Notes under the pieces: generated by a model
What the model was told of the DNA's origin: nothing
The model's database searches: none
The model's input: the letters and a program-made list of their open reading frames with translations, nothing else
Shown here: in pieces, positions 1 through 64,000 of the stretch
How the letters are laid out: the number at the start of each line of letters is the position of its first letter
Numbering within the stretch: position 1 is the stretch's first letter
Source of the DNA: Methanosarcina horonobensis HB-1 = JCM 15518
Lineage (GTDB): Archaea; Halobacteriota; Methanosarcinia; Methanosarcinales; Methanosarcinaceae
Direction: 5' to 3'
DNA: 64,000 bases
NCBI RefSeq assembly: GCF_000970285.1
Contig: NZ_CP009516.1
Location: forward strand, 1,529,036 to 1,593,035
Translations under genes and position numbers: made by a program

Positions 1-477
1 ACCCAATGCTATGGCATTACCGGCAACCCACAAGGAACAGCTGACATCGTCCTGTCAAGCCTTTTTGTAACCTTATCTGCCACCTCTCCAGAATACATAT
101 CCACAGTCTCATTTGCTAGATTTTTTAGCTCGTTATCAATTTTTCCAAAAAGAATATCAAGAGTTTCATCTTTACTTACTGTCACTTCACAGATACCGTT
201 GCAGTGCCCATTCTAACGTCTGTATCGACTCTGTTCAAAGTGGCTTCAAGTTCATCAGATCAAACCGAAGGATTTGAATTCCGAATTTCTTTTTTATGAC
301 AGCAGCAAGTTCGGTTGCAAGCTGGTCTGTTGTAGATTTTTCAATTATCTCTTCATCAGTGAGGTTGTTGAGATAATTCGCTGTAAGTGTACGGACGCGG
401 TCTTTTTTAATCCAGCCGGAAATGACAGGATTTGAACTTACTTCATCGACTACCTCTTCAATGATTTGAAGTCTCAT
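1..477 (-). pseudogene. Decayed third copy of the surface-protein C-terminal module
   Basis: This is the remnant of a third copy of the module encoded intact at 1162-1977 and at the C-terminus of the large protein at 2671-6843. It opens with the same start (ATG AGA CTT CAA at 477, residues MRLQIIEE) and follows the module for about 65 residues. The frame is then lost: single bases are missing relative to the sister copies near 287 and again near 199, and the frame ends at 235. Homology continues on the minus strand to the window edge, including the region matching the PHWVF stretch, but in broken frames. The rest of the copy, and perhaps another small surface gene, lies beyond position 1. Multiple frame disruptions make a working product unlikely. 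Confidence 0.75.
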
Positions 478-700
478 TTGAACAACCCTGAAAACTGTTA
501 TGAGTAAAAAAAATAAGTTTGAGCCAAGCCCAAAAATAAGCTTCTAAGCAGGATTTTCATCTGCGGAACAGGGCAAAAGCCAATGCAAGAACTGAAATCG
601 CACCGGCAAGTGTAAAGGCTGGAGTGGATGCGGATGTAGGTGAGGATTCGGTTTCTGAAACTTGTGGTTCTTCAGAAGTGGGGATTTCACCTTCGTAGTG
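478..700. repeat. Near-identical duplicated block (copy at about 1978-2200)
   Basis: The stretch holding the 3' end of the first sarcinarray gene and the spacer before the decayed module is almost base-for-base the same as 1978-2200. The two sarcinarray genes are much more divergent upstream of this block. The match covers both the sorting-signal coding region and non-coding spacer, which suggests a recent duplication boundary or gene conversion rather than protein-level selection. Confidence 0.8.
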
Positions 701-1165
701 TTCGTTAGAGATGGTGCAGTAAGCGACTGTAAAACCACCTTTAATAAGAGGCTCTGGACTTCCATGGTCATAGATTTCATAATATATATCCAATGGCAGC
801 GATCCTCCAGCCCATTTATCAGTCGGTTTTACCGTCCATTCATACTCTATCGTAGAGTTTGTCTCTAAAATGTTCGCTTTTGAGTAGTCACCTATTCTCA
901 CAGTAGGACCATCTATTATTTCAAAAGAACTCTTTTCCATGCATGAAAGTGATGCATAAACATCGCTTTTTTGATTTACCGTCAAACTAATTTTTATATT
1001 AAATGGTTCCCCTATTTTTAAGGCTGGTTTTGCCACTTCTGTTCCCGGCAAGAGTTTATTGTTATAATATACATCCATTGAACCGTATTGAGACTCAGCT
1101 AAGGTGACAATGGACATAAGTAAAAAAATTAAAAGCGCAGAAAATATCAACTTTACTTTTATCAT
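557..1165 (-). CDS. Sarcinarray-family small surface protein, copy 1
   Basis: A predicted secreted, cell-surface protein of 202 residues. It starts with a signal peptide (MIKVK, then a hydrophobic run of about 18 residues) and ends with a threonine/serine-rich linker, a hydrophobic segment and two arginines (STPAF...FALFRR), the layout of an archaeosortase C-terminal sorting signal. The body has a KWAGGSLPLDIYYEI segment shared with the copy at 2056-2664. Length, sorting tail and tandem arrangement fit the family named sarcinarray in Methanosarcina; that name is recalled and could not be searched. Its start overlaps the stop of the upstream module gene by ATGA, so the two are probably translated together. 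Function is unknown; a surface structural or adhesion role is a guess. Confidence 0.8.
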   Translation of the reverse strand: MIKVKLIFSALLIFLLMSIVTLAESQYGSMDVYYNNKLLPGTEVAKPALKIGEPFNIKISLTVNQKSDVYASLSCMEKSSFEIIDGPTVRIGDYSKANILETNSTIEYEWTVKPTDKWAGGSLPLDIYYEIYDHGSPEPLIKGGFTVAYCTISNEHYEGEIPTSEEPQVSETESSPTSASTPAFTLAGAISVLALAFALFRR

Positions 1166-1977
1166 ATTTGCCCTCTCAATTCGTCGACAAGATTATCATA
1201 TTCTTCCGATTTTTCATTCGCCATACCCATCTTATCTCCAACACCTTTTGGGCCTGGGCCTACAATTGTTGTAGCATATCCAGTGAGATGAAAAGTAATT
1301 ATTTCATTATTTCCCAATTTTAATGCAACCCCATCTTTATCTTTTTTAAATGGATGCATTACTTGTGAACTTTCCCTCACATACTTTTGTCCCTTATGAC
1401 CAAAATAAGGCTTAGGAATCACTTCATTGTCATTATCAATAACAGTAAATTCTTCATATCTGCCAATTACCTCATACGTCCAAACATTCACCGTAAAAAC
1501 CCAATGAGGTGGCATTACCGGCAATCCACAAGGAACAGCACTCATTGTCCTTTCCAGCCTTTTTGTAACCTTATCTGCCACCTCTCCCGAATACTTATCC
1601 ACGGTCTCATTTGCCATGTTTTTCAGTTCACCATCAATTCCTCCAAAAAGAGCATCAAGTGTTTTACCCTTGCTTACTGTCACTTCACAGATACCGTTTG
1701 CAACACCCATTCTGACATCAGTATCGACTCTGTTCAGGACAGCTTCGAGTTCATCAGCATCAATCAGTGGATGTGATTTCCGAATATCTGTTTTTATAAT
1801 AGCAGCAAGTTCGGCTGCGAGCTGGTCAGTTGTGAATTTTTCGATTAATTCTTCATCGGAGAGGCTGTTAAGATAACCAGCTGTGACTGCACGAACACGA
1901 TCTTTTTTGATCCAACCGGAAACAACAGGATTTGAACCTATCTCGGCGGCTACTTCTTCGATAATTTGAAGCCTCAC
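1162..1977 (-). CDS. Stand-alone copy of the C-terminal module of the large surface protein
   Basis: A 271-residue protein that aligns along its whole length with the last 269 residues of the protein at 2671-6843, including KKDRVR near the start, the VDTDVRMGVANGI segment, MPPHWVFTVN and the glycine-rich VGPGPKGVGDK segment near the end. The start is GTG at 1977, at the position of an internal methionine (residue 1122) of the large protein, so duplication has turned a domain into a gene. No signal peptide or membrane segment is seen, so it would stay in the cytoplasm unless it has a partner. It lies between two sarcinarray genes and overlaps the next one by 4 bases. No enzymatic motif is recognised. 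Confidence 0.75.
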   Translation of the reverse strand: MRLQIIEEVAAEIGSNPVVSGWIKKDRVRAVTAGYLNSLSDEELIEKFTTDQLAAELAAIIKTDIRKSHPLIDADELEAVLNRVDTDVRMGVANGICEVTVSKGKTLDALFGGIDGELKNMANETVDKYSGEVADKVTKRLERTMSAVPCGLPVMPPHWVFTVNVWTYEVIGRYEEFTVIDNDNEVIPKPYFGHKGQKYVRESSQVMHPFKKDKDGVALKLGNNEIITFHLTGYATTIVGPGPKGVGDKMGMANEKSEEYDNLVDELRGQI

Positions 1978-2055
1978 TTGAACAATCTGAAAACTGTCAT
2001 GAGTAAAAAAAATAAGTTTGAGCCAAGCCCAAAAATAAGCTTCTAAGCAGGATTT

Positions 2056-2664
2056 TCATCTGCGGAACAGGGCAAAAGCCAATGCAAGAACTGAAATCGC
2101 ACCGGCAAGTGTAAAGGCTGGAGTGGATGCGGATGTAGGTGAAGATTCGGTTTCTGAAACTTGTGGTTCTTCAGAAGTGGGGATTTCGCCTTTGTAATGT
2201 TCATTGGAAATGTATGGGTAAGCTATGGTAAATGAGCCATGGACAAGTGATTTCTTTGTTTCAAAATCATCGATTTGATAAACAAGATCAATTGGTAAAG
2301 ATCCTCCAGCCCATTTTTCAGTAGGTTTAACTGTCCATTTGTAAGTGATGGTAGAGTCTTTTTCTAATATATCAGCCCTATATACATTCATTTTGGTAGT
2401 TGAACCATTTACTATTACAAAATAACCATTTTCTATCTCACTTAATTTGATAGACATCTCACATTTTTTGTGCGTTATAAAATCAATTTTAATATCAAAA
2501 GGCTCACCAATTTTTAAAATAGGTTTTGGGACTTCCGTAGTGTTTAACAATTTATCATTAAAGTATAGGTTATACTCATAAATATCTCCATAAGAATTAT
2601 ATGCAGATGCTGCACTCGTAAATAAAATTAAAATTGCCCCCATTATTGCTATTTTCCTTCTCAT
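2056..2664 (-). CDS. Sarcinarray-family small surface protein, copy 2
   Basis: A 202-residue paralogue of the protein at 557-1165. It has an N-terminal signal peptide (MRRKIAIMGAILILF, then a small-residue cleavage zone), a diverged middle domain and a C-terminal 50 residues almost identical to its sister, ending in the sorting-type tail PAF...FALFRR. The usual PGF of archaeosortase A substrates reads PAF here. It begins only 6 bases after the stop of the large membrane protein at 2671-6843, so the two are probably co-transcribed. The large protein, this protein, the module copy and its sarcinarray partner form a tandem minus-strand array. Role unknown, presumably in the cell envelope. Confidence 0.8.
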   Translation of the reverse strand: MRRKIAIMGAILILFTSAASAYNSYGDIYEYNLYFNDKLLNTTEVPKPILKIGEPFDIKIDFITHKKCEMSIKLSEIENGYFVIVNGSTTKMNVYRADILEKDSTITYKWTVKPTEKWAGGSLPIDLVYQIDDFETKKSLVHGSFTIAYPYISNEHYKGEIPTSEEPQVSETESSPTSASTPAFTLAGAISVLALAFALFRR

Positions 2665-2670
2665 AATCTT

Positions 2671-5600
2671 TTATCCTCCAAATTCTGTCAAAAGATCATC
2701 ATACATTACCGATTTTTCAATCCCATCTCCAGTTTTATCTCCAACTCCTTTTGGTCCGGGTCCAACAATTGTGGTAGAATATCCAGTAAGATGAAACGTT
2801 ATTGGTTTGTTATTTCCTAACCATATGCTGCTTCCGTCAGTATCAATTTTAAAAGGATGTCTTATATGATCTTCTTTCCTCACATATTTTTGACCCTTAT
2901 GTCCAAAATAAGGCTTAGGAATCACTTCATTATCGTTATCAATGACAGTAAATTCCTCATATTTACCAATTAATTCATACGTCCATATATTAACCGTAAA
3001 TACCCAATGCGGAGGCATTACCGGCAACCCACAAGGGACAGTTGCCATAGTCCTGTCCAGCCTTTTTGTTACCTTATCTGCTACCTCTCCAGAACACATA
3101 TCCACAGTCTCATTTGCTAGATTTTTTAGCTCGTTATCAATTTTTCCGAAAAGAACATCAAGAGTTTCACCTTTACTTACTGTTACTGCACATATGCCAT
3201 TTGCAACGCCCATTCTAACGTCAGTATCGACCCTATTCAGAGTTGCCTCAAGTTCATCAGGCCCAACTGGAGGATTTGAATTCCGAATTTCTGTTTTTAT
3301 AATGGCAGCAAGTTCAGTTGCTAACTGGTCTGTAGTTGATTTTTCGATCAATTTTTCATCGGAGAAGCTGTTAAGATAACCTGCTGTGATTGTACGGACA
3401 CGGTCCTTTTTGATCCAGCCGGAAACAACGGGATTCGAACTTACTTCGGATACTACCTCTTCAGTAATCTGAAACCTCATTTCTCGCGCATATATCAGTC
3501 TCAGGTTGTGGACTTCCCTATCAAGGCGGGCTGTGTCCAGAAAAACTCCCTGTTCGCTGAGGTTTTGTTCCAGAAGGTTAACTTCTGTGTTCAGGGTGAA
3601 AATGCTCTGGCTGAGTTGTCGGGAAGTTTCGGTTTTTACATAATCGCCGCTTGAGGATATGGCATCTGCAATTTCTTCGGAAATATTGGTTGTGAAAATG
3701 CAGGTATTACGAACACCTAAAGGATAAGTAACCCTGCCCCTTGAGTCTGTAAGCTCATACTCTCTCCTGAGATCGAAGTCCGGGTCATGGTAGAGATAGT
3801 TCGGTTTCTGGTCAATAATAAGAGTCAGGTTTTCTGTCCAGTTGTATTTACTTTCGGGCTCACCGGTAACTGTCATTGTGGAGATAATGCCCATTTCCTT
3901 TCCGAGGGCAGAGGCAGCCATTTCCATTGCAGGGTTATCGAAAAGTGTCATGGGGCCTGAGGTTACGCTGTCAAAAGCACCGGTACTGAGACCTTTTTCC
4001 TCAAGGGCATCGAGGATGTAGGAGTCCAGGTTAGAGTCCAGTTTTTCGTTCTTCTGCTCGATATCTTCCAGCAGCCTGTTGTAGGCTTCGTTTCTTGCAA
4101 TGTAGCGAGCGGAGTCACTTGAAGTGTACATCTTCCTGGCTGATGTGAGATGCTGCTTTTTATTTACGTAGGTCTCCCGGTTTGCTTTCAGATCAAAAAT
4201 CAGTTTTTCGGCAGTATCCACCTGAAGATCTGTCGGGTCCTGGCCTGGGGACTCCAGAAGAGAGTAATTGAACGTGGGGTTATCCTTTTCAATGGCGTCA
4301 AGCATTACCAGCACTTCTTCAGCCATTACCCTGTGCAACCAGGGAGGAATATCACAGCTGACTGTGCGCTGCGGAAGATACTTCCTGTCAGGGTAAGCCC
4401 AGAATGTGCTTTCGATTGCCCTGAGATTCACATGAGCAGCCCGGTACTTATCTGCGGCATCTGAACAGCAGGGATCAAACCTTTCTGCACCGGCTGTGTA
4501 AAGGGTTGTATTTCTGTATTCTCTTTCTATCAGGTCAGTATAGGTAGATATGCCTGTATAGCCGCCTGTAGGCGGTCGCTGGTGATAGACTACTGTCAGG
4601 TTTTCGGATTCAGTTTCAGTGTGGAAAAGGGATTCATAATCGGCTTTGCTTAGAGTTTCAGAATTCGAGCCACTTGATGTAGCAGAATGTGATTCTATAG
4701 ATGATGTGCCGTCTGCACGACGGTTGACTGTATGCCAGACATATGTATAGGTATAATCATAATTTATTTTCCACGTTGTCCTGATCCTGTAATAGATATC
4801 GTAACGGATGCCCCAATCAAAGGTATGATCCTCTCTGCTGAGATAGCCATCATCAGTCCTGTGCTCCGCAATAAGCTTGTCATTAGCCCTGTACTCGTAA
4901 TGAGGCTCAACTCTTACATCAGTTATTTCTACGGAATTCAATCTAACAGAGGCATCCGTGATATGCCAGCTTTTTAGCTTTCCTCTTGGAGGAACGATTC
5001 CAGGGTCCAGTGTTTTGGAATAGAAGTTTGTAACAGATTGACTCCATGAGTAAGAGGGCACACGCGATCCTGCATGCGTGCCCGATGCAAAATAATCAGA
5101 ATCCCAGCTGACCGTGTGCCCGCCATATGAAACCGAATCCTGGTCAAACCCTGCTATGACTGTTGAAGTTACCGGGTCAGGAGAATTGAAGCCGTCCCTA
5201 AGGATCTGCCCCTGGACAGGAGCCGTGTAAACAATATTTGTGACTGCGTGGATGAGGTCAGGATTTTCCTCTGTCCATGCATGGTCATTGAAGACCCAGC
5301 CGTCGAGAACTCCTTCTGTGTAGTCTGAGGCTGAAACTTTTATTTCAGAATATTCGGAAAGCTCATCATAGGAGGTATTTGCTTCAACAAGGGAGTTCTC
5401 TATACCTTCCTCCACATCCAGCGAAAAGGATTTATTCTGCGCAAGGGAGGCATAGGTGGTTGTGAGGTTCGCGCCTTTATCTATTTCATATGAGGGCATG
5501 GAGGTATTCGAGCCGGTTGAGTTAAACACGGTTGAATTAAGCATAGTTGAATTCGGCAAACCTGAACTCATTTTTGGACTACCGGAAGCGCAGACATCTT

Positions 5601-6843
5601 CATACAGGACCTTTCCATTGTAGTAAGTGGCGTATGTAAGGGCAAGAGGGTCAACGGAGTCAAAGACCTTTTTCTGAGTATAGAGTGTAGCTCCGTTAAC
5701 CGAACTTGCAAGGGCAGGATTGGTCAGAATATTCAGAGGACCGTTTGCATAATGCTGCCAGGGACCGTAAATAAAGGTCCTGAGGTTTGTTGCCCCAAGA
5801 ACGATATTCGAAGTTGAGTCCAGGCTTGAAGATGTCCCGAGTGCGGTTTCATATTCCCTCACAAGTTCTTCGAGAAGAGGTTCCCTTGAAGTAATAAGGG
5901 TAGAGAGGTTCATACTCATGTTATATGTTTCTCCGGATTCGAGGTCAACAAGAGTATAGTTCAAAACAGGGATTTCAAAAACGTAGTAAATCATGTAGTT
6001 TTTATCAGAAGGGGAAATTTCACGCTGTAAAGTCCCGTTAACTTTTCTTATCTGTATCTGTTCGGGTTTGATGTCAGGTTCTACATTAATAGCAAATTCC
6101 ATGAAAGTGTGGCTGTTAGCCTGATAATTTGTCGAAAGCAGCTGGTTAAAAGCTTCTGCCGTAATATCCTTTATTGGGCTTGCTTCAATCTGGAACCAGT
6201 CCGAAGCTTTGAGTTCGTCCCCATAATAGAGTTCAATAGACGCATATCCGGCTTCTGCGGTTTCCGGGATTTCCATATGTTCATTAAAGGAAACTTTTTG
6301 AAGGAAACCGGTAGCTTTCCCATAGTTCATGCGTTTGAGTTGCTTCCCTGAAGAGTCATTTATGACCAGAATGACATTCCTGTTTTTCCATAGGGATTCA
6401 ATTCTGCCCCATACATCGGAGGGCAGATTTATTGAGATTTGGAGGGTATCTCCTTTCTCAAGGTTCTGGTTTTGCGGCGTTGCCATAAAGTTGTCTTCAG
6501 AAAACCTCTCAACCGGAGAGCCATCAGGAATGATCACAGGATGTTCTCCCTGCCACTCCAGAGCTTCCATTCCGGCATAGTTAAGGCAGCGGACAAGGTC
6601 AGCTGCGGCGAGGTTGATAGCCGTCTGTCTGGGGTTGCTTTTCTCTGTGGTGTAAATTGTTTCGGCAACCTCACTGTCCATTTTCATAAGGTAGACAGAG
6701 AAAAATGTTGCTGCAAGGACAATGAAAATCCCTATTACGGCGTAAGGAATGTAGGCGCTGGTATCCTGGAAAAACCAGGATAATTTAAAAAAAGAACGTT
6801 TAATGCATTTTCTTTCAGCTATATGCCTCACCCCAGAACGCAA
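2671..6843 (-). CDS. Large single-pass membrane surface protein (DUF7286-like)
   Basis: A 1,390-residue protein with one membrane segment at about residues 31-53 (YIPYAVIGIFIVLAATF), preceded by a basic stretch and followed by a very long, presumably extracellular part with many NxS/NxT sites. The N-terminal layout resembles haloarchaeal DUF7286 proteins, which sit near pilus-like secretion genes; this link is from memory. Residues 1122-1390 form the module duplicated at 1162-1977 and 1-477. The start is uncertain: TTG at 6843 gives the longest frame, an in-frame GTG lies four codons later, and neither has a clear ribosome site. It heads the array of sarcinarray genes. An anchoring or scaffold role for the small sorted proteins is a guess. 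Confidence 0.7.
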   Translation of the reverse strand: MRSGVRHIAERKCIKRSFFKLSWFFQDTSAYIPYAVIGIFIVLAATFFSVYLMKMDSEVAETIYTTEKSNPRQTAINLAAADLVRCLNYAGMEALEWQGEHPVIIPDGSPVERFSEDNFMATPQNQNLEKGDTLQISINLPSDVWGRIESLWKNRNVILVINDSSGKQLKRMNYGKATGFLQKVSFNEHMEIPETAEAGYASIELYYGDELKASDWFQIEASPIKDITAEAFNQLLSTNYQANSHTFMEFAINVEPDIKPEQIQIRKVNGTLQREISPSDKNYMIYYVFEIPVLNYTLVDLESGETYNMSMNLSTLITSREPLLEELVREYETALGTSSSLDSTSNIVLGATNLRTFIYGPWQHYANGPLNILTNPALASSVNGATLYTQKKVFDSVDPLALTYATYYNGKVLYEDVCASGSPKMSSGLPNSTMLNSTVFNSTGSNTSMPSYEIDKGANLTTTYASLAQNKSFSLDVEEGIENSLVEANTSYDELSEYSEIKVSASDYTEGVLDGWVFNDHAWTEENPDLIHAVTNIVYTAPVQGQILRDGFNSPDPVTSTVIAGFDQDSVSYGGHTVSWDSDYFASGTHAGSRVPSYSWSQSVTNFYSKTLDPGIVPPRGKLKSWHITDASVRLNSVEITDVRVEPHYEYRANDKLIAEHRTDDGYLSREDHTFDWGIRYDIYYRIRTTWKINYDYTYTYVWHTVNRRADGTSSIESHSATSSGSNSETLSKADYESLFHTETESENLTVVYHQRPPTGGYTGISTYTDLIEREYRNTTLYTAGAERFDPCCSDAADKYRAAHVNLRAIESTFWAYPDRKYLPQRTVSCDIPPWLHRVMAEEVLVMLDAIEKDNPTFNYSLLESPGQDPTDLQVDTAEKLIFDLKANRETYVNKKQHLTSARKMYTSSDSARYIARNEAYNRLLEDIEQKNEKLDSNLDSYILDALEEKGLSTGAFDSVTSGPMTLFDNPAMEMAASALGKEMGIISTMTVTGEPESKYNWTENLTLIIDQKPNYLYHDPDFDLRREYELTDSRGRVTYPLGVRNTCIFTTNISEEIADAISSSGDYVKTETSRQLSQSIFTLNTEVNLLEQNLSEQGVFLDTARLDREVHNLRLIYAREMRFQITEEVVSEVSSNPVVSGWIKKDRVRTITAGYLNSFSDEKLIEKSTTDQLATELAAIIKTEIRNSNPPVGPDELEATLNRVDTDVRMGVANGICAVTVSKGETLDVLFGKIDNELKNLANETVDMCSGEVADKVTKRLDRTMATVPCGLPVMPPHWVFTVNIWTYELIGKYEEFTVIDNDNEVIPKPYFGHKGQKYVRKEDHIRHPFKIDTDGSSIWLGNNKPITFHLTGYSTTIVGPGPKGVGDKTGDGIEKSVMYDDLLTEFGG

Positions 6844-7051
6844 GATTGTAAAGAACTGAGAGATTATAGTAAAAAATATTAGATAGTTTTATGCATAAAT
6901 ACTTTACTTTTTATTGGAAGACAATATAAATAAAAATAAAAGATAAGCAAATAAAAAACGAATAAAAAGTAAAGAAAAAGTAAAAACAGAAAAAATCAGG
7001 TCTTTTTAAGTTATTTTTACTTGCTGCACTTTGCTTGTGAATATTTCTCCC

Positions 7052-7705
7052 TTAACCGATGATTTTTCCCAGGAAATAACCGGGCTTTGCTCCCGTAATT
7101 TCCACTTCAGTGTATTCACCGGGCTTAAGATCGGAACCACTAATCACAACCGGACGGTAAGAGTCCGTACGCGTGAGGACATCTCCAATCTCCGTGTATT
7201 TAGAAACAAAAGCTCTGCCTTTCCAGCCAATCATTTCCCGCTTGGATTCGAGTTTTATTTGCTCACATACTTTATGCAGTTCATGTGAGCGTTTTACGGA
7301 AACTCGGGAGTCCAGGTTCCGGAAAGAGAATGCTTTAGTGTGCGGACGGGGAGAGTATCTGGAAATATTGATCTTTTCAGGACGATATTTCTTTACCCAT
7401 TCCACAGTTTCTTCAAAGTCCTCATCGGTTTCATCACAAAAGCCAATAATTATGTCCGTAAAAAGGGAAAGATCTTCGAAACGAGTACGGAATTTCGTAA
7501 TAATTTCATCCACATCATCCATTTTATGGAGGCGGTTCATTTTTTTCAGGACCGGGTGAGAAGCGGACTGAATCGGTAGATGGAGAAGTTTGAAAATTTT
7601 ATCCGAGTCGAAAGCATCCACCAGATCATCCAGAATAGGGAAGACGGAAAAAGGATTCATCATGCCGACTCTCACCTTGAAATCTCCTGGAATTTCCGAA
7701 ATCAT
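7052..7705 (-). pseudogene. 5'-truncated tRNA methylthiotransferase (MiaB/CDKAL1 type)
   Basis: The 217 residues match the C-terminal half of archaeal threonylcarbamoyladenosine tRNA methylthiotransferase. The late radical-SAM barrel is present (HLPIQSAS, KKMNR, TDIIIGFCDET, INISRYSPRPHT), followed by a TRAM domain at about residues 150-217. The N-terminal MTTase domain and the CxxxCxxC cluster of the radical-SAM domain are absent, and an in-frame stop lies just upstream of the first ATG. Without either iron-sulfur site the product cannot carry out methylthiolation, so this is very probably a remnant. A TnpB relic starts about 110 bases away on the other strand, so a transposition-linked deletion may have removed the 5' half. 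Confidence 0.8.
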
Positions 7706-7812
7706 GTGCAGCTTTTAATGCATCCTCTTCGCAGAAGAAATCCTCTCTTTTCAGCTTTTTAAAAAAACTTCTCTGCTTTTTCAACCTCTTTGTTAATCTT
7801 TGTTCTGAGAGT

Positions 7813-7899
7813 TTGCTTTTTTGTAAAACGAAACATGATAGAGATATAAATGCCACTGTAAACATCAAGAAATTCGCTCTCATAGATCAAAAACTAAAC
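7813..7899 (+). pseudogene. Relic of a TnpB (IS200/IS605) C-terminus
   Basis: A short plus-strand stretch encodes CKTKHDRDINATVNIKKF followed by ALIDQKLN. This is the DRDxNA catalytic-motif region and tail typical of the TnpB protein of IS200/IS605 elements. Nothing else of tnpB is recognisable and the following frame is not TnpB-like. It marks an old IS insertion between the truncated methylthiotransferase and thi4. Confidence 0.6.
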
Positions 7900-8127
7900 T
7901 TGAGTTCATTTACAAAATTCCTAATATCTCGAGAAGAAACACTTTGCGAGTTCTCCTCTTTCTCACTCTCTTACTTACGTCAGATTCCAATAACTTTAAA
8001 AGCAATGCCCTGTATCAAAACTTGAATTTCAATGCTTACGAATCAGGGTTAACAATTCCTGATTTACTTTTGAAAAAGCCGGGTGTTTATCCGGAACTTC
8101 AATCTATAAGCTTTATGAGAGATTTAA

Positions 8128-8910
8128 ATGGAACTCGACGAAGTTATAATAACACGGGCAATTTTTGAAGAGTACTCTAAAACCTTCCTTGACTACACGG
8201 ACATCGATGTGGCACTTGTAGGAGGGGGACCTGCAAATCTTGTGGCTGCGAAGTATCTGGCTGAAGCAGGAGCAAAGGTTGCCATTTATGAGCAGAAACT
8301 GTCACTCGGAGGCGGCATGTGGGCTGGAGGCATGATGTTTCCGCGCATTGTTGTGCAGGAAGAGGCCTGCCATGTCCTTGACGACTTCGGGATAAGGTAT
8401 AAGGAGTACGAGCCCGGCTATTACGTGGCAAACTCCGTGGAATCCGTAGGGAAGCTGATTGCAGGGGCAACGTCTGCAGGTGCTGAGGTTTTTAACCTTG
8501 TTAGCTTTGAAGATGTTATGATCCGGGAGAATGACAGGGTTATCGGCATAGTCATCAACTGGGGACCTGTTACAACACAGCGCCTGCATGTAGACCCTCT
8601 CATGATCCGTACAAAACTCGTGATTGACGGGACAGGACATGATGCTGTTGTCTGCAACACGATTCTCAGGAAAATCCCGAACGCAAAGATCGGGGAACTC
8701 GGCATGCTCGGGGAAAAGCCGATGTGGTCCGAGGTAGGCGAGCGCCTTGCTGTGGATGCAACCCAGGAGATCTATCCAGGGCTGATTGTCGCAGGCATGG
8801 CTGCAAATGCCGCAACTCGTGCCCCGAGAATGGGCCCCGTTTTCGGAGGTATGCTCCTTTCCGGAGAAAAGGCTGCAAAACTTGCTCTTGACAGGCTCAA
8901 AGGGCTTTAA
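8128..8910 (+). CDS. thi4: Sulfide-dependent thiazole synthase Thi4
   Basis: A 260-residue archaeal Thi4 that makes the thiazole phosphate half of thiamine from NAD, glycine and a sulfur source in the cytoplasm. An FAD/NAD-type Rossmann motif (VALVGGGPANLVAA) is at residues 28-41, GGGMWAGGMMFPR at 61-73, and the C-terminal GPVFGGMLLSGEKAA is typical. In yeast Thi4 a cysteine in the QCCMDP motif gives up its sulfur and is spent; here the motif reads QRLHVDP with histidine at 154. As described for methanogen Thi4, this predicts a true catalyst that uses free sulfide. The gene stands alone. Its pathway partner thiC is at 42026-43312. No thiamine riboswitch was seen. Confidence 0.93.
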   Translation: MELDEVIITRAIFEEYSKTFLDYTDIDVALVGGGPANLVAAKYLAEAGAKVAIYEQKLSLGGGMWAGGMMFPRIVVQEEACHVLDDFGIRYKEYEPGYYVANSVESVGKLIAGATSAGAEVFNLVSFEDVMIRENDRVIGIVINWGPVTTQRLHVDPLMIRTKLVIDGTGHDAVVCNTILRKIPNAKIGELGMLGEKPMWSEVGERLAVDATQEIYPGLIVAGMAANAATRAPRMGPVFGGMLLSGEKAAKLALDRLKGL

Positions 8911-9026
8911 TCGAGCTTGGGCCCGGTCAAGAACCGAATTTTTCCTGTTTTCCGGTACTTTTTGGTGCCGGAAAATAGAAAATTTCCATCCTCTTAAAAA
9001 GGTCTCCTGCCTTTTCCGGCAAAAAC

Positions 9027-9034
9027 TTTATATA
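9027..9034 (+). promoter_or_regulatory. Box A (TATA) of the tRNA-His gene
   Basis: TTTATATA in an A-rich context, about 50 bases before the mature tRNA end, at a distance that would place transcription start near 9058 and give a short leader. Confidence 0.5.
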
Positions 9035-9084
9035 AAAAAACTCCTTCTATAGGTTGCTTCAAACCTGAAGTACCAAACCCTGTG

Positions 9085-9157
9085 GCCGGGGTAGGGTAGA
9101 GGTCCATCCTGTGGCCCTGTGGAGGCTACGACCCGAGTTCGATTCTCGGTCCCGGCC
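9085..9157 (+). tRNA. tRNA-His (GTG)
   Basis: A cloverleaf can be drawn by eye. The acceptor stem GCCGGGG pairs with TCCCGGC, with one G-T pair. The anticodon stem TGGCC/GGCTA closes the loop CTGTGGA with anticodon GTG. The T arm is CCGAG-TTCGATT-CTCGG. The extra G at 9084 and C at 9157 give the G-1:C73 pair that marks histidine tRNAs. No CCA is encoded and no intron is seen. Confidence 0.93.
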
Positions 9158-9335
9158 CTAACTATTTTTTATGTTTTTCTCTTGACTTACTCTTGACTTA
9201 TCTTCTCTGAATTTATCTTCTCTGAACTTTTCTCTTCTCTTTAGTTTTTATGGTATTTATCACCTTTAATTTAATATCCAGCTGCGTTTTATACTCCAAT
9301 CTTTATTTAGCATACAAAAGAAACGAGAAACTGAC

Positions 9336-11063
9336 ATGAAAGCACTTATCGTAGACGGTTACGTGGACGAACCTGCCTGTCTAGGGGTTCCTCCGTATCT
9401 TTCCCCTTATCCGCGTTATATAGCAGGAGCTTTAAGAGAGCGCGGGCTTTCCGAAAGTGACATTCATTACCTGACTATTGATTCCCTGAGGGAAAACACT
9501 CCCGCAGCTGGCGAACTTATAGGAAAAGCAGACCTTGTGATTATTATTGCTGGTATGACAGTACCTGGAAAATACTTGCGTGCGTCTCCAATTTCACCCG
9601 GAGAAATTGAAGCGATTTTCCGGGCTGCGCATGGAGTAAAAGTTATAGGCGGTCCTATAAGGCTCGGTTTCAGCAACGAAGGCGGAAGGGCTGCAAAGGG
9701 TACGGAAAGCGGAATAAACCTCGGAGATGCCGTGCTTGCAAAAATGGATATCGAGTCTTTTGTTTACGATCTTTTTGAGGAAGAAGGGGTAAGCGGGAGA
9801 GGTAACAGTGGGAGTCTTCCTACAAGACTGAAATCCCCGGAATCCGTTGACCACCGTTTCAGGACAACATCCGAGATTGGACGCTGGGGACCTGAAGGAG
9901 CTTTTTTGATCAGGCAGCACCCGGACTACCCTTACTGCATGTGCGAGCTTGAAACCTATAGGGGCTGCGGCAGACAGGTCCACTGCTCTTTCTGCACCGA
10001 ACCATTCTACGGGGCTTCAGACTACAGGCCTGTAGAGGAAGTTGTCTCCGAAGTTTCTGCACTTTATTCTCATGGAGCCCGCTATTTCAGAATAGGAAGG
10101 CAGCCTGACCTTTTTTCTTATCATGGGACCGATGCAGGAGGGCCTGTCCCGAAACCTGTGCCTGAGGTTCTTGAAAAACTTTACCGTGGAATAAGGAACT
10201 CCGCACCTGATCTTTCCGTTCTCCATATGGACAATGCAAACCCTATAACCCTTGCAACATACCCTGAAGAATCAGAGCAAATCCTGAAGACGATTATCAA
10301 ATACCACACCTCTGGAGATGTAACAGCTTTCGGGATGGAAACTGCTGACCCTAAGGTAATTGCAGCAAACTCCCTCAAGGCAACCTCCGAAGAGGTTTTT
10401 GAGGCTATCGAGCTGGTAAACAGGCTCGGAGCAACGCGTGGGGCAAATGGGCTTCCGGAAATTCTCCCGGGTATTAATTTTGTGCACGGGCTTATGGGTG
10501 AGACAAAAAAGACTTTCCAGCTGAACTACGATTTCCTAGAGAGAGTGCTTGATTCAGGGGTGCTTCTCCGCAGAATTAATATCCGCCAGGTTATGGCGTT
10601 TCCAGGAACTCCAATGTACGGCAGGGACGAAGCTGCAAAGAAGCATAAGAAACTCTTTCTGGATTATAAAGAACAGGTCAGAAAAAATATCGACCTTCCA
10701 ATGCTCCGCCGGGTTGTGCCTGAAGGTACTGTACTCAGAGACGTGATGTGCGAAGTGCACGACAGGGAAATCACTTTTGGAAGGCAGATCGGCTCTTATC
10801 CTCTTCTCGTAGGAGTCCCTTCCCTCCTGCCGTTGCGGAAATTCACGGACATTACTGTCACAGGGCATGGCATGCGTTCGATTACCGGAATTCCTTATCC
10901 CCTGAATATCAATACAGCTTCCTCTGCTCTTGTTCGAGAGCTCCCTGGAATCGGTAAAAAAGCGGCTGCTTCTATAACTGCCGGAGCTCCCTATGCAGAT
11001 AGAGACGACTTTCTCAAAAGAGTGAACGAGGGAGAAAAGATTATTAGTTTTATCGAAATTTAA
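9336..11063 (+). CDS. Radical-SAM protein with C-terminal helix-hairpin-helix (COG1031 type)
   Basis: A 575-residue cytoplasmic protein. Residues 1-150 form a B12-binding-like N-terminal domain. A radical-SAM core follows, with cysteines in YRGCGRQVHCSFC near residue 210, spaced CX5CX2C rather than the common CX3CX2C. The core continues through the HMDNANP and FGMETADP segments. The last 60 residues contain a helix-hairpin-helix (LVRELPGIGKKAAASI), usually a nucleic-acid contact. This matches the archaeal family COG1031, whose reaction is not known to me; an RNA or DNA modification is a reasonable guess from the HhH. It is a single gene between tRNA-His and a small membrane protein gene. Confidence 0.85.
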   Translation: MKALIVDGYVDEPACLGVPPYLSPYPRYIAGALRERGLSESDIHYLTIDSLRENTPAAGELIGKADLVIIIAGMTVPGKYLRASPISPGEIEAIFRAAHGVKVIGGPIRLGFSNEGGRAAKGTESGINLGDAVLAKMDIESFVYDLFEEEGVSGRGNSGSLPTRLKSPESVDHRFRTTSEIGRWGPEGAFLIRQHPDYPYCMCELETYRGCGRQVHCSFCTEPFYGASDYRPVEEVVSEVSALYSHGARYFRIGRQPDLFSYHGTDAGGPVPKPVPEVLEKLYRGIRNSAPDLSVLHMDNANPITLATYPEESEQILKTIIKYHTSGDVTAFGMETADPKVIAANSLKATSEEVFEAIELVNRLGATRGANGLPEILPGINFVHGLMGETKKTFQLNYDFLERVLDSGVLLRRINIRQVMAFPGTPMYGRDEAAKKHKKLFLDYKEQVRKNIDLPMLRRVVPEGTVLRDVMCEVHDREITFGRQIGSYPLLVGVPSLLPLRKFTDITVTGHGMRSITGIPYPLNINTASSALVRELPGIGKKAAASITAGAPYADRDDFLKRVNEGEKIISFIEI

Positions 11064-11368
11064 TTCTTTGAAGAGTTATGGTGCTCTAAATCCAATACTT
11101 CAAATCTGTTGCTCTAAATTTGCTACTCTTTAATTTGCTTCCCTAAACTTGATTAACCCCTTTTTCCCGAATTCTACTAATTTTTAATTTTTGTGTGCAT
11201 GTAATTTTTTAAATATCTTTATCTTGAGATGGGAGCTTTTTTCCGAAAAACCCTCCTTTGGCTGATAACAGTTCTAACCTTTGGATCTAAAGTGTCAGAA
11301 TCTTTAAAATAAACAGCTATTTATTCAATCCCAAATTATTATAATTAGGATATTTATGGGGGATTTGC
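11064..11368. other. AT-rich spacer without a recognised gene
   Basis: The spacer has several loose repeats of GCTCTAAAT near 11080-11120 just after the radical-SAM gene and AT-rich promoter-like sequence nearer the next gene. No conserved coding frame or structured RNA was recognised. Confidence 0.4.
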
Positions 11369-11629
11369 TTGAACGAGGGCGCAGAAAATTTATATAGAGT
11401 GAAGATCGCTCTTCAGTTGAGTTTTATTTTATGGGTTATGCTTAGCATTTTAATTTTTTATGCTACCTTTGAAGATCAGTCAAGAATGCTCGGGACATTT
11501 TTACTCCTTTTTTCGGTTATCCTGTTCACACCTTTTCTTCCCGACGGAAGAGATCTGCCTGAAGGAGCAGGTTATAAAGAACCTGGAAACCGAGGAAATT
11601 ATAAAGAAAAAATATCTGAAAAATCATGA
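11369..11629 (+). CDS. Small membrane protein, two predicted helices
   Basis: An 86-residue frame starting with TTG at 11369, with GGGGG about 8 bases before it as a possible ribosome site. Residues about 13-33 and 40-56 are hydrophobic and would form a hairpin in the membrane; the C-terminus is charged and rich in Gly, Glu and Lys. No family is recognised. It converges on the ATPase gene ending at 11667, only 37 bases away. The coding status rests on the membrane pattern and start context. Confidence 0.45.
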   Translation: MNEGAENLYRVKIALQLSFILWVMLSILIFYATFEDQSRMLGTFLLLFSVILFTPFLPDGRDLPEGAGYKEPGNRGNYKEKISEKS

Positions 11630-11666
11630 GATTTCCTGTAAGCAAAAGTTCATTTGGAAAAATATT

Positions 11667-14192
11667 TTAAAGTTGTACCTTCCTGTAAAATATTCTTTTT
11701 ACCGCTTCAGCTGTGAGTACATACAGCCCTATAATGGCACCAATAATTACAATAACTGAAAGAGGGAGGGGTTTGAAGCCAAAGGGGGCTGCAAGCGGAG
11801 TTAGTGGGAAACTGAGAGTAAAGACTCCAATAAGCAGGGTAGCTGTCAGCAGGTATTTCCCGGGTCTGCTCCTGAAAAAAGGTTTTCTGCTCCGGACCAC
11901 CAGTACAATCATTGATGCTGAGATTACGGACTCTATGAACCAGCCTGTCCTGAACTCTTCTGTCAGTCCGGGTAAAAGAAAGAGCAGAGTGCCAAAGGTA
12001 AGGTAATCGAATACCGAACTTGTGATCCCAAACACTACCATAAATTTGCGGATAAAAGCTATATCCCAGCTGTGCGGTCTTTCTACCATTTCTTTGTCTA
12101 CAGTATCTGTAGCTATTGTCATCTCAGGAAAGTCCGTCAGCAAATTTGTTAGCAGGATTTGTTTTGGCAGGAGAGGGAGAAATGGCAGAAAAAGAGATGC
12201 TCCTGCCATACTGAACATATTTCCGAAGTTCGCACTTGTAGCCATGAAGATATATTTCAGGGTATTGGCAAATGTTCTCCTCCCTTCTTTTACTCCTTCT
12301 ATGAGTGCGTTAAGGTCTTTTTCAAGAAGAACAATATCTGCAGCTTCTTTAGCAACATCTGCAGCAGTATCAACAGAAATTCCCACATCTGCAGCATGGA
12401 GGGCTGAAGCGTCATTTATCCCGTCTCCTATATACCCGACTACGTTTTTGCTTTTCCTGAGTGCAAGAATTATTCTCTCTTTCTGGTTCGGTTCCACTTC
12501 AGCAAAGACATCAGCATCATTTACTCGCTTTATCAGGGCTTCATCACTTATCTGATATAGCTCGCTTCCGGTAATGACTGATACGTTCTTTATTCCAATC
12601 TCCCGGCTGATGCTTGCAGCTACCAGCCTGTTGTCTCCTGTAATGACTTTAAGGGAAATTCCCAGATTTTCCATCTCTTTTAATGTCTCTGCAATTCCTG
12701 CTTTTGGAAGGTCGTAAAAGAAGAGGAACCCTAGAAAAGTCATGTCGTTTTCCTGTTCTTTACTGATAACTGCCTGTTGTCCGATCTTCCTGTATGCAAG
12801 CCCCAGAGTTCGAAGCCCTTTTCCGCTGAACTCTTCAAACTGCTGCTCGATTTTTTCTTTTAAATCGGAAATTCTCACAGTTTTTTCCCCTTCCGTCTCA
12901 GCCGAGGAACAGACTGCAAGAACATCTGCTAGTGCACCTTTAGTGATCATAAGGTTCGTGCTGTCAGTTGAAACAAGTATGCTCAGCTTTTTATGCACGA
13001 AGTCATAAGGTATTTCGTCCAGTTTTCCGTATTTGGAAAGGTCAAACCTGTTCTGTGTAAGGATTGCCCTGTCTATCGGATTTTCAAAACCTTTTTGATA
13101 ATAGGCATTAAGACAGGCATAAAGGAGGACTTTTTCACTTTTGTTTCCGCTGAGGTCCTGGTAAGATTGTAGCTGTAATTCTCCTTCTGTCAGAGTCCCG
13201 GTCTTGTCCGAGCAGAGCAGGTTCATACTGCCCAGGTTTTCAATGGATGTAAGCCGTTTGACAATTACTCTCTTCTGCGCCATTTCCCTTGCGCCGTGGG
13301 AAAGGTTGACACTTATGATTGCAGGCAGCAACTGAGGTGTCAGCCCCACGGCGAGAGCAAGGGAGAAAAGAATAGAATCAAGTACAGGACGCTGGAGATA
13401 CACATTGATTGCAAAAATTGCTGTCACCATTATCATGGTGATTTCCATAAGAAAATGTCCAAAGTGCGTAATTCCTTTTTCAAATTCTGTTTCCGGCGGC
13501 CCGAGCTTTAATCTTGCAGATATTTTTCCGAATTCGGTTTCTTTTCCGGTGAAAACTGCTACTGCTTTCCCACTCCCGCTGACAACGCTTGTTCCCATCC
13601 AGAGGGAATTCTTACGCTTTCCAAGAGGAGTGTCTGCTTTCAGTACGCCTGTTTCTTTTTCTGCAGGATATGTCTCTCCTGTGAGAGTGGCTTCGCTTAC
13701 AAAGAGGTTTTTTGATTCAAGAATCAGGCAGTCCGCAGGAATTATGTCTCCCGAACTGAGGAGTATTATATCTCCGGGTACTACCTCTTCTATCGGGACT
13801 TCCTTTTTCTCACCGTCTCTGAGCACTGTTGCTCTTATCTGTACTGTTGCCATCAATTTCTCAAAAGCATCAGCAGCCCCTTTTTCCTGCCAGAATCCAA
13901 GAAGGCTGCTGATCAGAATAATGGTTACGATAATAACCGTATCCGTTGGGTCGTGAAGGAAAAAGGATACTACTGCTGCAAAAAGGAGAATAAGGGTAAT
14001 GGGACTTTTAAACTGGGAAAGCAGTATTTTTAAAGAATCCAATCTTTTTTTAGGTTTTAAAATGTTAGCCCCATAAGTTGTAAGACGTTCTTCACTTTCG
14101 GGACTTTTCAGGCCTTCGGCACCTGTCTGGAGTTCCTGTAATATCTCTGATGCGGGAACACTCCAGAAAGCAGGCTCTCTTTCCGTATGCAC
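11667..14192 (-). CDS. mgtA: MgtA-type P-type ATPase (magnesium import)
   Basis: An 841-residue type IIIB P-type ATPase expected to import Mg2+ across the cell membrane. An N-terminal cation-ATPase domain at residues 10-70 leads into the first membrane pair. The actuator loop carries TGET (171-174). The fourth helix has GLTPQLLP, a P3B-type sequence. The phosphorylated aspartate is D329 in DKTGT, the hinge is GDGIND (589-594), and six further C-terminal membrane segments follow, ending KRIFYRKVQL. Length and motifs are complete. It starts 24 bases after the stop of an unknown gene (14217-15359), so the two probably form one transcript. An IS481-family insertion lies in the region that should hold their promoter. 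Confidence 0.92.
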   Translation of the reverse strand: MHTEREPAFWSVPASEILQELQTGAEGLKSPESEERLTTYGANILKPKKRLDSLKILLSQFKSPITLILLFAAVVSFFLHDPTDTVIIVTIILISSLLGFWQEKGAADAFEKLMATVQIRATVLRDGEKKEVPIEEVVPGDIILLSSGDIIPADCLILESKNLFVSEATLTGETYPAEKETGVLKADTPLGKRKNSLWMGTSVVSGSGKAVAVFTGKETEFGKISARLKLGPPETEFEKGITHFGHFLMEITMIMVTAIFAINVYLQRPVLDSILFSLALAVGLTPQLLPAIISVNLSHGAREMAQKRVIVKRLTSIENLGSMNLLCSDKTGTLTEGELQLQSYQDLSGNKSEKVLLYACLNAYYQKGFENPIDRAILTQNRFDLSKYGKLDEIPYDFVHKKLSILVSTDSTNLMITKGALADVLAVCSSAETEGEKTVRISDLKEKIEQQFEEFSGKGLRTLGLAYRKIGQQAVISKEQENDMTFLGFLFFYDLPKAGIAETLKEMENLGISLKVITGDNRLVAASISREIGIKNVSVITGSELYQISDEALIKRVNDADVFAEVEPNQKERIILALRKSKNVVGYIGDGINDASALHAADVGISVDTAADVAKEAADIVLLEKDLNALIEGVKEGRRTFANTLKYIFMATSANFGNMFSMAGASLFLPFLPLLPKQILLTNLLTDFPEMTIATDTVDKEMVERPHSWDIAFIRKFMVVFGITSSVFDYLTFGTLLFLLPGLTEEFRTGWFIESVISASMIVLVVRSRKPFFRSRPGKYLLTATLLIGVFTLSFPLTPLAAPFGFKPLPLSVIVIIGAIIGLYVLTAEAVKRIFYRKVQL

Positions 14193-14216
14193 CGGCAGTA
14201 GCTCCTGAGTTCCTGT

Positions 14217-15359
14217 TTAGATTTGCCGGGTATCACTAACTCCCAGGATGCCTACGAGTTCCACACCTTCGGGTCCTATGGATGAGAGTTCCCTTGAAGC
14301 TTCAGATTTCGAAATGTATTTTTCGGTCCGTACGCTTCCAGGCTCCTCCATCTTAATTGTAATCTCCCCTTTAGTATATCCTCTGTCAATGCATTCCCTT
14401 ACAAGCTCCCCGTATATACTCGCTATAAGCTTCAGGCAGTCAAAGAGCATGTTCTCTTCAACGGCATTTTTGCCGTCTATCTGGATTAGCCTGAGTCCTT
14501 TGAATACTACCGAAGCTGTAAAAAAGTCTTTGACTTTTTTCATGAACATGTACAGGTTGTCTCTGTCTATTGCAGGAGCCAGTTTTTCATCGCCTGTTAT
14601 TTCATGGTCTCCGTGCATGACCAGAAAAGTCCTGTCATCCGCAGAAATTATGAACCTGTTCTCTGCATCTTTATCTTCAAGGACCACTCTTGTATTGTTT
14701 TTCCCAGATTCGATATTTGTAATATGGAAACCTGATACATCCATCTTTTTAACTTTTCCTTCTTTGGAGAGAAATCCGCTTTTTGACCTTACAGGAAGGA
14801 TAAGCTTTTGAAGATCTTCAACTTTTAGCGTGTCCTGTATAAAATTCAGTCCAAACTCATATCTCATGTTATCAACTGAGCTTACCTGCCATCCTTTTAG
14901 TTTTCTGTCTTCGGTTGAAGCATAGTAGGTATCTTCGGCACCATAGATACAGTTCTCAAAAAAAGGGCTGAGAGTTGAGAGTACTCTGTCTTCAAGCTGC
15001 CTTACTTCTATAAGTGTCAGTCTGTTTTGCCTATCAATGTCTTCTAGTCTTTCATTCTTCTTCAACAGGGCTATAGATGCACAGGTCTCAATTGTCTTGG
15101 ATTTGATTTCAAGGATCTCTTCGGATTCGGTCCCTCGTACACGTTCTTCTATATAGTCGGTAACTTCTTTCTGGAACTTCTCTATCTCATCGATCCTCTG
15201 CTGAGAAAGGGCCGTTTCATTTATATTCCCCTGTTTTATTTCTATAATCGATTTTTCAAGAGGTATCGTTTCCTGTGAAACCCTTATGAAATCTTGCAGA
15301 TCCTGGATAAAGTCCCTCTGGACAGGAAGTTCTGTAGAGTCCTGAAAGGTGTATTTCAT
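14217..15359 (-). CDS. Unknown coiled-coil protein upstream of mgtA
   Basis: No family is recognised. The start is set at ATG 15359 because GGGGAGG lies 7 bases before it; a frame open further upstream to 15482 lacks such a site. This gives 380 residues. Residues about 1-150 are charged and probably helical or coiled (many Glu/Lys/Ile heptads, e.g. EIKSKTIETCASIALLKKNE). The second half is mixed alpha/beta, with repeated acidic turns and no cysteine cluster, membrane helix or signal peptide. It shares a likely transcript with mgtA, which invites a guess that it assists or controls the pump, but nothing in the sequence proves that. Confidence 0.7.
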   Translation of the reverse strand: MKYTFQDSTELPVQRDFIQDLQDFIRVSQETIPLEKSIIEIKQGNINETALSQQRIDEIEKFQKEVTDYIEERVRGTESEEILEIKSKTIETCASIALLKKNERLEDIDRQNRLTLIEVRQLEDRVLSTLSPFFENCIYGAEDTYYASTEDRKLKGWQVSSVDNMRYEFGLNFIQDTLKVEDLQKLILPVRSKSGFLSKEGKVKKMDVSGFHITNIESGKNNTRVVLEDKDAENRFIISADDRTFLVMHGDHEITGDEKLAPAIDRDNLYMFMKKVKDFFTASVVFKGLRLIQIDGKNAVEENMLFDCLKLIASIYGELVRECIDRGYTKGEITIKMEEPGSVRTEKYISKSEASRELSSIGPEGVELVGILGVSDTRQI

Positions 15360-15500
15360 TTTATATTCCTCCCCTGTAGAAAAAACGTCTTTTGTTAAAT
15401 TATGTTTTCTATGTTTAAATGTATATTCGTACACTTTTTTATGATGAATAAATAACTCATTTAAGTCAGCAAAAGTCAACAATATATCTTCTTCAATTCA

Positions 15501-15515
15501 ATAACATAATTCTTT
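15501..15515. repeat. Left target-site duplication of the IS481-type element
   Basis: ATAACATAATTCTTT here is repeated exactly at 16545-16559 on the other side of the element. The perfect 15-base duplication means the insertion is recent. Confidence 0.9.
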
Positions 15516-16544
15516 TGTTTTATCCCGAAATTATTTCGCGCTAACTATGTTGGTTGCAATCCCTTATCTATCGTGAAACTTAACGGGAAAAAGATACGTT
15601 GGATCATTGCTCAAAAGTTGAAAGGAGAATCTACCTCGACGATAGCTGAGATCCAGGGGATCTCAGCTCGTCGAGTTCAGCAGATATATAAAGAATACGT
15701 TGACATTGATCAGCTTCCTCAAGTTGGTAATAATCTTGGAAGGCCACGTAAACAGTTATCCTCCGACGATAAGGAGATAATTGACCAAACTTACTCAGAT
15801 TATAAGTTTGGAGCCTGTTATCTTGAAATTCTCATAGAAGGCAAGTATAATCGTAAAATATCTCATAACAGAATCCATAACTATCTACTCAGTATGAACC
15901 TTGCCAAGGAAAACCGAAAAAAGAAACAGAGAAGAAAATGGTGTAGATACGAACGTGAACATAGTATGTCTGCTGCACATATCGATTGGCATGAAAACCC
16001 TCTATTAGGGTTGCAAGTCTGTGCCATTCTTGATGATTCATCAAGAATGGTAATTGCAGGAGGAGAGTATGCTCATTGCAACACGGAAAACACCATTAAA
16101 GTGATCGATGAACTTGTCAGAGAGTACTGGGATATATGCCCTTTAAGGGAGCTCATCATGGATCATGGAAGTGAATTCGGAGCGCACAGGATTAATGAGG
16201 ATGGTTCATGGGAAAGTGAATTTAAAACGAGAATTAGAGAACTTGGGATTAAACCAATACTTGCAAGGGTCAGACATCCTCAAACAAACGGAAAAATAGA
16301 GAAATGGTTCGATACATATCAGAGGTTTAGAGGAGAGTTTCAATCGTTCGAGGAATTCGTTCAATTGTATAACCAGAGACCTCATGGAGCTTTGAAACTT
16401 GAACAATTAGAATCACCACAAGATGCATTCTGGAACAGACTCCCAATTGAGGCAAAATTCAGAATAGGAACGAGATTGTTTGGGCTGTGAAAATATGGAC
16501 AAAAGGAAAAAAGTTTCAAAGCGAAATTATTTCAGGATAAAACA
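15516..16544 (+). mobile_element. Complete IS481-family insertion sequence
   Basis: A 1,029-base element with inverted ends of about 25 bases. The left end begins TGTTTTATCCCGAAATTATT and the right end, read inward, begins TGTTTTATCCTGAAATAATT. It is flanked by a perfect 15-base target duplication and carries one intact transposase gene. Every part is present, so it may still be active. It sits about 157 bases upstream of the start of the unknown gene that precedes mgtA. Confidence 0.92.
15573..16490 (+). CDS. IS481-family DDE transposase
   Basis: A 305-residue transposase. Residues 1-60 form an N-terminal helix-turn-helix (STIAEIQGISARRVQQIY). The rve/RNase H-like core follows, with catalytic acids visible in AAHIDWHE (D), LIMDHGSEFGA (D) and PQTNGKIEKWF (E). 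It is full length for the family and has no stop or frameshift. It starts 57 bases inside the left end of the element. Start codon choice is the GTG at 15573; a start a few codons later cannot be excluded. Confidence 0.92.
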   Translation: MKLNGKKIRWIIAQKLKGESTSTIAEIQGISARRVQQIYKEYVDIDQLPQVGNNLGRPRKQLSSDDKEIIDQTYSDYKFGACYLEILIEGKYNRKISHNRIHNYLLSMNLAKENRKKKQRRKWCRYEREHSMSAAHIDWHENPLLGLQVCAILDDSSRMVIAGGEYAHCNTENTIKVIDELVREYWDICPLRELIMDHGSEFGAHRINEDGSWESEFKTRIRELGIKPILARVRHPQTNGKIEKWFDTYQRFRGEFQSFEEFVQLYNQRPHGALKLEQLESPQDAFWNRLPIEAKFRIGTRLFGL

Positions 16545-16559
16545 ATAACATAATTCTTT
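16545..16559. repeat. Right target-site duplication of the IS481-type element
   Basis: Exact copy of 15501-15515, directly after the right inverted end. Confidence 0.9.
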
Positions 16560-16906
16560 CAATTAATATTTTTTAGTTATCCTGAGGAATTTTTTAAAAT
16601 ACTGAATGATTTCTTTTCTTACTATTTTTTATATATTCCTCAATACTATTCGTGTATTGCTAACTTCTATCTATTTTAGCAGAACAACAGATGCAATTGA
16701 AAAAAGAGAAAACGCAGATTCTGTGTTGCTTCGGGGAATAGATCTGAGTAAGTCTCAGCTACAGCGAAATATCGGTAAGTAAAAGCCAACTAAAAAACAT
16801 CAAAAAGAAATACAAAAGATTAGCAAAAAGAAGAAACAGACACCCTGTTAAAGAAGGCCGATACGGTTATTTTATAAACTTATTTCATAAAATGAGCTCG
16901 TCATAA
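16560..16906. other. Spacer with a possible gene relic
   Basis: No intact gene. From about 16790 to 16890 one plus-strand frame reads KKYKRLAKRRNRHPVKEG, which looks faintly coding (basic, protein-like) but has no start or family match. It may be the worn end of an older gene. Confidence 0.3.
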
Positions 16907-16946
16907 AGTAAGTTCATTTCTAAAGGAGTAAGTTCATTTCTAAAGG
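16907..16946. repeat. Perfect 20-base tandem repeat, two units
   Basis: The unit AGTAAGTTCATTTCTAAAGG occurs at 16907-16926 and 16927-16946, directly downstream of the tRNA-Gly 3' end. No function is evident. Confidence 0.85.
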
Positions 16947-16949
16947 ATA

Positions 16950-17021
16950 TACACCAGCCGGGATTCGAACCCGGGTTCGAGCGTTGGCAACGCCCGGTGA
17001 TGACCGCTACACTACTGATGT
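16950..17021 (-). tRNA. tRNA-Gly (GCC)
   Basis: On the minus strand a full cloverleaf can be drawn. The acceptor stem ACATCAG pairs with CTGGTGT, with one T-G pair. The D arm GTGT...ATCAC is the usual glycine form. The anticodon stem GGGCG/CGCTC has a G-T pair and closes the loop TTGCCAA (GCC). The T arm is CCGGG-TTCGAAT-CCCGG. The first pair is A-U rather than the G-C expected for glycine tRNAs, which is worth checking. No CCA is encoded. Confidence 0.85.
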
Positions 17022-17029
17022 GCGAGGCT

Positions 17030-17045
17030 GGCAGGGCGCCCTGCC
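17030..17045. promoter_or_regulatory. Perfect 16-base palindrome in the tRNA-Gly leader
   Basis: GGCAGGGCGCCCTGCC reads the same on both strands and starts 9 bases upstream of the mature tRNA-Gly end. It would fold in the 5' leader or bind a dimeric protein. Confidence 0.5.
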
Positions 17046-17054
17046 GCGTTTCTA

Positions 17055-17064
17055 ACTATATACT
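17055..17064 (-). promoter_or_regulatory. Probable box A of tRNA-Gly
   Basis: AGTATATAGT on the minus strand, 34-43 bases upstream of the tRNA end, in an otherwise GC-rich leader context. Confidence 0.4.
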
Positions 17065-17477
17065 TTCTTATTAATTAAGTTGACCCCTGGAGAGTTTTTG
17101 CATGAGTTCAGAGAGAAATTAACTTAATTTCAGGTATGCTGGAGTTTTTACCTTTTTTGGACCTGCTTTTTTCGCTTTTACTTCTTTCTTTTATTTTTCT
17201 TACTATTCTACTTTCCTTGCCCCTTCTTTTTTCTTTATATATTTTTTTCTGCTTGATTTTCTCTTATTTAATTTATTTTTATACACTTTTCCGGGTATTA
17301 TGTTTTATAATATTTTGCCGAATTTCTTATTTATGGTCATTTATTTTCTTTTAAACTCAGAAATCAATAATTAAAGAAAAGTCTCTACTTATATGGTCAT
17401 TAAGACAATGCTCAGATCTTGCCACAAAGGTGTAAACATGCACTGTTAAGGTGGTTAAACAACAAATAGGTGATAGA
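17065..17477. other. Pyrimidine-rich spacer
   Basis: From about 17140 to 17350 the plus strand is almost pure T and C. The hydrophobic frame this creates is compositional, not a gene. Sequence nearer 17400-17470 is ordinary AT-rich upstream sequence for the next gene. Confidence 0.5.
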
Positions 17478-17843
17478 ATGATAAACAACAAAGACACTGA
17501 TGAAATGACAAAGATTGATAAAGCAGAAGCCACAAAAAATGCAAGTAGAGAAAACCACACAATTCGAAAAAGCAAAAGGGCAACAGTGAATGTAATAAAG
17601 AATTTACAAAAAACTGTTAAGATACTTAAAAAGCAAAAAAGTTCAATTGTACTTGTTAATGAATACGAGAATGCGATTGCAGTTCTAAATGATCGAGTTA
17701 AACTGACGTCTGGCAATTTTAATGCAGTTATCTCTGATATGCGTGAGACAATACAGTTAGAGCAGGCCTCTGAGAATCCAGATACTAAAAAAGTACGAAA
17801 TTACCTAGATGCAATTGCAAAATTGGAAAGCGCATGTGTTTGA
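17478..17843 (+). CDS. Hypothetical charged helical protein
   Basis: The start chosen is ATG at 17478 with GGTGAT 5 bases before it; a GTG at 17451 would add nine residues. The 121-residue product is lysine- and asparagine-rich at first, then predicted helical (NVIKNLQKTVKILKKQ; VNEYENAIAVLNDRVKL), and ends with another helix. No signal peptide, membrane segment or metal motif is seen and no family is recognised. It stands alone on the plus strand, converging on the zinc-ribbon gene at 17944-18261. Confidence 0.6.
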   Translation: MINNKDTDEMTKIDKAEATKNASRENHTIRKSKRATVNVIKNLQKTVKILKKQKSSIVLVNEYENAIAVLNDRVKLTSGNFNAVISDMRETIQLEQASENPDTKKVRNYLDAIAKLESACV

Positions 17844-17943
17844 GGGCTAATGCCCTTACTCTCTATTTTTTTATCATATTATGCCTGGGAGTATGATATA
17901 TTTTTTTCTCCCTTTTCTAAAAATAGGACAAAAAAGAAATAGA

Positions 17944-18261
17944 TTATTTCTCTGCCTCAAGACATTCATGACAATTGCCAGAAACGTAAAGTTTCCCGCA
18001 AATTTCACATTTTGCTATGGATTTCACTTCAGGAAGATTATTAATAGCAACCATCAATTTACTCATTTGCTGGAGAGGTTCTTTCACATATTGGGGAGTG
18101 CTTGAAGTGTTGCCAATCTCTTTAATTACCTCGGCTCGCTTGGCTTCTAAGTCTTCCAATTTTGCCAGGAGTTTTTCAAGCTCCTTCTCCTGTGCACCTA
18201 GCTTTTCTTTGAACTTTCGAAGCTTCTCTGATCTTTCATCGTAGTCGTGTTCTTCAGTCAT
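17944..18261 (-). CDS. Coiled-coil protein with C-terminal zinc ribbon
   Basis: A 105-residue protein. Residues 8-50 form a strong coiled coil (KFKEKLGAQEKELEKLLAKL), and the C-terminus carries a four-cysteine knuckle CEICGKLYVSGNCHEC that should bind zinc. The combination suggests a small DNA-, RNA- or protein-binding factor; no family name is recognised. A 50-residue frame ends inside its start codon region with a GATGACTGA overlap, so it is probably translated as the last gene of a short operon. Confidence 0.65.
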   Translation of the reverse strand: MTEEHDYDERSEKLRKFKEKLGAQEKELEKLLAKLEDLEAKRAEVIKEIGNTSSTPQYVKEPLQQMSKLMVAINNLPEVKSIAKCEICGKLYVSGNCHECLEAEK

Positions 18262-18406
18262 CCTTATTTACCTCCGAGGCTTCTGTCAATTCCACCAAGT
18301 CCTTTAATAGTTTCTCTTTCAGGTATTCCCTACGTTTAGGACATATATGTTTTGGTGCTGTCCGATCTTCTGCTTTTTTTGCCTTGCCTTTCCTCAATTC
18401 CGTCAT
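18254..18406 (-). CDS. Possible 50-residue basic protein, overlaps next gene
   Basis: A short frame (MTELRKGKAKKAED...) ending EASEVNKDD. Its stop overlaps the start of the zinc-ribbon protein gene (start ATG at 18261, stop TGA at 18256-18254), the arrangement of coupled genes. The KHICPKRREYLKEKLLKDLV part looks protein-like. No good ribosome site precedes the ATG. It overlaps another small frame at 18336-18473 in a different phase, and the two may be halves of one frameshifted gene. Confidence 0.4.
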   Translation of the reverse strand: MTELRKGKAKKAEDRTAPKHICPKRREYLKEKLLKDLVELTEASEVNKDD

Positions 18407-18473
18407 GAATTATTCTGTGCAGCCCCTGTAAAACATCCCTTACCAGTTCCTTTTCTGTTAGGGTATCAGTCAC
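18336..18473 (-). CDS. Possible 45-residue protein or N-terminal half of a frameshifted gene
   Basis: Starts GTG at 18473 (MTDTLTEKELVRDVL, then QGLHRIIHDGIEERQGK) and stops at 18336. The first 27 residues look like a real amphipathic helix; the rest is basic and overlaps the frame at 18254-18406. A single-base slip in the run of seven A at 18372-18378 would join this N-terminus to the C-terminus of the other frame. Ribosome site is poor (GAGG abuts the GTG). Confidence 0.3.
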   Translation of the reverse strand: MTDTLTEKELVRDVLQGLHRIIHDGIEERQGKKSRRSDSTKTYMS

Positions 18474-18770
18474 CTCAAATCTTTATTACACGATGAAAAC
18501 ATAGAATTCGCAGAGCATTTTTTAAAGAGATTACATGTTAGAAACAAGATAGGTAGGATTATATTAAATAATCTCGAAGAAATTAAGAAACTACTATTTA
18601 ATAGTGCCCTGTCTATGTGGAATGTGAAGAAAAGAACGAATATAAAGTCTACTATGACATCTCAGAGACGCAAGATCTCATTATTGTCCTTTGGCTACGT
18701 ATATCGAGCCCTGCAAAGGTACGGTTATTAACATTATATCCTCAGAAAGTAAATAGAAGGTTGAATAAAA
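18474..18770. other. Degenerate coding sequence upstream of the DUF2283 relic
   Basis: A plus-strand stretch at 18617-18720 encodes EYKVYYDISETQDLIIVLWL, which has the look of a small toxin C-terminus (RelE-like), but it has no proper start and runs into another phase. It is probably the remnant of the partner gene of the following DUF2283 relic. Confidence 0.35.
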
Positions 18771-18875
18771 GTGGAAGAACAGTATGGGATAGACATTATT
18801 GACTATGACTATGAGAATGATAGTCTCATCTTTAACAGTAAGAACAGAGAATACGAATCTTCCATTGATCTTTAG
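18771..18875 (+). pseudogene. Truncated DUF2283 gene relic
   Basis: GTG at 18771 opens a 34-residue frame reading IDYDYENDSLIFNSKNREYE then SSIDL and a stop. It lines up with the first 35 residues of the intact DUF2283 protein at 27128-27499 (KYDYDFENDSIFFYGSNKKY, RSSIDLDG). The stop replaces the residue after the conserved SIDL and the rest of the family domain is missing. Confidence 0.65.
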
Positions 18876-19492
18876 GACTTTTAGCAAAAGAAAGCTGATT
18901 ACAGTTTTTACAGGTCTTTTCAATTGAAGGCCTGGCTTCCTTCTGTGGATATATGTCATTTTTCATTTGAAACTTGATGAAACTAATCAAGAAATCTCCA
19001 GAATAAGACCAGTTCCATCAAGATTTTTCGATAACTATTTTTAGATATACCCTTTGAATCAGGAAAATAGACGTATCGTGAAAATAGACATTTTTCATCC
19101 CGAATCGATGAGAAGGAAGTCCCTAAATCTTCTATCCCTTATCCCCCTTCTCCCTTTTTCTCTTCCCTTCCCTTTTCTCGACCCCTGCCTCCTTTTCTTT
19201 CATTTCCTCCCTTCCGGAAATGTAAACTTATAAAGTTTATCATTCTAAGACATTTTTTTATCTAATATATACTTGAAAATTACTTTTCGGCAAAAGAGAA
19301 GCCCTATCTGGTATCATAAATTAATAGAGAACAAAATAAAAACTTTATATTATCAAGCCAGTATAAACCGCATCTTTTGTGAGCTGGCACTAAATCTTAT
19401 AATTGATTCGTGTAATATACTGATCTCTATAATATATTGGTCTCTGTACTGGTCTTCTCACTTTGATACTGAACTTTTATGAGTGATGGGTT
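18876..19492. other. Spacer, AT-rich then pyrimidine-rich, no gene seen
   Basis: The part at 19120-19215 is a long run of T/C tracts; 19215-19490 is AT-rich with several TATA-like stretches that may hold the promoter for the RecJ-like gene. No conserved frame is found on either strand. Confidence 0.4.
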
Positions 19493-20830
19493 TTGAGCGA
19501 AATTGAAAAACTGATAAACCTTGCAAAAAATGCAGCCGATAAAATCAGGAAGCATAACTTTGTGCGCGTAGTCTCTCATAATGATGCTGACGGGCTGACT
19601 TCAGCCGGGATTATGGCCCAGGCTCTGCTGAGGGCAGACATACCTTTCCAGCTCTCAATAGCGGCAAAGCTGGATGAGGCTGTGATCGAAGAAGTGAACA
19701 GAACCATCTCTCAGGGAGATCTTGTCATTTTTTGCGACATGGGCAGCGGGCAGCCGGAACTTATAGGGAAGGTGAAGGCTGATGTTGTGGTACTTGACCA
19801 CCATCAGCCAGTAGGACAATCTCCTGCAAAAGCCGTGGTAAATGCTCATATGGTAGGAATCGACGGGGCAACGGATATATCGGCTTCAGGCACCTGCTAT
19901 CTTGTAGCCAGGAAACTCGGGACAGGAAACATTGACCTTGCAGGGCTGGCAATTGCAGGTGCAGTTGGAGACAGGCAGCTTTTCCGGACTGCAAATGCCT
20001 TTATTCTGGAGGAAGCCTTAAAAGCGGGAGTTGTATCCGTCAGAAAGGGATTGAAAATAGGGGATGGAAACCTTGTGAACGTGCTTGCGTATAGCACTGA
20101 GCCTTTTCTTGATATAACCGGCTATCCTGAAAAAGCAGCAGAGTTCTTAAATCAGCTTGAGATCTCCGGAAATATTGAAGACCTGTCTGAGAGCGAACTA
20201 TCAAAACTTGCCAGTGCCATTGCCCTGAAACTTGTCAGACAGGCCAGCCCCGAAGCAATTGAAGCCGTTATAGGAGAGTTTTTCCTGCTGAACAGGGAGC
20301 TTGTACATAATGTCTATGATTTCATTTCAATTCTCAATACCTGCGGGAAGCAAAAGGTTTACGGGCTTGCCCTGTCTCTCTGCCTTAAAGACTCCGGTAT
20401 CCTTGACGAAGCCCTTTCCCTTACTAAAGAGCACGAAAAAAACCTTGCCCTGGATATCCGGGAAAGCGTGGAAAAAATCCGTAAAGGGGAGAATATCTGG
20501 TATATAAACACGGTTGAGGCAGTTTCTACAGGAAGCCTTGCAACGACCGTGGTCAGATATCTCCATCCCGAACTTCCTTTTATCTGTGTAAATGAATCCG
20601 AAGGAGTTCTGAAGGTTTCTGCCAGGGGTACCCGCGAGCTAGTCTCAAAAGGACTTGACCTTGCCTTTGCCCTTAGAGAAGCTGCAGGTGCAGTCGGCGG
20701 AAACGGAGGCGGGCATAGTGTCGCATCCGGAGCTTCAATTCCTATGGGAAGCACTGAGGAGTTCCTGAGCATTGCAGACAGGATAATAGGAGAACAGCTC
20801 AGAAAAAACACCGGTGGGAAGGCAAAGTAA
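19493..20830 (+). CDS. Archaeal RecJ-like DHH phosphoesterase
   Basis: A 445-residue DHH/DHHA1-family nuclease. Metal-binding motifs are visible: HNDADG at 29-34, a CDMG aspartate near 82, DHH at 102-104 and the GAVGDRQL segment. The C-terminal DHHA1 domain has GGNGGGHSVASGASI. Relatives in archaea degrade single-stranded DNA or RNA and some associate with the replisome (GINS); which applies here is not visible. The start is TTG at 19493 preceded by GTGATGGG. An ATG 12 bases upstream is out of phase and stops immediately. The KEOPS gene pcc1 follows 164 bases downstream on the same strand. Confidence 0.88.
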   Translation: MSEIEKLINLAKNAADKIRKHNFVRVVSHNDADGLTSAGIMAQALLRADIPFQLSIAAKLDEAVIEEVNRTISQGDLVIFCDMGSGQPELIGKVKADVVVLDHHQPVGQSPAKAVVNAHMVGIDGATDISASGTCYLVARKLGTGNIDLAGLAIAGAVGDRQLFRTANAFILEEALKAGVVSVRKGLKIGDGNLVNVLAYSTEPFLDITGYPEKAAEFLNQLEISGNIEDLSESELSKLASAIALKLVRQASPEAIEAVIGEFFLLNRELVHNVYDFISILNTCGKQKVYGLALSLCLKDSGILDEALSLTKEHEKNLALDIRESVEKIRKGENIWYINTVEAVSTGSLATTVVRYLHPELPFICVNESEGVLKVSARGTRELVSKGLDLAFALREAAGAVGGNGGGHSVASGASIPMGSTEEFLSIADRIIGEQLRKNTGGKAK

Positions 20831-20865
20831 TCATATAAGATGAATGAAAATTACGCCTGAAATAA

Positions 20866-20960
20866 GCAGAAACGAAGCAGTGAAAATGAAGTAGTGAAAA
20901 CCAAGCAGTAAAAACGAAGTGGTAAATAAGAATAAAGTAACAAAGTGAAAAAAACCGAAA
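20866..20960. repeat. Degenerate tandem repeats between recJ-like gene and pcc1
   Basis: Five or so diverged units of roughly GAAGCAGTGAAAA recur every 14-15 bases (for example GAAGCAGTGAAAA, GAAGTAGTGAAAA, AAGCAGTAAAAA). The period is clear by eye but the units are imperfect. Confidence 0.6.
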
Positions 20961-20994
20961 GTGGAAATCAGCATAAAAACGTAGAGGTACATTT

Positions 20995-21234
20995 ATGAAA
21001 ATCACAGGCATAATTGAGTTTCCTGACCCTGAGTCAAGAAAGTCAGCGTCCAGAATCCTTAAAGCCCTTGCCCCGGACAACCTGAAGAGCATGGAAAGCG
21101 AGATAAGCGATGAAAGGGTTGCTGTGCGGTTTCATTCTGAGAAGATAGGCTCTCTTCTTGCAACTGTTGACGATTTTCTCATGAACGTTAAAATAGGAGA
21201 AGGTGTCGAACAGACACTGAAGAAAGAAAAATAA
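20995..21234 (+). CDS. pcc1: KEOPS complex subunit Pcc1
   Basis: A 79-residue protein matching archaeal Pcc1, the small dimerising subunit of KEOPS, which installs the universal t6A modification on tRNAs together with Kae1, Bud32 and Cgi121. The pattern fits: an initial beta strand (KITGIIEFPDPES), ILKALAPDN, strands around RVAVRFHSEK, and a long final helix LLATVDDFLMNVKIGEGV. It has its own ATG at 20995 and no close downstream partner. It lies behind the RecJ-like gene, possibly on the same transcript despite a repeat-filled spacer. Confidence 0.85.
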   Translation: MKITGIIEFPDPESRKSASRILKALAPDNLKSMESEISDERVAVRFHSEKIGSLLATVDDFLMNVKIGEGVEQTLKKEK

Positions 21235-21319
21235 AAAGAGATTGCAGGAAGAGAAGAAACCAATAAATTGAGAATAAACGGGAAACATGTACTTGTTCCC
21301 CGGTTGTTAAATCTCTTTT

Positions 21320-23527
21320 TCAATTTGCAGATCCTTCACGCCAGAGTCTGATCAGTTGCATGAGCCTTTCGCCTGTCATCTCCACCTCTGTTTCAGGGAC
21401 TGGAAGGCTGTTTTTATATATGTGTATTGCTTCTTGGAGCTCTTCTGTGCTTATGTTTTTTCCTTCCTGAGAGGTCGAATTGTCCCAGGGATTCCAATCA
21501 AGTACTGTCCAGTTCCAGGTATGTGTAACTTTTTCGCTTCCTGCTGCAGCAAGTACCGTAACGTTATATGTTCCTGGAGAGGGAGCACTGTTTGAGTATG
21601 AACTGTGTTTAACATTTGATTCTGTAAGTTTTTTCGTTCCATTGAGGTACCAGTTTACTGTAGTGTTATGATTTGTACTGATATTGAACTCCTGTAAGTC
21701 TCCTTCATAAGTTCCGACACTTCCTCCGGGATTTGCAGAGAGGATTGAGAGCGGGGTTACTGTTATGTAATGACTCTTTGTTTCTGAGTCGGAACCTATC
21801 CTGTTGCTGACATTTAGTGAAACAGTATAGTTCCCGTGCGAGGTATAGGTATATACCGGATTCTGGACTGTTGAATCTGTAATTCCGTCCCCGTTAAAAT
21901 CCCATTCCCAGGAAAAGGCACCTGTAGATAGGCCCGTGAACTGAACTGTTAGAGGAGAAGCATAGCTGGTAATGTTTGAAGAGAAATCAGCTTCAGGAAG
22001 TTCATTAACAGTTGTGAAAGCTTTTATGCAGAGATTTGCTTCTGAGAACCCTGATTCTGTTGTTAAGTCTTGCCAGCTTGTTCCGTCCAGACTTACATAG
22101 CTCTCTCCGGAATCTGCCTGTGCCTGACTGCTGTAACCTAGTTTCTGATTCTCAATTGCAAGAGGGTATGTATAGGAAGGATTTCTGAACTTTATAACCA
22201 CTGAGAATTTCTCTCCTGAAGTCAGGTTTACCGTAGAGTTCAGCAGGTGGGTATGGTATCCTCGGTACGAGCAGGTGCCACTTTCTTTTACAACAAAACC
22301 TTCTGCCGAATTAACTGGGCCGTTTGTCGGGTTTTTGTAAACATAGATCTCGTATACCGTATTAAGATCTGTAGTATAGAACCCTACTGCCTCCAGTTTT
22401 TCATTTCTCTCCGAGGAAAATACATTGCTACCCCAGGCAATCAAATTTTCAGGGTATCCTATCTCGTTTATCCACCCGAGCGGGTCATACTGGTAATTAT
22501 AGTCAAAGTTGTCCTCCTCTGAAGCTGTAAAAACTGTATTTTCACCGTACCCGAATCTGGTATCATAGTAGGATATATAGAAGTACCCTCCATCTCCCCA
22601 GGATTCTCCCCAGCTATTTTTTACAATAAAAGCTCCGTCTCCGGATGGAACCTGTTTGAACCTGTTCCTGTCAAATGAGTCATTCCAACCTACAATGGTT
22701 ATTGCATGATTGGCAGAACTTGAGCCTGTGTACCTATAGGTGTCATTTTTGTCCTGAAAATCCACTGAATTCCAGCATATTGTGGAGAACACAGCTCCGT
22801 AATCCATAAGCGCCCTTTTGATTACCTCATTGTCAAGAGATCCCGTTCTCTTTGGCAATACTAGTACTTCCTGAACGTGTTTTTGTAAGGGAAGTCCAAG
22901 AGGAGAATACTCCAGGGTATCACTATACGGGTCATCTGTTTCATTTACGGGCCCTGACCAGCGGGTAAGATATGCCATAGCCATTAACGAATTACCTCCA
23001 TCATCGTCGGTAAGGTCAAAACCGTCTGGGTAGTTTTTTGTAACGAGATTTTTCATGTTATTCTCAGAAAAGTCTCTACTTTCTCCTTCTGTTCCCAGAA
23101 TGTAAGATTCAAGGGATGCAATACTCGAAAAAGCCCAGCAGCTTCCTGTTTGTCCCTGGTTTTTTACAGGTGTAACCCGTCCTTCGGTGCGCAGGTCATA
23201 GGTCGAAGGGAGTTCGGAACCGGATGCTCTGAGCAAAAGCCTTGTTGCAGGTGTTGAAACTGCTGATATGTTTACAGGAGGGGGTGTATATCCGGGGCCT
23301 GAAATGTGCCCGTAATCAGAAGATGAAATAGGCTCCACGGAATCCGGCTGCTCGGGGTCCAGAAATTCGGGGTTCAGAGGAGCTATTTCAATCTCAGGTT
23401 CCGAAAGGGATGAATTGTTCAGAGGCGGTTCAAAATTTTCGGCACTTCCGACGACAGGATTAGGGCTAACGGATAGGCACGAAAATATAACTATAAGTGA
23501 AAGCAAAAGGGAGTTTCTTTTTTTCAA
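21320..23527 (-). CDS. Secreted papain-family (C1A) protease with PKD domain
   Basis: The start is placed at TTG 23527, which begins a good signal peptide (KKRNSLLLSLIVIFSC) and follows GAGGACGAG; this gives 735 residues. The catalytic domain shows QGQTGSCWAFS with cysteine 130, NHAITIVGW with histidine 274 and VKNSWGESWG with asparagine 304, all intact. A lectin-like beta domain follows (about 325-500), then a PKD domain (ADFSSNITSYASPLTVQF ... SWEWDFNGDG), an Ig-like stretch and a helical C-terminus. It is expected to act outside the cell or at the S-layer. No membrane anchor or sorting tail is seen. Confidence 0.9.
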   Translation of the reverse strand: MKKRNSLLLSLIVIFSCLSVSPNPVVGSAENFEPPLNNSSLSEPEIEIAPLNPEFLDPEQPDSVEPISSSDYGHISGPGYTPPPVNISAVSTPATRLLLRASGSELPSTYDLRTEGRVTPVKNQGQTGSCWAFSSIASLESYILGTEGESRDFSENNMKNLVTKNYPDGFDLTDDDGGNSLMAMAYLTRWSGPVNETDDPYSDTLEYSPLGLPLQKHVQEVLVLPKRTGSLDNEVIKRALMDYGAVFSTICWNSVDFQDKNDTYRYTGSSSANHAITIVGWNDSFDRNRFKQVPSGDGAFIVKNSWGESWGDGGYFYISYYDTRFGYGENTVFTASEEDNFDYNYQYDPLGWINEIGYPENLIAWGSNVFSSERNEKLEAVGFYTTDLNTVYEIYVYKNPTNGPVNSAEGFVVKESGTCSYRGYHTHLLNSTVNLTSGEKFSVVIKFRNPSYTYPLAIENQKLGYSSQAQADSGESYVSLDGTSWQDLTTESGFSEANLCIKAFTTVNELPEADFSSNITSYASPLTVQFTGLSTGAFSWEWDFNGDGITDSTVQNPVYTYTSHGNYTVSLNVSNRIGSDSETKSHYITVTPLSILSANPGGSVGTYEGDLQEFNISTNHNTTVNWYLNGTKKLTESNVKHSSYSNSAPSPGTYNVTVLAAAGSEKVTHTWNWTVLDWNPWDNSTSQEGKNISTEELQEAIHIYKNSLPVPETEVEMTGERLMQLIRLWREGSAN

Positions 23528-24083
23528 AAGTTCTCGTCCTCGGTTAGGATTGGTTTTAGTTCGCTGAAAGATAGTACGGAGTAACTGGCAAAGCAAGCAT
23601 ATCTCTGAATCTCAGTTCGTATACTGCTAATAACCGATGGCAGGCAGATCTCCAATAGCCATCAGTGTAATTAATATTCCCCAGTAAGCCCCTTTTTGAA
23701 TATCAATTCTCATAGTAATTTTATGAAATTTATGTATAAGTCTTTTTCTAACAGAAAGAGTTTTTTGTTAAAATAATCAATATTTACACACTCAAAGGTC
23801 TCTTTTTATGGGACCGATTTTGAAACTTAGATCATGGGGACTGTGAATACACTTTTACTAAAGGAAATAGGCTGGCAGGTAGATAATAAGAATTAAGAAT
23901 CAAAGTAAAATATTTTACTATGATTTAAATTTTATTCATTACAATTTATTTATTTTTGTTATGGGCGTGCCGACAAAATCATTTCTACCCGTGTATATCT
24001 TCTCTTTATCTTGTTCAGTTAGCATTAATGCTCACAGAGCTGTACACCTTATATGCAGGCCCCAATAGAAAGAGACATTAAGT
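23528..24083. other. Intergenic region between divergent genes, no gene seen
   Basis: It serves as upstream sequence for both the protease (minus) and the ferritin-like gene (plus). It is AT-rich at 23740-23960. No coding frame, tRNA or clear repeat was found. Confidence 0.45.
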
Positions 24084-24401
24084 ATGCCTTTCTATATCTT
24101 TACAGGGTACAGTTACAGAGGGGGCAAAAACCTGTTTTCGGAAACACTTGCTGACCTTGAGAACATCAGCCAGAAAGACCTTGATAAGGAAATCCTGAGA
24201 GCTGCAATGATTGCAGAACTGGATGCTGTCAATCTTTATGAGCAGATGGCAAACCTTACAAAAAATGAAGAAATTCGTGCAATTCTTTTTGACATCGCAA
24301 GGCAGGAAAAAGTCCATGTAGCCATGTTTGAGACTGTGCTCCTGCAGACTGACAAGGAATTTTTAAAGATTTATGGAGATTATGCGCTTGCCAGAAAATG
24401 A
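24084..24401 (+). CDS. Small ferritin-like diiron protein
   Basis: A 105-residue helical protein. Two helices carry iron-ligand motifs: E in AAMIAELDAVNLYEQM and ExxH in ARQEKVHVAMFE. A single E...ExxH set per chain is half a ferritin site, so two subunits would have to share a diiron centre, as in encapsulated ferritin-like proteins and some short rubrerythrins. The C-terminus (KIYGDYALARK) is short. No encapsulin gene is in the window. A role in iron storage or oxidative-stress defence is inferred from the family. Confidence 0.7.
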   Translation: MPFYIFTGYSYRGGKNLFSETLADLENISQKDLDKEILRAAMIAELDAVNLYEQMANLTKNEEIRAILFDIARQEKVHVAMFETVLLQTDKEFLKIYGDYALARK

Positions 24402-24606
24402 TAAAGGACATTTTAACATTTTAACGAGAAAAGCAGCCTAAAAGAAAAGCAGCAAGCAAACTTTTCTTTTAAATTTTTTATGATCCCCTTTGATCTCCTT
24501 TGATCTTTTTTATATATTTTCCAGTTACCTTCTTTATGAGCCTCTTTTCAAGCTTTTCCGCATAATCATTTATACCCGACGCTGCTATATTTTCTATTGA
24601 TCTTCC

Positions 24607-25065
24607 ATGCTTGAGGAATATGAGAAGAAAAGGGATTTTAGAAAGACCTCCGAACCCCCTGTTAGCCGGGAAGAAAAAAGTTCTGATAAACCTATTTTTG
24701 TAGTTCAGCGCCATGATGCAACCAACCTCCATTATGATTTTCGCCTGGAGATGGACGGCGTCCTAAAAAGCTGGGCAGTCCCCAAGGAGCCTCCGAAAAA
24801 TGCCGGCACCAAAAGGCTTGCTATCGAGACCGAAGACCACCCTCTTGGATACGCAGATTTTGAGGGAGAAATTCCCGAAGGACAGTACGGAGCCGGCAGG
24901 GTTGAGATCTGGGACAGTGGTACATTTGAGCTTTTAAAACGTAACGAGAAAGAAATAATTGTAACGCTTCACGGGGAAGAACTTGAAGGGGACTATGTAC
25001 TTATAAAGACAAAGTACGGAAAAGAGGATAAAGGGTGGTTATTTTTCAAGAAAAAAATCGATTAA
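24607..25065 (+). CDS. Stand-alone LigD-type 3'-phosphoesterase
   Basis: A 152-residue DNA-repair enzyme that removes 3'-phosphate and ribonucleotide ends, the same fold as the N-terminal domain of bacterial LigD but here a free protein as known in archaea including M. barkeri. The active-site pattern is complete: H36, D44 and R46 in RHDATNLHYDFRLE, and H78 and Y82 in EDHPLGYADFEGEIPEGQYG, spaced as in bacterial LigD. The ends GVLKSWAVPKEPP and GDYVLIKTK are also typical. No Ku or LigD ligase gene is nearby. The start ATG at 24607 begins a basic N-terminal tail. Confidence 0.93.
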   Translation: MLEEYEKKRDFRKTSEPPVSREEKSSDKPIFVVQRHDATNLHYDFRLEMDGVLKSWAVPKEPPKNAGTKRLAIETEDHPLGYADFEGEIPEGQYGAGRVEIWDSGTFELLKRNEKEIIVTLHGEELEGDYVLIKTKYGKEDKGWLFFKKKID

Positions 25066-25122
25066 GCCGATTGAAAAAATATTGCTGACAGAGGAACTAA
25101 GGAAGTAATAACTTAGATAACT

Positions 25123-25184
25123 TAGTCAACTGAAAATAAGTCAATTGAAGGTAAGTCAACTAAAGTAAGTCAACTGAAAGGTAA
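25123..25184. repeat. Four iteron-like repeats upstream of the DUF4325/PIN pair
   Basis: The core GTCAAC (one GTCAAT) occurs at 25125, 25140, 25155 and 25169, each inside AAGTCAACTGAA-like units with a 14-15 base period. They lie 176-235 bases before the DUF4325 gene and could be operator sites. Confidence 0.6.
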
Positions 25185-25359
25185 ACCGACAAAGTTATTG
25201 AAGGTGACAGGAGAAGATGTTGAGAGGATATTTAGTTTAAGGCATTAGCAAAGAATAATCCGTAAGAATATTGATGAGTAGCTGGTAATAGCTGAGGAAT
25301 TCTCAGCAGGTGTCCGGCTCAAAACCTTACTTCTTGATACATAGTGCGGGAGTGATAAA

Positions 25360-25731
25360 ATGGGGAAGGCTACTGAAGAGAAGGTAAAAATAAAAATTAT
25401 TGAAGCTGCAGGAATCAACTGCTGTGTTGCAGCCTGTGACGGGCAGAAAGTGCATGATAAAGTTGCAGATGCTTTCAGCAAAAACAGGAAAGTTGAGCTC
25501 TCATTTTCAGAGACTGACGAACTTACGCCTGCCTTTTTAAACGCGGCTGTGGGACAGCTTTACGGGACTTTCCAGGCTGCCCTGATTGAGAAAAATCTTT
25601 CTTTTACGGACCTTGACCCTGAAGATGAGGTAATCCTTAAGAGAGTGATGGAGCGGGCAAAAGGCTATTTTGAACATGCATATTCCTGCAGAAAGGCGCT
25701 CAGGGATGTGATAGGAGGCGAAGATGCCTAA
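25360..25731 (+). CDS. STAS-like DUF4325-type protein
   Basis: A 123-residue protein. Its centre, KVELSFSETDELTPAFLNAA then VGQLYGTF, matches the STAS-like DUF4325 pattern (a beta strand, a T/S-rich turn and a helix with FLNAA). The C-terminal helices contain acidic and basic residues and end in RKALRDVIGGEDA. It overlaps the following PIN-domain gene by 8 bases, a spacing seen for antitoxin-toxin pairs, which makes an antitoxin or regulator role plausible but unproven. Iteron-like repeats precede it. Confidence 0.65.
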   Translation: MGKATEEKVKIKIIEAAGINCCVAACDGQKVHDKVADAFSKNRKVELSFSETDELTPAFLNAAVGQLYGTFQAALIEKNLSFTDLDPEDEVILKRVMERAKGYFEHAYSCRKALRDVIGGEDA

Positions 25732-26347
25732 GAGTGTCCACCGCGCAACGGTTTATCCGGTAAGGCGCAGTGTAAGGCTTCGTCCCGGAAAAACCCTTCC
25801 TGTAAAGCCGAGCCCGGCTCCTATCCATTCTGTAGAAACCTATGACTTTCCCCCAGAAAAAAGTTATTTCTTTGACACCAACATCTGGCTGTATATCTAC
25901 GGCCCTATAGGCTGGCCTGACCAGAAGTCGGGCATATATTCCAGAGCTTTAAGAGAAATCCGGAACTCAAACGGTACGATCTATATAAACTGCATGATAA
26001 TCTCTGAATTCATCAATGCCTTCTCAAGAATCGAGTTCAAGCAGCAGACCACTTATTCACATTTCAAGGAGTTCAGGAACTCGCTCAGCTTCCGCCCGGT
26101 TGCTGAAGATATTGCCTCAAACGTAAAAAAAATCCTCAGAAATACCCTTGCCTGCGACTCGGACTTAAAAGTCATAGACCTGCCTGAAATCATGCGCTTC
26201 TTCGAGCAAGGAAAATATGACTTTAATGACCTTCTCTTTGCAGAGATCTGCCGCGCCAAAGGCCTGATGTTTGTAACACATGATAAGGACTTCAGCGAAC
26301 TCGGGGTCGAGATTTTGACTGCAAATGAAAAGCTGCTGCGCAGGTGA
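25724..26347 (+). CDS. PIN-domain ribonuclease (VapC-like)
   Basis: A 207-residue protein with a proline- and arginine-rich N-terminal extension (about 45 residues) followed by a PIN domain. Acidic catalytic positions are visible: FFDTNIWLY (D), IISEFINAF (E), DFNDLLFAEI (D) and THDKDFSELG (D). PIN proteins cut RNA, often tRNA, as VapC toxins. The gene overlaps the DUF4325 gene by 8 bases and no VapB-type antitoxin is present, so the pair would be an unusual toxin-antitoxin module. The long N-terminal tail is not typical of VapC. Confidence 0.8.
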   Translation: MPKSVHRATVYPVRRSVRLRPGKTLPVKPSPAPIHSVETYDFPPEKSYFFDTNIWLYIYGPIGWPDQKSGIYSRALREIRNSNGTIYINCMIISEFINAFSRIEFKQQTTYSHFKEFRNSLSFRPVAEDIASNVKKILRNTLACDSDLKVIDLPEIMRFFEQGKYDFNDLLFAEICRAKGLMFVTHDKDFSELGVEILTANEKLLRR

Positions 26348-26620
26348 GCAGGGAGTTCAGGCTCCTTTCCCGGCTTCGGTCTGGCTTGAGGGATGGAGAG
26401 AAGTAGATTCTTTAATCCTATTTTAAATCAAAATTATTATCCTAATGTGGTTCATGAGTTGCTGTCTAATATATTTTAAACAATGACCTGCATCCCTCAA
26501 ATGGTCTGAAAGTTTTAGTTTTCTATGATACATCTCATAGCAAAAAATCAACCCATATAAGAAATCCAGACCTTCTCCTGTAAAAGATATGTTTTATAGC
26601 ACTGCGGAAATCTCTTAATT
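26348..26620. other. Spacer before hicBA locus 1, no gene seen
   Basis: No coding frame is convincing. The AT-rich part at 26410-26480 may hold the hicB promoter. Confidence 0.35.
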
Positions 26621-26866
26621 ATGGAAGAAACGTACAGATTTTCAGCTGTAGTTCAGAAGGAAGGAAAATGGTATGTTTCCTGGTGTCCGGAGCTTGATAT
26701 TGCAAGCCAGGGAGAAACAATTGAAGAAGCCATCGAGAACCTGAAGGAAGCACTTGAACTCTACCTTGAGGACGAAGATGCCCAGATCCCGGCTGCCGGA
26801 CAGGTTTTTACTACAACGGTAGAGGTCTCTTCCCATGCTAAAACTTCCCACCCCGTCAGCTCGTGA
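26621..26866 (+). CDS. hicB: HicB-type antitoxin, locus 1
   Basis: An 81-residue HicB-fold protein: YRFSAVVQKEGKWYVSWCPE, then LDIASQGETIEEAIENLKEA, the usual partial RNase H-like strand and helix. It neutralises the HicA RNase encoded by the overlapping next gene. It has no C-terminal DNA-binding domain, as in short archaeal HicB. Its last 32 bases overlap the start of hicA. Confidence 0.85.
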   Translation: MEETYRFSAVVQKEGKWYVSWCPELDIASQGETIEEAIENLKEALELYLEDEDAQIPAAGQVFTTTVEVSSHAKTSHPVSS

Positions 26867-27029
26867 AGTCATAAGGGCTCTCAGCAGCCAGGGATTTCAG
26901 GTTGTATCTCAGAGGGGCAGTCACATCAAAATGAAAAAGGTAGTTTTGACTGAAACGCATGTTGTTATTATTCCAGATCATTCAGAAATCCCTGCAGGAA
27001 CCTTAAAGTCTGTTATTCGGCAAGCATGA
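26835..27029 (+). CDS. hicA: HicA-type toxin, C-terminally cut, locus 1
   Basis: A 64-residue HicA mRNA interferase with the double-stranded-RNA-binding fold and the active-site histidine in RQRGSHIKM-like sequence (QRGSHIKMKK). It ends VIRQA with TGA, where family members continue (compare LKQADVSLEELLEHL in the second copy). The same frame continues after the stop with MTDEE and then TAG, so a glycine-to-stop change appears to have shortened the tail. Toxicity may be kept or lost. Confidence 0.75.
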   Translation: MLKLPTPSAREVIRALSSQGFQVVSQRGSHIKMKKVVLTETHVVIIPDHSEIPAGTLKSVIRQA

Positions 27030-27044
27030 ATGACTGATGAAGAA

Positions 27045-27105
27045 TAGCAGGCTCAAGTACTGGGTGAAATTACTACAGTGGAGTTCTCTGTTGACTAAAT
27101 TGCCT
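27045..27105 (+). pseudogene. Relic of a further hicBA locus
   Basis: These 61 bases match 30124-30184, the junction of hicB and hicA in locus 2, with about ten differences. The frame reads QAQVLGEITTVEFSVD, stop, then the LPL start of a hicA. Only the hicB tail and first codons of hicA survive, fused behind hicA locus 1. Confidence 0.75.
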
Positions 27106-27127
27106 TTGTTTTTTTCTGAAAAGTAAA

Positions 27128-27499
27128 TTAACAGTTAAGCTCGATTCCCTGCGTGCTTATCGGAAGGTTCACGCTGTTCAGTCCGAGAGCATCAAGACCT
27201 TTATCAACCAGTTTATTTCCCTTATTGACGCTCATTTTCATTGTCAGCCTGATGTTTTCTTCGCTAACTTCTATGCGAGCTTCAAAGTATTTTATGTTCC
27301 TTAAATCCTCTTTTGCAAGGTTAAACCTATTTGAAGCATCAAGGATCTCAATAGCCATGATCTGGTTATCTTCACTAATATCAAGGATTATTCCGTCCAG
27401 ATCTATTGAAGACCTGTACTTCTTGTTGCTTCCGTAAAAGAAAATGCTATCATTTTCGAAATCGTAATCGTACTTAGTTACCAGAGATTCTTGCCTCAT
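27128..27499 (-). CDS. DUF2283 protein
   Basis: A 123-residue protein whose first half is the DUF2283 fold (KYDYDFENDSIFFYGSNKKY, DLDGIILDISEDNQIMAIEI), a small beta-rich domain often found next to DUF4258 or RelE-type toxins and considered antitoxin-like. The second half (KYFEARIEVSEENIRLTMKM and on) is specific to this copy. No toxin partner is adjacent. A truncated relative lies at 18771-18875. Confidence 0.75.
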   Translation of the reverse strand: MRQESLVTKYDYDFENDSIFFYGSNKKYRSSIDLDGIILDISEDNQIMAIEILDASNRFNLAKEDLRNIKYFEARIEVSEENIRLTMKMSVNKGNKLVDKGLDALGLNSVNLPISTQGIELNC

Positions 27500-27587
27500 C
27501 CGGCTTCCTCCTCTTTTTTTTGCATCATTTATATGCTATAGGATTATGCTATACGATCCTGCGTGAGTGAATAAAAGAAACACAGTT

Positions 27588-28475
27588 TTATTCTCTATCT
27601 TTTCTGGCTTCTTTGCCCAAAAATGCCTTCCCTTTAGTCGTCAGACGGTATTTCTGCTTACTGCTTTTGGGTTTTTCAGGAATCGTCATTTCAATGTAAT
27701 CAAGTTCAAGAAGCCTTTTGATCTGTTTATTAAGCTCTTCTGATTCTGTTTTATGACCTAATCCAGATGCAAGTTCGGCTTTTCCAGCATCATTTTTCAG
27801 CAGAAGAATTATCACTTTAGTCGCAATCTGTGACTCTAGCCATGACTCTAGCCATGACTCAACTCTACCTGTAGTTAAGCCGTTTGTTCCAATTTTTATG
27901 GATTCCAGCAGATAGACAATAACTCTCACCCTCATACCCACTTCAATTATTTTAGGTTCAGGAAGACCAAGAGACTCTGCTTCTTTGAATATACGGGGGA
28001 CTCCGCTGCCCCATTGCTCTACAAAGTCAAGTTCTCGGAAAACGCGGGCTATAATGCGGTTCCGCAATTTGGACACACCTTGGAGCATATCCTCCACAGT
28101 TAGGCCTGGAAGCAGGATCCCAGGATTCTCTATTTCGATACGGTCATCGAAAAAAGCGACCCTAATGGGAGCACCTTTCTGAGAGTAGTCAGCGTGGACA
28201 ACAGCATTGATCACCGCCTCTCACAGTATCGTTAGAGGGATGCTCCAGATATCTTTACGTCTAAGTTCTGAAAAATCCGCTTCGCGCATGGCATGCTTTT
28301 TGAGGAACTCCATTGCCCTCTCAACTGCTACCGGCAGATGTTCATGGATCTCGATATGATCGAAAAGTAACATGCCACCAACTGTAGGAACTAGATGCCC
28401 CTGATGTCTGGCAACAAGACGCAGGGACTCGAGGTCTTTTTCTACAAGTTTCCGGTGACGTTCAAAACAGGACAC
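27588..28475 (-). pseudogene. Schlafen/RecG-like ATP-binding regulator with an internal stop
   Basis: One continuous frame of 296 codons is interrupted by a single TGA at 28223-28221. Upstream of it the residues LVPTVGGMLLFDHIE and RKDIWSIPLTIL, and downstream EAVINAVVHADYSQKGAPIRVA, IEIENPG and GSGVPRI, are the ATPase (HATPase_c_4) part of AlbA_2/Schlafen-like transcription regulators. A winged-helix part then follows (KNDAGKAELASGLGHKTES). The N-terminal AlbA_2 domain is missing. SWLE is duplicated in tandem (12-base unit near 27835-27860). A 5' truncation plus a stop inside a conserved motif makes this a pseudogene. Confidence 0.8.
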
Positions 28476-28721
28476 TGCGGCTTCAGATATTCATTAGATT
28501 TTTGTGCGGCTTTGGTGCGGCTTTGATGCTGCTTATGCGGCTTTAGAGTGAGATTTTTGTTCCCTTAATAAATAGATGTAACTTTCTAAAAGTAGTCTCA
28601 GACTTCTTGCTTTTCGGCCCTGCTGATTATAGCAAATGTAGCTCTAAAACGATGTAGAGCATGAGATAAAATATTTTCATACAGATTATCAAAAAAAGAG
28701 AGTGTTTTAGGTATAAGTTAA
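28476..28721. other. Spacer with a GCGGCTTT direct repeat
   Basis: Between 28500 and 28548 a TGCGGCTTT motif occurs four times with small changes, next to the truncated Schlafen-like gene. The rest is AT-rich and holds no gene. Confidence 0.4.
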
Positions 28722-28880
28722 TTAGCTTTTTAAGAAGTCCATTACTTCCTTCTCGAATTTTCTATATCGAGAGACAGGAGGTTTGGACTTTTCATTTTTT
28801 TCAAATAAGGAATGTAACTTATTAATGGCAACAGAGTCTGATATATGTAAAGAGTTCTGTTCCAGATATCTTGAAGCCAT
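28722..28880 (-). CDS. Possible 52-residue protein
   Basis: ATG at 28880 opens MASRYLEQNSLHISDSVAIN and ends EKEVMDFLKS. It is hydrophilic and helical, and looks like a real short protein. Its ribosome site is weak. It lies downstream of the GNAT-like gene on the same strand, separated by 147 bases, and might be a remnant or a small partner. Confidence 0.35.
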   Translation of the reverse strand: MASRYLEQNSLHISDSVAINKLHSLFEKNEKSKPPVSRYRKFEKEVMDFLKS

Positions 28881-29027
28881 ATTAATCAATCCATTTAATT
28901 TTGTATTTATTATTTTTGAGTGTATAAATTATACTCGCTTCAAATAATGTTTTTAGTACTGCCCTGTCTATTTTCTTCTCACTACACTATAGTATAGTTA
29001 TAATCCATATTAATTTATCTCATCCAA

Positions 29028-29714
29028 TCACTCAGTGTTTAAATATTTAACTAACTGAATCCTTTCTACTTTGTCCTCTTGAATTTCGGACTGTAATTCT
29101 ATGAAACCATTATTTTTGTGAAAACGCACGATGTAGTCAGCTCCTTTATTTGCTTCGAGCCAGACTATGTTTCCTCCCAGCATTTCCACACATTCGTAAA
29201 CAATATTGACAGCTTCATCGAGCAGGTATTTCCCCTTAATATTATATTTAAACATATCATTTTTACCTAATTGGGCAATAAAATAAGAGGGAATTCCATC
29301 CTGATCCCTTAACAGATTCATATCCTTTTTTTGCTTTCGGGTTAATTTGTCCTGATCTACAGTCAATATTTTCAAAGCCAGCGCAAAAAATCCAAGAATA
29401 TAGAAGTTTTCATTATCACTGTTCTTTCTATCAAGTATGAGATAAGACTTGCAAATTGACCTGACGGAAATTAACCCTTCAGGATCTAATTGAATGAACT
29501 GAATCAATTTCGGATACTTATAAACCCAGTATATTTCATTTTTAAACTCAAGGACTTTTCCCTCTAAATCCTCTTGTTGAAGATCATTTCCTATCTTGAA
29601 GTCATCAATCAATATCTTCTCAAGGTCAGAATAAGTATATTTTTCGTATCTGTAGAAGTACTTGACTGCCTGACTAAGAACGTTTTCGAAACCAAGGCAG
29701 ATTTGTTTTCTCAC
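29028..29714 (-). CDS. GNAT-like acetyltransferase, possibly toxin type
   Basis: A 228-residue protein. The first 100 residues are helical with no recognised motif. The C-terminal part follows the GNAT pattern of phage and toxin-type acetyltransferases: FYILGFFALALKIL, then PSYFIAQLGKND, then EMLGGNIVWLEANKGAD and FHKNNGFIELQ. The acetyl-CoA loop is weak, so activity is not assured. It lies in a zone crowded with toxin-antitoxin genes. Start at GTG 29714; no partner is evident upstream. Confidence 0.5.
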   Translation of the reverse strand: MRKQICLGFENVLSQAVKYFYRYEKYTYSDLEKILIDDFKIGNDLQQEDLEGKVLEFKNEIYWVYKYPKLIQFIQLDPEGLISVRSICKSYLILDRKNSDNENFYILGFFALALKILTVDQDKLTRKQKKDMNLLRDQDGIPSYFIAQLGKNDMFKYNIKGKYLLDEAVNIVYECVEMLGGNIVWLEANKGADYIVRFHKNNGFIELQSEIQEDKVERIQLVKYLNTE

Positions 29715-29835
29715 CCAAAAACATCAGATCCTGAAAAATAATGACTTCAGACATACTGTACTAATTCTTATTATATTTTCCCTGCAAGTTTCTCAATGGT
29801 TGATAGTAATTCCACCAGATATGTCATTATTTTTG

Positions 29836-29875
29836 TATTTCCGGCACGTACTGATCCCCTTTCTCCCCACCTACC
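29836..29875 (+). repeat. 40-base direct repeat, left copy, flanking hicBA locus 2
   Basis: TATTTCCGGCACGTACTGAT followed by CCCCTTTCTCCCCACCTACC. It matches 30520-30559 at 37 of 40 positions. The two copies sit on either side of the hicBA genes. Confidence 0.85.
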
Positions 29876-29969
29876 GTTTATTTACAGCGTTAAACAGAGA
29901 ATAAAAACGTAGAACGAGAAAATTTTCAGAGGCAGAGTAATTAAATATCAAAATTACTATTTATTCTTT

Positions 29970-30176
29970 ATGCGGTTTACAATCAAACTTGAAGAATCTG
30001 AGGAAGGAGGCTATACCGCTCAGTGCCTTGAAATTCCTGCAGCTATTAGCGAAGGAGATACTAAAGAAGAGGCACTTGAAAACATTAAGGAAGCTATCCA
30101 GCTTGTTCTGGAAGTAACAAGAGAGCAGGCTCAGGTACTGGGAGAAATCGCTACAGTGGAGGTTTCAGTTGGCTAA
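29970..30176 (+). CDS. hicB: HicB-type antitoxin, locus 2
   Basis: A 68-residue HicB (MRFTIKLEESEEGGYTAQCL, EIPAAISEGDTKEEALENIK). It is the antitoxin of the next gene, whose TTG start overlaps its last eight bases. The protein has only the HicB core and no DNA-binding tail. The 3' end resembles the relic at 27045-27105. Confidence 0.88.
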   Translation: MRFTIKLEESEEGGYTAQCLEIPAAISEGDTKEEALENIKEAIQLVLEVTREQAQVLGEIATVEVSVG

Positions 30177-30384
30177 ATTGCCTTCAGCTTCTGGAAAAAA
30201 AGTTATAAAAGCTCTAGGAAAACTGGGTTTTGTTATTGTAAGGCAGAGAGGAAGCCACGTAATTTTGCAAAGAGAATCAAATCTGGTCACTGTCCCACTT
30301 CACGATCCTATTAAAAAATCTACATTGAATGCAATCCTGAAACAGGCTGACGTTTCACTTGAGGAATTGCTTGAGCACCTTTAA
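30169..30384 (+). CDS. hicA: HicA-type toxin, locus 2
   Basis: A 71-residue complete HicA RNase: LPSASGKKVIKALGKLGF, the catalytic histidine in RQRGSHVILQ, VPLHDPIKKSTLNAILKQAD and the helical tail LEELLEHL. It starts with TTG at 30169 inside the end of hicB. Unlike locus 1 its C-terminus is intact, so this is the better candidate for an active module. Confidence 0.9.
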   Translation: MAKLPSASGKKVIKALGKLGFVIVRQRGSHVILQRESNLVTVPLHDPIKKSTLNAILKQADVSLEELLEHL

Positions 30385-30797
30385 TTTTAGGTGACCTTTT
30401 TTGAACAACTTCGTTTTATGCAAGATTTAATTGACTTATATGGGAATCTTAGATTATCTTTAGACAAGCCAATGCAGAATATATTCTAAATAGACTGCTT
30501 AATTATTACTGTAAAAATATATTTCCGGCGCGTACCGCTCCCCTTTCTCCCCACCTACCTCTTATCAGTTTCTGATCCTGCATCAAATCAATTCGCGACT
30601 AAATCCTCAAAATCATAAAAATTCAAGCAGGACCCCGGAATGGAAAATTCTTGACAGGGCCGGGGACACCTGAGAGCCTGTCTTAAATAAATCTGGTCAC
30701 ATAATCAGGATAGTAACTTAACCATTAGAGTTAACATTCCTCATTATCCAGTTGTAGATGGTTTGAGTTTGAAGACGTCTCCAGGAGGTAGAAGATT
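30385..30797. other. Spacer with repeat copy and an IS-end-like sequence
   Basis: Contains the right 40-base repeat and, at 30673-30686, GAGCCTGTCTTAAA, the same core as the ends of the MITE at 47622-47826 and the solo end at 48553. No gene is seen. A strong AGGAGG ribosome site at its 3' edge serves the DUF6326-like gene. Confidence 0.5.
30520..30559 (+). repeat. 40-base direct repeat, right copy, flanking hicBA locus 2
   Basis: Second copy of 29836-29875 with three substitutions, in the same orientation, 135 bases after the hicA stop. Confidence 0.85.
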
Positions 30798-31192
30798 TTG
30801 GAAGATTGGAAGATAGAAGTTTCAGTGCTCTGGCTATTTGCATCAATTGCCTTTTTGGCTCATCAGATACTGGTGCTTATGGAGCCGGGTATTATAGCAC
30901 AGTTAATGGCGGGAGTAGCAGAAGGTCAGATAATAGGACCTGAACTGATACTGTTCTTTGCAATCTTAATACTGGTCCCATTGTTGATGGCTTTCCTGTC
31001 CCTGACCCTGAAAGATTCGATTGACCGCCGGGCAAACATCATTGTGGGTGCAATCTTTGCTGTCCTCTGGTCAGTTAGCATAGTTGATGCGGCACAGTCT
31101 GCATACTGGGGTGGGGCACTGATGACGCTTTCATCAGCCTAGCTTCGGCACTGATTGTCCGGTATGCATGGAAGTCCAGAGAGATAGCCTGA
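30798..31192 (+). pseudogene. DUF6326-like membrane protein with a late frameshift
   Basis: TTG at 30798 with AGGAGG upstream starts a 114-residue frame with three hydrophobic helices (VLWLFASIAFLAHQILVL; LILFFAILILVPLLMAFL; IIVGAIFAVLWSVSIV) that stops after GGALMTLSSA. A second phase reads on at once as DDAFISLASALIVRYAWKSR to a stop at 31192, which is the expected last helix of a DUF6326-type protein. One missing base in the GGGGTGGGG run near 31110 would explain the break. Either the gene has lost its last helix or the break is a sequence error. Confidence 0.6.
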
Positions 31193-31367
31193 ACCTTACT
31201 AGCCAGATCCGGATAGCCGTATACAGGCATGTAATTAAGCCCGGAACAGAAATTCTGAACTGACAATATAGCTAAAATTCGAAAACTGTAATTCTAAGAC
31301 AACTTCTCAGATTCTTCTCCATGGCAAGTTCATCCTTTAAGCAAAAAGTATCATTGATTCCATAAAA

Positions 31368-31769
31368 GTGGTTGAAAAACCCAGCCTGACAGCTGACCGA
31401 AAAAAGCTACTGAAAGGAATTAATAGGAGTGCCCTTATACAAAGGTCTAACGAATTGGGGAGAAAAATAATGCCTATAAAAGAAGAGATAGACAGCCAGA
31501 TTATGGACCTCTGGGATGAGATCTTTGATCTTGACGACAAAAGTAAGGAAGAATTAGAGGCTAAGTATGCAGAATGGCGGGAAGTAGAACCGCGACTGGG
31601 CGAAGGGGTAGATGAATTTGTAATGCATATAGAGTCAATGAAAGGGATCAGTGACGAAAGTATGCTTATCTACAAAGAGGTTAAAGAAATCAAAGTCAGG
31701 TACAAGCAGCAGAAGGATGAGATACAGGCAAAAATAGATGCGCTGAATAAAGAAAAAGAAAGGATATAA
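31368..31769 (+). CDS. Hypothetical coiled-coil protein
   Basis: A 133-residue highly charged protein starting with GTG at 31368. It is almost all helix (KIMPIKEEIDSQIMDLWDEI; EVKEIKVRYKQQKDEIQAKI) with no cysteine, membrane segment or signal. No family is recognised. It lies alone between the frameshifted membrane gene and the truncated nuclease. The heptad pattern supports a real protein. Confidence 0.6.
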   Translation: MVEKPSLTADRKKLLKGINRSALIQRSNELGRKIMPIKEEIDSQIMDLWDEIFDLDDKSKEELEAKYAEWREVEPRLGEGVDEFVMHIESMKGISDESMLIYKEVKEIKVRYKQQKDEIQAKIDALNKEKERI

Positions 31770-31968
31770 AGATATTATTGGTTGGCTTTTGAGGGGAAAG
31801 GCCGGGAGTTAAGAGAACTGACAATAGTTTTTCCAGGCATGTTTTTATCAAAAATAAAGAAGTTGCCTTCTCTGGCTCTGATTAAAAAGTAATTTTTTTC
31901 CTTTTAGCTCTTTAGCTGCCTGGGATAGGAATCAATTGGAAGAATATACAAGTTTACTTATAAAAGAT

Positions 31969-32985
31969 TTATATTAGCAAACACTTGACTATGACTTCTT
32001 TTTCTTTCAGGGCTTTTAAGGTATTGCGTAAGGAATCACCTTTGTTTCGTAAGGACCCTCAATTGCTTAAAATATCGTCAGCTTCCTTTTTATCGAGAAA
32101 AGCTTCCAGTTCGGAGAGGGAGTTTATTGAAGTCTTGTGGTCCCACTCAGCTTCTCTCATATATTTTCTTCCGCTCACTGATAGGTAGGGGACAAGGGAG
32201 ACTGAATTACTTTCTTCAGCTTCTTTTCTGCAGTACTGGTAGAAATCACATAGCTCGCAACGGTTATGGACATGCCAGGGGACACTCTCAAGGGGAGACT
32301 GGAGGATTTCAGGCAATCGATAATGTAAAAACTCTTCAATTATCTTCATATTAAAGTTCAAATTAAATAACTCATCCTTCCCATTAAGCCAGATCCCAGC
32401 CTGGTTTAAGTCAACCTGCATATCAATATTGCTTTTTTCCAGCACGTCCTTCATCATTAGGGCATACAGCGTGGCCTGTGTCCTGTGGCTTGAACTTAGT
32501 TCCTCGCTGGCTTTTACATCTATTACCTGTAAACAGATCTCTCCTCGTTCTTTTTCTACAACCCGGATCAGATCAGGTCTGCAGGCGGAAAACCGACATA
32601 TTTCAGGTGATAAATGATATTTTTGATAGAACCGGGCCGAAACTAAAATAGTAGGCTGGTAAACCGCATCTCCTGTCTTTAGTTTGCTGAATATTTCCAG
32701 ACTTGTTTCTATCGGATGCGACCTTTCGTGAAGAGCTCCTTCGCCTGCCGGAATTATGACATTGTTTATAGCATTGTTTTTTAGTTTATTGAGAATTACG
32801 GATTCTTCCCATTTGTTTCCTGCCTCTAAGAGGGCTTTTGTAACCGGACTCTGGTCCTGGTTTACAACCGGGATACCTGCTTTACTGTGCATTTGCAAAG
32901 GAGTGGCATGGAACCGAAGATAGCGTTCGCAGTTGTGATAAAAGAATCTGGCTATTAACGAAGGGCTTAAATTGTGCTTTATCAT
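31969..32985 (-). pseudogene. PD-(D/E)XK nuclease, N-terminal fragment of a larger protein
   Basis: The intact frame from 32985 to 32059 encodes 308 residues. A Cas4/RecB-like nuclease core shows RPDLIRVVEKE (D), QVIDVKASEE (DxK) and HRTQATLYALM (Q...Y). Cysteines C19 (NCERYL) and CELCDFYQYC near residue 245 could hold an iron-sulfur cluster. In relatives this is the N-terminal domain of long nuclease-helicases. Here the frame stops with TGA at 32061-32059, but the same phase reads on for 28 protein-like codons (GSLRNKGDSLRNTLKALKEK) to TAA at 31969, and no helicase follows. It is therefore truncated as well as stopped; the nuclease domain itself could still fold. Confidence 0.7.
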
Positions 32986-33348
32986 CCGATCACAGGGGAG
33001 CGATAATAATTACTTGTCAAATATACTTGAAGGCTAGAGTATGAATTATGGTTATAATTTATAATTTTTGGCATTATTTTTGGACTGAATCTAATCGAGG
33101 GCTATTAGACAAGCACTATACTATAAAAAATTTGAATGCTTCTAACTATTTTCAATCAGTCTATCTCATGAAAAATAAAACTAAAATCTTAAAAACCCGC
33201 CTGGGAAAAGTTTGGCTTTAAGTTTGGCTTTGTTTCTTCTCTTACGGTTGTGCGGGAAGATGGGATAGAGGGCAGCTAAATATAAAAATAGATTTTCAAA
33301 AGTAGGTGCGGAAATAAGTAGTAGAATTTACGGATGCGACAGGTAATG
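32986..33348. other. Spacer, no gene seen
   Basis: AT-rich, with repeated TTTGGCTTT near 33210-33230. It serves as the upstream region of the nuclease remnant. No RNA or coding signal was recognised. Confidence 0.4.
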
Positions 33349-33603
33349 TCATGCAACAATCTCATCAAAACTTAATTCTCCTGCAGCCACGGGATGAAGG
33401 AGCAGTTTGAACTCATGGAACTTTTTCATAACTATATCGATTTTTCTTGAAATCTCTGGAGCATAATACGCTTCCCCGCAGTTTTCGCAGACATAGGCGG
33501 AAACGTCTTTAATGGCGATAATCTGCTCCCCAACTTTTGCAACGAACTCAGTTTTACCTTCAACGAGTTTGCCCTTACAGAAACTGCACCTATCAGGTTT
33601 CAT
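33349..33603 (-). CDS. YgiT/MqsA-type zinc-finger protein
   Basis: Start placed at ATG 33603 (MKPDRCSFCKGKLVEG), giving 84 residues; an ATG at 33636 would add eleven basic residues but has no ribosome site. Two CxxC pairs (CSFC and CENC) form the zinc knuckle of the YgiT family, and AYYAPEISRKIDIVMKKFHE is the usual linker to the tail. Relatives are antitoxins paired with small RelE-like or DUF4258 toxins. No partner gene lies on either side, so it is either an orphan or works with a distant toxin. Confidence 0.75.
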   Translation of the reverse strand: MKPDRCSFCKGKLVEGKTEFVAKVGEQIIAIKDVSAYVCENCGEAYYAPEISRKIDIVMKKFHEFKLLLHPVAAGELSFDEIVA

Positions 33604-33746
33604 TTTTGATCTCTTCTGAGTATGTGGTTTATCCATTAATTATTTTCTTGGCTGCCGATCATGTAAGGTTATTAAAGAGGAAATGTCTATAAAAATGGAG
33701 TTTCAATCTGTCCTCAGATTGGCAAAAATGCTCTATCAAAGTACCA

Positions 33747-34124
33747 TTATTCTTCAAGAGTGACATCCTCTATATAGATGGAAGAATTTAGATTTCGGAT
33801 GACTTCTTTGCTTTTTTCAATATTTAGTCTTGCAAGGGGTTTTATTATAAGATTTTTGTTAAGTGTAAAGACCTTTGTAGGTTTAATCCGACTTTGGTAG
33901 TTGAGTTGACCTTTATCAAGGTCTGCACTGGTTATTGGTACATAGCCTGCACAGTTTCTTGGGTTGCTGGTTATGGCACAGCAGATGACATCGTCATTAC
34001 GCGTATTGTAATAACTGTTAGAAATTATGATAGCAGGCCTTCTTTTGCTTGTGGAAAGGTCAGAAAACGGGAAGGGAATGAGAATAATATCTCTCTGTTT
34101 AACATTCGTTCCAGGCTTCATCAT
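33747..34124 (-). CDS. MazF/PemK-type endoribonuclease toxin
   Basis: The start is taken as ATG 34124 (MMKPGTNVKQRDIILIPF), inside the end of the upstream gene; a frame open to 34181 would overlap it more. The 125-residue product shows the PemK barrel: QRDIILIPFPFSDLSTSKRR, PAIIISNSYY, VICCAITSN and QSRIKPTKVFTLNKNL. Such enzymes cut mRNA at short motifs. It is the third gene of a tightly overlapping operon with 34099-34362 and 34334-34636. Confidence 0.85.
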   Translation of the reverse strand: MMKPGTNVKQRDIILIPFPFSDLSTSKRRPAIIISNSYYNTRNDDVICCAITSNPRNCAGYVPITSADLDKGQLNYQSRIKPTKVFTLNKNLIIKPLARLNIEKSKEVIRNLNSSIYIEDVTLEE

Positions 34125-34362
34125 ATTCGTTGTCCCAGAATGATAATAAAGAATCTTCTGTAATGGTTCTCCTGCTTTCAAGTGCCTGAATTTTCAGCTT
34201 CAACTCCTGGATTTCTGAGAGCAGGTACTCAATGATATCTCCTCTGGAGTAACTTATTTTTGTGCTTACCTGCAGACCTTCAGATGTTTCAAAAACCAGA
34301 TCTTTGTCCAGTCTGCTCTTGTAAACGTAGTTTTCAGGACTCACTTTTCGAACCTGTGACAT
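34099..34362 (-). CDS. Probable antitoxin of the MazF-type toxin
   Basis: ATG at 34362 is preceded by GAGAGGG and gives 87 residues (MSQVRKVSPENYVYKSRLDK). A helix pair in the second half (DIIEYLLSEIQELKLKIQAL) and an acidic C-terminus with tryptophans (FWDNEYDEAWNEC) resemble antitoxin tails that wrap MazF. The start overlaps the stop of the first gene by 29 bases and its own end overlaps mazF by 26. Antitoxin status is inferred from position and acidic tail. Confidence 0.65.
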   Translation of the reverse strand: MSQVRKVSPENYVYKSRLDKDLVFETSEGLQVSTKISYSRGDIIEYLLSEIQELKLKIQALESRRTITEDSLLSFWDNEYDEAWNEC

Positions 34363-34636
34363 TTTGTTCCCTCTCAATTATTTTCAAAAAGAGTTCAAGT
34401 AATTCTGGATCTTCAGATTCTACATGCAGGATTTTGTTTTTAACTTCATCATTATTCTGGTGGCTAAAAGTAATCAAGCTAGCGTGTGATTTTCCTTCTT
34501 TTTCGAACTCTCTTACAAAGGCGACGCTTATAGGGAATATGTTCTCACCTGTGTCGGCAATCCTGCGAAGGAAATTTTCTTTAAAAATGTCTCCTAAAGT
34601 TCTTCCCTCAAGCCTTACTTTCTCAATTGCAGCCAT
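34334..34636 (-). CDS. Unknown first gene of the three-gene MazF operon
   Basis: A 100-residue protein (MAAIEKVRLEGRTLGDIFKE). No known motif; the middle looks like beta strands (ISVAFVREFEKEGKSHASLI) and the end is an acidic helix (SEDPELLELFLKIIEREQ). Its stop overlaps the antitoxin start, so the three are translationally coupled. Classical MazEF loci have two genes, so this third member might be a regulator, a second antitoxin or unrelated. Confidence 0.6.
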   Translation of the reverse strand: MAAIEKVRLEGRTLGDIFKENFLRRIADTGENIFPISVAFVREFEKEGKSHASLITFSHQNNDEVKNKILHVESEDPELLELFLKIIEREQNVTGSKSES

Positions 34637-34722
34637 CAGGATAGACTATAAGCTCAATGTTATATAAGGGATGACTTCGAGAGCAAGCGACAATCTTATC
34701 CAAATTTAGAGAGATTTTTTGT

Positions 34723-35124
34723 CTATTGGCTCATAAAGAAATTATAACACATGTAACGTTTTCTTCTTAAGGAAAAGATAAAACAGTAAAATCTCATACC
34801 GGCACAAGTTCCCTTTACCGGCACAAGTTCCCTTAATACATCGTCTTTCATCATCGGATGAAGAGCCCTTTCCGAAACAACATCGACAGAGACTCCAAAT
34901 AGGTCTTCAAGATAAAATCCAAGCCCTGTAAGGTGTAATAGTGTTGCTCTTTCTCCAAATCTTACTAAGACATCGATATCATTTCCCTCTTTTTCCTCCC
35001 CACGTGCGTATGAGCCGAAAATTCCTACGACTTCAGCTTTGAATTTTTCTTTAATTTTGTCCTTTCTTTCCTGGATAAGAAGCCGGATCTGATTAACATC
35101 GATGTGTGTTTCTTTATTTTCCAT
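34723..35124 (-). CDS. MntA-type minimal nucleotidyltransferase, C-terminus altered by a 19-base duplication
   Basis: A 133-residue frame. Residues 31-55 contain the nucleotidyltransferase signature GIFGSYARGE...NDIDVLVRF with metal ligands D49 and D51. Relatives AMPylate HEPN toxins (MntA/HepT). The family normally ends shortly after VLRELVPV. Here a perfect 19-base tandem duplication (34797-34834) destroys the original stop and shifts the frame, adding a cysteine-rich tail (GTCAGMRFYCFIF). No HEPN partner gene is next to it. Confidence 0.8.
   Translation of the reverse strand: MENKETHIDVNQIRLLIQERKDKIKEKFKAEVVGIFGSYARGEEKEGNDIDVLVRFGERATLLHLTGLGFYLEDLFGVSVDVVSERALHPMMKDDVLRELVPVKGTCAGMRFYCFIFSLRRKRYMCYNFFMSQ
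34797..34834. repeat. Perfect 19-base tandem duplication inside the nucleotidyltransferase gene
   Basis: TACCGGCACAAGTTCCCTT occurs twice in a row (34797-34815, 34816-34834). Without one unit the gene would end ...RELVPV with TGA. Confidence 0.9.
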
Positions 35125-35185
35125 AGTGTCCGTCTCCTATGTTTTCAGATTTTTGTATTTTAACTCAGATATACATAACCATAAA

Positions 35186-35551
35186 TTAGTCTGCTTGAGA
35201 GACCATTGAGACCGGAACGCACTGCACATCGTCAAGCGGTAATTCGACTGAGGCCACTTCATCAAGGATATGTTTTCCAATCCTGGGTTTGAGTCCTGTT
35301 CTTGTCACCAGATCTACTTTCACTTCCAGGAGGTCTCTCAGGTAGTATTTAAGCTCGATATATTTCAAGAGACCAGGCGCTTCGTCGAATTCCACAAGGA
35401 TATCAAAGTCACTTTCACCTGTTTGTTCCCCACGGACGTATGAACCGAAAACTCCTGGATAGCTCACGCTGTACTTTTCTTTTATCTCCGGCAGGTGTTG
35501 TCTGAGTATTCTTATGTAATAGTCAGCATCCTTGAGTTGTTGGGAAGGCAT
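35186..35551 (-). CDS. MntA-type minimal nucleotidyltransferase
   Basis: Start placed at ATG 35551 (MPSQQLKDADYYIRIL), since the longer TTG version only adds a lysine-rich leader. The 121-residue product carries the full signature GVFGSYVRGEQTGESDFDIL with two catalytic aspartates, followed by the usual LLKYIELKYYLRDLLEVKVD. Such proteins act as antitoxins of HEPN toxins by adding AMP. No HEPN gene is adjacent; the only neighbour is another MntA-like gene on the same strand. Residues after ASVEL (about the last 20) are unusual. Confidence 0.8.
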   Translation of the reverse strand: MPSQQLKDADYYIRILRQHLPEIKEKYSVSYPGVFGSYVRGEQTGESDFDILVEFDEAPGLLKYIELKYYLRDLLEVKVDLVTRTGLKPRIGKHILDEVASVELPLDDVQCVPVSMVSQAD

Positions 35552-35855
35552 TTTCCTTTCTTTCCTTTTTTGTTCTTTGTTACTCAATTACTACTGAATT
35601 ATAATAGCTATTTTCTCTATAATAGTTATCCGATCCCAAAAATGAGTTTCAGATTACAAAATCTAAATATTTATTTAGTTGTCAATTTCTTATCTAAGTA
35701 AAAAGATCATAACAGTTTGGGTATCTATATCTAATCTTAAACCGAATTATAGCAACTGCAGATCACTTCTCTCCAGAATAGGCACTTAATATCTGCTGAC
35801 ATCCTTCCCAGACTCACAGCCAGTTTATCAAATATAACTGAAAGAGGCTCAAACC

Positions 35856-37364
35856 TTGGAACTGAAATTCAAACTCAGAGCGTATTTTAAAACAAGTGCA
35901 GATCCCACTCCCACAAAGGAGACCGTAGCTGCGCTTTTTGAAGAGGCAAACAGTACTCTTCTTACGAAAGGAGCTCCCGAAGGGCAGGGAGCGAAAATTA
36001 CGGAATGGAAGCTCGGGGAAGACAGGATCGAGCTTACCCTGGAGTCAGGAAGGTATGTCAGGGTGCATGATGCCGTCCTGCGGCTGAAGAAAGTGCTTTC
36101 AGAGCAGCTGGGGAAAAAGTACAGGATCGGAATCAGGGGAATTGAAGTTGAGTCCTTTACCATCCAGGTGCCGGCTGAGCACGAGCTCAGGATGCTGAAG
36201 GTGCCTTACATAAAGGGTATGGAAAATATCGAAGGCGGAATCTTACTCGAGCTTGAAGTAGGGGAAGCTGAGATGAAGAACAGGGTCCCTGACCGCGTCC
36301 TTACCCTGCTTGAAGAAAAAATTGAGGCTGCCCGGTACGGGGCAAAGGCTGAGCACTGGAACCTGATCTGGCAGAGGGAGCCCATGAAGCACCCCTTTAA
36401 CGAAGACCCGACCCAGGCGATGCTGAAAGAGGGCTGGCTCAAAAGAGGGGCAAGCCGCGGGCAGTGGATCCATGGGCCCCAGTCTACGAGAGTATTCCGG
36501 ACTTTCGAAAAAATCGTCTTTGACGAACTCCTTGAGCCCCTCGGGTACAGGGAGATGATTTTCCCGAAACTGGTCACCTGGGAGGTCTGGATGAAATCCG
36601 GGCATGCCAAGGGTGTGTATCCCGAGATCTATTATGTATGCCCTCCGCAGACAAGGGACCCTGATTACTGGGAAGAGGTTGCAGATTATTATAAGGTCAC
36701 ACACGAGGTGCCGACAAAGCTCATAAAAGAAAAAATAGGAGAGCCCATAGGCGGCATGTGCTATGCCCAGTGCCCGCCTTTCTGGATGTACGTAACTGGT
36801 GAGACACTTCCGAATGACGAGATTCCCGTGAAGGTCTTTGACAGATCCGGAACCTCTCACAGATATGAAAGTGGTGGAATCCACGGGATTGAAAGGGTTG
36901 ATGAGTTCCACAGGATTGAAATCGTCTGGATAGGGACAAAAGAACAGGTAGTAAAGTGTGCAGAAGAGCTTCACGAGCGTTATATGCACATATTCAACGA
37001 CATCCTGGACATTGAATGGAGGAAAGCAAGGGTTACTCCCTGGTTCATGGCACAGGAAGGGCTGCTCGGGCTTGCCGAAGAGAACAGTGTCGGGACTACT
37101 GATTACGAAGCCTGTCTGCCTTACCGCGGGAAAAACGGCGAATGGCTCGAGTTCCAGAACGTAAGCATCAACGGGGACAAGTATCCGAAAGGCTTCAATG
37201 TAAAGCTTCAGTCCGGAGAAGAACTGTGGTCCGGGTGTTCTGGGGTAGGACTTGAGAGGTGGGCTGCAGTCTTCCTTGCGCAGAAGGGGCTTAATCCTGA
37301 GAACTGGCCGGAAGAGTTCAGGAAAAGAGCAGGTAAAATGCCGGAAGGAATTCGCTTCCTCTAA
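35856..37364 (+). CDS. serS2: Type 2 (methanogen-type) seryl-tRNA synthetase
   Basis: A 502-residue enzyme that charges tRNA-Ser with serine in the cytoplasm. It belongs to the rare methanogen class II form with an active-site zinc: ligands C306 (YAQCPPF), E355 (FHRIEIVW) and C461 (WSGCSGVG) lie exactly where they are described for the M. barkeri enzyme. Class II motif 2 (FRTFEKIVF to REMIFPKL region) and motif 3 (GVGLERWAA) are visible, and the N-terminal 165 residues form the tRNA-binding domain of this type. The start is TTG at 35856. M. barkeri also has a standard bacterial-type enzyme, so this one may be a second copy of the function. Confidence 0.95.
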
Positions 37365-37420
37365 CTTTTACCCTAACTATTACCCTAACTTTTACCCTAA
37401 CTTTTTACTCTTACCTTTAC
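37365..37420 (+). repeat. Telomere-like TAACTTTTACCC repeats
   Basis: Directly after the serS2 stop, units of TAACTTTTACCC / TAACTATTACCC recur about four times with a 12-base period. They lie where a terminator would be and are T/C-rich on the plus strand. Confidence 0.75.
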
Positions 37421-37514
37421 CTTTAAATTTTTCAATGATGTTCAACCCATTTTTTCCTTTTTCTCTTTGCGAGACGTGAGAACAGGAGGACAGAACGTGT
37501 TTCTGACCGATTTC

Positions 37515-37522
37515 TTTATATA
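37515..37522 (+). promoter_or_regulatory. Box A upstream of rps3ae
   Basis: TTTATATA inside TTTCTTTATATATGG predicts a transcript starting near 37547, about 335 bases before the ribosomal protein gene, hence an unusually long leader or a separate RNA. Confidence 0.55.
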
Positions 37523-37547
37523 TGGAAATGATGTGTATAGTGAGCCA

Positions 37548-38493
<946 letters not shown>

Positions 38494-38521
38494 TTCTTTT
38501 TGACTAAATATTAGAAGCAGG

Positions 38522-38543
38522 AGAAAATCCGAAAGGATTTTCT
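38522..38543 (+). terminator. Hairpin terminator after rps3ae
   Basis: AGAAAATCC-GAAA-GGATTTTCT: a perfect 9-base stem with a GAAA loop, 29 bases after the stop, followed by a T-rich run. Confidence 0.65.
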
Positions 38544-38661
38544 TATCTCTCTTTTGAAATTTTGTTTAGAATTTTGTTATTTTTCAGGATTATCTCTTTT
38601 AGAATCTCATCTCACATAGTTTCATTATTTTACAGGTCAGAAGGAAGACAGAAAATGCCTT

Positions 38662-38703
38662 CTCTTTATGGTTATGCTATGACTCTTTATGGTTATGCTA
38701 TGA
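38662..38703. repeat. Perfect 21-base tandem repeat, two units
   Basis: Two exact units (38662-38682 and 38683-38703) starting CTCTTTATGGTTATG and ending CTATGA, in the spacer between the convergent rps3ae and topA genes. Confidence 0.85.
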
Positions 38704-38863
38704 GATACTTTGGAGAATGAATCTACTTCGTCCAAAACGTAATCTTTTGGCCTCAAAAACCATTTGCCCAAAAAGTAGAAAGAGTTTGAAGGGAGGAAGA
38801 AGTAGAAGAAATAGGAAGTAGAAGAATTTTGTCTATTTTCTTCTTTTTCTTCCCTTGATGCCT

Positions 38864-41362
38864 TCACTTACTCTCTTTCCTGCTGCCTGCAACAGATACT
38901 GCTTTTGAAACTCTGCCTGCTGCCGGTTTTTCCGTACCTCTTCCCGCACTTTTCGTCCCCGACCCTGTTGCAGGATCTGCAGAAACCTTTCTCTGTGCCC
39001 TCGATTCATTTCTGGGGCTCACTTTTTTCCAGTATTTTATACCTTCCGTGCAGCGCCGGTTTAAGCAGAAATCATCTTCCGGGATTTCGCTTCCTTCTCC
39101 ATCTTCTTTTAGCCTGAATAGCTTCCAGCCGCAGATCTCACAGGTTTTATCGAGAAGGGTTAATTTTCCGGTCTTTGGGACCGAATGCGTATATCCGCAG
39201 CGTTTTGTGCAGCCCAGAAAGCGGTTGTCTTTGAAAGATATCAGGAACATTCTCCCGTCACATTCAGGGCACGGTCCCACGGTTTCAGGAGGATAACATT
39301 CCTTTTCAAGCTCACATTTAAAGCAGGGTCCTACACCTACAGCCCAGTTATACTTATTTCCTACCTTCAGGACAGCTGCTCCTTCTTTTTTACATTCTTT
39401 GCTCCTGAGTACGGTCAGAGCTCCGGTTTTCGGCAGGGGGAACGAGTTTCTGCAATCAGGGTAACCTGTGCAGCCCACAAAGCGCCCGGAATCCGTCTGC
39501 ACGATTCTGAGCACGTGCCCGCATGCCTTGCAGGTCCCGATGTAGTTTTTCTTGTCTTCAAGGGCAGCTTCATCCTTGATCGTACCTGCAATGTTTGAGG
39601 TCAGCTCTTTTTTGTTTGCTTCAAGCTGGGCATACATCTCTTTTATCAGGACTGTACCTTCATCAAGGGCAGCTTCGAACTCTTTTTTCCCGTCTTCTAC
39701 TTCCTGTATAAGGGCTTCAATCTTTGAGCGGATATCAGGCCTGACAAGGATCGGGACGGATAAAGAAAGCCCTTCCATCAGGGTAAAGCCTGTATCAAGG
39801 ATAGAAATCGTTTTTCCTTTGTTCTCGAAATAACCCCGCTTTTTGTTTGTCTCGATATGGGTAGGAGCCGTTGCTTTTGTCCCTATCCCGTGCTTATCCA
39901 TAAGGGTCAGGAGTTCGGCTTCTGTCAGCTTCTTCGGAGGACTGGTTTTGGACTTTGTATTGCTCAGCTTTTTTACGTCCACTTTCTCTTTTTCCTCTAC
40001 AAACGGGAGGAGCTTATCTTTTTTATTTTCAAAAGGATAGACTTCGAGCCAGCCTGCATCTTTAAGCACGGTCCCTGAGGAGTCAAAAGGCTCTTCCTGA
40101 ACCTGCAGGTGAAGGTGTGTTTTTTCGAAAACCGCTGCAGGCATCAGGTTTGCCAGGAAATGTCTTGCAATAAGGTCATAGACTTCTGCCGCTTGCGGGA
40201 TATTTATTGCGGAGCTGATCTCTCCCCTGGCAGCCGCCCGGATAGGGTGAATAGGGGGATGGTCATGCGCGTCTTTTTCTCCATTCTTCGGCACTATCGG
40301 GGCGGAGAGAATGGACTCGGCAAAGGGCTTGTACTCTTTCTGCCTCGCAAAATCAAAAACAAGGGACTTAAAGTCGAAGTCGTCTGCATATTTGTTAGTC
40401 TCTGTCCTCGGATAGCTAGTAAACCCTGCAAGGTAGAGCTGTTCCGCGGTTTCGAGTGCAACCTCCGGACTGATTCCCAGGAACTTTGAAGCCCGCTTCA
40501 GGAACTCTGTAGTATTCAAAGGGTTCGGAGGGCTGGTTTTCGCTTCTTTTACCGTTTTCTTTACGACAAGCCCTTCCTTTGCCCCTTTTAGCCGCTTGAA
40601 AATTTCAGCTGCTTTTTCTTTGTCGTGGATGTTTCCTGCTCTGTGAGTGCCTTCGAATTCTCCACCTTTTGCGGCAAAAATTGCAGTAATCTTCCAGAAG
40701 TCCTTTGCCTCAAAAGCCCGGATTGCTTTTTCCCTTTCGTAAACAAACCCGCAGGTAGGAGTCTGGCAGGGTCCTATTGAAAGGACATCTTTCGTCCTTG
40801 CCTTTTCCCTGACCGAAAGCGTGACAAAGCGCGTAAACGCAGCCCCCATTTTCAGGTCAAGGATCTGCCTGGCTTCCGCAGCCATGGCAAGGTTATGGTC
40901 AGGGTCCACAGGACTTTCAAAAGCTTTTCTGACCTCTTTTGGGGAAAGGGCTGAAAAACGTGCCCTTGCGACAGGTACGTTTGTAACCTCTTCGGCAAGG
41001 GTTTTTGCTTCAAACCCTATGTTTTCCCCTTCCCTGTCATAGTCGCATGCAAGGATAATTTTGTCTGCCCGTTTTGCCAGGTTTTTTATCGCAGCTTCGT
41101 ACTCTTTCCTGGTCACGAACTTCTCAGGGTCAACCCCAAGCAGTGTGCTCGGGTCAACTTCACTCCATTTGTTGTACTTTTCGGGAAAGTCGTAGCTCAT
41201 AATGTGCCCGGACAGTCCCATGACGAGCCATTCTTCCCCTTTCCACTTAAACTCGTAAGCAGGCAGCCCTTCTACCGAAATTTTATCCACTTCCCCATCG
41301 CCAAGGATACTGGCTATCTGGGCGGCTGCTTTGTTTTTTTCTGCAAATGCGACAACTGTCAT
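38864..41362 (-). CDS. topA: DNA topoisomerase I (type IA)
   Basis: An 832-residue archaeal type IA topoisomerase that relaxes negative supercoils. The Toprim acids are in CDYDREGE (D107, D109, E113), the catalytic tyrosine is Y317 in FTSYPRTETNKY, and KHGIGTKATAPTHIE is the usual active-site loop. The C-terminal part has at least three four-cysteine zinc fingers: CKACGHVLR..CTGYPDC, CFKCELEKECYP..CPECDG, and CEICGWKLF. It ends with a lysine/arginine-rich, low-complexity tail (KVSADPATGSGTKSAGRG). It is a single gene with full family length. Confidence 0.95.
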   Translation of the reverse strand: MTVVAFAEKNKAAAQIASILGDGEVDKISVEGLPAYEFKWKGEEWLVMGLSGHIMSYDFPEKYNKWSEVDPSTLLGVDPEKFVTRKEYEAAIKNLAKRADKIILACDYDREGENIGFEAKTLAEEVTNVPVARARFSALSPKEVRKAFESPVDPDHNLAMAAEARQILDLKMGAAFTRFVTLSVREKARTKDVLSIGPCQTPTCGFVYEREKAIRAFEAKDFWKITAIFAAKGGEFEGTHRAGNIHDKEKAAEIFKRLKGAKEGLVVKKTVKEAKTSPPNPLNTTEFLKRASKFLGISPEVALETAEQLYLAGFTSYPRTETNKYADDFDFKSLVFDFARQKEYKPFAESILSAPIVPKNGEKDAHDHPPIHPIRAAARGEISSAINIPQAAEVYDLIARHFLANLMPAAVFEKTHLHLQVQEEPFDSSGTVLKDAGWLEVYPFENKKDKLLPFVEEKEKVDVKKLSNTKSKTSPPKKLTEAELLTLMDKHGIGTKATAPTHIETNKKRGYFENKGKTISILDTGFTLMEGLSLSVPILVRPDIRSKIEALIQEVEDGKKEFEAALDEGTVLIKEMYAQLEANKKELTSNIAGTIKDEAALEDKKNYIGTCKACGHVLRIVQTDSGRFVGCTGYPDCRNSFPLPKTGALTVLRSKECKKEGAAVLKVGNKYNWAVGVGPCFKCELEKECYPPETVGPCPECDGRMFLISFKDNRFLGCTKRCGYTHSVPKTGKLTLLDKTCEICGWKLFRLKEDGEGSEIPEDDFCLNRRCTEGIKYWKKVSPRNESRAQRKVSADPATGSGTKSAGRGTEKPAAGRVSKAVSVAGSRKESK

Positions 41363-42025
41363 ATAAAGTACCTTAATCTCTGTTATTGGGATATAGAATT
41401 TAATGAGGAAACGTTATGGAAAATGCTCAGAAATTTTAAGAAACACTGTATGAAATATTGTAAGAAATATTAAAGGTAGCATAGTCAGGAAGTATGTGGA
41501 AATATGTACTATTAAGTAATGAAACGTTTCCCGATTAAACTTTTGACTCAAACTGATCAACTTCGGTTATCTGTTCACGCTGTCTATAAAACCCCTGCCC
41601 TCTGTAAAAAACCCTTCGCTTTATAAACAACAGGTCTGGATTTCCTGCATATGTATGCCCTACTTAATAGGCTTACATTATTTATATATTTGTCTGTTTA
41701 TACATTATTGGGGAACTTTTCCGAATGTAAAAAGCTATATATCAGTTTACTCTCTGTTCTAATCTACAAACTGGAATTTCCGAATTAATCGTTATAGTCA
41801 TTTTAACAGGGAAGTTTATTCGATTAGAAAATTGATCCGGTTATATTAAACCTGATCCAATTATATTACTTCACTATCATTATTATTGGTACATTACCGG
41901 TAGTCCTTGTTTTCTTTACTGGTGTGTCCTTACTACTACGTCCTTATTCAGGACTGAAACATTTTAGGGCTGGAACACTCTAGGACCGGAATACTATCTC
42001 ATCCACCTCACATACGGAGTAAAAA
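41363..42025. other. Long AT-rich region upstream of topA and thiC
   Basis: The 660 bases between divergent topA and thiC hold no gene. TATA-like stretches lie at 41691-41698 and 41731-41740. A pair of related segments (ATTGATCCGGTTATATTA at 41831 and CTGATCCAATTATATTA at 41851) and several GG-A-C-rich short repeats near 41950-41990 precede thiC. No thiamine (THI-box) riboswitch core was found. Confidence 0.45.
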
Positions 42026-43312
42026 ATGACGCTGATGGAAGACGCAAAGCGGGGAATCATTACCCCTGCAATTGAAGCCGTAGCAAAAGCTGAAGGAATA
42101 GACGCTGAAACTGTCCGTTCCTGCGTGGCAAAAGGGCTGATTGCCATTCCGAAGAATATCAGGCGAGAAACCCTCCCTGTAGGAATTGGCAAATATATGA
42201 GCACAAAAATAAATGCCAATGTAGGTACATCAAGGGACTGCATCGATATCGATGCCGAAGTTGAGAAAGCAAAAGCCGCAGAAGCCTTTGGAGCTCATGC
42301 AGTAATGGACCTCTCAACAGGCGGAAACCTGAACGAGATCCGCACCCGCATTCTTGAAGCCATAAACATCCCGGTAGGAACCGTCCCCATTTATCAGGCT
42401 GCAGCTTCCCAGAAAGTTGTGGTGGAAATGACTTCTGACGACATGTTCAATGCTGTCAGGAAACATGCCGAACAGGGTGTGGACTTTGTAACCGTGCATG
42501 CCGGAGTCAACTTAAACTCTCTTGAGCGTCTACGCCAGAGTGACCGGATTATGAATGTTGTCAGCCGCGGAGGCTCTTTTACCCTTGCCTGGATGCTGCA
42601 CAACGGGGAAGATAACCCCTTCTATGCCGAATTCGATTATCTCCTTGAAATCGCAAAAGAGTACGACATGACCCTTAGCCTTGGAGACGGTATGCGTCCG
42701 GGCTGTATTGCCGATGCTTCCGACCGCCCGAAGTTCATGGAATTTATCACCCTCGGGGAGCTTGTAAAACGTTCAAGGGCTGCCGATGTCCAGACTTTTG
42801 TGGAAGGGCCGGGGCATGTCCCCTTAAACGAAATCGAACTCAGTGTCCGGGGCATGAAAGAGCTCTGCGACGGAGCCCCTCTCTACCTTCTGGGTCCTCT
42901 TGTTACCGATATCGCCCCTGGCTTTGACCACATAACCGGCGCAATCGGAGGAGCCGTAGCGGGAATGCACGGCACTGACTTCCTCTGTATGGTAACACCC
43001 TCCGAACACCTTGCTCTTCCGTCTCTCGAGGACATCAAAGAAGGTCTGCTTGTAACAAAACTTGCAGCCCACACTATTGATCTCATAAAAGAAGGTCCAA
43101 GAGAACGCGCCTGGAAGCAGGACACAGCTATGGCTTATGCCCGCAGGGACCTTGACTGGGAAAAGCAGTTCGAGCTTGCAATCGACGGCGACCGAGCCCG
43201 CAAAATACGGGATGCCAGGAAGACGGAAAGCGATGCCTGCTCTATGTGTGGGGAACTGTGCGCAGTTAAGATCGTAAAGGAAGCTTTCGGGGAAAAGAAA
43301 AAAGAAGTATAA
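42026..43312 (+). CDS. thiC: Phosphomethylpyrimidine synthase ThiC
   Basis: A 428-residue radical-SAM enzyme of a non-canonical fold that turns aminoimidazole ribotide into the pyrimidine part of thiamine. Family motifs include VNANVGTS-like [43 protein letters not shown] and [21 protein letters not shown]. The C-terminal iron-sulfur motif CSMCGELC (CX2CX4C) is intact. Length fits the archaeal form, which lacks the bacterial N-terminal extension. Together with thi4 (8128-8910) it covers both branches of thiamine synthesis. Confidence 0.96.
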
Positions 43313-43467
43313 AAGGCAGAAAAAACAATTTCTTCTATTTCCTTTTTCTTTCAATTCTCTGATTTTTTCTTCTTTCCTGTCTCTTCTTCCCTTTTTTGGA
43401 AAAACCGCTCTCCTGCGTCGAGCGGGACAATCATTTTGGGTGAAGATCCTATTCTGACCAATCAATT

Positions 43468-43584
43468 AGTCCTCTTGAGCGCAGCGAAAAGGACTGCGTA
43501 CTGTTGCGATTACATCGCAACTCCCATGAAATCTCCGATTTCATGTGATCCCGAGGCGCAATTCGGGCGAGGCGCAATTCGGGC
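43468..43584. repeat. Cluster of four hairpins plus a 16-base tandem repeat
   Basis: In 117 bases: AGTCCT/AGGACT (43468-43495), GTTGCGAT-TAC-ATCGCAAC (43503-43521), CATGAAATC-TCC-GATTTCATG (43525-43545), and CCCGA/TCGGG (43550-43567), followed by two units of GAGGCGCAATTCGGGC (43553-43584). It overlaps the 3' end of the DUF2156 gene. Confidence 0.8.
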
Positions 43585-44467
43585 GTTTAAGCGAATATAC
43601 TTCAACCATGTGGTGCGGGTGATACCTCAGTTTTGCTTCTCTGAGGCCGCCGACCCCGAGATCGCTCTCACGGTTAATGTATTCCACTTCGCCTGCAAGA
43701 GCTGCTGCCGTTTTCGCATTGATAGCCTTATAGATCCCTTCGCAGTCCGGCAGTCCCTTCTCGAAGTGGATAAGTGCTGTATCGGCATTAAGACGCTCAA
43801 AAAGGGAGATGGCACCGACTTCCGAATCAACCCGGAGCAAAAAGCCTTTCAGGGGAAGTTCAGTGAAGTGCTCAACTGCATAGAAAGCTGCTTCGACCTC
43901 GTGGGCAAGGACCGGATTTTTGTCGCACCCTTTCCAATCGTGCCATTTTCTCAGGAGTTCCATAACCTCTTCCAGGTTTCCGGGTATAATTGGTTCAACC
44001 GTATGCGTGCAATTCTTTCGGAACCTGTTGAGCTGGCTACGGATTTTTTGATATTTTTTTCCCGGAAGTTCAGCAAGGTCGGAAACTCTGTAAATATACT
44101 CGAAGTTATTTCTATCCGGCACCAGTAAGAGGCCTGGCTCAAGCTCCTGTATCCACTGTGCAGTATCAGGATCGATGAGTACAAGAGGGGTCTCGTCACT
44201 TACGTCCATTGCCAGCCGCAAAAGAGCACGCATAAGTTCAGGATCGTGGGGACCTATTGGAGGGTGAAACCGGGTAACTCCTTCAGTGGTACATGAAATA
44301 ATTACGTTTCCATTCACGTATGCATATTGGTATGGTGTAAAATGGTTCCAGCAGACCATATTTGTGAATGTATTGCTGCTGTGGGATTGCGGGTAAAGTG
44401 CGTAATGTCGCTCGAAAAAATTCCTGTCAGCAAGCGTGACAGGTTTGAAATCTTCCTGGCAGAGCAT
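43541..44467 (-). CDS. DUF2156 protein (phosphatidylglycerol lysyltransferase-like fold)
   Basis: Start set at ATG 44467 (MLCQEDFKPVTLADRNFFER) because AAGGGA precedes it; the longer frame has no such site. About 308 residues with two GNAT-like halves typical of DUF2156: SNTFTNMVCWNHF, NFEYIYRVSDLAELPGKKYQ, KNCTHTVEPI, GAISLFERLNADTALIHFEK and YINRESDLGVGGLREAKLRY. Relatives move aminoacyl groups or act on unknown substrates. The last 12-14 residues (RPNCASPELRLGIT) come from the palindromic repeat cluster and are probably not ancestral. It converges with thiC. Confidence 0.85.
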   Translation of the reverse strand: MLCQEDFKPVTLADRNFFERHYALYPQSHSSNTFTNMVCWNHFTPYQYAYVNGNVIISCTTEGVTRFHPPIGPHDPELMRALLRLAMDVSDETPLVLIDPDTAQWIQELEPGLLLVPDRNNFEYIYRVSDLAELPGKKYQKIRSQLNRFRKNCTHTVEPIIPGNLEEVMELLRKWHDWKGCDKNPVLAHEVEAAFYAVEHFTELPLKGFLLRVDSEVGAISLFERLNADTALIHFEKGLPDCEGIYKAINAKTAAALAGEVEYINRESDLGVGGLREAKLRYHPHHMVEVYSLKRPNCASPELRLGIT

Positions 44468-44775
44468 CAGGGATCCCTTAAGGTTCGTAAATTGAACATT
44501 CTGAAAGTGCAATATACAGGTTTATTGTTTTTCATCTGCCCACCATTTCCTTAATTGATTCCTTCAATATATCTTTTTAGCGATTATTCCAGACAATTAT
44601 CATCAGAGCTTTCATAAGTATAGCTAACTTCTATAAATTACATTAAAATACTATCTTCAATTTAATAGGCTTACGCATTTAATTTTTGGAATTATTTATA
44701 TACAATCTCTCAAAGCCCTGCTGGAACTTCTAGAGTTATATTAACCAATCAACTAAAAAGGAAAAAGGAATAAAA

Positions 44776-45273
44776 ATGTCGGAGACTGAGAAAAAATCTG
44801 GTTTGAATATCCGCATTGCAGGTGAAAAAGATATCCCTCTTATCCTTGAATTTGTCAAAGGGATTGCCGAGTTTGAAAACCTTACTCACCTTGTTACAGC
44901 CACGGAAGAAACCCTAAAGGAGTCAATGTTCGGCAAAAAGTCTTATGCTGAGGTTTTCTTTGCCGAACTTGACGGAGTGCCTGCAGGTTTTACGGTCTTT
45001 TTCCACAACTTCTCCACTTTTGTAGGAAAGCAAGGGCTCTATATCGAAGACATTTTTGTGAAACCCGAATTTCGGGGCAGAGGGATCGGAAAAGCGATGT
45101 TTCTGCACTGCGTTAAGCTCGCAAAAGAAAGGAACTGCGGGAGAATGGAGTGGGCAGTACTTGACTGGAACCCTGCAAGAGAATTCTACGAATACTTCGG
45201 AGGAAGCCCTGTAGATGGGTGGCACATATACAGGATGGGCGCGGATAAATTCCAGAGTGCGCTCGAAAAATAA
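44776..45273 (+). CDS. GNAT N-acetyltransferase, SAT1-like
   Basis: A 165-residue acetyltransferase that uses acetyl-CoA to modify a small amine. The acetyl-CoA loop RGRGIGKAMF is preceded by LYIEDIFVKPEFRG, and the tail WAVLDWNPAREFYEYFGGSP is the pattern of spermidine/spermine-type and thialysine acetyltransferases. It has its own ATG at 44776 following an A/G-rich leader. The substrate cannot be told from sequence. It converges with the DUF3303 gene. Confidence 0.88.
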   Translation: MSETEKKSGLNIRIAGEKDIPLILEFVKGIAEFENLTHLVTATEETLKESMFGKKSYAEVFFAELDGVPAGFTVFFHNFSTFVGKQGLYIEDIFVKPEFRGRGIGKAMFLHCVKLAKERNCGRMEWAVLDWNPAREFYEYFGGSPVDGWHIYRMGADKFQSALEK

Positions 45274-45323
45274 ATTCGGAAAAAATTCGGAGAAATTTAC
45301 CTGGAGTTCTCCTCTTTAAAGTT

Positions 45324-45728
45324 TCAGGTCGTATCTTCTTGCTGGATGAAAGAGTGATGTTCAAGGCGTTCGATTCTTTTTTCAAGTATTTTTATCTGCT
45401 CATAAATTTCTTCTGATTCTTCCTTACCCTGAGCAGCCCCTATCCCTTTCTCTCCGGTTTTTTGGGCACGTTCCTGAGCCGCCTGCATATATTTGTCTGC
45501 TTTCATAACCGGAATTGTTTCGAACCTGCAGACACCAATAAAAGGAATGACTGAAGGTGTATACGTTTTCTCGTCTTCAGTTTCGTAAATTACAAACATG
45601 CGGTAGCCAGTAAGGTCAATCCATTCGTCAATTACTTTCATGCCTTTCGGGTATTCATAGTTCTTATAAAGGCCCTCAACCTTTGCTGAGTCTTTAGGTT
45701 CCCATGTTATTATATCCATCAATAGCAT
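45324..45728 (-). CDS. DUF3303 domain protein
   Basis: A 134-residue protein. Residues 3-75 match DUF3303 (MDIITWEPKD, EWIDLTGYRMFVIYETED, FIGVCRFETIPVM), a small alpha/beta dimeric fold common in Methanosarcina. The rest is a charged coiled coil (EEIYEQIKILEKRIERLEHH). A GGGGGTATCAGG segment lies upstream of the ATG at 45728; a methionine three codons later is also possible. Function is unknown. Confidence 0.8.
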   Translation of the reverse strand: MLLMDIITWEPKDSAKVEGLYKNYEYPKGMKVIDEWIDLTGYRMFVIYETEDEKTYTPSVIPFIGVCRFETIPVMKADKYMQAAQERAQKTGEKGIGAAQGKEESEEIYEQIKILEKRIERLEHHSFIQQEDTT

Positions 45729-46035
45729 TTGCCTGATACCCCCAGTATTAAAAATAGATTCAAATTATGTTCAATCGAATCTGAGTCGGATTCAAAGTAC
45801 ATTTAGCAAAGTTAAGTGTTGTTTGTTGTTTCTCATCAAATGGGCATATAGTTTCAGGAAGAATTGTTTAGAAAAAAAAGTTCGGAAAAATGTCCTAGTT
45901 ACTATTCTCTCTGGAGTTTATTTTGTTCTTAATCAATAAAAGAAGAAAAAGACCTTTTTCTTCTGCGTAATACTCTTTAGCATCTTTAATTAATAACTCT
46001 CGTTGCTTACTATTAATCTACTCATTGATATACTA
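45729..46035. other. AT-rich spacer, no gene seen
   Basis: Lies between the DUF3303 start and the NosD-like stop. No repeat or RNA signal was noted. Confidence 0.4.
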
Positions 46036-47262
46036 TTATCGGATACCATTTGTGGTTTCTAAAGGAACGACTTCTTTCTCTGGATCAGGTACAGGTACTA
46101 GAGGCAGGTAATCTGTAACATTGGTTTCATTGTAGGCTAGATCTGCAATGCCATCTTTATTCTTATCCGGTGCAGTTTCAGAAAAACCTGTTCCTCCCGG
46201 GTTTGCCCAGAAATTTCCTGCTATATAAGGTCCGCCAACAATATTCTTGCCTGCAGTTCTTTTTATATTCCAGTGGTTTTTACTATTTCCTATATCTGTG
46301 TTATAGACATTGTTAAAATAATTATTAAAGGCAGTATTGTTATCGCAGGCTCGACACATGGAAAGGCCTGAGTCAGAGTTTGAAGCAATTATATTTTCAA
46401 AAAGTTTATTACTGTCAGAGGAATCCAGATGAATCCCGCAGCCCGTTTTGTCAACTGTGTTTCCGGAGATTATGCTGTAGCTTGAATGTGACAACCAGAC
46501 TCCATAATTAATATTTTCAGAAACATTATTACCCGAAATAATACTCATGTTTGAACTTACCGAATAAATGCCCATATTGTTTTCAATTGCCGTGTTGTTA
46601 CTAAAGGTATTATTGCTTGAACTTATGAGATAAAAACCGTAACCTGTATTGGAATTTGCAAGATTGCTTGTCAGGTTATTATCCATGCTATTACTCTCGA
46701 GGACAATTCCATGAGCATTTGAATTTGCAGTGTTGTTAAAGAGTACATTGTTTTCCGAGCGAACAAGATGGATTCCATAATTTTCATTCAAGTTCATGCT
46801 GTTGTTCGAGATTGTATTGTTTTTTGAGCTGCTGAGAGATAATCCAAGATAGTTTTCAGAAAGATTATTGTTGGAAATGATACAGTTACTACATGCAGCC
46901 ATATGGATTCCTGTCACATCCGGGTATTCGGCTCCTCCAATCTTAAAGCCGCTAATTGTCACATTATCTGCCCGTACATATAATAGACTCACACTTGAAT
47001 TACTTGCTCCTATTATTGTATCCTCTGGATTGCCGGTTTCTGATCTTATTTCAAGATCATCCTTTGTTATTATAATATTCTCTGTATAGTTTCCTGAACC
47101 TATGACTATTTCGTCTCCTGAACTTGCATTATTTATTGCAGCCTGTATTGATTCACCTGGCTGAACAAAAATCTCAACTGCAATTCCGGTGCTTGAGTTT
47201 AAAGTAAAAATTAAAAAGGCTAAGGCTAAAGCAATAAACCTATTTATTTGAATTCCCCACAT
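46036..47262 (-). CDS. Secreted NosD-like right-handed beta-helix protein
   Basis: A 408-residue surface protein. A signal peptide (INRFIALALAFLIFTL) is followed by a pectate-lyase-like repeat domain: IQAAINNASSGDEIVIGSGN, then about ten turns built on NNTISNN-type steps, rich in Asn, Ser and Ile. The tail FWANPGGTGFSETAPDKNKD, GIADLAYNETNVTDYLPLV is the usual NosD C-terminal box. It has many N-glycosylation sites and no sorting tail or membrane anchor, so it may be shed or held in the S-layer. Methanosarcina genomes carry many such proteins. Confidence 0.9.
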   Translation of the reverse strand: MWGIQINRFIALALAFLIFTLNSSTGIAVEIFVQPGESIQAAINNASSGDEIVIGSGNYTENIIITKDDLEIRSETGNPEDTIIGASNSSVSLLYVRADNVTISGFKIGGAEYPDVTGIHMAACSNCIISNNNLSENYLGLSLSSSKNNTISNNSMNLNENYGIHLVRSENNVLFNNTANSNAHGIVLESNSMDNNLTSNLANSNTGYGFYLISSSNNTFSNNTAIENNMGIYSVSSNMSIISGNNVSENINYGVWLSHSSYSIISGNTVDKTGCGIHLDSSDSNKLFENIIASNSDSGLSMCRACDNNTAFNNYFNNVYNTDIGNSKNHWNIKRTAGKNIVGGPYIAGNFWANPGGTGFSETAPDKNKDGIADLAYNETNVTDYLPLVPVPDPEKEVVPLETTNGIR

Positions 47263-47621
47263 TCCTAATTATTATTGTATCTTTACTAAAGAGCGAGAAT
47301 TTAAACATCAAATATTATAGAAATAACAAATTAGAATAATATCAAAATGGAAACATAAAAGTTTAAAGTAAATAGTAGTCAGCAGTTAATCTACTGAAAC
47401 AAACTATAGCTCTCTTTTCCAATCTTTTTTCCAATCTTTTTTCCAATCTCTTTGCTTATTGCACTAAATAAACATAAAAATAAAGAGGAGATAAAATAAG
47501 GAAGAGATTGAAATAAATAAAAACCTAGTAGAAGATACCTTATTTTAAAAACTTTCTTCTGTCTGAAGAGTATAAGAAATATGAATGTTCTAACTATTCT
47601 TCATAACTTATTAAGCAATGC
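47263..47621. other. AT-rich spacer with TTTTCCAATC repeats
   Basis: Three units of TTTTCCAATCT occur at about 47415-47450. No gene is seen. Confidence 0.5.
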
Positions 47622-47826
47622 TAAGAGCGTGCCTTAAAATTCAAATTAATTCTACAATTGGATAATTGGAAATGCTCAATTTAAATAAGATCGTAAATTC
47701 TTCCGAAATCGGGTAAACACTGACTGATATTATATATTTTCGATGAACTTCACCTAATTCTTTACATGAGATGCATGAATTCTATCCCAATTGTGCGTTT
47801 AAGTTTAATTTTAAGACATGCTCTTA
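47622..47826. mobile_element. 205-base MITE with GAGC-TGTCTTAAAAT ends
   Basis: The left end TAAGAGCGTGCCTTAAAATT and the right end, read inward, TAAGAGCATGTCTTAAAATT are near-perfect inverted repeats of about 22-24 bases. The 160 bases between encode nothing. It is a non-autonomous element; a solo end of the same family is at 48553-48577 and a partial one at 30673-30686. A target duplication could not be fixed. Confidence 0.75.
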
Positions 47827-48006
47827 CAAAAGGGAAATATAAAAGTTGATGTCAGCATTTGACTATACCGAAGACAAATGTATGAATTTATCCTGAAACT
47901 CAATTACTTTATAAATCTTCTACTTCAAATAATCAGTCAAATTCGTGATCATTTTTACATATTATTATGTATTTTTTTAAATGATATTAAGGGGTTTATT
48001 TTTCCA

Positions 48007-48474
48007 TCATGGTTCCTTTCTCCTGTTTTTTATCATTTCGACAGCTTTCTCTATCTGCTGTATCCTAGTTTTTTCCTTTTTTGCCGACATGATCCACTGT
48101 ACATACTCTTTCTTGTGAGTGTAGGAGAGCTTTTCAAATAATTCCATTGCTGTGCCATCGGCTGATAATCGTTCAAGAAGCTCCGCCGGGATTTCGATAG
48201 TTCTTTCCTCCAGATCTTCTTCTATTATTACATGAACTATATCCCCTGAATTCTTGCCAATTTTCTTGCAGATTTCTTTAGTCAGCCCGATAATATGGCA
48301 GTCATGCCCCATTTTTACAAGAGAACCCCTGTAAAGTAACCCGTCAAAAAAGGCTTTAACTTTTACCTGTCCCTTTTTCCCGAATTCTTTTTCGACAACA
48401 TATGGAAATTCGATGTATCCCGCATCCAATCCTTCGTGTTTTATTATCCTTGCATCAAACTCATACTTGCTCAT
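48007..48474 (-). CDS. DUF1905 / YdeI-type protein
   Basis: A 155-residue protein with two parts. Residues 1-95 match DUF1905 (AGYIEFPYVVEKEFGKKGQV, FDGLLYRGSLVKMG, HIIGLTKEICKKIGKNSGD, VIIEEDLEERTIEI). Residues 100-155 match the YdeI/OmdA helical tail (FEKLSYTHKKEYVQWIMSAK, then KEKTRIQQIEKAVEMI). YdeI-type proteins are linked to bacteriocin or peptide resistance in bacteria; a similar role here is only a guess. It stands alone. Confidence 0.85.
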   Translation of the reverse strand: MSKYEFDARIIKHEGLDAGYIEFPYVVEKEFGKKGQVKVKAFFDGLLYRGSLVKMGHDCHIIGLTKEICKKIGKNSGDIVHVIIEEDLEERTIEIPAELLERLSADGTAMELFEKLSYTHKKEYVQWIMSAKKEKTRIQQIEKAVEMIKNRRKEP

Positions 48475-48552
48475 ATCCCATTCGTCCAGTAATATGTCAG
48501 TCCGATTTTTTACAGTTCAAATTTTGTTAGTCCCATCCCAAATGTAGAATCA

Positions 48553-48577
48553 AATCCAATTTTAAGACAGGCTCTTA
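48553..48577. repeat. Solo end of the MITE family
   Basis: AATCCAATTTTAAGACAGGCTCTTA matches the right inverted end of the MITE at 47622-47826 with few changes, and has no partner nearby. Confidence 0.7.
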
Positions 48578-48749
48578 GATATTCTGAAGTTATACCGAGT
48601 CGTCTAAAGTACTCTTCTAATAGTTGTTGCTGGATTAGCTAATTATGATCCATACTTGATACAACAATGGAACTCTCGCTGATAGCTGAAATGATTTTAC
48701 TCACGGAAAAAACAGAATTAACCTTTGCAGGTTAATTTACTCAGCGGAA

Positions 48750-48938
48750 TCATTTGCCGCCAAATGCCCTGACGACATCGTTAGAGCAGGTGTATTCCCT
48801 GTCTGGAATACTCTTAAGATCTTCCATTATGGTATTATCAGCTCCGTGTTTCAAGGCTTGCTGAATAAGTTCCTTCTTTGTTAAAGGAAAGTGCAAATTT
48901 TTTAGTATATTCCGAACTTCAACATAACTGGCTTGCAT
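48750..48938 (-). CDS. DUF2795-like small protein
   Basis: A 62-residue protein with the DUF2795 pattern: HFPLTKKELIQQALKHGADN, IMEDLKSIPDREYTCSNDVV and RAFGGK. The start ATG at 48938 follows GGGGGAG. Family members are small helical proteins of unknown role, sometimes DNA-related. It stands alone next to the wrecked histidine kinase. Confidence 0.8.
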   Translation of the reverse strand: MQASYVEVRNILKNLHFPLTKKELIQQALKHGADNTIMEDLKSIPDREYTCSNDVVRAFGGK

Positions 48939-49222
48939 TGGTTTTCTCCCCCTGTTTGGTTATATTATACTTAGGAATCATCGTCCTGATAACGGTTTAC
49001 TCCTTGATATGCCTAAAAAACTCACATAACTCTATCCAATTTACTTATAATTAAAGATTTATAAAAATAATACGATAAGTATTTACCTATAGGAACTCAA
49101 GACTGCACAGTCCTTTTTTCAGTTCCAATGAAGAACATCCTATCATCGGATATAGGAGGCTCTGTAGAGCCTTCAAAAAAGAGCGGATCAGAAGAAAAGC
49201 AAAACACATAATGTCTCATTTT

Positions 49223-50861
49223 TTATATGTTACTAAACCGGATCGTGAACTCAGTACCTTTGTCCCTCTTAATCTCAATTTCACCGTCTAACTGATCGAC
49301 AAGGATGTCCACAAGCTGCATACCAAGAGTATCTGAATTTTCTAAATCAATATTTTCTGGAATACCAACTCCGTTGTCGGAGACTATAAGAGTATATCCA
49401 GTATCTTTTCTTTTATGTTTTCTGTTATCGTCAATTAGCTCATCTGTAACCTTTTCACCGGTAAGTTTAATTTGGATCTCTCCAGCCTTTTGACCTGGAA
49501 ATGCATGTTTTAAGGAGTTTGAAACAAGTTCGTTAACAATCATCCCTAATGGAACTGCAATATCCATATCAAAGAATGCATTTTTCTCCAAATTCATGAA
49601 CAAGCAGATATTTTTACTTTTAATCATGTAAGTGTGAAACAGGTTTTTAACTAAATTTTGAAGGTATGCTGAAAAGTCCAGAGTATCTGCTTCTCCTTCC
49701 CTGTAAAGCTCTTCATGAATAAGGGACATTGAAATTACACGGCTCTGGCTTTCTCTGAAAGCTTCAAGTACCTCTTTGTCCCTGAACTTCTCTGACTGGA
49801 GATCCAGCAGGGAAAAGATAACCTGCAAGTTATTCTTTATTCTATGATGAATCTCTTTTCTTCTGATTCCCTTTCTTTTACTACGGCCTGTTCCGCCTTT
49901 TTCCTCTGCAACGCCTGCACTATCGCTGATGCAATTGCTTCCAGGTCTTCCTGCTGCTCGGAGCTATAGCCACTTAAACGGTTTGCTACTGCAATTATGC
50001 CAATCGTTTTTTCTCCTGAAATTAGAGGAACTCCAAGAAACGAAGTGAGCTGCGGATGTCCACCTGGAATACCGATGCTATCGGGATGTGACGGTGGATA
50101 ATTGATAAAACAAGACCTGTAACATTTCCGCCTGAATCCTTTACAGGCATTAAGCTCCAGTCCCAATAGGTGACTCCACGTTCGGGTTGGTCGGGATAGA
50201 CAAACGGCTTGTCCTTGTAGAATACACCTTCGCCAGTGTCCCGAACACTCCGGAAAATGGCCTCATTTTCTGCATGAGGATATAATGCGAAATGGTTCTT
50301 GCCAATCATTTCCTCTGGCTTCATCTTGCACGCTTCGGCATAGGCGGGATTGACCCACACGAAGTTGAACTGAGGATCGAAAAAGACCAGCATAAAATCA
50401 GTAGTTCTCACGACGCTTTCAAGTAAGCCTCTCTTACGGCTGAGTATCTCTTCAGCTAGCTTGCATTCGATGAGATCCGCAGCTTGTCGAGCTAAGATGT
50501 CGATCAATATTAGTTCATGTTCAGATGGTATGTGGATCCGATTAAAGTGAGTAGAGATGATACCTATAAGCTGACTCGATCGACTAATTAGAGGTGTGGA
50601 TTGAACGTCTCTAACTCCTTCATTCAACAGCACATTGAGAGCATCGCTCCCAAGAAAAACAGGATTTCGAGTGATATCCTCAACAACTAAACGTTCCATT
50701 TTTTTCATTGCAGTTCCGCATACTGCTGCATCCTCTATATCCACAAACTCAAAAAATTTTAAAAAAGAAAGATCAAAACCTATTTGTGCCGCAATTTTCA
50801 GTTTTCCTGTTGAATGGAGAGTCTCAAGGAGACTGTAAAAAAGTAGCGAAAAAAGCAGCAA
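49223..50861 (-). pseudogene. Fragmented GAF-PAS-GAF histidine kinase
   Basis: Pieces of one sensor kinase lie in order on the minus strand. 50861-50130 encodes a GAF part (GKLKIAAQIGFDLSFLKFFE, VQSTPLISRSSQLIGIISTH) and a PAS domain (DFMLVFFDPQFNFVWVNPAY). Near 50110 the frame jumps into the second half of another GAF (YPPSHPDSIGIPGGHPQLTS), showing an internal deletion. Near 49848 a missing base separates it from the kinase core. That core has HHRIKNNLQV (phospho-histidine), NELVSNSLKHAF and DNGVGIPENI of HisKA_2/HATPase_c. The N-terminus is also cut. At least one deletion and one frameshift make it non-functional. Confidence 0.85.
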
Positions 50862-51109
50862 AAAAAGTAATGTAAGAAGAAGCCCAGAGGTGCTATATCT
50901 ACTGTATCCCCCAATACAGCCTTCGAATATTATGCTCCCCCAAGCAAGTAATTCGAAGAAGGATCAGCGACCACCAGGTAATTCTTTTGGTGCTAGATGA
51001 TACCCCAGTTCGGTTCCCCAACTCCAGCACATAGCAATAACATAAATTATATTAAATAAACTGTGCCAAAAATTGTTTTCAAGCAAAAATTAATTTGACG
51101 TAAAAAATT

Positions 51110-54100
51110 TCAACTAAAGTGCTCTTCATTTTCAAGTGATTTCAATACCTCAAGTTTCTCCTTCGCATCAGTCATGTCCGGGTAAATGTGCAGGATTTCG
51201 TCAAAAGCCTTTATCGCTTCCCCGAATCTTTCCAGCTTTCCGAGGATGACTCCTCTGTAATTCATGGACTGGACATCCTGAGGGTTTATTCTGAGCAGTT
51301 TTTCGAAGGCTTTCAGGGATTCTTCATATTCTCCAATTTTTGCAAGAGAGATGCCGAGGTATCTAAGGGACTGCTCGTGCCAGGGGTTAATGGCAAGTGC
51401 TTCTTTAAAGGCCCTGGATGCAGTTTCATAGAGTTTCTGTTTGAAGCAGACAACCCCCACGTTATAGATTGCTTTTATGTTATCAGGATCTTTTTCAAGC
51501 ACTCCGTCAAAGGCACGCAGAGCTTCCCTGTACTGCTCGAGCATGCAGAAGACAACTCCTTTATAATTCATGACATCGAGATTTTCAGGAGCAATCTCAA
51601 GGATGCGGTCAAAGTATCCGAGGGACTCCTGAGCCCTGTTTAGCTTTATGAGGGTTGTGGCTGCATTATAAAGTGCTTCTTCATTTTTCGGGTTAAAGAG
51701 GGATGCTTTTTCAAAAGCTTTCAGTGCTTCTTTCAGGTTGTCAAGTTCCAGGTGGCAGAGACCCAGATAATTAAGGCTTTCAGGGTCTTCAGGAGATGTT
51801 TCGAGAAGCTGTTCAAAGGCCCTGGCAGCTTCTTCATATTCTTCCAGGTTGAAGAGCACAAGAGCCATGTTATAAAGTGCTTCTTCATGTGCAGGCTCGC
51901 GTTCAAGGACAAGGTCAAGTGCCTGCAGGGCTTTTTCATAATCCTGAAGCTCTATACTGGCAATCCCCAGCATATAGCAGACTTCTGTATAATCCGGAAA
52001 ATCAGGGGCAAAAAGAAGCACTTTTTCGAGATCTTTTGCAGCGTCTTCAAAGTTGAGGATCCTGAAACTGGCTATTGCACGACTGTAAAGGATATCTGTA
52101 TTTTCAGGGTTCTCGGCAAGGGCTGAACTGAAGGCATCCCTGGCTTCTTCATATCTGCAAAGTGAAAGAAGGGCAAGCCCTTTCTGCTCCTGGGCAACTT
52201 TAAGGGAAGGGTTGAGTTCCAGAGCCCTTTCAAAAGCTTCAACTGCTTCCTGATTCTGGTCAAGTCCTCTCATTACAAGGCCACTTAAATACCATACATC
52301 AGCAACCATCGGTTTTTTCTCAAGGACTTTTTCAAAAGTGTCACAGGCGTCTTCATACTTCTCGATTTTGAGCTGGGCAAGCCCTATCTTGGTCCAGGCA
52401 TCTTCTAACTCAGGAGCATTTATCTTCGACTCCTCTCCCGACTCTTCTCCCTGGTTCGGGACAGCCTGTTTAAAGGCTTCAAGGGCTTCTTCATAATGCT
52501 CCTGTGAAAATAGCACAAGCCCTTTTCCATACCATGCTTTTTTAAAGTCTGGATAAGTTTCAAGTAGCTCTGAAAAAACTTCAAGGGCTTCTTCCTGCCT
52601 TCCAAGCTCCAGAAGTGCTATTCCTCTGTCGTAAAGAGTCTCTTTTGAAGCCGATCCTTCTCTTGCAAGCTTCTCAAGCGGAAGTAGAGCTTCTTCAGGT
52701 TTTCCGAGCTCTATAAGGATGGACGCAAACTTTTCAAGGAGTTCCCGAGAGATCAGGGAATTTTCTTCCTGAGTTTTTTCGATCTTATCTCCTTTGTCTT
52801 CTTCGGTTAAGTTTTCCGCAGAAAGTTCAAGAAGGGAATTTACCGCAGATACGGCTTCTTCCGATCTGCCAAGTTCGAAAAGGGCAAGAGCTCTTTTTTG
52901 CAGGATTTCGGGATTCTGTACTTCTGTTTCGAGGAATCTGTCAAAGGCTTTTACAGCCTCTGCATAGTTTCCTGTTTCGAAGCAGGAAAGTCCTGTATAA
53001 TAGGGAATATCAGGCTTCTGGCATCCAAGTTCAAGAGCTTTTTCGAACCCCTGCAGGGCTTCCGTGAAGTTGCCAAGCCTGAAAAGTGCGAGACTTTTCA
53101 GATACTGCAAGTCTGCCTTTTTCGGGCAGTACTCCTGCGCTGCTTTAAAGGCTTCAACTGCTTCTTCATACCTGCCCAGTTCAAAGAGAGTGTACCCTCT
53201 CTGTTCAAGAGCATAAGTACAGTCAGGCTTGAGTTTAAGGACAAGGTCAAAGGCATCCAGAGCGTCCTGGATTTTTCCAAGGACTTTTAAAGCAACCCCT
53301 TTCCTGAAAAGAACAGTTTTCCTCGCCGGAGCCTGACTTAGAACCTTCTCAAAGATCCCAAGGGCTTCTTCATAATATCCCTGTTTGAAACAGGCAGTAC
53401 TCAGGTGTGCAAGGGCTTCAGAATTTGTTGCATCTCTGGCAATAACTTCTCTAAAACCTGATGCCGCTTCTTCGTATTTTCCAAGTCTGAGAAGAGCTAG
53501 ACTCTTTTTATAGATAAGATCAGTATAGACAGTTTCCGGGATTTTTTCCTGGTCAGGAGTTTTACTGAGAGCTATCTCAAAAGCTCGGAGAGCGTCCTCA
53601 AAGTTTCCAAGTTCAAAACTGGAAATGCCTAGTTGATAGCATATATCATATGTGTCCCGGAATGCGGGATCGATTTCAAGAGCCTTTTTGAAAGCGCCGG
53701 AAGCTTCTTCATGTTTCCCGAGTTTTGAACAGGACAGTCCTATATAGTACCAGCCCTCTGCAAACTGCGGGTCCTGTTCAGTAAGCCTTGAAAATTCTTC
53801 AAGTGCCTTCTCATAAGCTTCTTGGTAGATGAATACAAGCCCCTTCCAGTAAAGTACAGAATAGGGTTGTTGAGAACAGGATCTTTGAGAGTTCACGCCT
53901 GTTCCTTCATTCTCTTTTGCTTCATTTTCGCTTATTCTTTCATCCCCATTCCTTTCTTTTTCACTTATTTCTTCAAAAAGGGTAAGAGCCTCAGTGTACT
54001 GTCCAAGTTCAAAGTACTCAATTCCTAGCCTGAACTTTGCCTCTTCGAGCCTGGATTTTACCTCTTCCCTACCCGGGTCAAGTTCAAGCAGATGTGAGAG

Positions 54101-56670
54101 AGTTTCGGTTGCTTCCTTATTCTTTCTCAGTTCAAAGAGGCAAATCGCTCTGCTGTTAAGGGCTGAGAGGTTTTTCGGGTCTTTTTCCAGCACAGCTTCA
54201 AAGGCTTCGAGAGCTGGTTCATGCTGGCCGGCTTCTAAAAGACAGTTTGCCCTGTATTCAAAGGCTGCATGCAGTTCCGGATTAAGGTTGACAGCTGATT
54301 CAAAAGCCCTTGCTGCCTCTTCCTGCCTGTGCAGGCTGTAGAGGATCAGACCTTTGTAGTACCAGGCCGTGCCGGAGTCGGGTTTTTTCTTAAGTACGCT
54401 TTCAAAAGTTTCCAGAGCAGAGGTGCATTTTCCAAGCTTCATCTGGGCAAAACCCTTGAGGATTCCGGCATCTTCGTACTCGGCATCTTTTGTAATTACT
54501 TCATCAAAGGCTTTTACAGCGTCCTCAAAGTTTTCCAGCTTCAGGAGAGCAAGCCCTCTCCTGTACCAGGCTTCTCTTGATTCGGGTCTTTCAATCAATA
54601 CTTTTTCGAATGCCTGCAGGGCAGTTTCATACTTCCCGAGTTCCATTGCAAGCTTCCCTCTCCTGCACTGGATTTCCGTATCACCCGGGTTCTTTGCAGC
54701 AAGTTTTTCAAAGGTTTCCAGAGCCTTTTCATATTCTCCAAGTTCCATTAATGCTACTCCCAGGCTGTAGGAAAGGTCAGGATAATCAGGACTTAGGGAA
54801 ACGACTTTTTCAAGGTATTCGAGGGCATCTTCTTTTCTTCCAAGTTTGAGCAGGGATATGCCCAGGTTGTAGAGAGAATCAATATCTTCCGGGTTTACTT
54901 TAAGGACTTCGGCAAAGGCTTCTTCAGCTTTTTCGTATTCTTCCGAGGCAAAAAGCAAAAGTCCTCTGTTCTTCCAGGCATCTTCAAAGTCAGGTCTGAG
55001 TCTTATTGCCTCTTCGAAGGCTTCAAGGGCTTCTTCGTTTTTTCCAAGCTTTCCGAGTACTATTCCTTTCTTGTTCCAGCCCTTCTCAAGGTAGGGATTC
55101 AGCTGCAAGCCTTCCTCAAAAGCTTGAAGGGCTTCTTCGTAACGTTCAAGAGAATAGAGGGCAAAACCTTTGTTCATCCAGCAGATTTCGTCATCAGGCT
55201 TCAGATCTGCTGCTTTCTCAAAAGCATCAAGGGCAGGCTCAAGTTTCCCGATATCCAGGAGAATAAGTCCTTTCTGAAGCCAGAGGTTGTGGTTTTCAGG
55301 TTCCTTTTCCAGGCTTTTCGTAAGTGGTTCGAGCGCTTCTTCAAAACGTCCGAGCCCTGCAAGTACAGTACCCCTGAACTTCTGGGCTTCGGTAAAATCA
55401 GGGTTATGTTCAAGTAGCCTTTCAAGAGCCTCAAGGGCTTCTTCATACTTCCCTGTTCTGGCAAGCAGGCGCCCCTGCTGGAACCACGCATCCGTGTTTG
55501 TAGGGTCAAGTTCGGTGACACGGGCAAAGGATCGGGCAGCTTCGGCAAAGTTCTGCAGTTTCAAAAGAGCAAGTGCCCTGTTATACCAGATTTCTTTCAT
55601 ATCAGGATAAATTGTAAGCATGGAATCGAAAGCTTCAAGGGCTTCTTCATAGACCTCAAGTTTCATGAGTGCAAAGCACTTATAGTTCCAGGCTTCAAAA
55701 TAGATAGGGTCGAGTCGGATTGCTTCTTCAAAAACTTCTATGGCTTCGTTAAGCCTGAGGAGCTGTGTAAGAGCAAAACCTTTCCCGAACCAGGCTTCTC
55801 TGCGCTCTGGATTAAGTTTCAATACTTTTGAAAAGGTTTTTTCCGCATCCTCATATCTTGAGAGTTCGCTTAAGAGAATACCTTTATGGTAGAGTGCAGC
55901 TTCATTTGCAGGATATTTTTTTAAGAAATCTTCGAGAGCTTCGAGAGCTTCTTCTTTTTTCCCCAGCTTTGCAAGAACAAGACATTTCTGTTCAAGTGCA
56001 TTCGTATTCTTCGGGTTTTCCCGAATAAGAAAATCAAAGCATTCGAGAGCCTCTTCATATCTTTCAAGTTTTGCAAGGATAAGACCTTTTGCGTAGCAGG
56101 CTTCCGAATCTTTAGGGTTAATTTCAAGGGCACGTCCGAAGTTTTCCAGGGCTTCTTCATACCTTTCCGCCTTTCCGGCTACTGTCCCCATTGCACACCA
56201 GGCGGCTGTATATTCAGGCTTAAGTTCAAGAGCTTTTTCAAAACAAAGAATGGAAGCTTCAGTTCTATCTATTTCGGCAAATGCAAGTCCTCTCATATAC
56301 CAGATTTCCGGGTTATCCGGGGAAATTTCAAGGGCACTTTCGTAGGCTTCAAGAGCCTCTTCAAATTTCTCCAGAGTTGCAAGACAGGTTCCTTTTCTAT
56401 AAAGGGCATCGGAGTTCCCAGGCTCGAGCTGCAGGATTTCGTTAAATGAATTGAGGGCTTCCTGGGGTTTTTCAGTTTCAAGGAGAGAAAGTCCCCTGTT
56501 AAAAAGGGCTCCTTTATGACTTGGGTTTTTATCCAGAATTTTATTGAATGTGTTAACGGCTTTTTCGTACCTTTTGTGTTTAACCAGGTCAAGGCCTCTC
56601 TGAAAGGCTTCATCGTAAACGATAATAATTCCTCCGATTCCCTTTTTTGTAATAGATCCTGCAGACTCAT
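51110..56670 (-). CDS. Giant tetratricopeptide-repeat protein, frameshifted near its start
   Basis: TPR units of 34 residues run almost without break through 1,834 codons, roughly fifty repeats (pattern ...W..KG..L..L..YEEAL.AFE.AL...P). The repeat frame is open back to 56614 but has no ATG, GTG or TTG before residue 107 (MRGLAF at 56296). A second phase supplies ATG at 56670 with MSLQDLLQKRESEELLSFT, which joins naturally onto DEAFQRGLDLVKHKRYEKAV of the repeat frame if one base is restored near 56614. The full product would be about 1,853 residues, cytoplasmic, a protein-protein scaffold of unknown partners. Two linkers break the regular array: QTPYSVL-adjacent acidic text near 53900 and the EESGEESK region near 52430. 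Confidence 0.8.
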
Positions 56671-56983
56671 TCGAGTGTTATATCAATGCTTTCCTTTTAG
56701 TATGTGATTAATGCTTCCTTTTAGTTCGTATACTTCTTTTTCAAGAAAATATCAATAAAATGCACCAGTGAGTATACATCGATAAATCTGTATTGATAGG
56801 CGTTACTCATAGTGTTACTTATATGTGCTACCGATAAGCGTTCTCGATAAGTGTTTACTGATAAATGTTTACTAATAAATGTTTGCTGATAAACTTGCAT
56901 CACATTATATTTTCATACTTTACCTGTCTTTTTAAATCCGGCTTCCGTTGTTCGGGCGGGATATCATTGGATATCTGGAATTT
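56671..56983. other. Spacer with GATAA repeats upstream of the TPR gene
   Basis: At 56825-56895, four units of roughly TGTTTACTGATAAA recur (TGTTTACTGATAAA, TGTTTACTAATAAA, TGTTTGCTGATAAA). It is probably the TPR promoter region; no gene is seen. Confidence 0.5.
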
Positions 56984-57028
56984 GCTATCGTATTCGCTAT
57001 CGTATTCGCTATCGTATTTGCTATCATT
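56984..57028. repeat. 12-base tandem repeat GCTATCGTATTC
   Basis: Three full units and most of a fourth (GCTATCGTATTC, GCTATCGTATTC, GCTATCGTATTT, GCTATCATT) in the AT-rich spacer. Confidence 0.8.
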
Positions 57029-57213
57029 ATAATTTTTATTTAGAACCTATTTTTCTAACATACTATATAAAGAATTTCCCATAAGTGTGATTGGGAGAAA
57101 ACTTTCCAAATTCCTTTTTGTACATTGTTTACCAGACATTTAAACCGTGTCTTTAAAGACAGTTTAAATTATATAATTATATATAAAAAGATATTCTAAA
57201 TCTAAATTACCTT

Positions 57214-57738
57214 TTAAAGACTCTCATCAAGAGCGTTTTTGATGTTTTTGCAGCTGTCTTTATTATAGCAGACAAGGAAAGCAGTTTCAGGTAGCTCGTT
57301 TTTCCGAAGAAACTCTTTTATCTGAGAAACTGCAATCCCGGCTGCCCTTTCGGAAGGAAAGCCGTATGCTCCCGTGCTTATGGCTGGAAAGGCAATTGTT
57401 TTTATACTGTGTTCTCTGACAAGCTCAAGGCTCTTTCTGTAGCAGGAAGCCAGAAGTTCATCTTCTCCCTCTTTGCCTCCCTTCCATACCGGACCGACTG
57501 TATGTATAATATATTTTGCAGGCAAAAGATATCCTGAAGTAATTCTTGCTTCTCCCGTCGGGCAACCATTAAGGCTTTTACATTCTTCCAGGAGTTCAGG
57601 ACCTGCAGCCCTGTGGATTGCCCCGTCTACTCCTCCCCCTCCAAGAAGTGAATTATTTGCAGCATTGACAATTGCATCCACTTCCATTTTCACGATGTCT
57701 CCTTCGAATATTTTTATCCTACCAGGATCCAGTTTCAT
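57214..57738 (-). CDS. Macro-domain ADP-ribose hydrolase
   Basis: The start is set at ATG 57738 ([16 protein letters not shown]), six bases after CAGGAG; five extra residues upstream are possible. The 174-residue macro domain has the ADP-ribose pocket motifs [20 protein letters not shown] and [14 protein letters not shown], and the [11 protein letters not shown] loop. Relatives remove ADP-ribose from proteins or deacetylate O-acetyl-ADP-ribose. It is complete and stands alone. Confidence 0.92.
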
Positions 57739-58104
57739 ACTTATCTCCTGCAATCAGCTCTCTTATTTTTATGGATTTTTTCTTTTTATTTCTCTTTTAC
57801 ACCGCTTATCGGGGTTTTTCCTGATCTTCAGGATCTTTTCTGGTGAAGATTATTTTGCTCTCCTTTTTCCGCAGTTATGTTTATATCTGAACATACTAAT
57901 TTTATGTGGTTTTTTAATCTATACTTAGGATAGTTTTTTTGTCACATCATAAGTTATTTCGCATACTTTATAACAGCATACAATTCCAAATGGTTAATAC
58001 AGCAATTATTGCCGGTAATGCTATTACTTAATGAGCTAATTCCAAAACTAGAACTACGTCTCTATCTCCCGAATTTGAAATAATCGATCAATTTTCTGAT
58101 CAGG
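57739..58104. other. Spacer, no gene seen
   Basis: Upstream region of the macro-domain gene, AT-rich, with no coding frame or repeat of note before the IS end at 58105. Confidence 0.4.
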
Positions 58105-58157
58105 AAAAGAGTTATGAAACTTTTAATTGATGTGTCACTAAAACTGGTTTTGGGACA
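58105..58157 (+). repeat. Insertion-sequence end, first copy
   Basis: AAAAGAGTTATGAAACTTTT ... ACTGGTTTTGGGACA matches 61863-61914 over 52-53 bases with one indel and one substitution, same orientation. Ends reading (inward) TGTCCCAAAACC are typical of IS5/IS1634-like elements, but no transposase is next to it. Confidence 0.7.
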
Positions 58158-58477
58158 AGTTCAATATATAGTTATTAACGATCCTACAAATGTTGCAAAA
58201 CCTAGAAGCAAAGCTAGTATTGAGAAAAGTGGATCGAATTTGAAAAATCTGATGTTGTTGCGTTTAATAGTTCTGTGAAGTTCATTTGCATAGGTTATTA
58301 AGAAATGAATTTAAGCTTTTTGAAGTTCTTTTATTCTAACCTGGCAAACTAAAGGCATTCCTAAATTTTAATATTTTGGACTCGAGGAGTAATTAAGGGA
58401 AGGGCCCTATATCTCCCCAGGCAAGGAAAGTGGGCAAAGGAGGTCTTTCTCTGGAGGAGCTACAAAAAAGAAACCTT
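58158..58477. other. Spacer after the IS end, no gene seen
   Basis: AT-rich. A GGAGTAATTAAGGGAAGGG stretch near 58385 and a GGAGG near 58455 are present but serve no plus-strand frame. Confidence 0.35.
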
Positions 58478-59014
58478 TTAATCTTTAGTCTCAAAATTCA
58501 TTTCAGCGACTACAGGTTGTATGTTAAGATACATTGGAACAAATTCTCTATTTTTATATTTCTCTACAAGTTTGAATTCGTTTTTTTGATAGAAGCCGAT
58601 TGAGTTCTGTTTTGAATCAACAAGAATGTATCTGCATCCTATACTTTCACAAATAGATAACGTTTTACCTATGGCTGCCAGCAATAGATATGTACCTATT
58701 CCTTTTCTTTCAAATCTGGAATCTACTGCCAGCCGTGCAATTTTAACCCCAGGGTATTTGCGGTACTCGTAATGTTCAAGTCCATCTATTACGGCTTTAG
58801 CTTCAATTGTATCTGCTATCAGAGTATAAAATCCGACCAACTCACTATTCCAAAAGCATAAACTGGTTCTGCTGATCAAGTTATTTTGATCGTTAAGAGC
58901 ATCGTTTTTCAGAAAATCATTCAATTCCCTGCTTAAACAGCTAAAAGAAGAAAGATTATGAGTTTTATTAAGAGGTATTGTGTGAAGTTCAGAGTCTGGA
59001 ATTATGGAGTTCAA
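58478..59014 (-). CDS. GNAT toxin (TacT/AtaT-like acetyltransferase)
   Basis: A 178-residue acetyltransferase with the layout of toxin-type GNATs: FSCLSRELNDFLKNDALNDQ at the start, LVGFYTLIADTIEA, KIARLAVDSRFERKGIGTYL with the acetyl-CoA loop, and FYQKNEFKLVEKYKNREFVP. Such enzymes block translation by acetylating aminoacyl-tRNA. Start is TTG at 59014, two bases after the stop of a 48-residue antitoxin gene. It is therefore the second gene of a compact toxin-antitoxin operon. Confidence 0.85.
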   Translation of the reverse strand: MNSIIPDSELHTIPLNKTHNLSSFSCLSRELNDFLKNDALNDQNNLISRTSLCFWNSELVGFYTLIADTIEAKAVIDGLEHYEYRKYPGVKIARLAVDSRFERKGIGTYLLLAAIGKTLSICESIGCRYILVDSKQNSIGFYQKNEFKLVEKYKNREFVPMYLNIQPVVAEMNFETKD

Positions 59015-59016
59015 GC

Positions 59017-59163
59017 TTAAAACCTGTTTTTCTCATGTATTTTCTTTGCGCGCTTGAACATTTCTACCATTTTCTTTGAAACTACGGGATTTTTTTCGTT
59101 CCTGAAGAATTCCTTTGCATCTTCTCCTTCAAGAACAAGACCAAGTTCAATAGGCTTTGCCAT
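59017..59163 (-). CDS. 48-residue antitoxin of the GNAT toxin
   Basis: ATG at 59163, preceded by GGAAGGA, encodes MAKPIELGLVLEGEDAKEFF and ends RAKKIHEKNRF. The sequence is a short strand followed by a helix, the form of small antitoxins seen in front of archaeal GNAT toxins. The toxin start lies two bases after the TAA, so translation is coupled. No DNA-binding motif is obvious. Confidence 0.75.
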   Translation of the reverse strand: MAKPIELGLVLEGEDAKEFFRNEKNPVVSKKMVEMFKRAKKIHEKNRF

Positions 59164-59336
59164 TGTCAATTCCTTCCTTTTGTATTATCGAATAATCTAT
59201 GTTAGTCTTATTTATATATTCTTGTTGTAGACCCTTGTCCTGACTTCCTGCAGGATAAGTCTATCTTTAGACCTTCTCTTAATATTATTTTAATATTATA
59301 AAGAAAAACCCCACGCTATTAATTGTTTTTTAACTT

Positions 59337-59730
59337 TAAGGCGGGAAGTCCCCTTCCTCGGAGCGAAGCGACAGGTGGGGGATGAAAGCCGTCAACTTCC
59401 TCACGTTCTCTTGTTATTGATTCTGCTAACTTACTTGTATTATTAAGGCCATTATATAGTGCTGTATTGTCACCACAAGCTGAAGCGAGAACCAAGCAAG
59501 GCGGTTGGAAACAGGATATGGCAACTCCTGAAGGGATCGGGAGATAACGCCACTGAAAGGTGGAAGCTGTAAAGCATCTCAAGTATATCACGCTCATAGA
59601 TTCCAATTCAAATTCCATCACCTGCGGAACGCGGGGAAGAGCCTGTATGACTTGTCGCCATTAGGCGGAGGGGTGACTCAGGAAGCTCCTCCCTCAAAAC
59701 TCTGAGCTTCGCGAAGAGTTTAGGGAGGGG
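59337..59730. mobile_element. Non-autonomous IS200/IS605-type palindromic element
   Basis: Both ends hold subterminal hairpins as in IS200/IS605 elements: one at 59349-59382 (TCCCC...GGGGA around CTCGGAGCGAAGCGACAGG), the other at 59688-59728 (CCTCCCTCAAAACTC ... GAGTTTAGGGAGG). No tnpA or tnpB is inside the roughly 395 bases. The first end resembles the right end that overlaps guide RNA in TnpB-bearing elements. The other end lies within the STAND NTPase gene, so this insertion ended that gene. Confidence 0.65.
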
Positions 59731-60975
59731 TAGTTCACGATTACTCTGATCCCCAGAATATAAATACCAATCACTTTCCCGTGTTGTAATCAATAACCTG
59801 TAATTGCTGCCAACGTGCATTTGCAATATTTGGGCTAAACGGTTCCATTCTTTTAACTGCGCATCTAAATTATCTAGTACTATTAAGGGGAGCTCACCAA
59901 CCTTAATTCGCGAACGTATATACTCAACAATGGAATCAAGTTCTTTGGAGTCCATGCACCAAGAAAGAAGATAGACTGAATAGTTATTGCTTAGTTCATA
60001 TGCAACACGCCAAGCAAGGGTTGTTTTTCCTTGTCCGCTAGATGACTTTATAATGATTATGGTGCTGTCATTTATTGTGCTTTTTATCTTATTTTCTAAA
60101 TCTGGTCTAGGTACAGGGAGCCCTGCTACAATGTCAGCTGGATCGGCCTTTTTCCCTTCGTAGTACATCCCATCGTTTGAAGCAGATATCTTCCTAAAAT
60201 CGATTGGCTTTATCCAATGCACGGCAGGATTCACCGCACCTCGGTTAATATCTTCCCTAACTTCAAGGATGTATTTGTCCAACTCACTTTTGTCGATGCT
60301 TTCTCTATTCTTCATTTTAGAGAAGCACAGGTAGAATAATGAACGTGCATACAATATTTCATTGCCGGTTGAAATGTCATATCGTTCAATCAGCATTGGC
60401 TCAATTGACGCTTTAATCGAGCCTCGATTCACTCGTTCAAATTTGAGGCACCTTATAAAATCTCCAAAGCGGTATCTTTCCCAGTTCCAATAAGGTGTAC
60501 TTTCTTGAATCTGTTTGATGATATTTGTCCAATACTCTATGGCATTGTTATCCAATTTCTCATCATCTCTACGGTTAACAAGTTTTTTGAAATTACCATC
60601 AGCAATGTTAAAATCATATATCAAAACAAAAGCGCGAGAATTATTTGAAATGTCATGTAAATATACTTCAAGAAAATTTTTCAGAATGCTTTTTAAATAA
60701 CTTGCATCCTGTCGGTTTTCAGAATATTTCACCTGAATATGTTCAATATGTTTAGTTTTTTCAAGAACATAAGTATCAATATCTTCTAAGCCCTCAAGAC
60801 GAATCAATGCAGTTTCATCCCTTAGAAACTTAAGCAATGTGTAACAGGAATAAAGACATTGATAATCGAATCCAGTCAGCGCAACTGCCCCACCATCTCT
60901 TGAATTTTCAACTTTGGTAAGGTCGTAACTGTTTTTTGATGTCACTTTCCCTTTTTTCCTTTTACTTTTTGACAT
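59608..60975 (-). pseudogene. STAND NTPase with Cap4/DUF4297-like nuclease domain, cut by an IS element
   Basis: The 455-residue frame starts at 60975 with a basic tail. Residues 28-200 resemble the Cap4/DUF4297 PD-(D/E)XK nuclease of anti-phage proteins: GGAVALTGFDYQCLYSCYTL, then IRLEGLEDIDTYV and HIEHIQVKYSENR (E...D...QxK). A STAND NTPase follows, with Walker A SSSGQGKTT near 310, Walker B LPLIVLDNLDA and LLITTRESDW. This is the Avs-like layout of effector, NTPase, sensor. The last 45 residues (after YSGDQSNRE) are read from the palindromic element, and the long sensor repeat domain is missing. Without it the protein is unlikely to detect phage. Confidence 0.75.
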
Positions 60976-61462
60976 AAAACAAGCTCTCCTTTGCGCTTTA
61001 GGTAATTTCCATAATCATAACAATAATTAAAAAAGTATTGATTAACACTGCTTCAATCGTTTCTCTAAATATTAGGTAATGTACTTATTCTTCTATAAAT
61101 TTGCTTTTAAGTTTCTATAGGTTACATGGTAAAACTTATAAATATCTAAAAGTTTCTGATTCCAGAAAAATTACAGAACACTTCTAGTATGCAAAACTGA
61201 CATAACTTTACTAAAAACCGTAATACAAAAAATGTTACTTCTGTTTTATTGTCTGATTATTATAAATGGAAATTGCCTTTTTGGTCTTATTTTTCTACAA
61301 TTGCCTATGTGTTTGTTTTCTCGATCATTACATGCCATATAGGAATATGCTTGTTTCCTTCGATAATTCCAAACTTTAGAGCAAAATTATCTCGAAAAAT
61401 ACATAGCAGTTTGAAAATAAGCCTTTTGATAGCTGTTTTACTGCTTTTAATTTTGCTTCAAC
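60976..61462. other. AT-rich spacer upstream of the STAND gene
   Basis: Contains promoter-like AT tracts for the STAND gene. A hydrophobic plus-strand frame at 61249-61476 has no ribosome site and is not called. No RNA gene is seen. Confidence 0.35.
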
Positions 61463-61862
61463 TTACCCCTGCATGAATAACTCAGAAGCTCGTCTAAAGC
61501 CAATAGAGGCCTTTTCTTTTTCCTTCGGCTTATCTTTCGGCTTAGAGTCCGATTTCTCGCGAGTCCGCAGGAAAGCACCTGAGAAAAAGGCTTTTGCTTT
61601 ATCATTGCCTTTCTGGAAAATCCTTTTACCTTCTTTTCCTACTACACTCACACGAGCCCAGAACCCTTTTGTTTCATGCTTTTCAGGACTCTGTTTTATG
61701 TCTCTGCTTGCAGACCAGAACTGAATATTGAAGGCCCAATATAGAGCTCCGGAACGAGGAGACATTGACTTTTCAAGATAATCAGATAGAAAGCCGGCAG
61801 GAGTTTGGCCACCTGCTTCTTTTGGAGGTTTACGCGCCCAGGTCCAGCCTTCTTTAGTTTGT
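61463..61862 (-). pseudogene. 5'-truncated unknown gene ending at an IS end
   Basis: A protein-like frame runs from the IS end at about 61862 to a stop at 61463: TKEGWTWARKPPKEAGGQTP, FLSDYLEKSMSPRSGALYWA, KETKGFW-like KHETKGFWARVSVVGKEGKR, then a Lys/Glu/Asp-rich tail KSDSKPKDKPKEKEK. About 100 residues follow an internal ATG at 61765, but the coding feel goes on upstream until the IS end interrupts it. No family is recognised. It looks like the C-terminal part of a gene whose front was removed. Confidence 0.5.
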
Positions 61863-61919
61863 AAAAGAGTTATGAAACTTTTATTGATGTGTCAATAAAA
61901 CTGGTTTTGGGACAGACTC
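61863..61919 (+). repeat. Insertion-sequence end, second copy
   Basis: Direct copy of 58105-58157, continuing to GGGACAGACTC, so the inward-reading end is GAGTCTGTCCCAAAACC. The pair brackets 3.8 kb carrying the GNAT operon and the STAND remnant. Confidence 0.7.
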
Positions 61920-61956
61920 CTTATATATATCAGAATAGTTGATTTTGCATCCACCT

Positions 61957-61986
61957 GTTTCAATCCCTCTAAGGTCTGATTTTAGC
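61957..61986 (+). CRISPR. Solitary CRISPR-repeat-like sequence, left
   Basis: Thirty bases beginning GTTTCAATCCCTCTAAGG and ending TCTGATTTTAGC have the form of the 30-base archaeal repeat with GTTTCAATCC at one end and GATTTTAAC-like at the other. No second repeat lies within spacer distance; a diverged copy is at 63373-63401. Confidence 0.5.
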
Positions 61987-62041
61987 AAGTGAGTTACAGA
62001 TCAATGTTATATGGATTAAAAAGTTAGGGAGGGACATACCT

Positions 62042-63289
62042 TTAATATGAGATTAGTCGTATGGTCTCCTCATTTGGGATGTAGATATACCCACCTACTC
62101 TCAACTGTTCCAATGCTTTTTCAAAGAAGAGACCGGGAACTCGGGTATTTTGTCTTACAGTCTCAAGAGTTAGCGGAACACCTGCATCATTCCTGAGAGT
62201 CAGTTCTTTTAATAGTGTTTCTGCATGTGAATTCAGTCTATAGATTTGGTCTACATTCAGAGGCTCTATGTTCTGTCCTACCATTATCTCTGAAACCATA
62301 GAGTACCATGCCTGGAAACTTTGAGCAAGTTCAGCAGGGGTAACAATAGACTTGAAGGTAATTCTCGCAAAAGCCGCTACAAGCTGGGGAATAGCTCCTC
62401 CGATGTCCTGAAAAAAGGGAACCTCTTTCTGGTCAGTGATTCGGTCCAGCATATCATAAATCATAACCTCCACTCTTTTGTAATGCCTTGGAAGAAGCAC
62501 AGGATTGAAAAGAAGAGTATCCAGCAGGTAATTTCTGATTAATGCCTCATTGTGCTCCACATTCTCTTTGATCTCACTGTACGGCTTAAACTCTGCATCA
62601 AAGGCTATGGGAATATGTACAGGGACATTATTTGCATTATAGTAAGCAACACTGACCTCCTGGCTCTCGGGCAGGTTAATACGTTCATTCTTTGTAGTAG
62701 TTTTATAAAAGTTGGGAGAGTCTATCTGCCTGAATTCGTTAGGAATTAGAGACATTATCCGGTTAAACTCTGCAAGCTTCTTGTTTTTTTGAGAGTTTGT
62801 GAAAACTATGGTATTGACTCCCCCTTTTAAGATCTCGGCTACCTGGGGAGAGGAAACTGTATGCACTCCTATACAGTCTGCTATCTCATGGATGTTATAC
62901 CTATCTTTGATAGGGTAGGTTATCAAATGCAAGTATTCCTCCCTATCTATCAGTCCCTTAGTCCTTAGTCTGTTTGGATCTACCGTTTCCCAGCCTGTGA
63001 TATATCTGATCTCAAAAGTCTGTAGCACTCCACCTATAACTTCATACTCTATGGAAGTCTCGGCAACAGTTACTCTTATGAGGGTCCTTTTTGGGGGGAT
63101 TTCTCCTATCTTAACTACATAAATTATATTTAAAGGATTCCTCAAAAATGGGGAAGGGTCTAAATAGAAAATTCCTAGCTTCTGGTTCCTGAATCGGACA
63201 TATCCCATATTCTCTTTTTCAAAAAGAAGTTTATATTCAGCACCAGAAAACTCATACCCACGTGTTCTTTCCTGCAATGGTAAGGACAT
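62042..63289 (-). CDS. Orphan 415-residue protein between two CRISPR-like repeats
   Basis: No family is recognised. The N-terminal 120 residues look like beta strands (YKLLFEKENMGYVRFRNQKL, GIFYLDPSPFL). The middle is mixed alpha/beta, with a segment VAYYNANNVPVHIPIAFDAE. The C-terminal 150 residues are helical, with a possible winged-helix end (TLETVRQNTRVPGLFFEKAL, EQLRVGGYIYIPNEE), which may bind DNA. There is no signal peptide, membrane helix or cysteine motif. It has full-length, clean coding and its own upstream region. It is flanked at about 55 and 84 bases by solitary CRISPR-repeat-like sequences. Confidence 0.7.
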   Translation of the reverse strand: MSLPLQERTRGYEFSGAEYKLLFEKENMGYVRFRNQKLGIFYLDPSPFLRNPLNIIYVVKIGEIPPKRTLIRVTVAETSIEYEVIGGVLQTFEIRYITGWETVDPNRLRTKGLIDREEYLHLITYPIKDRYNIHEIADCIGVHTVSSPQVAEILKGGVNTIVFTNSQKNKKLAEFNRIMSLIPNEFRQIDSPNFYKTTTKNERINLPESQEVSVAYYNANNVPVHIPIAFDAEFKPYSEIKENVEHNEALIRNYLLDTLLFNPVLLPRHYKRVEVMIYDMLDRITDQKEVPFFQDIGGAIPQLVAAFARITFKSIVTPAELAQSFQAWYSMVSEIMVGQNIEPLNVDQIYRLNSHAETLLKELTLRNDAGVPLTLETVRQNTRVPGLFFEKALEQLRVGGYIYIPNEETIRLISY

Positions 63290-63372
63290 AAGTCTCAGAT
63301 TCCTTTTACTTTCAACTCTATAAAACCCTTATTTTACTTTAGCCAGAAGTGTTTGTGATATTTCAGATTCTC

Positions 63373-63401
63373 ATTTCAATCCTCTTAGGTCTGATTTTAT
63401 C
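63373..63401 (+). CRISPR. Solitary CRISPR-repeat-like sequence, right
   Basis: ATTTCAATCCTCTTAGG ... TCTGATTTTATC: 29 bases, matching 61957-61986 at about 25 positions with one gap, in the same direction, 1.4 kb apart. Confidence 0.45.
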
Positions 63402-63699
63402 TGGTTTCTTTATTTAGTATTCACTTCCAATATATTTATAACACCCAAATCCCATAGAATTTTTTTCTCTAATAGCCGAGAGATAGACTCATAGACCTGT
63501 ATTGCTCTGATATGAAGAGACTTTATTTTGTAGAATCAGATTGTTGTTAAAAAAAGCTAAGTAATGCAGTTCTTTTTTTCTTTTTTGAAGTCTCCATTTC
63601 GTGGGGGAATTGACATAAGCCGTTAAGTACTTATCCGAAAAGTCATAAGGCATTAGAAAATTACAATGGTTACAGTACTTTTGAATTACTCAAATCACC
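63402..63699. other. AT-rich spacer, no gene seen
   Basis: No coding frame, further CRISPR-like repeat or RNA signal was found up to the next gene. Confidence 0.4.
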
Positions 63700-63966
63700 T
63701 TACCTGCTTCCCGTTATTTTATTCCTTAACTTATCCCATACTTCAGAGCCCGGTGAATCGCTAGTTAGGTAAATAATAATATGATAGACTATCAGGACTA
63801 CGGCAAGAATGACATAACCAATTGCTGTTTTTTCGAGATAAGATATGCTAGCAAAAATCGCAGCTAAAAATACTATAGTTACCAACCAACCCTCTAAGCT
63901 GATGGGACGATAACCCCATCCAAGAATTCTCTTGCCAAACCATGCTTCTTTAGTAATTCTTGTCAT
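63700..63966 (-). CDS. Small two-helix membrane protein
   Basis: An 88-residue protein starting ATG 63966 with GGATATG about 12 bases upstream. The N-terminus (KEAWFGKRILGWGYRPISLE) is followed by two helices (GWLVTIVFLAAIFASISYL and IGYVILAVVLIVYHIIIYL) and a charged tail (GSEVWDKLRNKITGSR). It resembles small conserved membrane proteins with a GWG.RP..W motif; role unknown. The clear membrane pattern supports a real gene. Confidence 0.7.
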   Translation of the reverse strand: MTRITKEAWFGKRILGWGYRPISLEGWLVTIVFLAAIFASISYLEKTAIGYVILAVVLIVYHIIIYLTSDSPGSEVWDKLRNKITGSR

Positions 63967-64000
63967 ATTTCACATATCCTTATTGAGATTATTCTAAAAA

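Follow-up and report, generated by a model that had tools for sequence, protein, structure and literature searches.

The question raised by this locus is what kind of system is formed in Methanosarcina horonobensis by a gene for a small STAS-like protein that runs into a gene for a PIN-domain nuclease. Within the window, that is, the whole stretch of 64,000 nucleotides analysed, the two genes had initially been annotated as a candidate new type of toxin-antitoxin (TA) pair. The type is not new, since VapS and VapC of the vapKSC operon, which consists of VapK (STAS plus GHKL kinase), VapS (STAS antitoxin) and VapC (PIN toxin), have already been tested as an antitoxin-toxin pair and their Escherichia complex has been solved as PDB 9Z7O (Chambers et al. 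2026, PMC13373217). A STAS-like antitoxin for VapC is thus already known, and the new part is the kinase-less, phospho-dead form found in Methanosarcina. We consider it probable that this pair is a derivative of VapKSC which lacks the kinase and has become chromosomally fixed in Methanosarcina and its sister genus. The features discussed here are the following, with positions given in the window.

24607..25065, + strand: LigD_N (3'-phosphoesterase) gene, the upstream syntenic neighbour (PF13298, E 5.9e-41)
25123..25178, + strand: four direct repeats with a period of 15 nt, a strain-level expansion that is not genus-wide
25349..25356, + strand: GGAGTGAT, candidate vapS ribosome-binding site from reading of the sequence, alike in close relatives
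25360..25731, + strand: vapS-like gene, 123 aa, predicted DUF4325/STAS-like antitoxin (PF14213, E 2.5e-15)
25528..25530, + strand: codon CCT for VapS Pro57, aligned to the Ser48 phospho-acceptor of Escherichia VapS
25714..25718, + strand: GGAGG, candidate vapC ribosome-binding site from reading of the sequence, within the 3' end of vapS
25724..25731, + strand: overlap of the vapS and vapC reading frames, 8 nt
25724..26347, + strand: vapC-like gene, 207 aa, predicted PIN nuclease (PF01850, E 1.1e-8, above the Pfam cut-off)

Both open reading frames, their domain assignments and the 8-base overlap were confirmed as first annotated.

Relationship to known systems

As a single sequence, VapS matched Escherichia VapS (9z7o_A) in a PDB search with an E value of 4.1e-8, and a family profile of 45 relatives improved this to 1.6e-25. 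The single-sequence search with VapC missed Escherichia VapC, which was recovered (9z7o_C, E 3.7e-12) as the only match of a profile built from 38 PIN relatives; the VapS and VapC of 9Z7O were the sole credible solved relatives in both family-profile searches. Homology to the two Escherichia proteins extends over nearly their full length, and vapS lies directly 5' of vapC, as in VapKSC. The predicted model of VapS (mean pLDDT 84.5) ends, like the Escherichia protein with its STAS domain and C-terminal helix, in a long helix at residues 87-118. No significant STAS match came from a Foldseek search with this model, and 9Z7O was absent among the listed hits. Rows from annotated records were omitted from the input of the structure predictions. 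The VapC model (pLDDT 87.5, about 56 over the first 30 residues) gave Foldseek matches to VapC-type PIN structures, and the acidic active site known from Escherichia VapC is intact in it, with Asp51, Glu95, Asp166, Asp169 and Asp187 invariant among 40 relatives and Asp189 nearly invariant. The Methanosarcina pair differs from VapKSC in that vapK is missing, the acceptor position is occupied by proline, and the PIN core of VapC is preceded by a basic N-terminal extension of about 25-40 residues (about residues 1-30 in the window) that is not present in kinase-linked relatives.

In Escherichia, VapS neutralises VapC while leaving the active-site Mg of the toxin in place, and neutralisation is abolished by S48E or by loss of the C-terminal region (PMC13373217). 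VapK is proposed to free VapC through phosphorylation of VapS Ser48, its activation by ssDNA being the authors' model, and the operon protected E. coli by about 2 logs against one phage (PMC13373217). The 289 vapKSC loci described are from bacterial groups, and 36% have other immune genes nearby (PMC13373217), whereas the Methanosarcina locus is archaeal and core-chromosomal.

The pair resembles VapBC (type II TA) in having a PIN toxin, as judged from PF01850 and the Foldseek matches, whose gene is immediately preceded by a small gene for the antitoxin, but its antitoxin is the STAS-like DUF4325 protein rather than a VapB with a DNA-binding N-terminal domain. It shares with CapK-CapS the STAS plus GHKL-kinase logic of the wider family; CapS, however, is a transcription repressor with a DNA-binding wHTH (PMC13373217), which lies at its C-terminus and binds palindromic operators, whereas VapS has no wHTH and pairs with a nuclease. 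No match of VapS to a DNA-binding family was found in Pfam or NCBIfam, the predicted STAS domain being followed only by a helix, and neither PADLOC nor NCBIfam was informative on the pair.

Distribution and inheritance of the pair

In the family, 101 genomes were compared, and the pair is present in 22 of 24 Methanosarcina, in all four sampled members of the sister genus and in one more distant genus; it is thus conserved well beyond this strain, a point that the initial annotation had left to be checked. The two reading frames overlap slightly or abut in nearly all relatives, with the ATG at the same place. Median dN/dS values were 0.128 for VapS and 0.116 for VapC (about 150 pairs each), indicating purifying selection on both genes. 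In both genera the genes upstream of the core pair, in a conserved order, are of DHH type, rubrerythrin-like and LigD_N, usually with one for a C1-like protease as well; the DHH-type and C1-like protease names are our reading of the open reading frames. At every core locus examined in Methanosarcina and the sister genus the neighbour was LigD_N, and the gene content 3' of the pair is variable. The pair is a vertically conserved part of the Methanosarcina core chromosome. Also 3' of the PIN gene in the window are two HicB-HicA-like pairs (26621-27029 and 29970-30384), the HicA of the first being backed by Pfam (26835-27029) and the second pair being judged by eye, and two proteins at 34723-35587 that match PADLOC PDC-S09 models and by eye are MNT-type nucleotidyltransferase-like.

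Of the archaea, the genomes G025 and G043 have full vapKSC as a second copy, and G059 and G181 have it too; elsewhere it was found in bacteria, on a Deinococcus plasmid and on viral or prophage contigs. In the VapC tree the kinase-less copies formed one clade (99/96), sister to the vapKSC of Methanosarcinaceae (97/84) and nested within vapKSC.

A domesticated RNase would also suit the place of the pair in the core genome, its vertical inheritance, the upstream neighbours kept in common, LigD_N among them, the strong purifying selection and the loss of the stress switch. The pair would then have given up its role as a stress toxin and consist of a housekeeping nuclease of RNA processing or RNA repair and its own inhibitor, perhaps connected with the 3'-phosphoesterase encoded next to it. 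Conservation of neighbours alone, however, is no proof of function; LigD_N is separated from the pair by about 110-430 nt, and one genome (G098) has kept LigD_N although the pair is absent. VapC was moreover never found without VapS, the two being paired in all 27 VapC-bearing genomes of the family, as for a toxin that needs its antitoxin, and we regard the housekeeping explanation as rather unlikely.

Kinase and phospho-acceptor

No VapK was found beside the core pair in the Methanosarcina neighbourhoods examined, and searches of all the sampled Methanosarcina genomes (22 with the pair, 2 without) recovered no ortholog of it. The best scores of VapK queries in Methanosarcina were about 20-24 bits, compared with 420-445 bits for true VapK, and these weak matches were to GHKL domains, mostly within open reading frames of 500-1300 codons. 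The phospho-acceptor has been lost as well. In a profile alignment of all copies, the acceptor residue of kinase-linked VapS was Ser (n=86) or Thr (n=2), and in the intact kinase-less VapS-VapC pairs it was Pro in all; in ten viral or prophage vapKSC loci it is Thr. The initial annotation was right to give the VapC-like PIN protein a STAS-like partner, but it had overlooked both the absence of VapK and the replacement of the acceptor Ser by Pro.

Two kinase-linked copies (L231 and L233) have neither Ser nor Thr; these are distant members of DUF4325, and no VapC accompanies them. Four rows with Ser that had been scored as having no kinase were rechecked: L150, which had been missed through reading-frame bookkeeping, and L247, in which the order is S-C-K and not K-S-C, do carry the kinase; L224 retains a kinase fragment; and L107 is a kinase-less VapS on a contig that ends downstream. 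Other loci without the kinase included one from Dadabacteria (L201; 3911-4731), in which VapS has Pro and an extended C-terminal tail and the next gene is an ordinary PIN gene with a frameshift, one from the phylum Nitrospirota (L225) with Pro and a truncated VapC, and one from the phylum Chloroflexota (L244) with Ala and a broken VapC. In two archaeal loci, L098 (7653-8012) and L106, the latter interrupted and situated at a contig edge, VapS has Ala and neither kinase nor VapC was found. These five loci are decaying or solitary and so fit relaxed constraint after loss of the kinase, whereas the Methanosarcina pair is intact and under purifying selection. Among intact genes the change from Ser to Pro happened once in evolution, so that it is tied to kinase loss by a single clade and a few decayed or orphan loci.

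The solitary VapS genes of L098 and L106 both lie near a TPR gene, and that of L098 adjoins an HsdM-like gene. On a viral contig (L257:2726-4369; IMGVR_UViG_3300025648_000012) a BCS1-like AAA+ ATPase carries a C-terminal VapS domain with Met at the acceptor position, near which VapK or VapC was not detected; it is possibly a phage phospho-dead VapS.

SpoIIAA and RsbV, which are anti-sigma antagonists, have a STAS fold whose helix 2 begins at the phospho-acceptor, and in the VapS model Pro57 sits at this same place (predicted helix 57-63). VapS differs from them in that its partner is a nuclease and its acceptor has been lost. A phospho-switch would persist if another GHKL or Ser/Thr kinase phosphorylated VapS in trans, for example at Thr56, the residue beside Pro57, which is retained in all kinase-less copies inspected and could be a target for an unrelated kinase; other GHKL-domain kinases are present in the genome. 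The same Thr, however, is common in kinase-linked copies beside the real acceptor, so that it is not a new site, and a VapK-like STAS plus GHKL protein was not found in the genome. Phosphorylation in trans appears to us improbable.

Upstream repeats and proposed action of the pair

The repeats that the initial annotation had described upstream of vapS are present as four 12-nt copies at spacings of 15, 15 and 14, for which TRF gave a period of 15, 3.9 copies and 83% matches. The array is more than chance, because dinucleotide shuffles of the intergenic region gave at most 2 copies in 60 trials compared with the 4 observed, and because 4 of the 42 genome-wide matches at one mismatch or fewer fall within these 56 bp. 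The repeats lie about 180-237 nt before the vapS start, and in the other Methanosarcina examined the repeat is absent or present as at most one imperfect copy. Directly 5' of vapS, members of the sister genus (L024, L026, L131 and L132) carry other tandem repeats, about 16 nt long (TTGAATCAACCTTAAC-like) and varying in copy number. Since the sister genus has its own, different repeats, this intergenic region appears prone to growing repeats, and an operator role is not implied. The proposal that VapS forms a new autorepressing TA pair by binding the four repeats as iterons, for which their occurrence beyond chance and the repeats of the sister genus might be cited, was rejected as highly improbable, because conserved operator repeats at the promoter were not found across the genus, the array is distal to the start, and where CapS has its DNA-binding wHTH, VapS has a C-terminal helix.

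If the pair is instead a kinase-less derivative of VapKSC, VapS would be produced from the gene that directly precedes and overlaps that of VapC, and by analogy with Escherichia would use its STAS face and C-terminal helix to keep a toxic VapC inactive in a complex. With VapK absent and Pro57 in the position of the acceptor Ser, release by phosphorylation cannot operate. VapC, an RNase by homology, would then be freed only by other means, for example when VapS is lost, turned over or diluted. With some hesitation, we suggest more broadly that a kinase-triggered TA switch became a stable pair independent of the kinase before Methanosarcina and its sister genus diverged, with the kinase lost, the acceptor locked as Pro and the basic N-terminal extension of VapC perhaps providing a new input for control or target. 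It may be, as part of the same tentative reading, that acceptor loss accompanies kinase loss more generally, since the acceptor is missing as well from the decayed or solitary VapS copies and from the one viral copy fused to an AAA+ ATPase.

VapKSC has been described in bacteria as a phospho-switch triggered by DNA damage or phage, and the methanogen form is a natural phospho-dead state of it. As both partners have stayed intact for a genus or longer, the role of VapS-VapC without its trigger can be asked in archaea that have genetic tools. The comparison also adds archaeal vapKSC loci to the known set, and it suggests a sequence rule for switchable STAS antitoxins, in which Ser or Thr at the acceptor position would go with the presence of the kinase and Pro, Ala or Met with its absence.

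Follow-up and report, generated by a model that had tools for sequence, protein, structure and literature searches.

A CRISPR array is commonly regarded as a regular list of short spacers. Integron gene cassettes, each consisting of a gene bounded by short direct sites, are found at different loci. In its passage on the subject, a review of the Sulfolobales calls CRISPR arrays relatively intractable to transposition. In Sulfolobus solfataricus, an 899-bp pNOB8-like plasmid fragment was described as lying between two repeats of CRISPR locus F, in the part of the report concerned with that locus (PMC4390879). For archaeal viruses, the pertinent section of another paper describes solitary repeat units and mini-arrays and envisages integration through recombination between a solitary and a resident repeat (PMC8616872). 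Neither gene-filled CRISPR trails nor CRISPR-bounded gene units in Methanosarcina were found in the titles and abstract openings surveyed, a body of literature in which subscription papers were mostly not included.

We analyzed a repeat-bounded unit in a 64,000-nt stretch of Methanosarcina horonobensis HB-1 = JCM 15518 (the window; NZ_CP009516.1, positions 1,529,036 to 1,593,035). The unit shares its repeat sequence with the Methanosarcina type I-B1 CRISPR-Cas system (Cas8b1/Cst1, Cas7/Cst2, Cas5t, Cas3; 30-nt repeat) and keeps a decayed repeat-spacer-repeat, but it has a gene between its repeats, and the window genome carries neither an array of that repeat nor Cas8b1. Like the S. solfataricus insert, it is gene-sized DNA between two CRISPR repeats; that insert, as the locus is described there, is part of a CRISPR locus and has a partial plasmid match (PMC4390879), whereas the window block is detached from any array, holds a gene maintained by selection and occurs at two loci in two species. 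Solo repeats are also a property of the archaeal-virus solitary repeat units as presented in the section cited, from which the window unit differs in that no virus was found with it, Cas8b1 is missing and the repeats are decaying (PMC8616872). As in an integron cassette, a gene with short direct border repeats is found at different loci; unlike a cassette, the block has no integrase, a single observed transfer and decaying borders.

Repeats and layout of the unit

The initial annotation, made from the sequence alone, had reported two solitary thirty-base CRISPR-repeat-like sequences flanking a clean 415-residue gene of unknown family. Both sequences were found where it had placed them, in direct orientation around an intact frame of 415 codons; a third, decayed copy and a relic spacer had been overlooked. 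The features of the unit are listed below.

61957–63401, no strand: repeat-bounded unit (R, gene, R', spacer, R), 88.4% identical to Methanosarcina sp. KYL-1, with ends at the outer repeat edges
61957–61986, plus strand: solo 30-nt type I-B1 CRISPR repeat (left), score 28/30, its 27-mer equal to the array repeats of sister genomes
61987–62041, no strand: non-coding stretch from the left repeat to the 3' end of the gene, 80% identical to KYL-1 over ungapped columns
62042–63289, minus strand: gene for a 415-aa protein with a predicted MCM fold and no Walker A, dN/dS 0.10 versus KYL-1
63308–63337, plus strand: third repeat R', strongly decayed and recognised only through the KYL-1 comparison, score 8 (KYL-1 copy 13)
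63338–63371, no strand: relic spacer of 34 nt, 21/34 columns identical to KYL-1
63372–63401, plus strand: solo 30-nt repeat (right) with one deletion and substitutions, score 21

The left repeat reads GTTTCAATCCCTCTAAGGTCTGATTTTAGC, while the right repeat (score 21/30) carries its one deletion and only a few substitutions. No match to the repeat pattern arose in 100 shuffles of the window, and the best score in 40 Markov shuffles was 15, compared to 28 and 21 for the outer repeats. The 27-mer of the left copy is the exact repeat of true arrays in sister genomes, where it recurs at steps of ~63-71 nt among the neighbours listed. A chance resemblance to a CRISPR repeat is refuted by this identity, and with the shuffle results its probability is negligible. 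By itself, R' is at noise level. On the gene strand it reads TTTTATAG, about 30 nt before the start codon; by eye this motif resembles an archaeal TATA box and is absent from the same place in KYL-1.

Elsewhere in the window, the best scores were 11 for the 30-nt type and 14 for the 37-nt type (30591-30627), both at or near the control level, and up to 15 kb beyond the window end (locus L091) there was a single hit with a score of 12. The degenerate pattern, allowing up to 3 mismatches, recovered the left copy alone from the whole genome (the right copy carries a deletion). A further 30-nt-type relic (score 22) lies far off at 1038966-1038995, in the scattered repeats beside array A. The unit amounts to two recognisable repeats 1.4 kb apart plus one decayed copy, and not to a functional array. 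Family matches of the six frames neighbouring the unit gave no cas gene. The MCM-like gene is the only frame of at least 80 aa inside the unit, and no recombinase or transposase of its own was found among such frames. An inverted repeat arm at 61879-61901 raised the possibility of an IS-type end in the left flank, which we rejected: a nearby 19-nt piece occurred at 6 of 193 loci, and each of the six belongs to the window region itself. About 1 kb from the unit, a 455-aa frame (59608-60975, minus strand) combines a Cap4/LmuA-like nuclease domain with a following STAND NTPase domain that is seemingly cut short, and it is perhaps a broken defence gene.

The 30-nt repeat pattern (up to 2 mismatches) is carried by 14 of the 30 genomes of the genus. 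Eight have between 4 and 85 copies (G013 32, G027 51, G024 71, G029 32, G022 34, G017 22, G025, which is KYL-1, 85, and G004 4), and six have one or two (the window genome G000, G018, G020, G011, G003 and G014). The operon adjoining the 30-nt array of G027 encodes Cas3, Cas5t, Cas7/Cst2 and Cas8b1/Cst1, placing it in subtype I-B. Cas8b1 was present in seven of the 30 genomes, namely in 7/8 with at least four copies, 0/6 with one or two and 0/16 of the others; the exception among the eight multi-copy genomes, G022, has a variant repeat and no Cas8b1. The framing sequences, called CRISPR-repeat-like by the initial annotation, are thus the type I-B1 CRISPR repeat of Methanosarcina.

Cas8b1 (TIGR01908) was not found in the window genome, a single contig of 5.02 Mb with a completeness of 99.95%. 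Cas1 gave four matches there that span most of the family, two of which lie in longer open frames (482 and 407 aa), as well as two partial matches. Since the genome has only scattered 30-nt copies and no Cas8b1, these copies are fossils, as far as Cas8b1 tells. The check proposed in the initial annotation, a comparison with the genome's own CRISPR repeats, gave a divided answer: a different repeat, of 37 nt, makes up the arrays found in this genome, while the 30-nt sequence matches the arrays of sister genomes. That annotation had also held that clearly differing genomic repeats, or many solo copies unrelated to the gene, would speak against it. The own arrays do differ, and solo repeats unrelated to the gene are numerous, which makes the feature a fossil of a CRISPR system lost here, though still a real one.

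The gene and its block in Methanosarcina sp. KYL-1

The assignment of the gene to an unknown family was superseded by profile, model and structure matches. Pfam, NCBIfam and PADLOC offered no name of useful strength for the 415-aa protein. A profile from ten relatives matched MCM4 (E 0.0028), and the AlphaFold2 model (mean pLDDT 82) matched MCM chains in Foldseek with E 2e-9, at a TMq of only 0.26-0.39 over the whole model. The structural match to human MCM7 had a Z of 17.8 and an rmsd of 3.2 over 216 residues, residues beyond ~337 being barely covered. The archaeal MCM homologue 3f8t of Methanopyrus kandleri gave a Z of 15.4 and an rmsd of 6.5 across 266 residues lying within model positions 25-336; the window protein differs from it in having no Walker A and no Pfam or NCBIfam family. 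A search of the protein for the Walker A motif G-x4-GK[ST] gave no match. The model predicts an MCM fold without Walker A and a helicase-like protein.

Of the 59 genomes searched, 15 have a relative of the gene. We retrieved nineteen named relatives, which come from Methanosarcina, Methanolobus, Methanomicrobiales and one contig labelled Bacteroidota. Only one, in Methanosarcina sp. KYL-1, sits among such repeats; the other 18 had none in the flanks examined (up to 10 kb, often less). At five of 15 relative loci, the gene lies between two genes which we take to be trmG10 and truA; M. spelaei and others carry it in this position. In the window genome and KYL-1 the gene is not at this site, because the presumed trmG10 and truA are only 0.1-0.2 kb apart there. 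The Bacteroidota-labelled contig (L133) carries an archaeal MCM-like gene and a Methanomicrobiales-type 138-aa neighbour, and is probably mis-binned. A gene of 138-150 aa, possibly encoding a partner, lies upstream of the MCM-like gene at six loci (L133 and L135-L139).

KYL-1 (NZ_VOUA01000011.1) has the repeat, gene, repeat, spacer and repeat in the same order as the window. The homology covers 1459 columns at 88.4% identity, and in each genome it stops no more than 2 nt from the outer repeat edges. When 6 kb of sequence surrounding the unit was compared with KYL-1, this repeat-to-repeat stretch was the longest of the matches listed, and it was so again in the reverse search, with KYL-1 as the query. 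Alignments across both outer edges showed unrelated sequence beyond, and none of the matches listed covered the ~95 nt left or the ~220 nt right of the unit. The far flank in KYL-1 matches the window genome at 745-748 kb (79%), in a large frame that is sensor kinase-like by eye. The same DNA thus has constant ends, the outer repeats, at two loci in two genomes.

Beyond the block, KYL-1 continues with a 35-nt spacer and three 37-nt-type relic repeats, with two small frames between them, to near the contig end, which is reached 1.2 kb past the unit. The two frames (77 and 63 aa; L095 18909-19475), each between 37-nt relic repeats, had no Pfam match. Farther out in the window genome, the flanks of the unit are multi-copy, and an empty site could not be reconstructed from them. 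Some short KYL-1 matches to these flanks are 91-92% identical, as expected of mobile DNA.

We compared fourfold-degenerate third positions of the gene between the window genome and KYL-1, and 116 of 150 were identical. Ten other shared genes, drawn as reciprocal best pairs (frames of at least 150 aa, coverage at least 0.8) from the window, the trm-truA loci and four KYL-1 stretches, had 654 of 1340 identical (Fisher p 1e-11). Inclusion of an eleventh, a GNAT acetyltransferase gene with 41/56, changed the comparison set to 695/1396 (p 5e-11). The more frequent match in the block gene shows that the block was laterally shared and entered one or both lineages after their split. High similarity to KYL-1 is not unique to the block, given the 91-92% flank matches and the GNAT gene; the latter (58478-59014, minus strand) lies outside repeats and is perhaps another laterally shared gene. 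As a background measure, nine matches of at least 400 nt between the window at 30-50 kb and the syntenic KYL-1 contig C8 included eight at 76-83% and one at 69% identity, and one 220-nt piece of the same region was 89% identical.

With a dN/dS of 0.10 versus KYL-1, the gene is under purifying selection. Relative to KYL-1, 17% and 13% of ungapped columns differ in the two outer repeats, each of which also has one indel; the figure is 50% for R' and 20% for the non-coding 3' stretch. Judged from these differences, the repeats appear to be without clear constraint, 30-nt samples being too small to speak against weak constraint.

Gene-interrupted repeats beside Methanosarcina arrays

We extended the fit scan to eight array regions totalling 560 kb (~301 kb on the leader-distal side, 233 kb on the leader side), with cut-offs of at least 14 for the 30-nt repeat and at least 15 for the 37-nt repeat. 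The eight arrays are those with room on both sides; arrays outside the count include that of G022, which is preceded by 6 kb free of scattered repeats, and that on KYL-1 contig C5, where little contig is left. Gene-interrupted fossil repeats adjoined all eight arrays. Of the 141 repeats outside the main arrays, 140 were leader-distal and all were in the orientation of their array, while the reversed control gave 1 hit; counted among the 141 are the repeats of secondary arrays, 20 in G000_B, 50 in G024 and 4 in G027. The leader side was assigned from repeat polarity, with ATTGAAAC presumed to be the crRNA handle. This assignment is backed by array-array alignments, which extend past the arrays on that side, by 158-181 nt for 37-nt arrays and by 523-589 nt for 30-nt arrays.

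The trails reach up to ~34 kb, and their gaps hold from one to many genes; HicA, an acyltransferase, a Fic-domain pair and cas operons are among the contents. Three trails, those of G000 (1032898-1034782), G024 (3164895-3166780) and G029 (159247-161132), have one gene in common, at 84-88% identity. The proposal that every gap is one cassette was rejected, many gaps having several genes and some having cas operons.

The trail of array A contains a Fic-domain gene with a putative antitoxin gene twice (L089 15371-16087 and 18538-19254; add 1000000 for positions on G000:C1). The two copies are 3167 nt apart and their genes are apparently identical. We attempted to read this pair as a second repeat-bounded duplication and rejected it, as the right border is a variant repeat and the left border is not at a repeat. 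In G020 (L097 10652-14715) and G014 (L099 10049-14107), a 30-nt repeat pair, a 3.9-kb gap containing genes and a perfect 30-nt repeat are located ~150 nt before a 37-nt array, so that two repeat types occur in one trail; neither genome has Cas8b1.

We examined 335 alignments of at least 200 nt holding a gene-sized stretch for ends at repeat edges. An end lay within 12 nt of a repeat edge in 47 of them, many of which are array alignments. Both ends were at repeat edges in at least one genome in three, and one of the two other than the window unit was weakened by closer alignment. All four ends coincided with repeat edges only in the window unit.

Origin and meaning of the block

We consider it reasonably probable (about 0.6) that the unit is a piece of fossil type I-B1 array in which a Walker-less MCM gene was lodged, and which was later shared with the KYL-1 lineage as a repeat-to-repeat block. 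An ordinary chromosomal-type gene would have become lodged among old repeats at the end of an array whose type I-B1 system has since been lost from the window genome. Recombination between direct CRISPR repeats may then have released the block, for instance in the form of a circle carrying one repeat, and the released block may have joined a repeat at a new, unrelated site. Such recombination would be the simplest account of the borders. We infer that it set them in one case, since only the window unit has all four alignment ends at repeat edges. Among the three options raised in the initial annotation, a relic array invaded by a gene fits best. Its second, a mobile unit with CRISPR-like ends, is right in that the block is shared with KYL-1 and bordered by repeats, although there is no recombinase and the case is single.

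A plain relic array, in which the gene inserted into a decaying array and the borders with KYL-1 are incidental, or come from inter-repeat deletions, after transfer of a larger segment or later rearrangement, is unlikely but a serious contender. Decayed leader-distal array ends with genes between their repeats are frequent in the genus, and some trails are old, as the gene common to three of them indicates; that both borders fall so close to the outer repeat edges in both genomes argues against incidental ends. The opposite extension, in which dying Methanosarcina arrays are integron-like gene depots whose repeat-bounded cassettes move across loci and species by means of repeats that decay only afterwards, we regard as doubtful. 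The third option of the initial annotation, a mini-array with a gene-sized spacer, is apt as a description of appearance, with no sign of Cas-driven capture. Integration of gene-length DNA at a repeat by Cas1 or a casposase, duplicating the repeat as for 35-nt spacers, is improbable: a gene between two repeats is its expected product and the genome has Cas1 matches, but the inserts known from Cas1-Cas2 have the length of a spacer, a trail gap frequently contains several ordinary genes, and no inverted repeats were seen by eye at the insert ends.

Solitary repeats that still work, as a mini-array or an anti-CRISPR RNA (SRU or Racr type) of a mobile element, are more improbable still. Mini-arrays and solitary repeat units of archaeal viruses have precedents in the relevant sections of two papers (PMC8616872, PMC10651486), and multi-copy flanks would suit a mobile element. 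Against this, Cas8b1 is lacking, and different copies are damaged in the window genome and in KYL-1. A search of viral contigs gave 0 matches to the exact 27-mer and 11 pattern matches with no relative of the gene, and neither phage records searched with the protein nor plasmids searched with the unit gave a match. Viral carriage together with a matching resident system, by which SRU or Racr repeats are recognised, was thus not found here.

Returning to the fossil array piece shared as a block, the results highlight that the oldest array ends in the scanned genomes of Methanosarcina form long, ordered fossil trails filled with genes, which preserve a readable trace of once longer arrays. One gene is shared between species as a block bordered by CRISPR repeats, suggesting that DNA moving between species can be delimited by dead CRISPR repeats. 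Should the repeats act as borders for recombination, dead arrays would offer genes a way to move.
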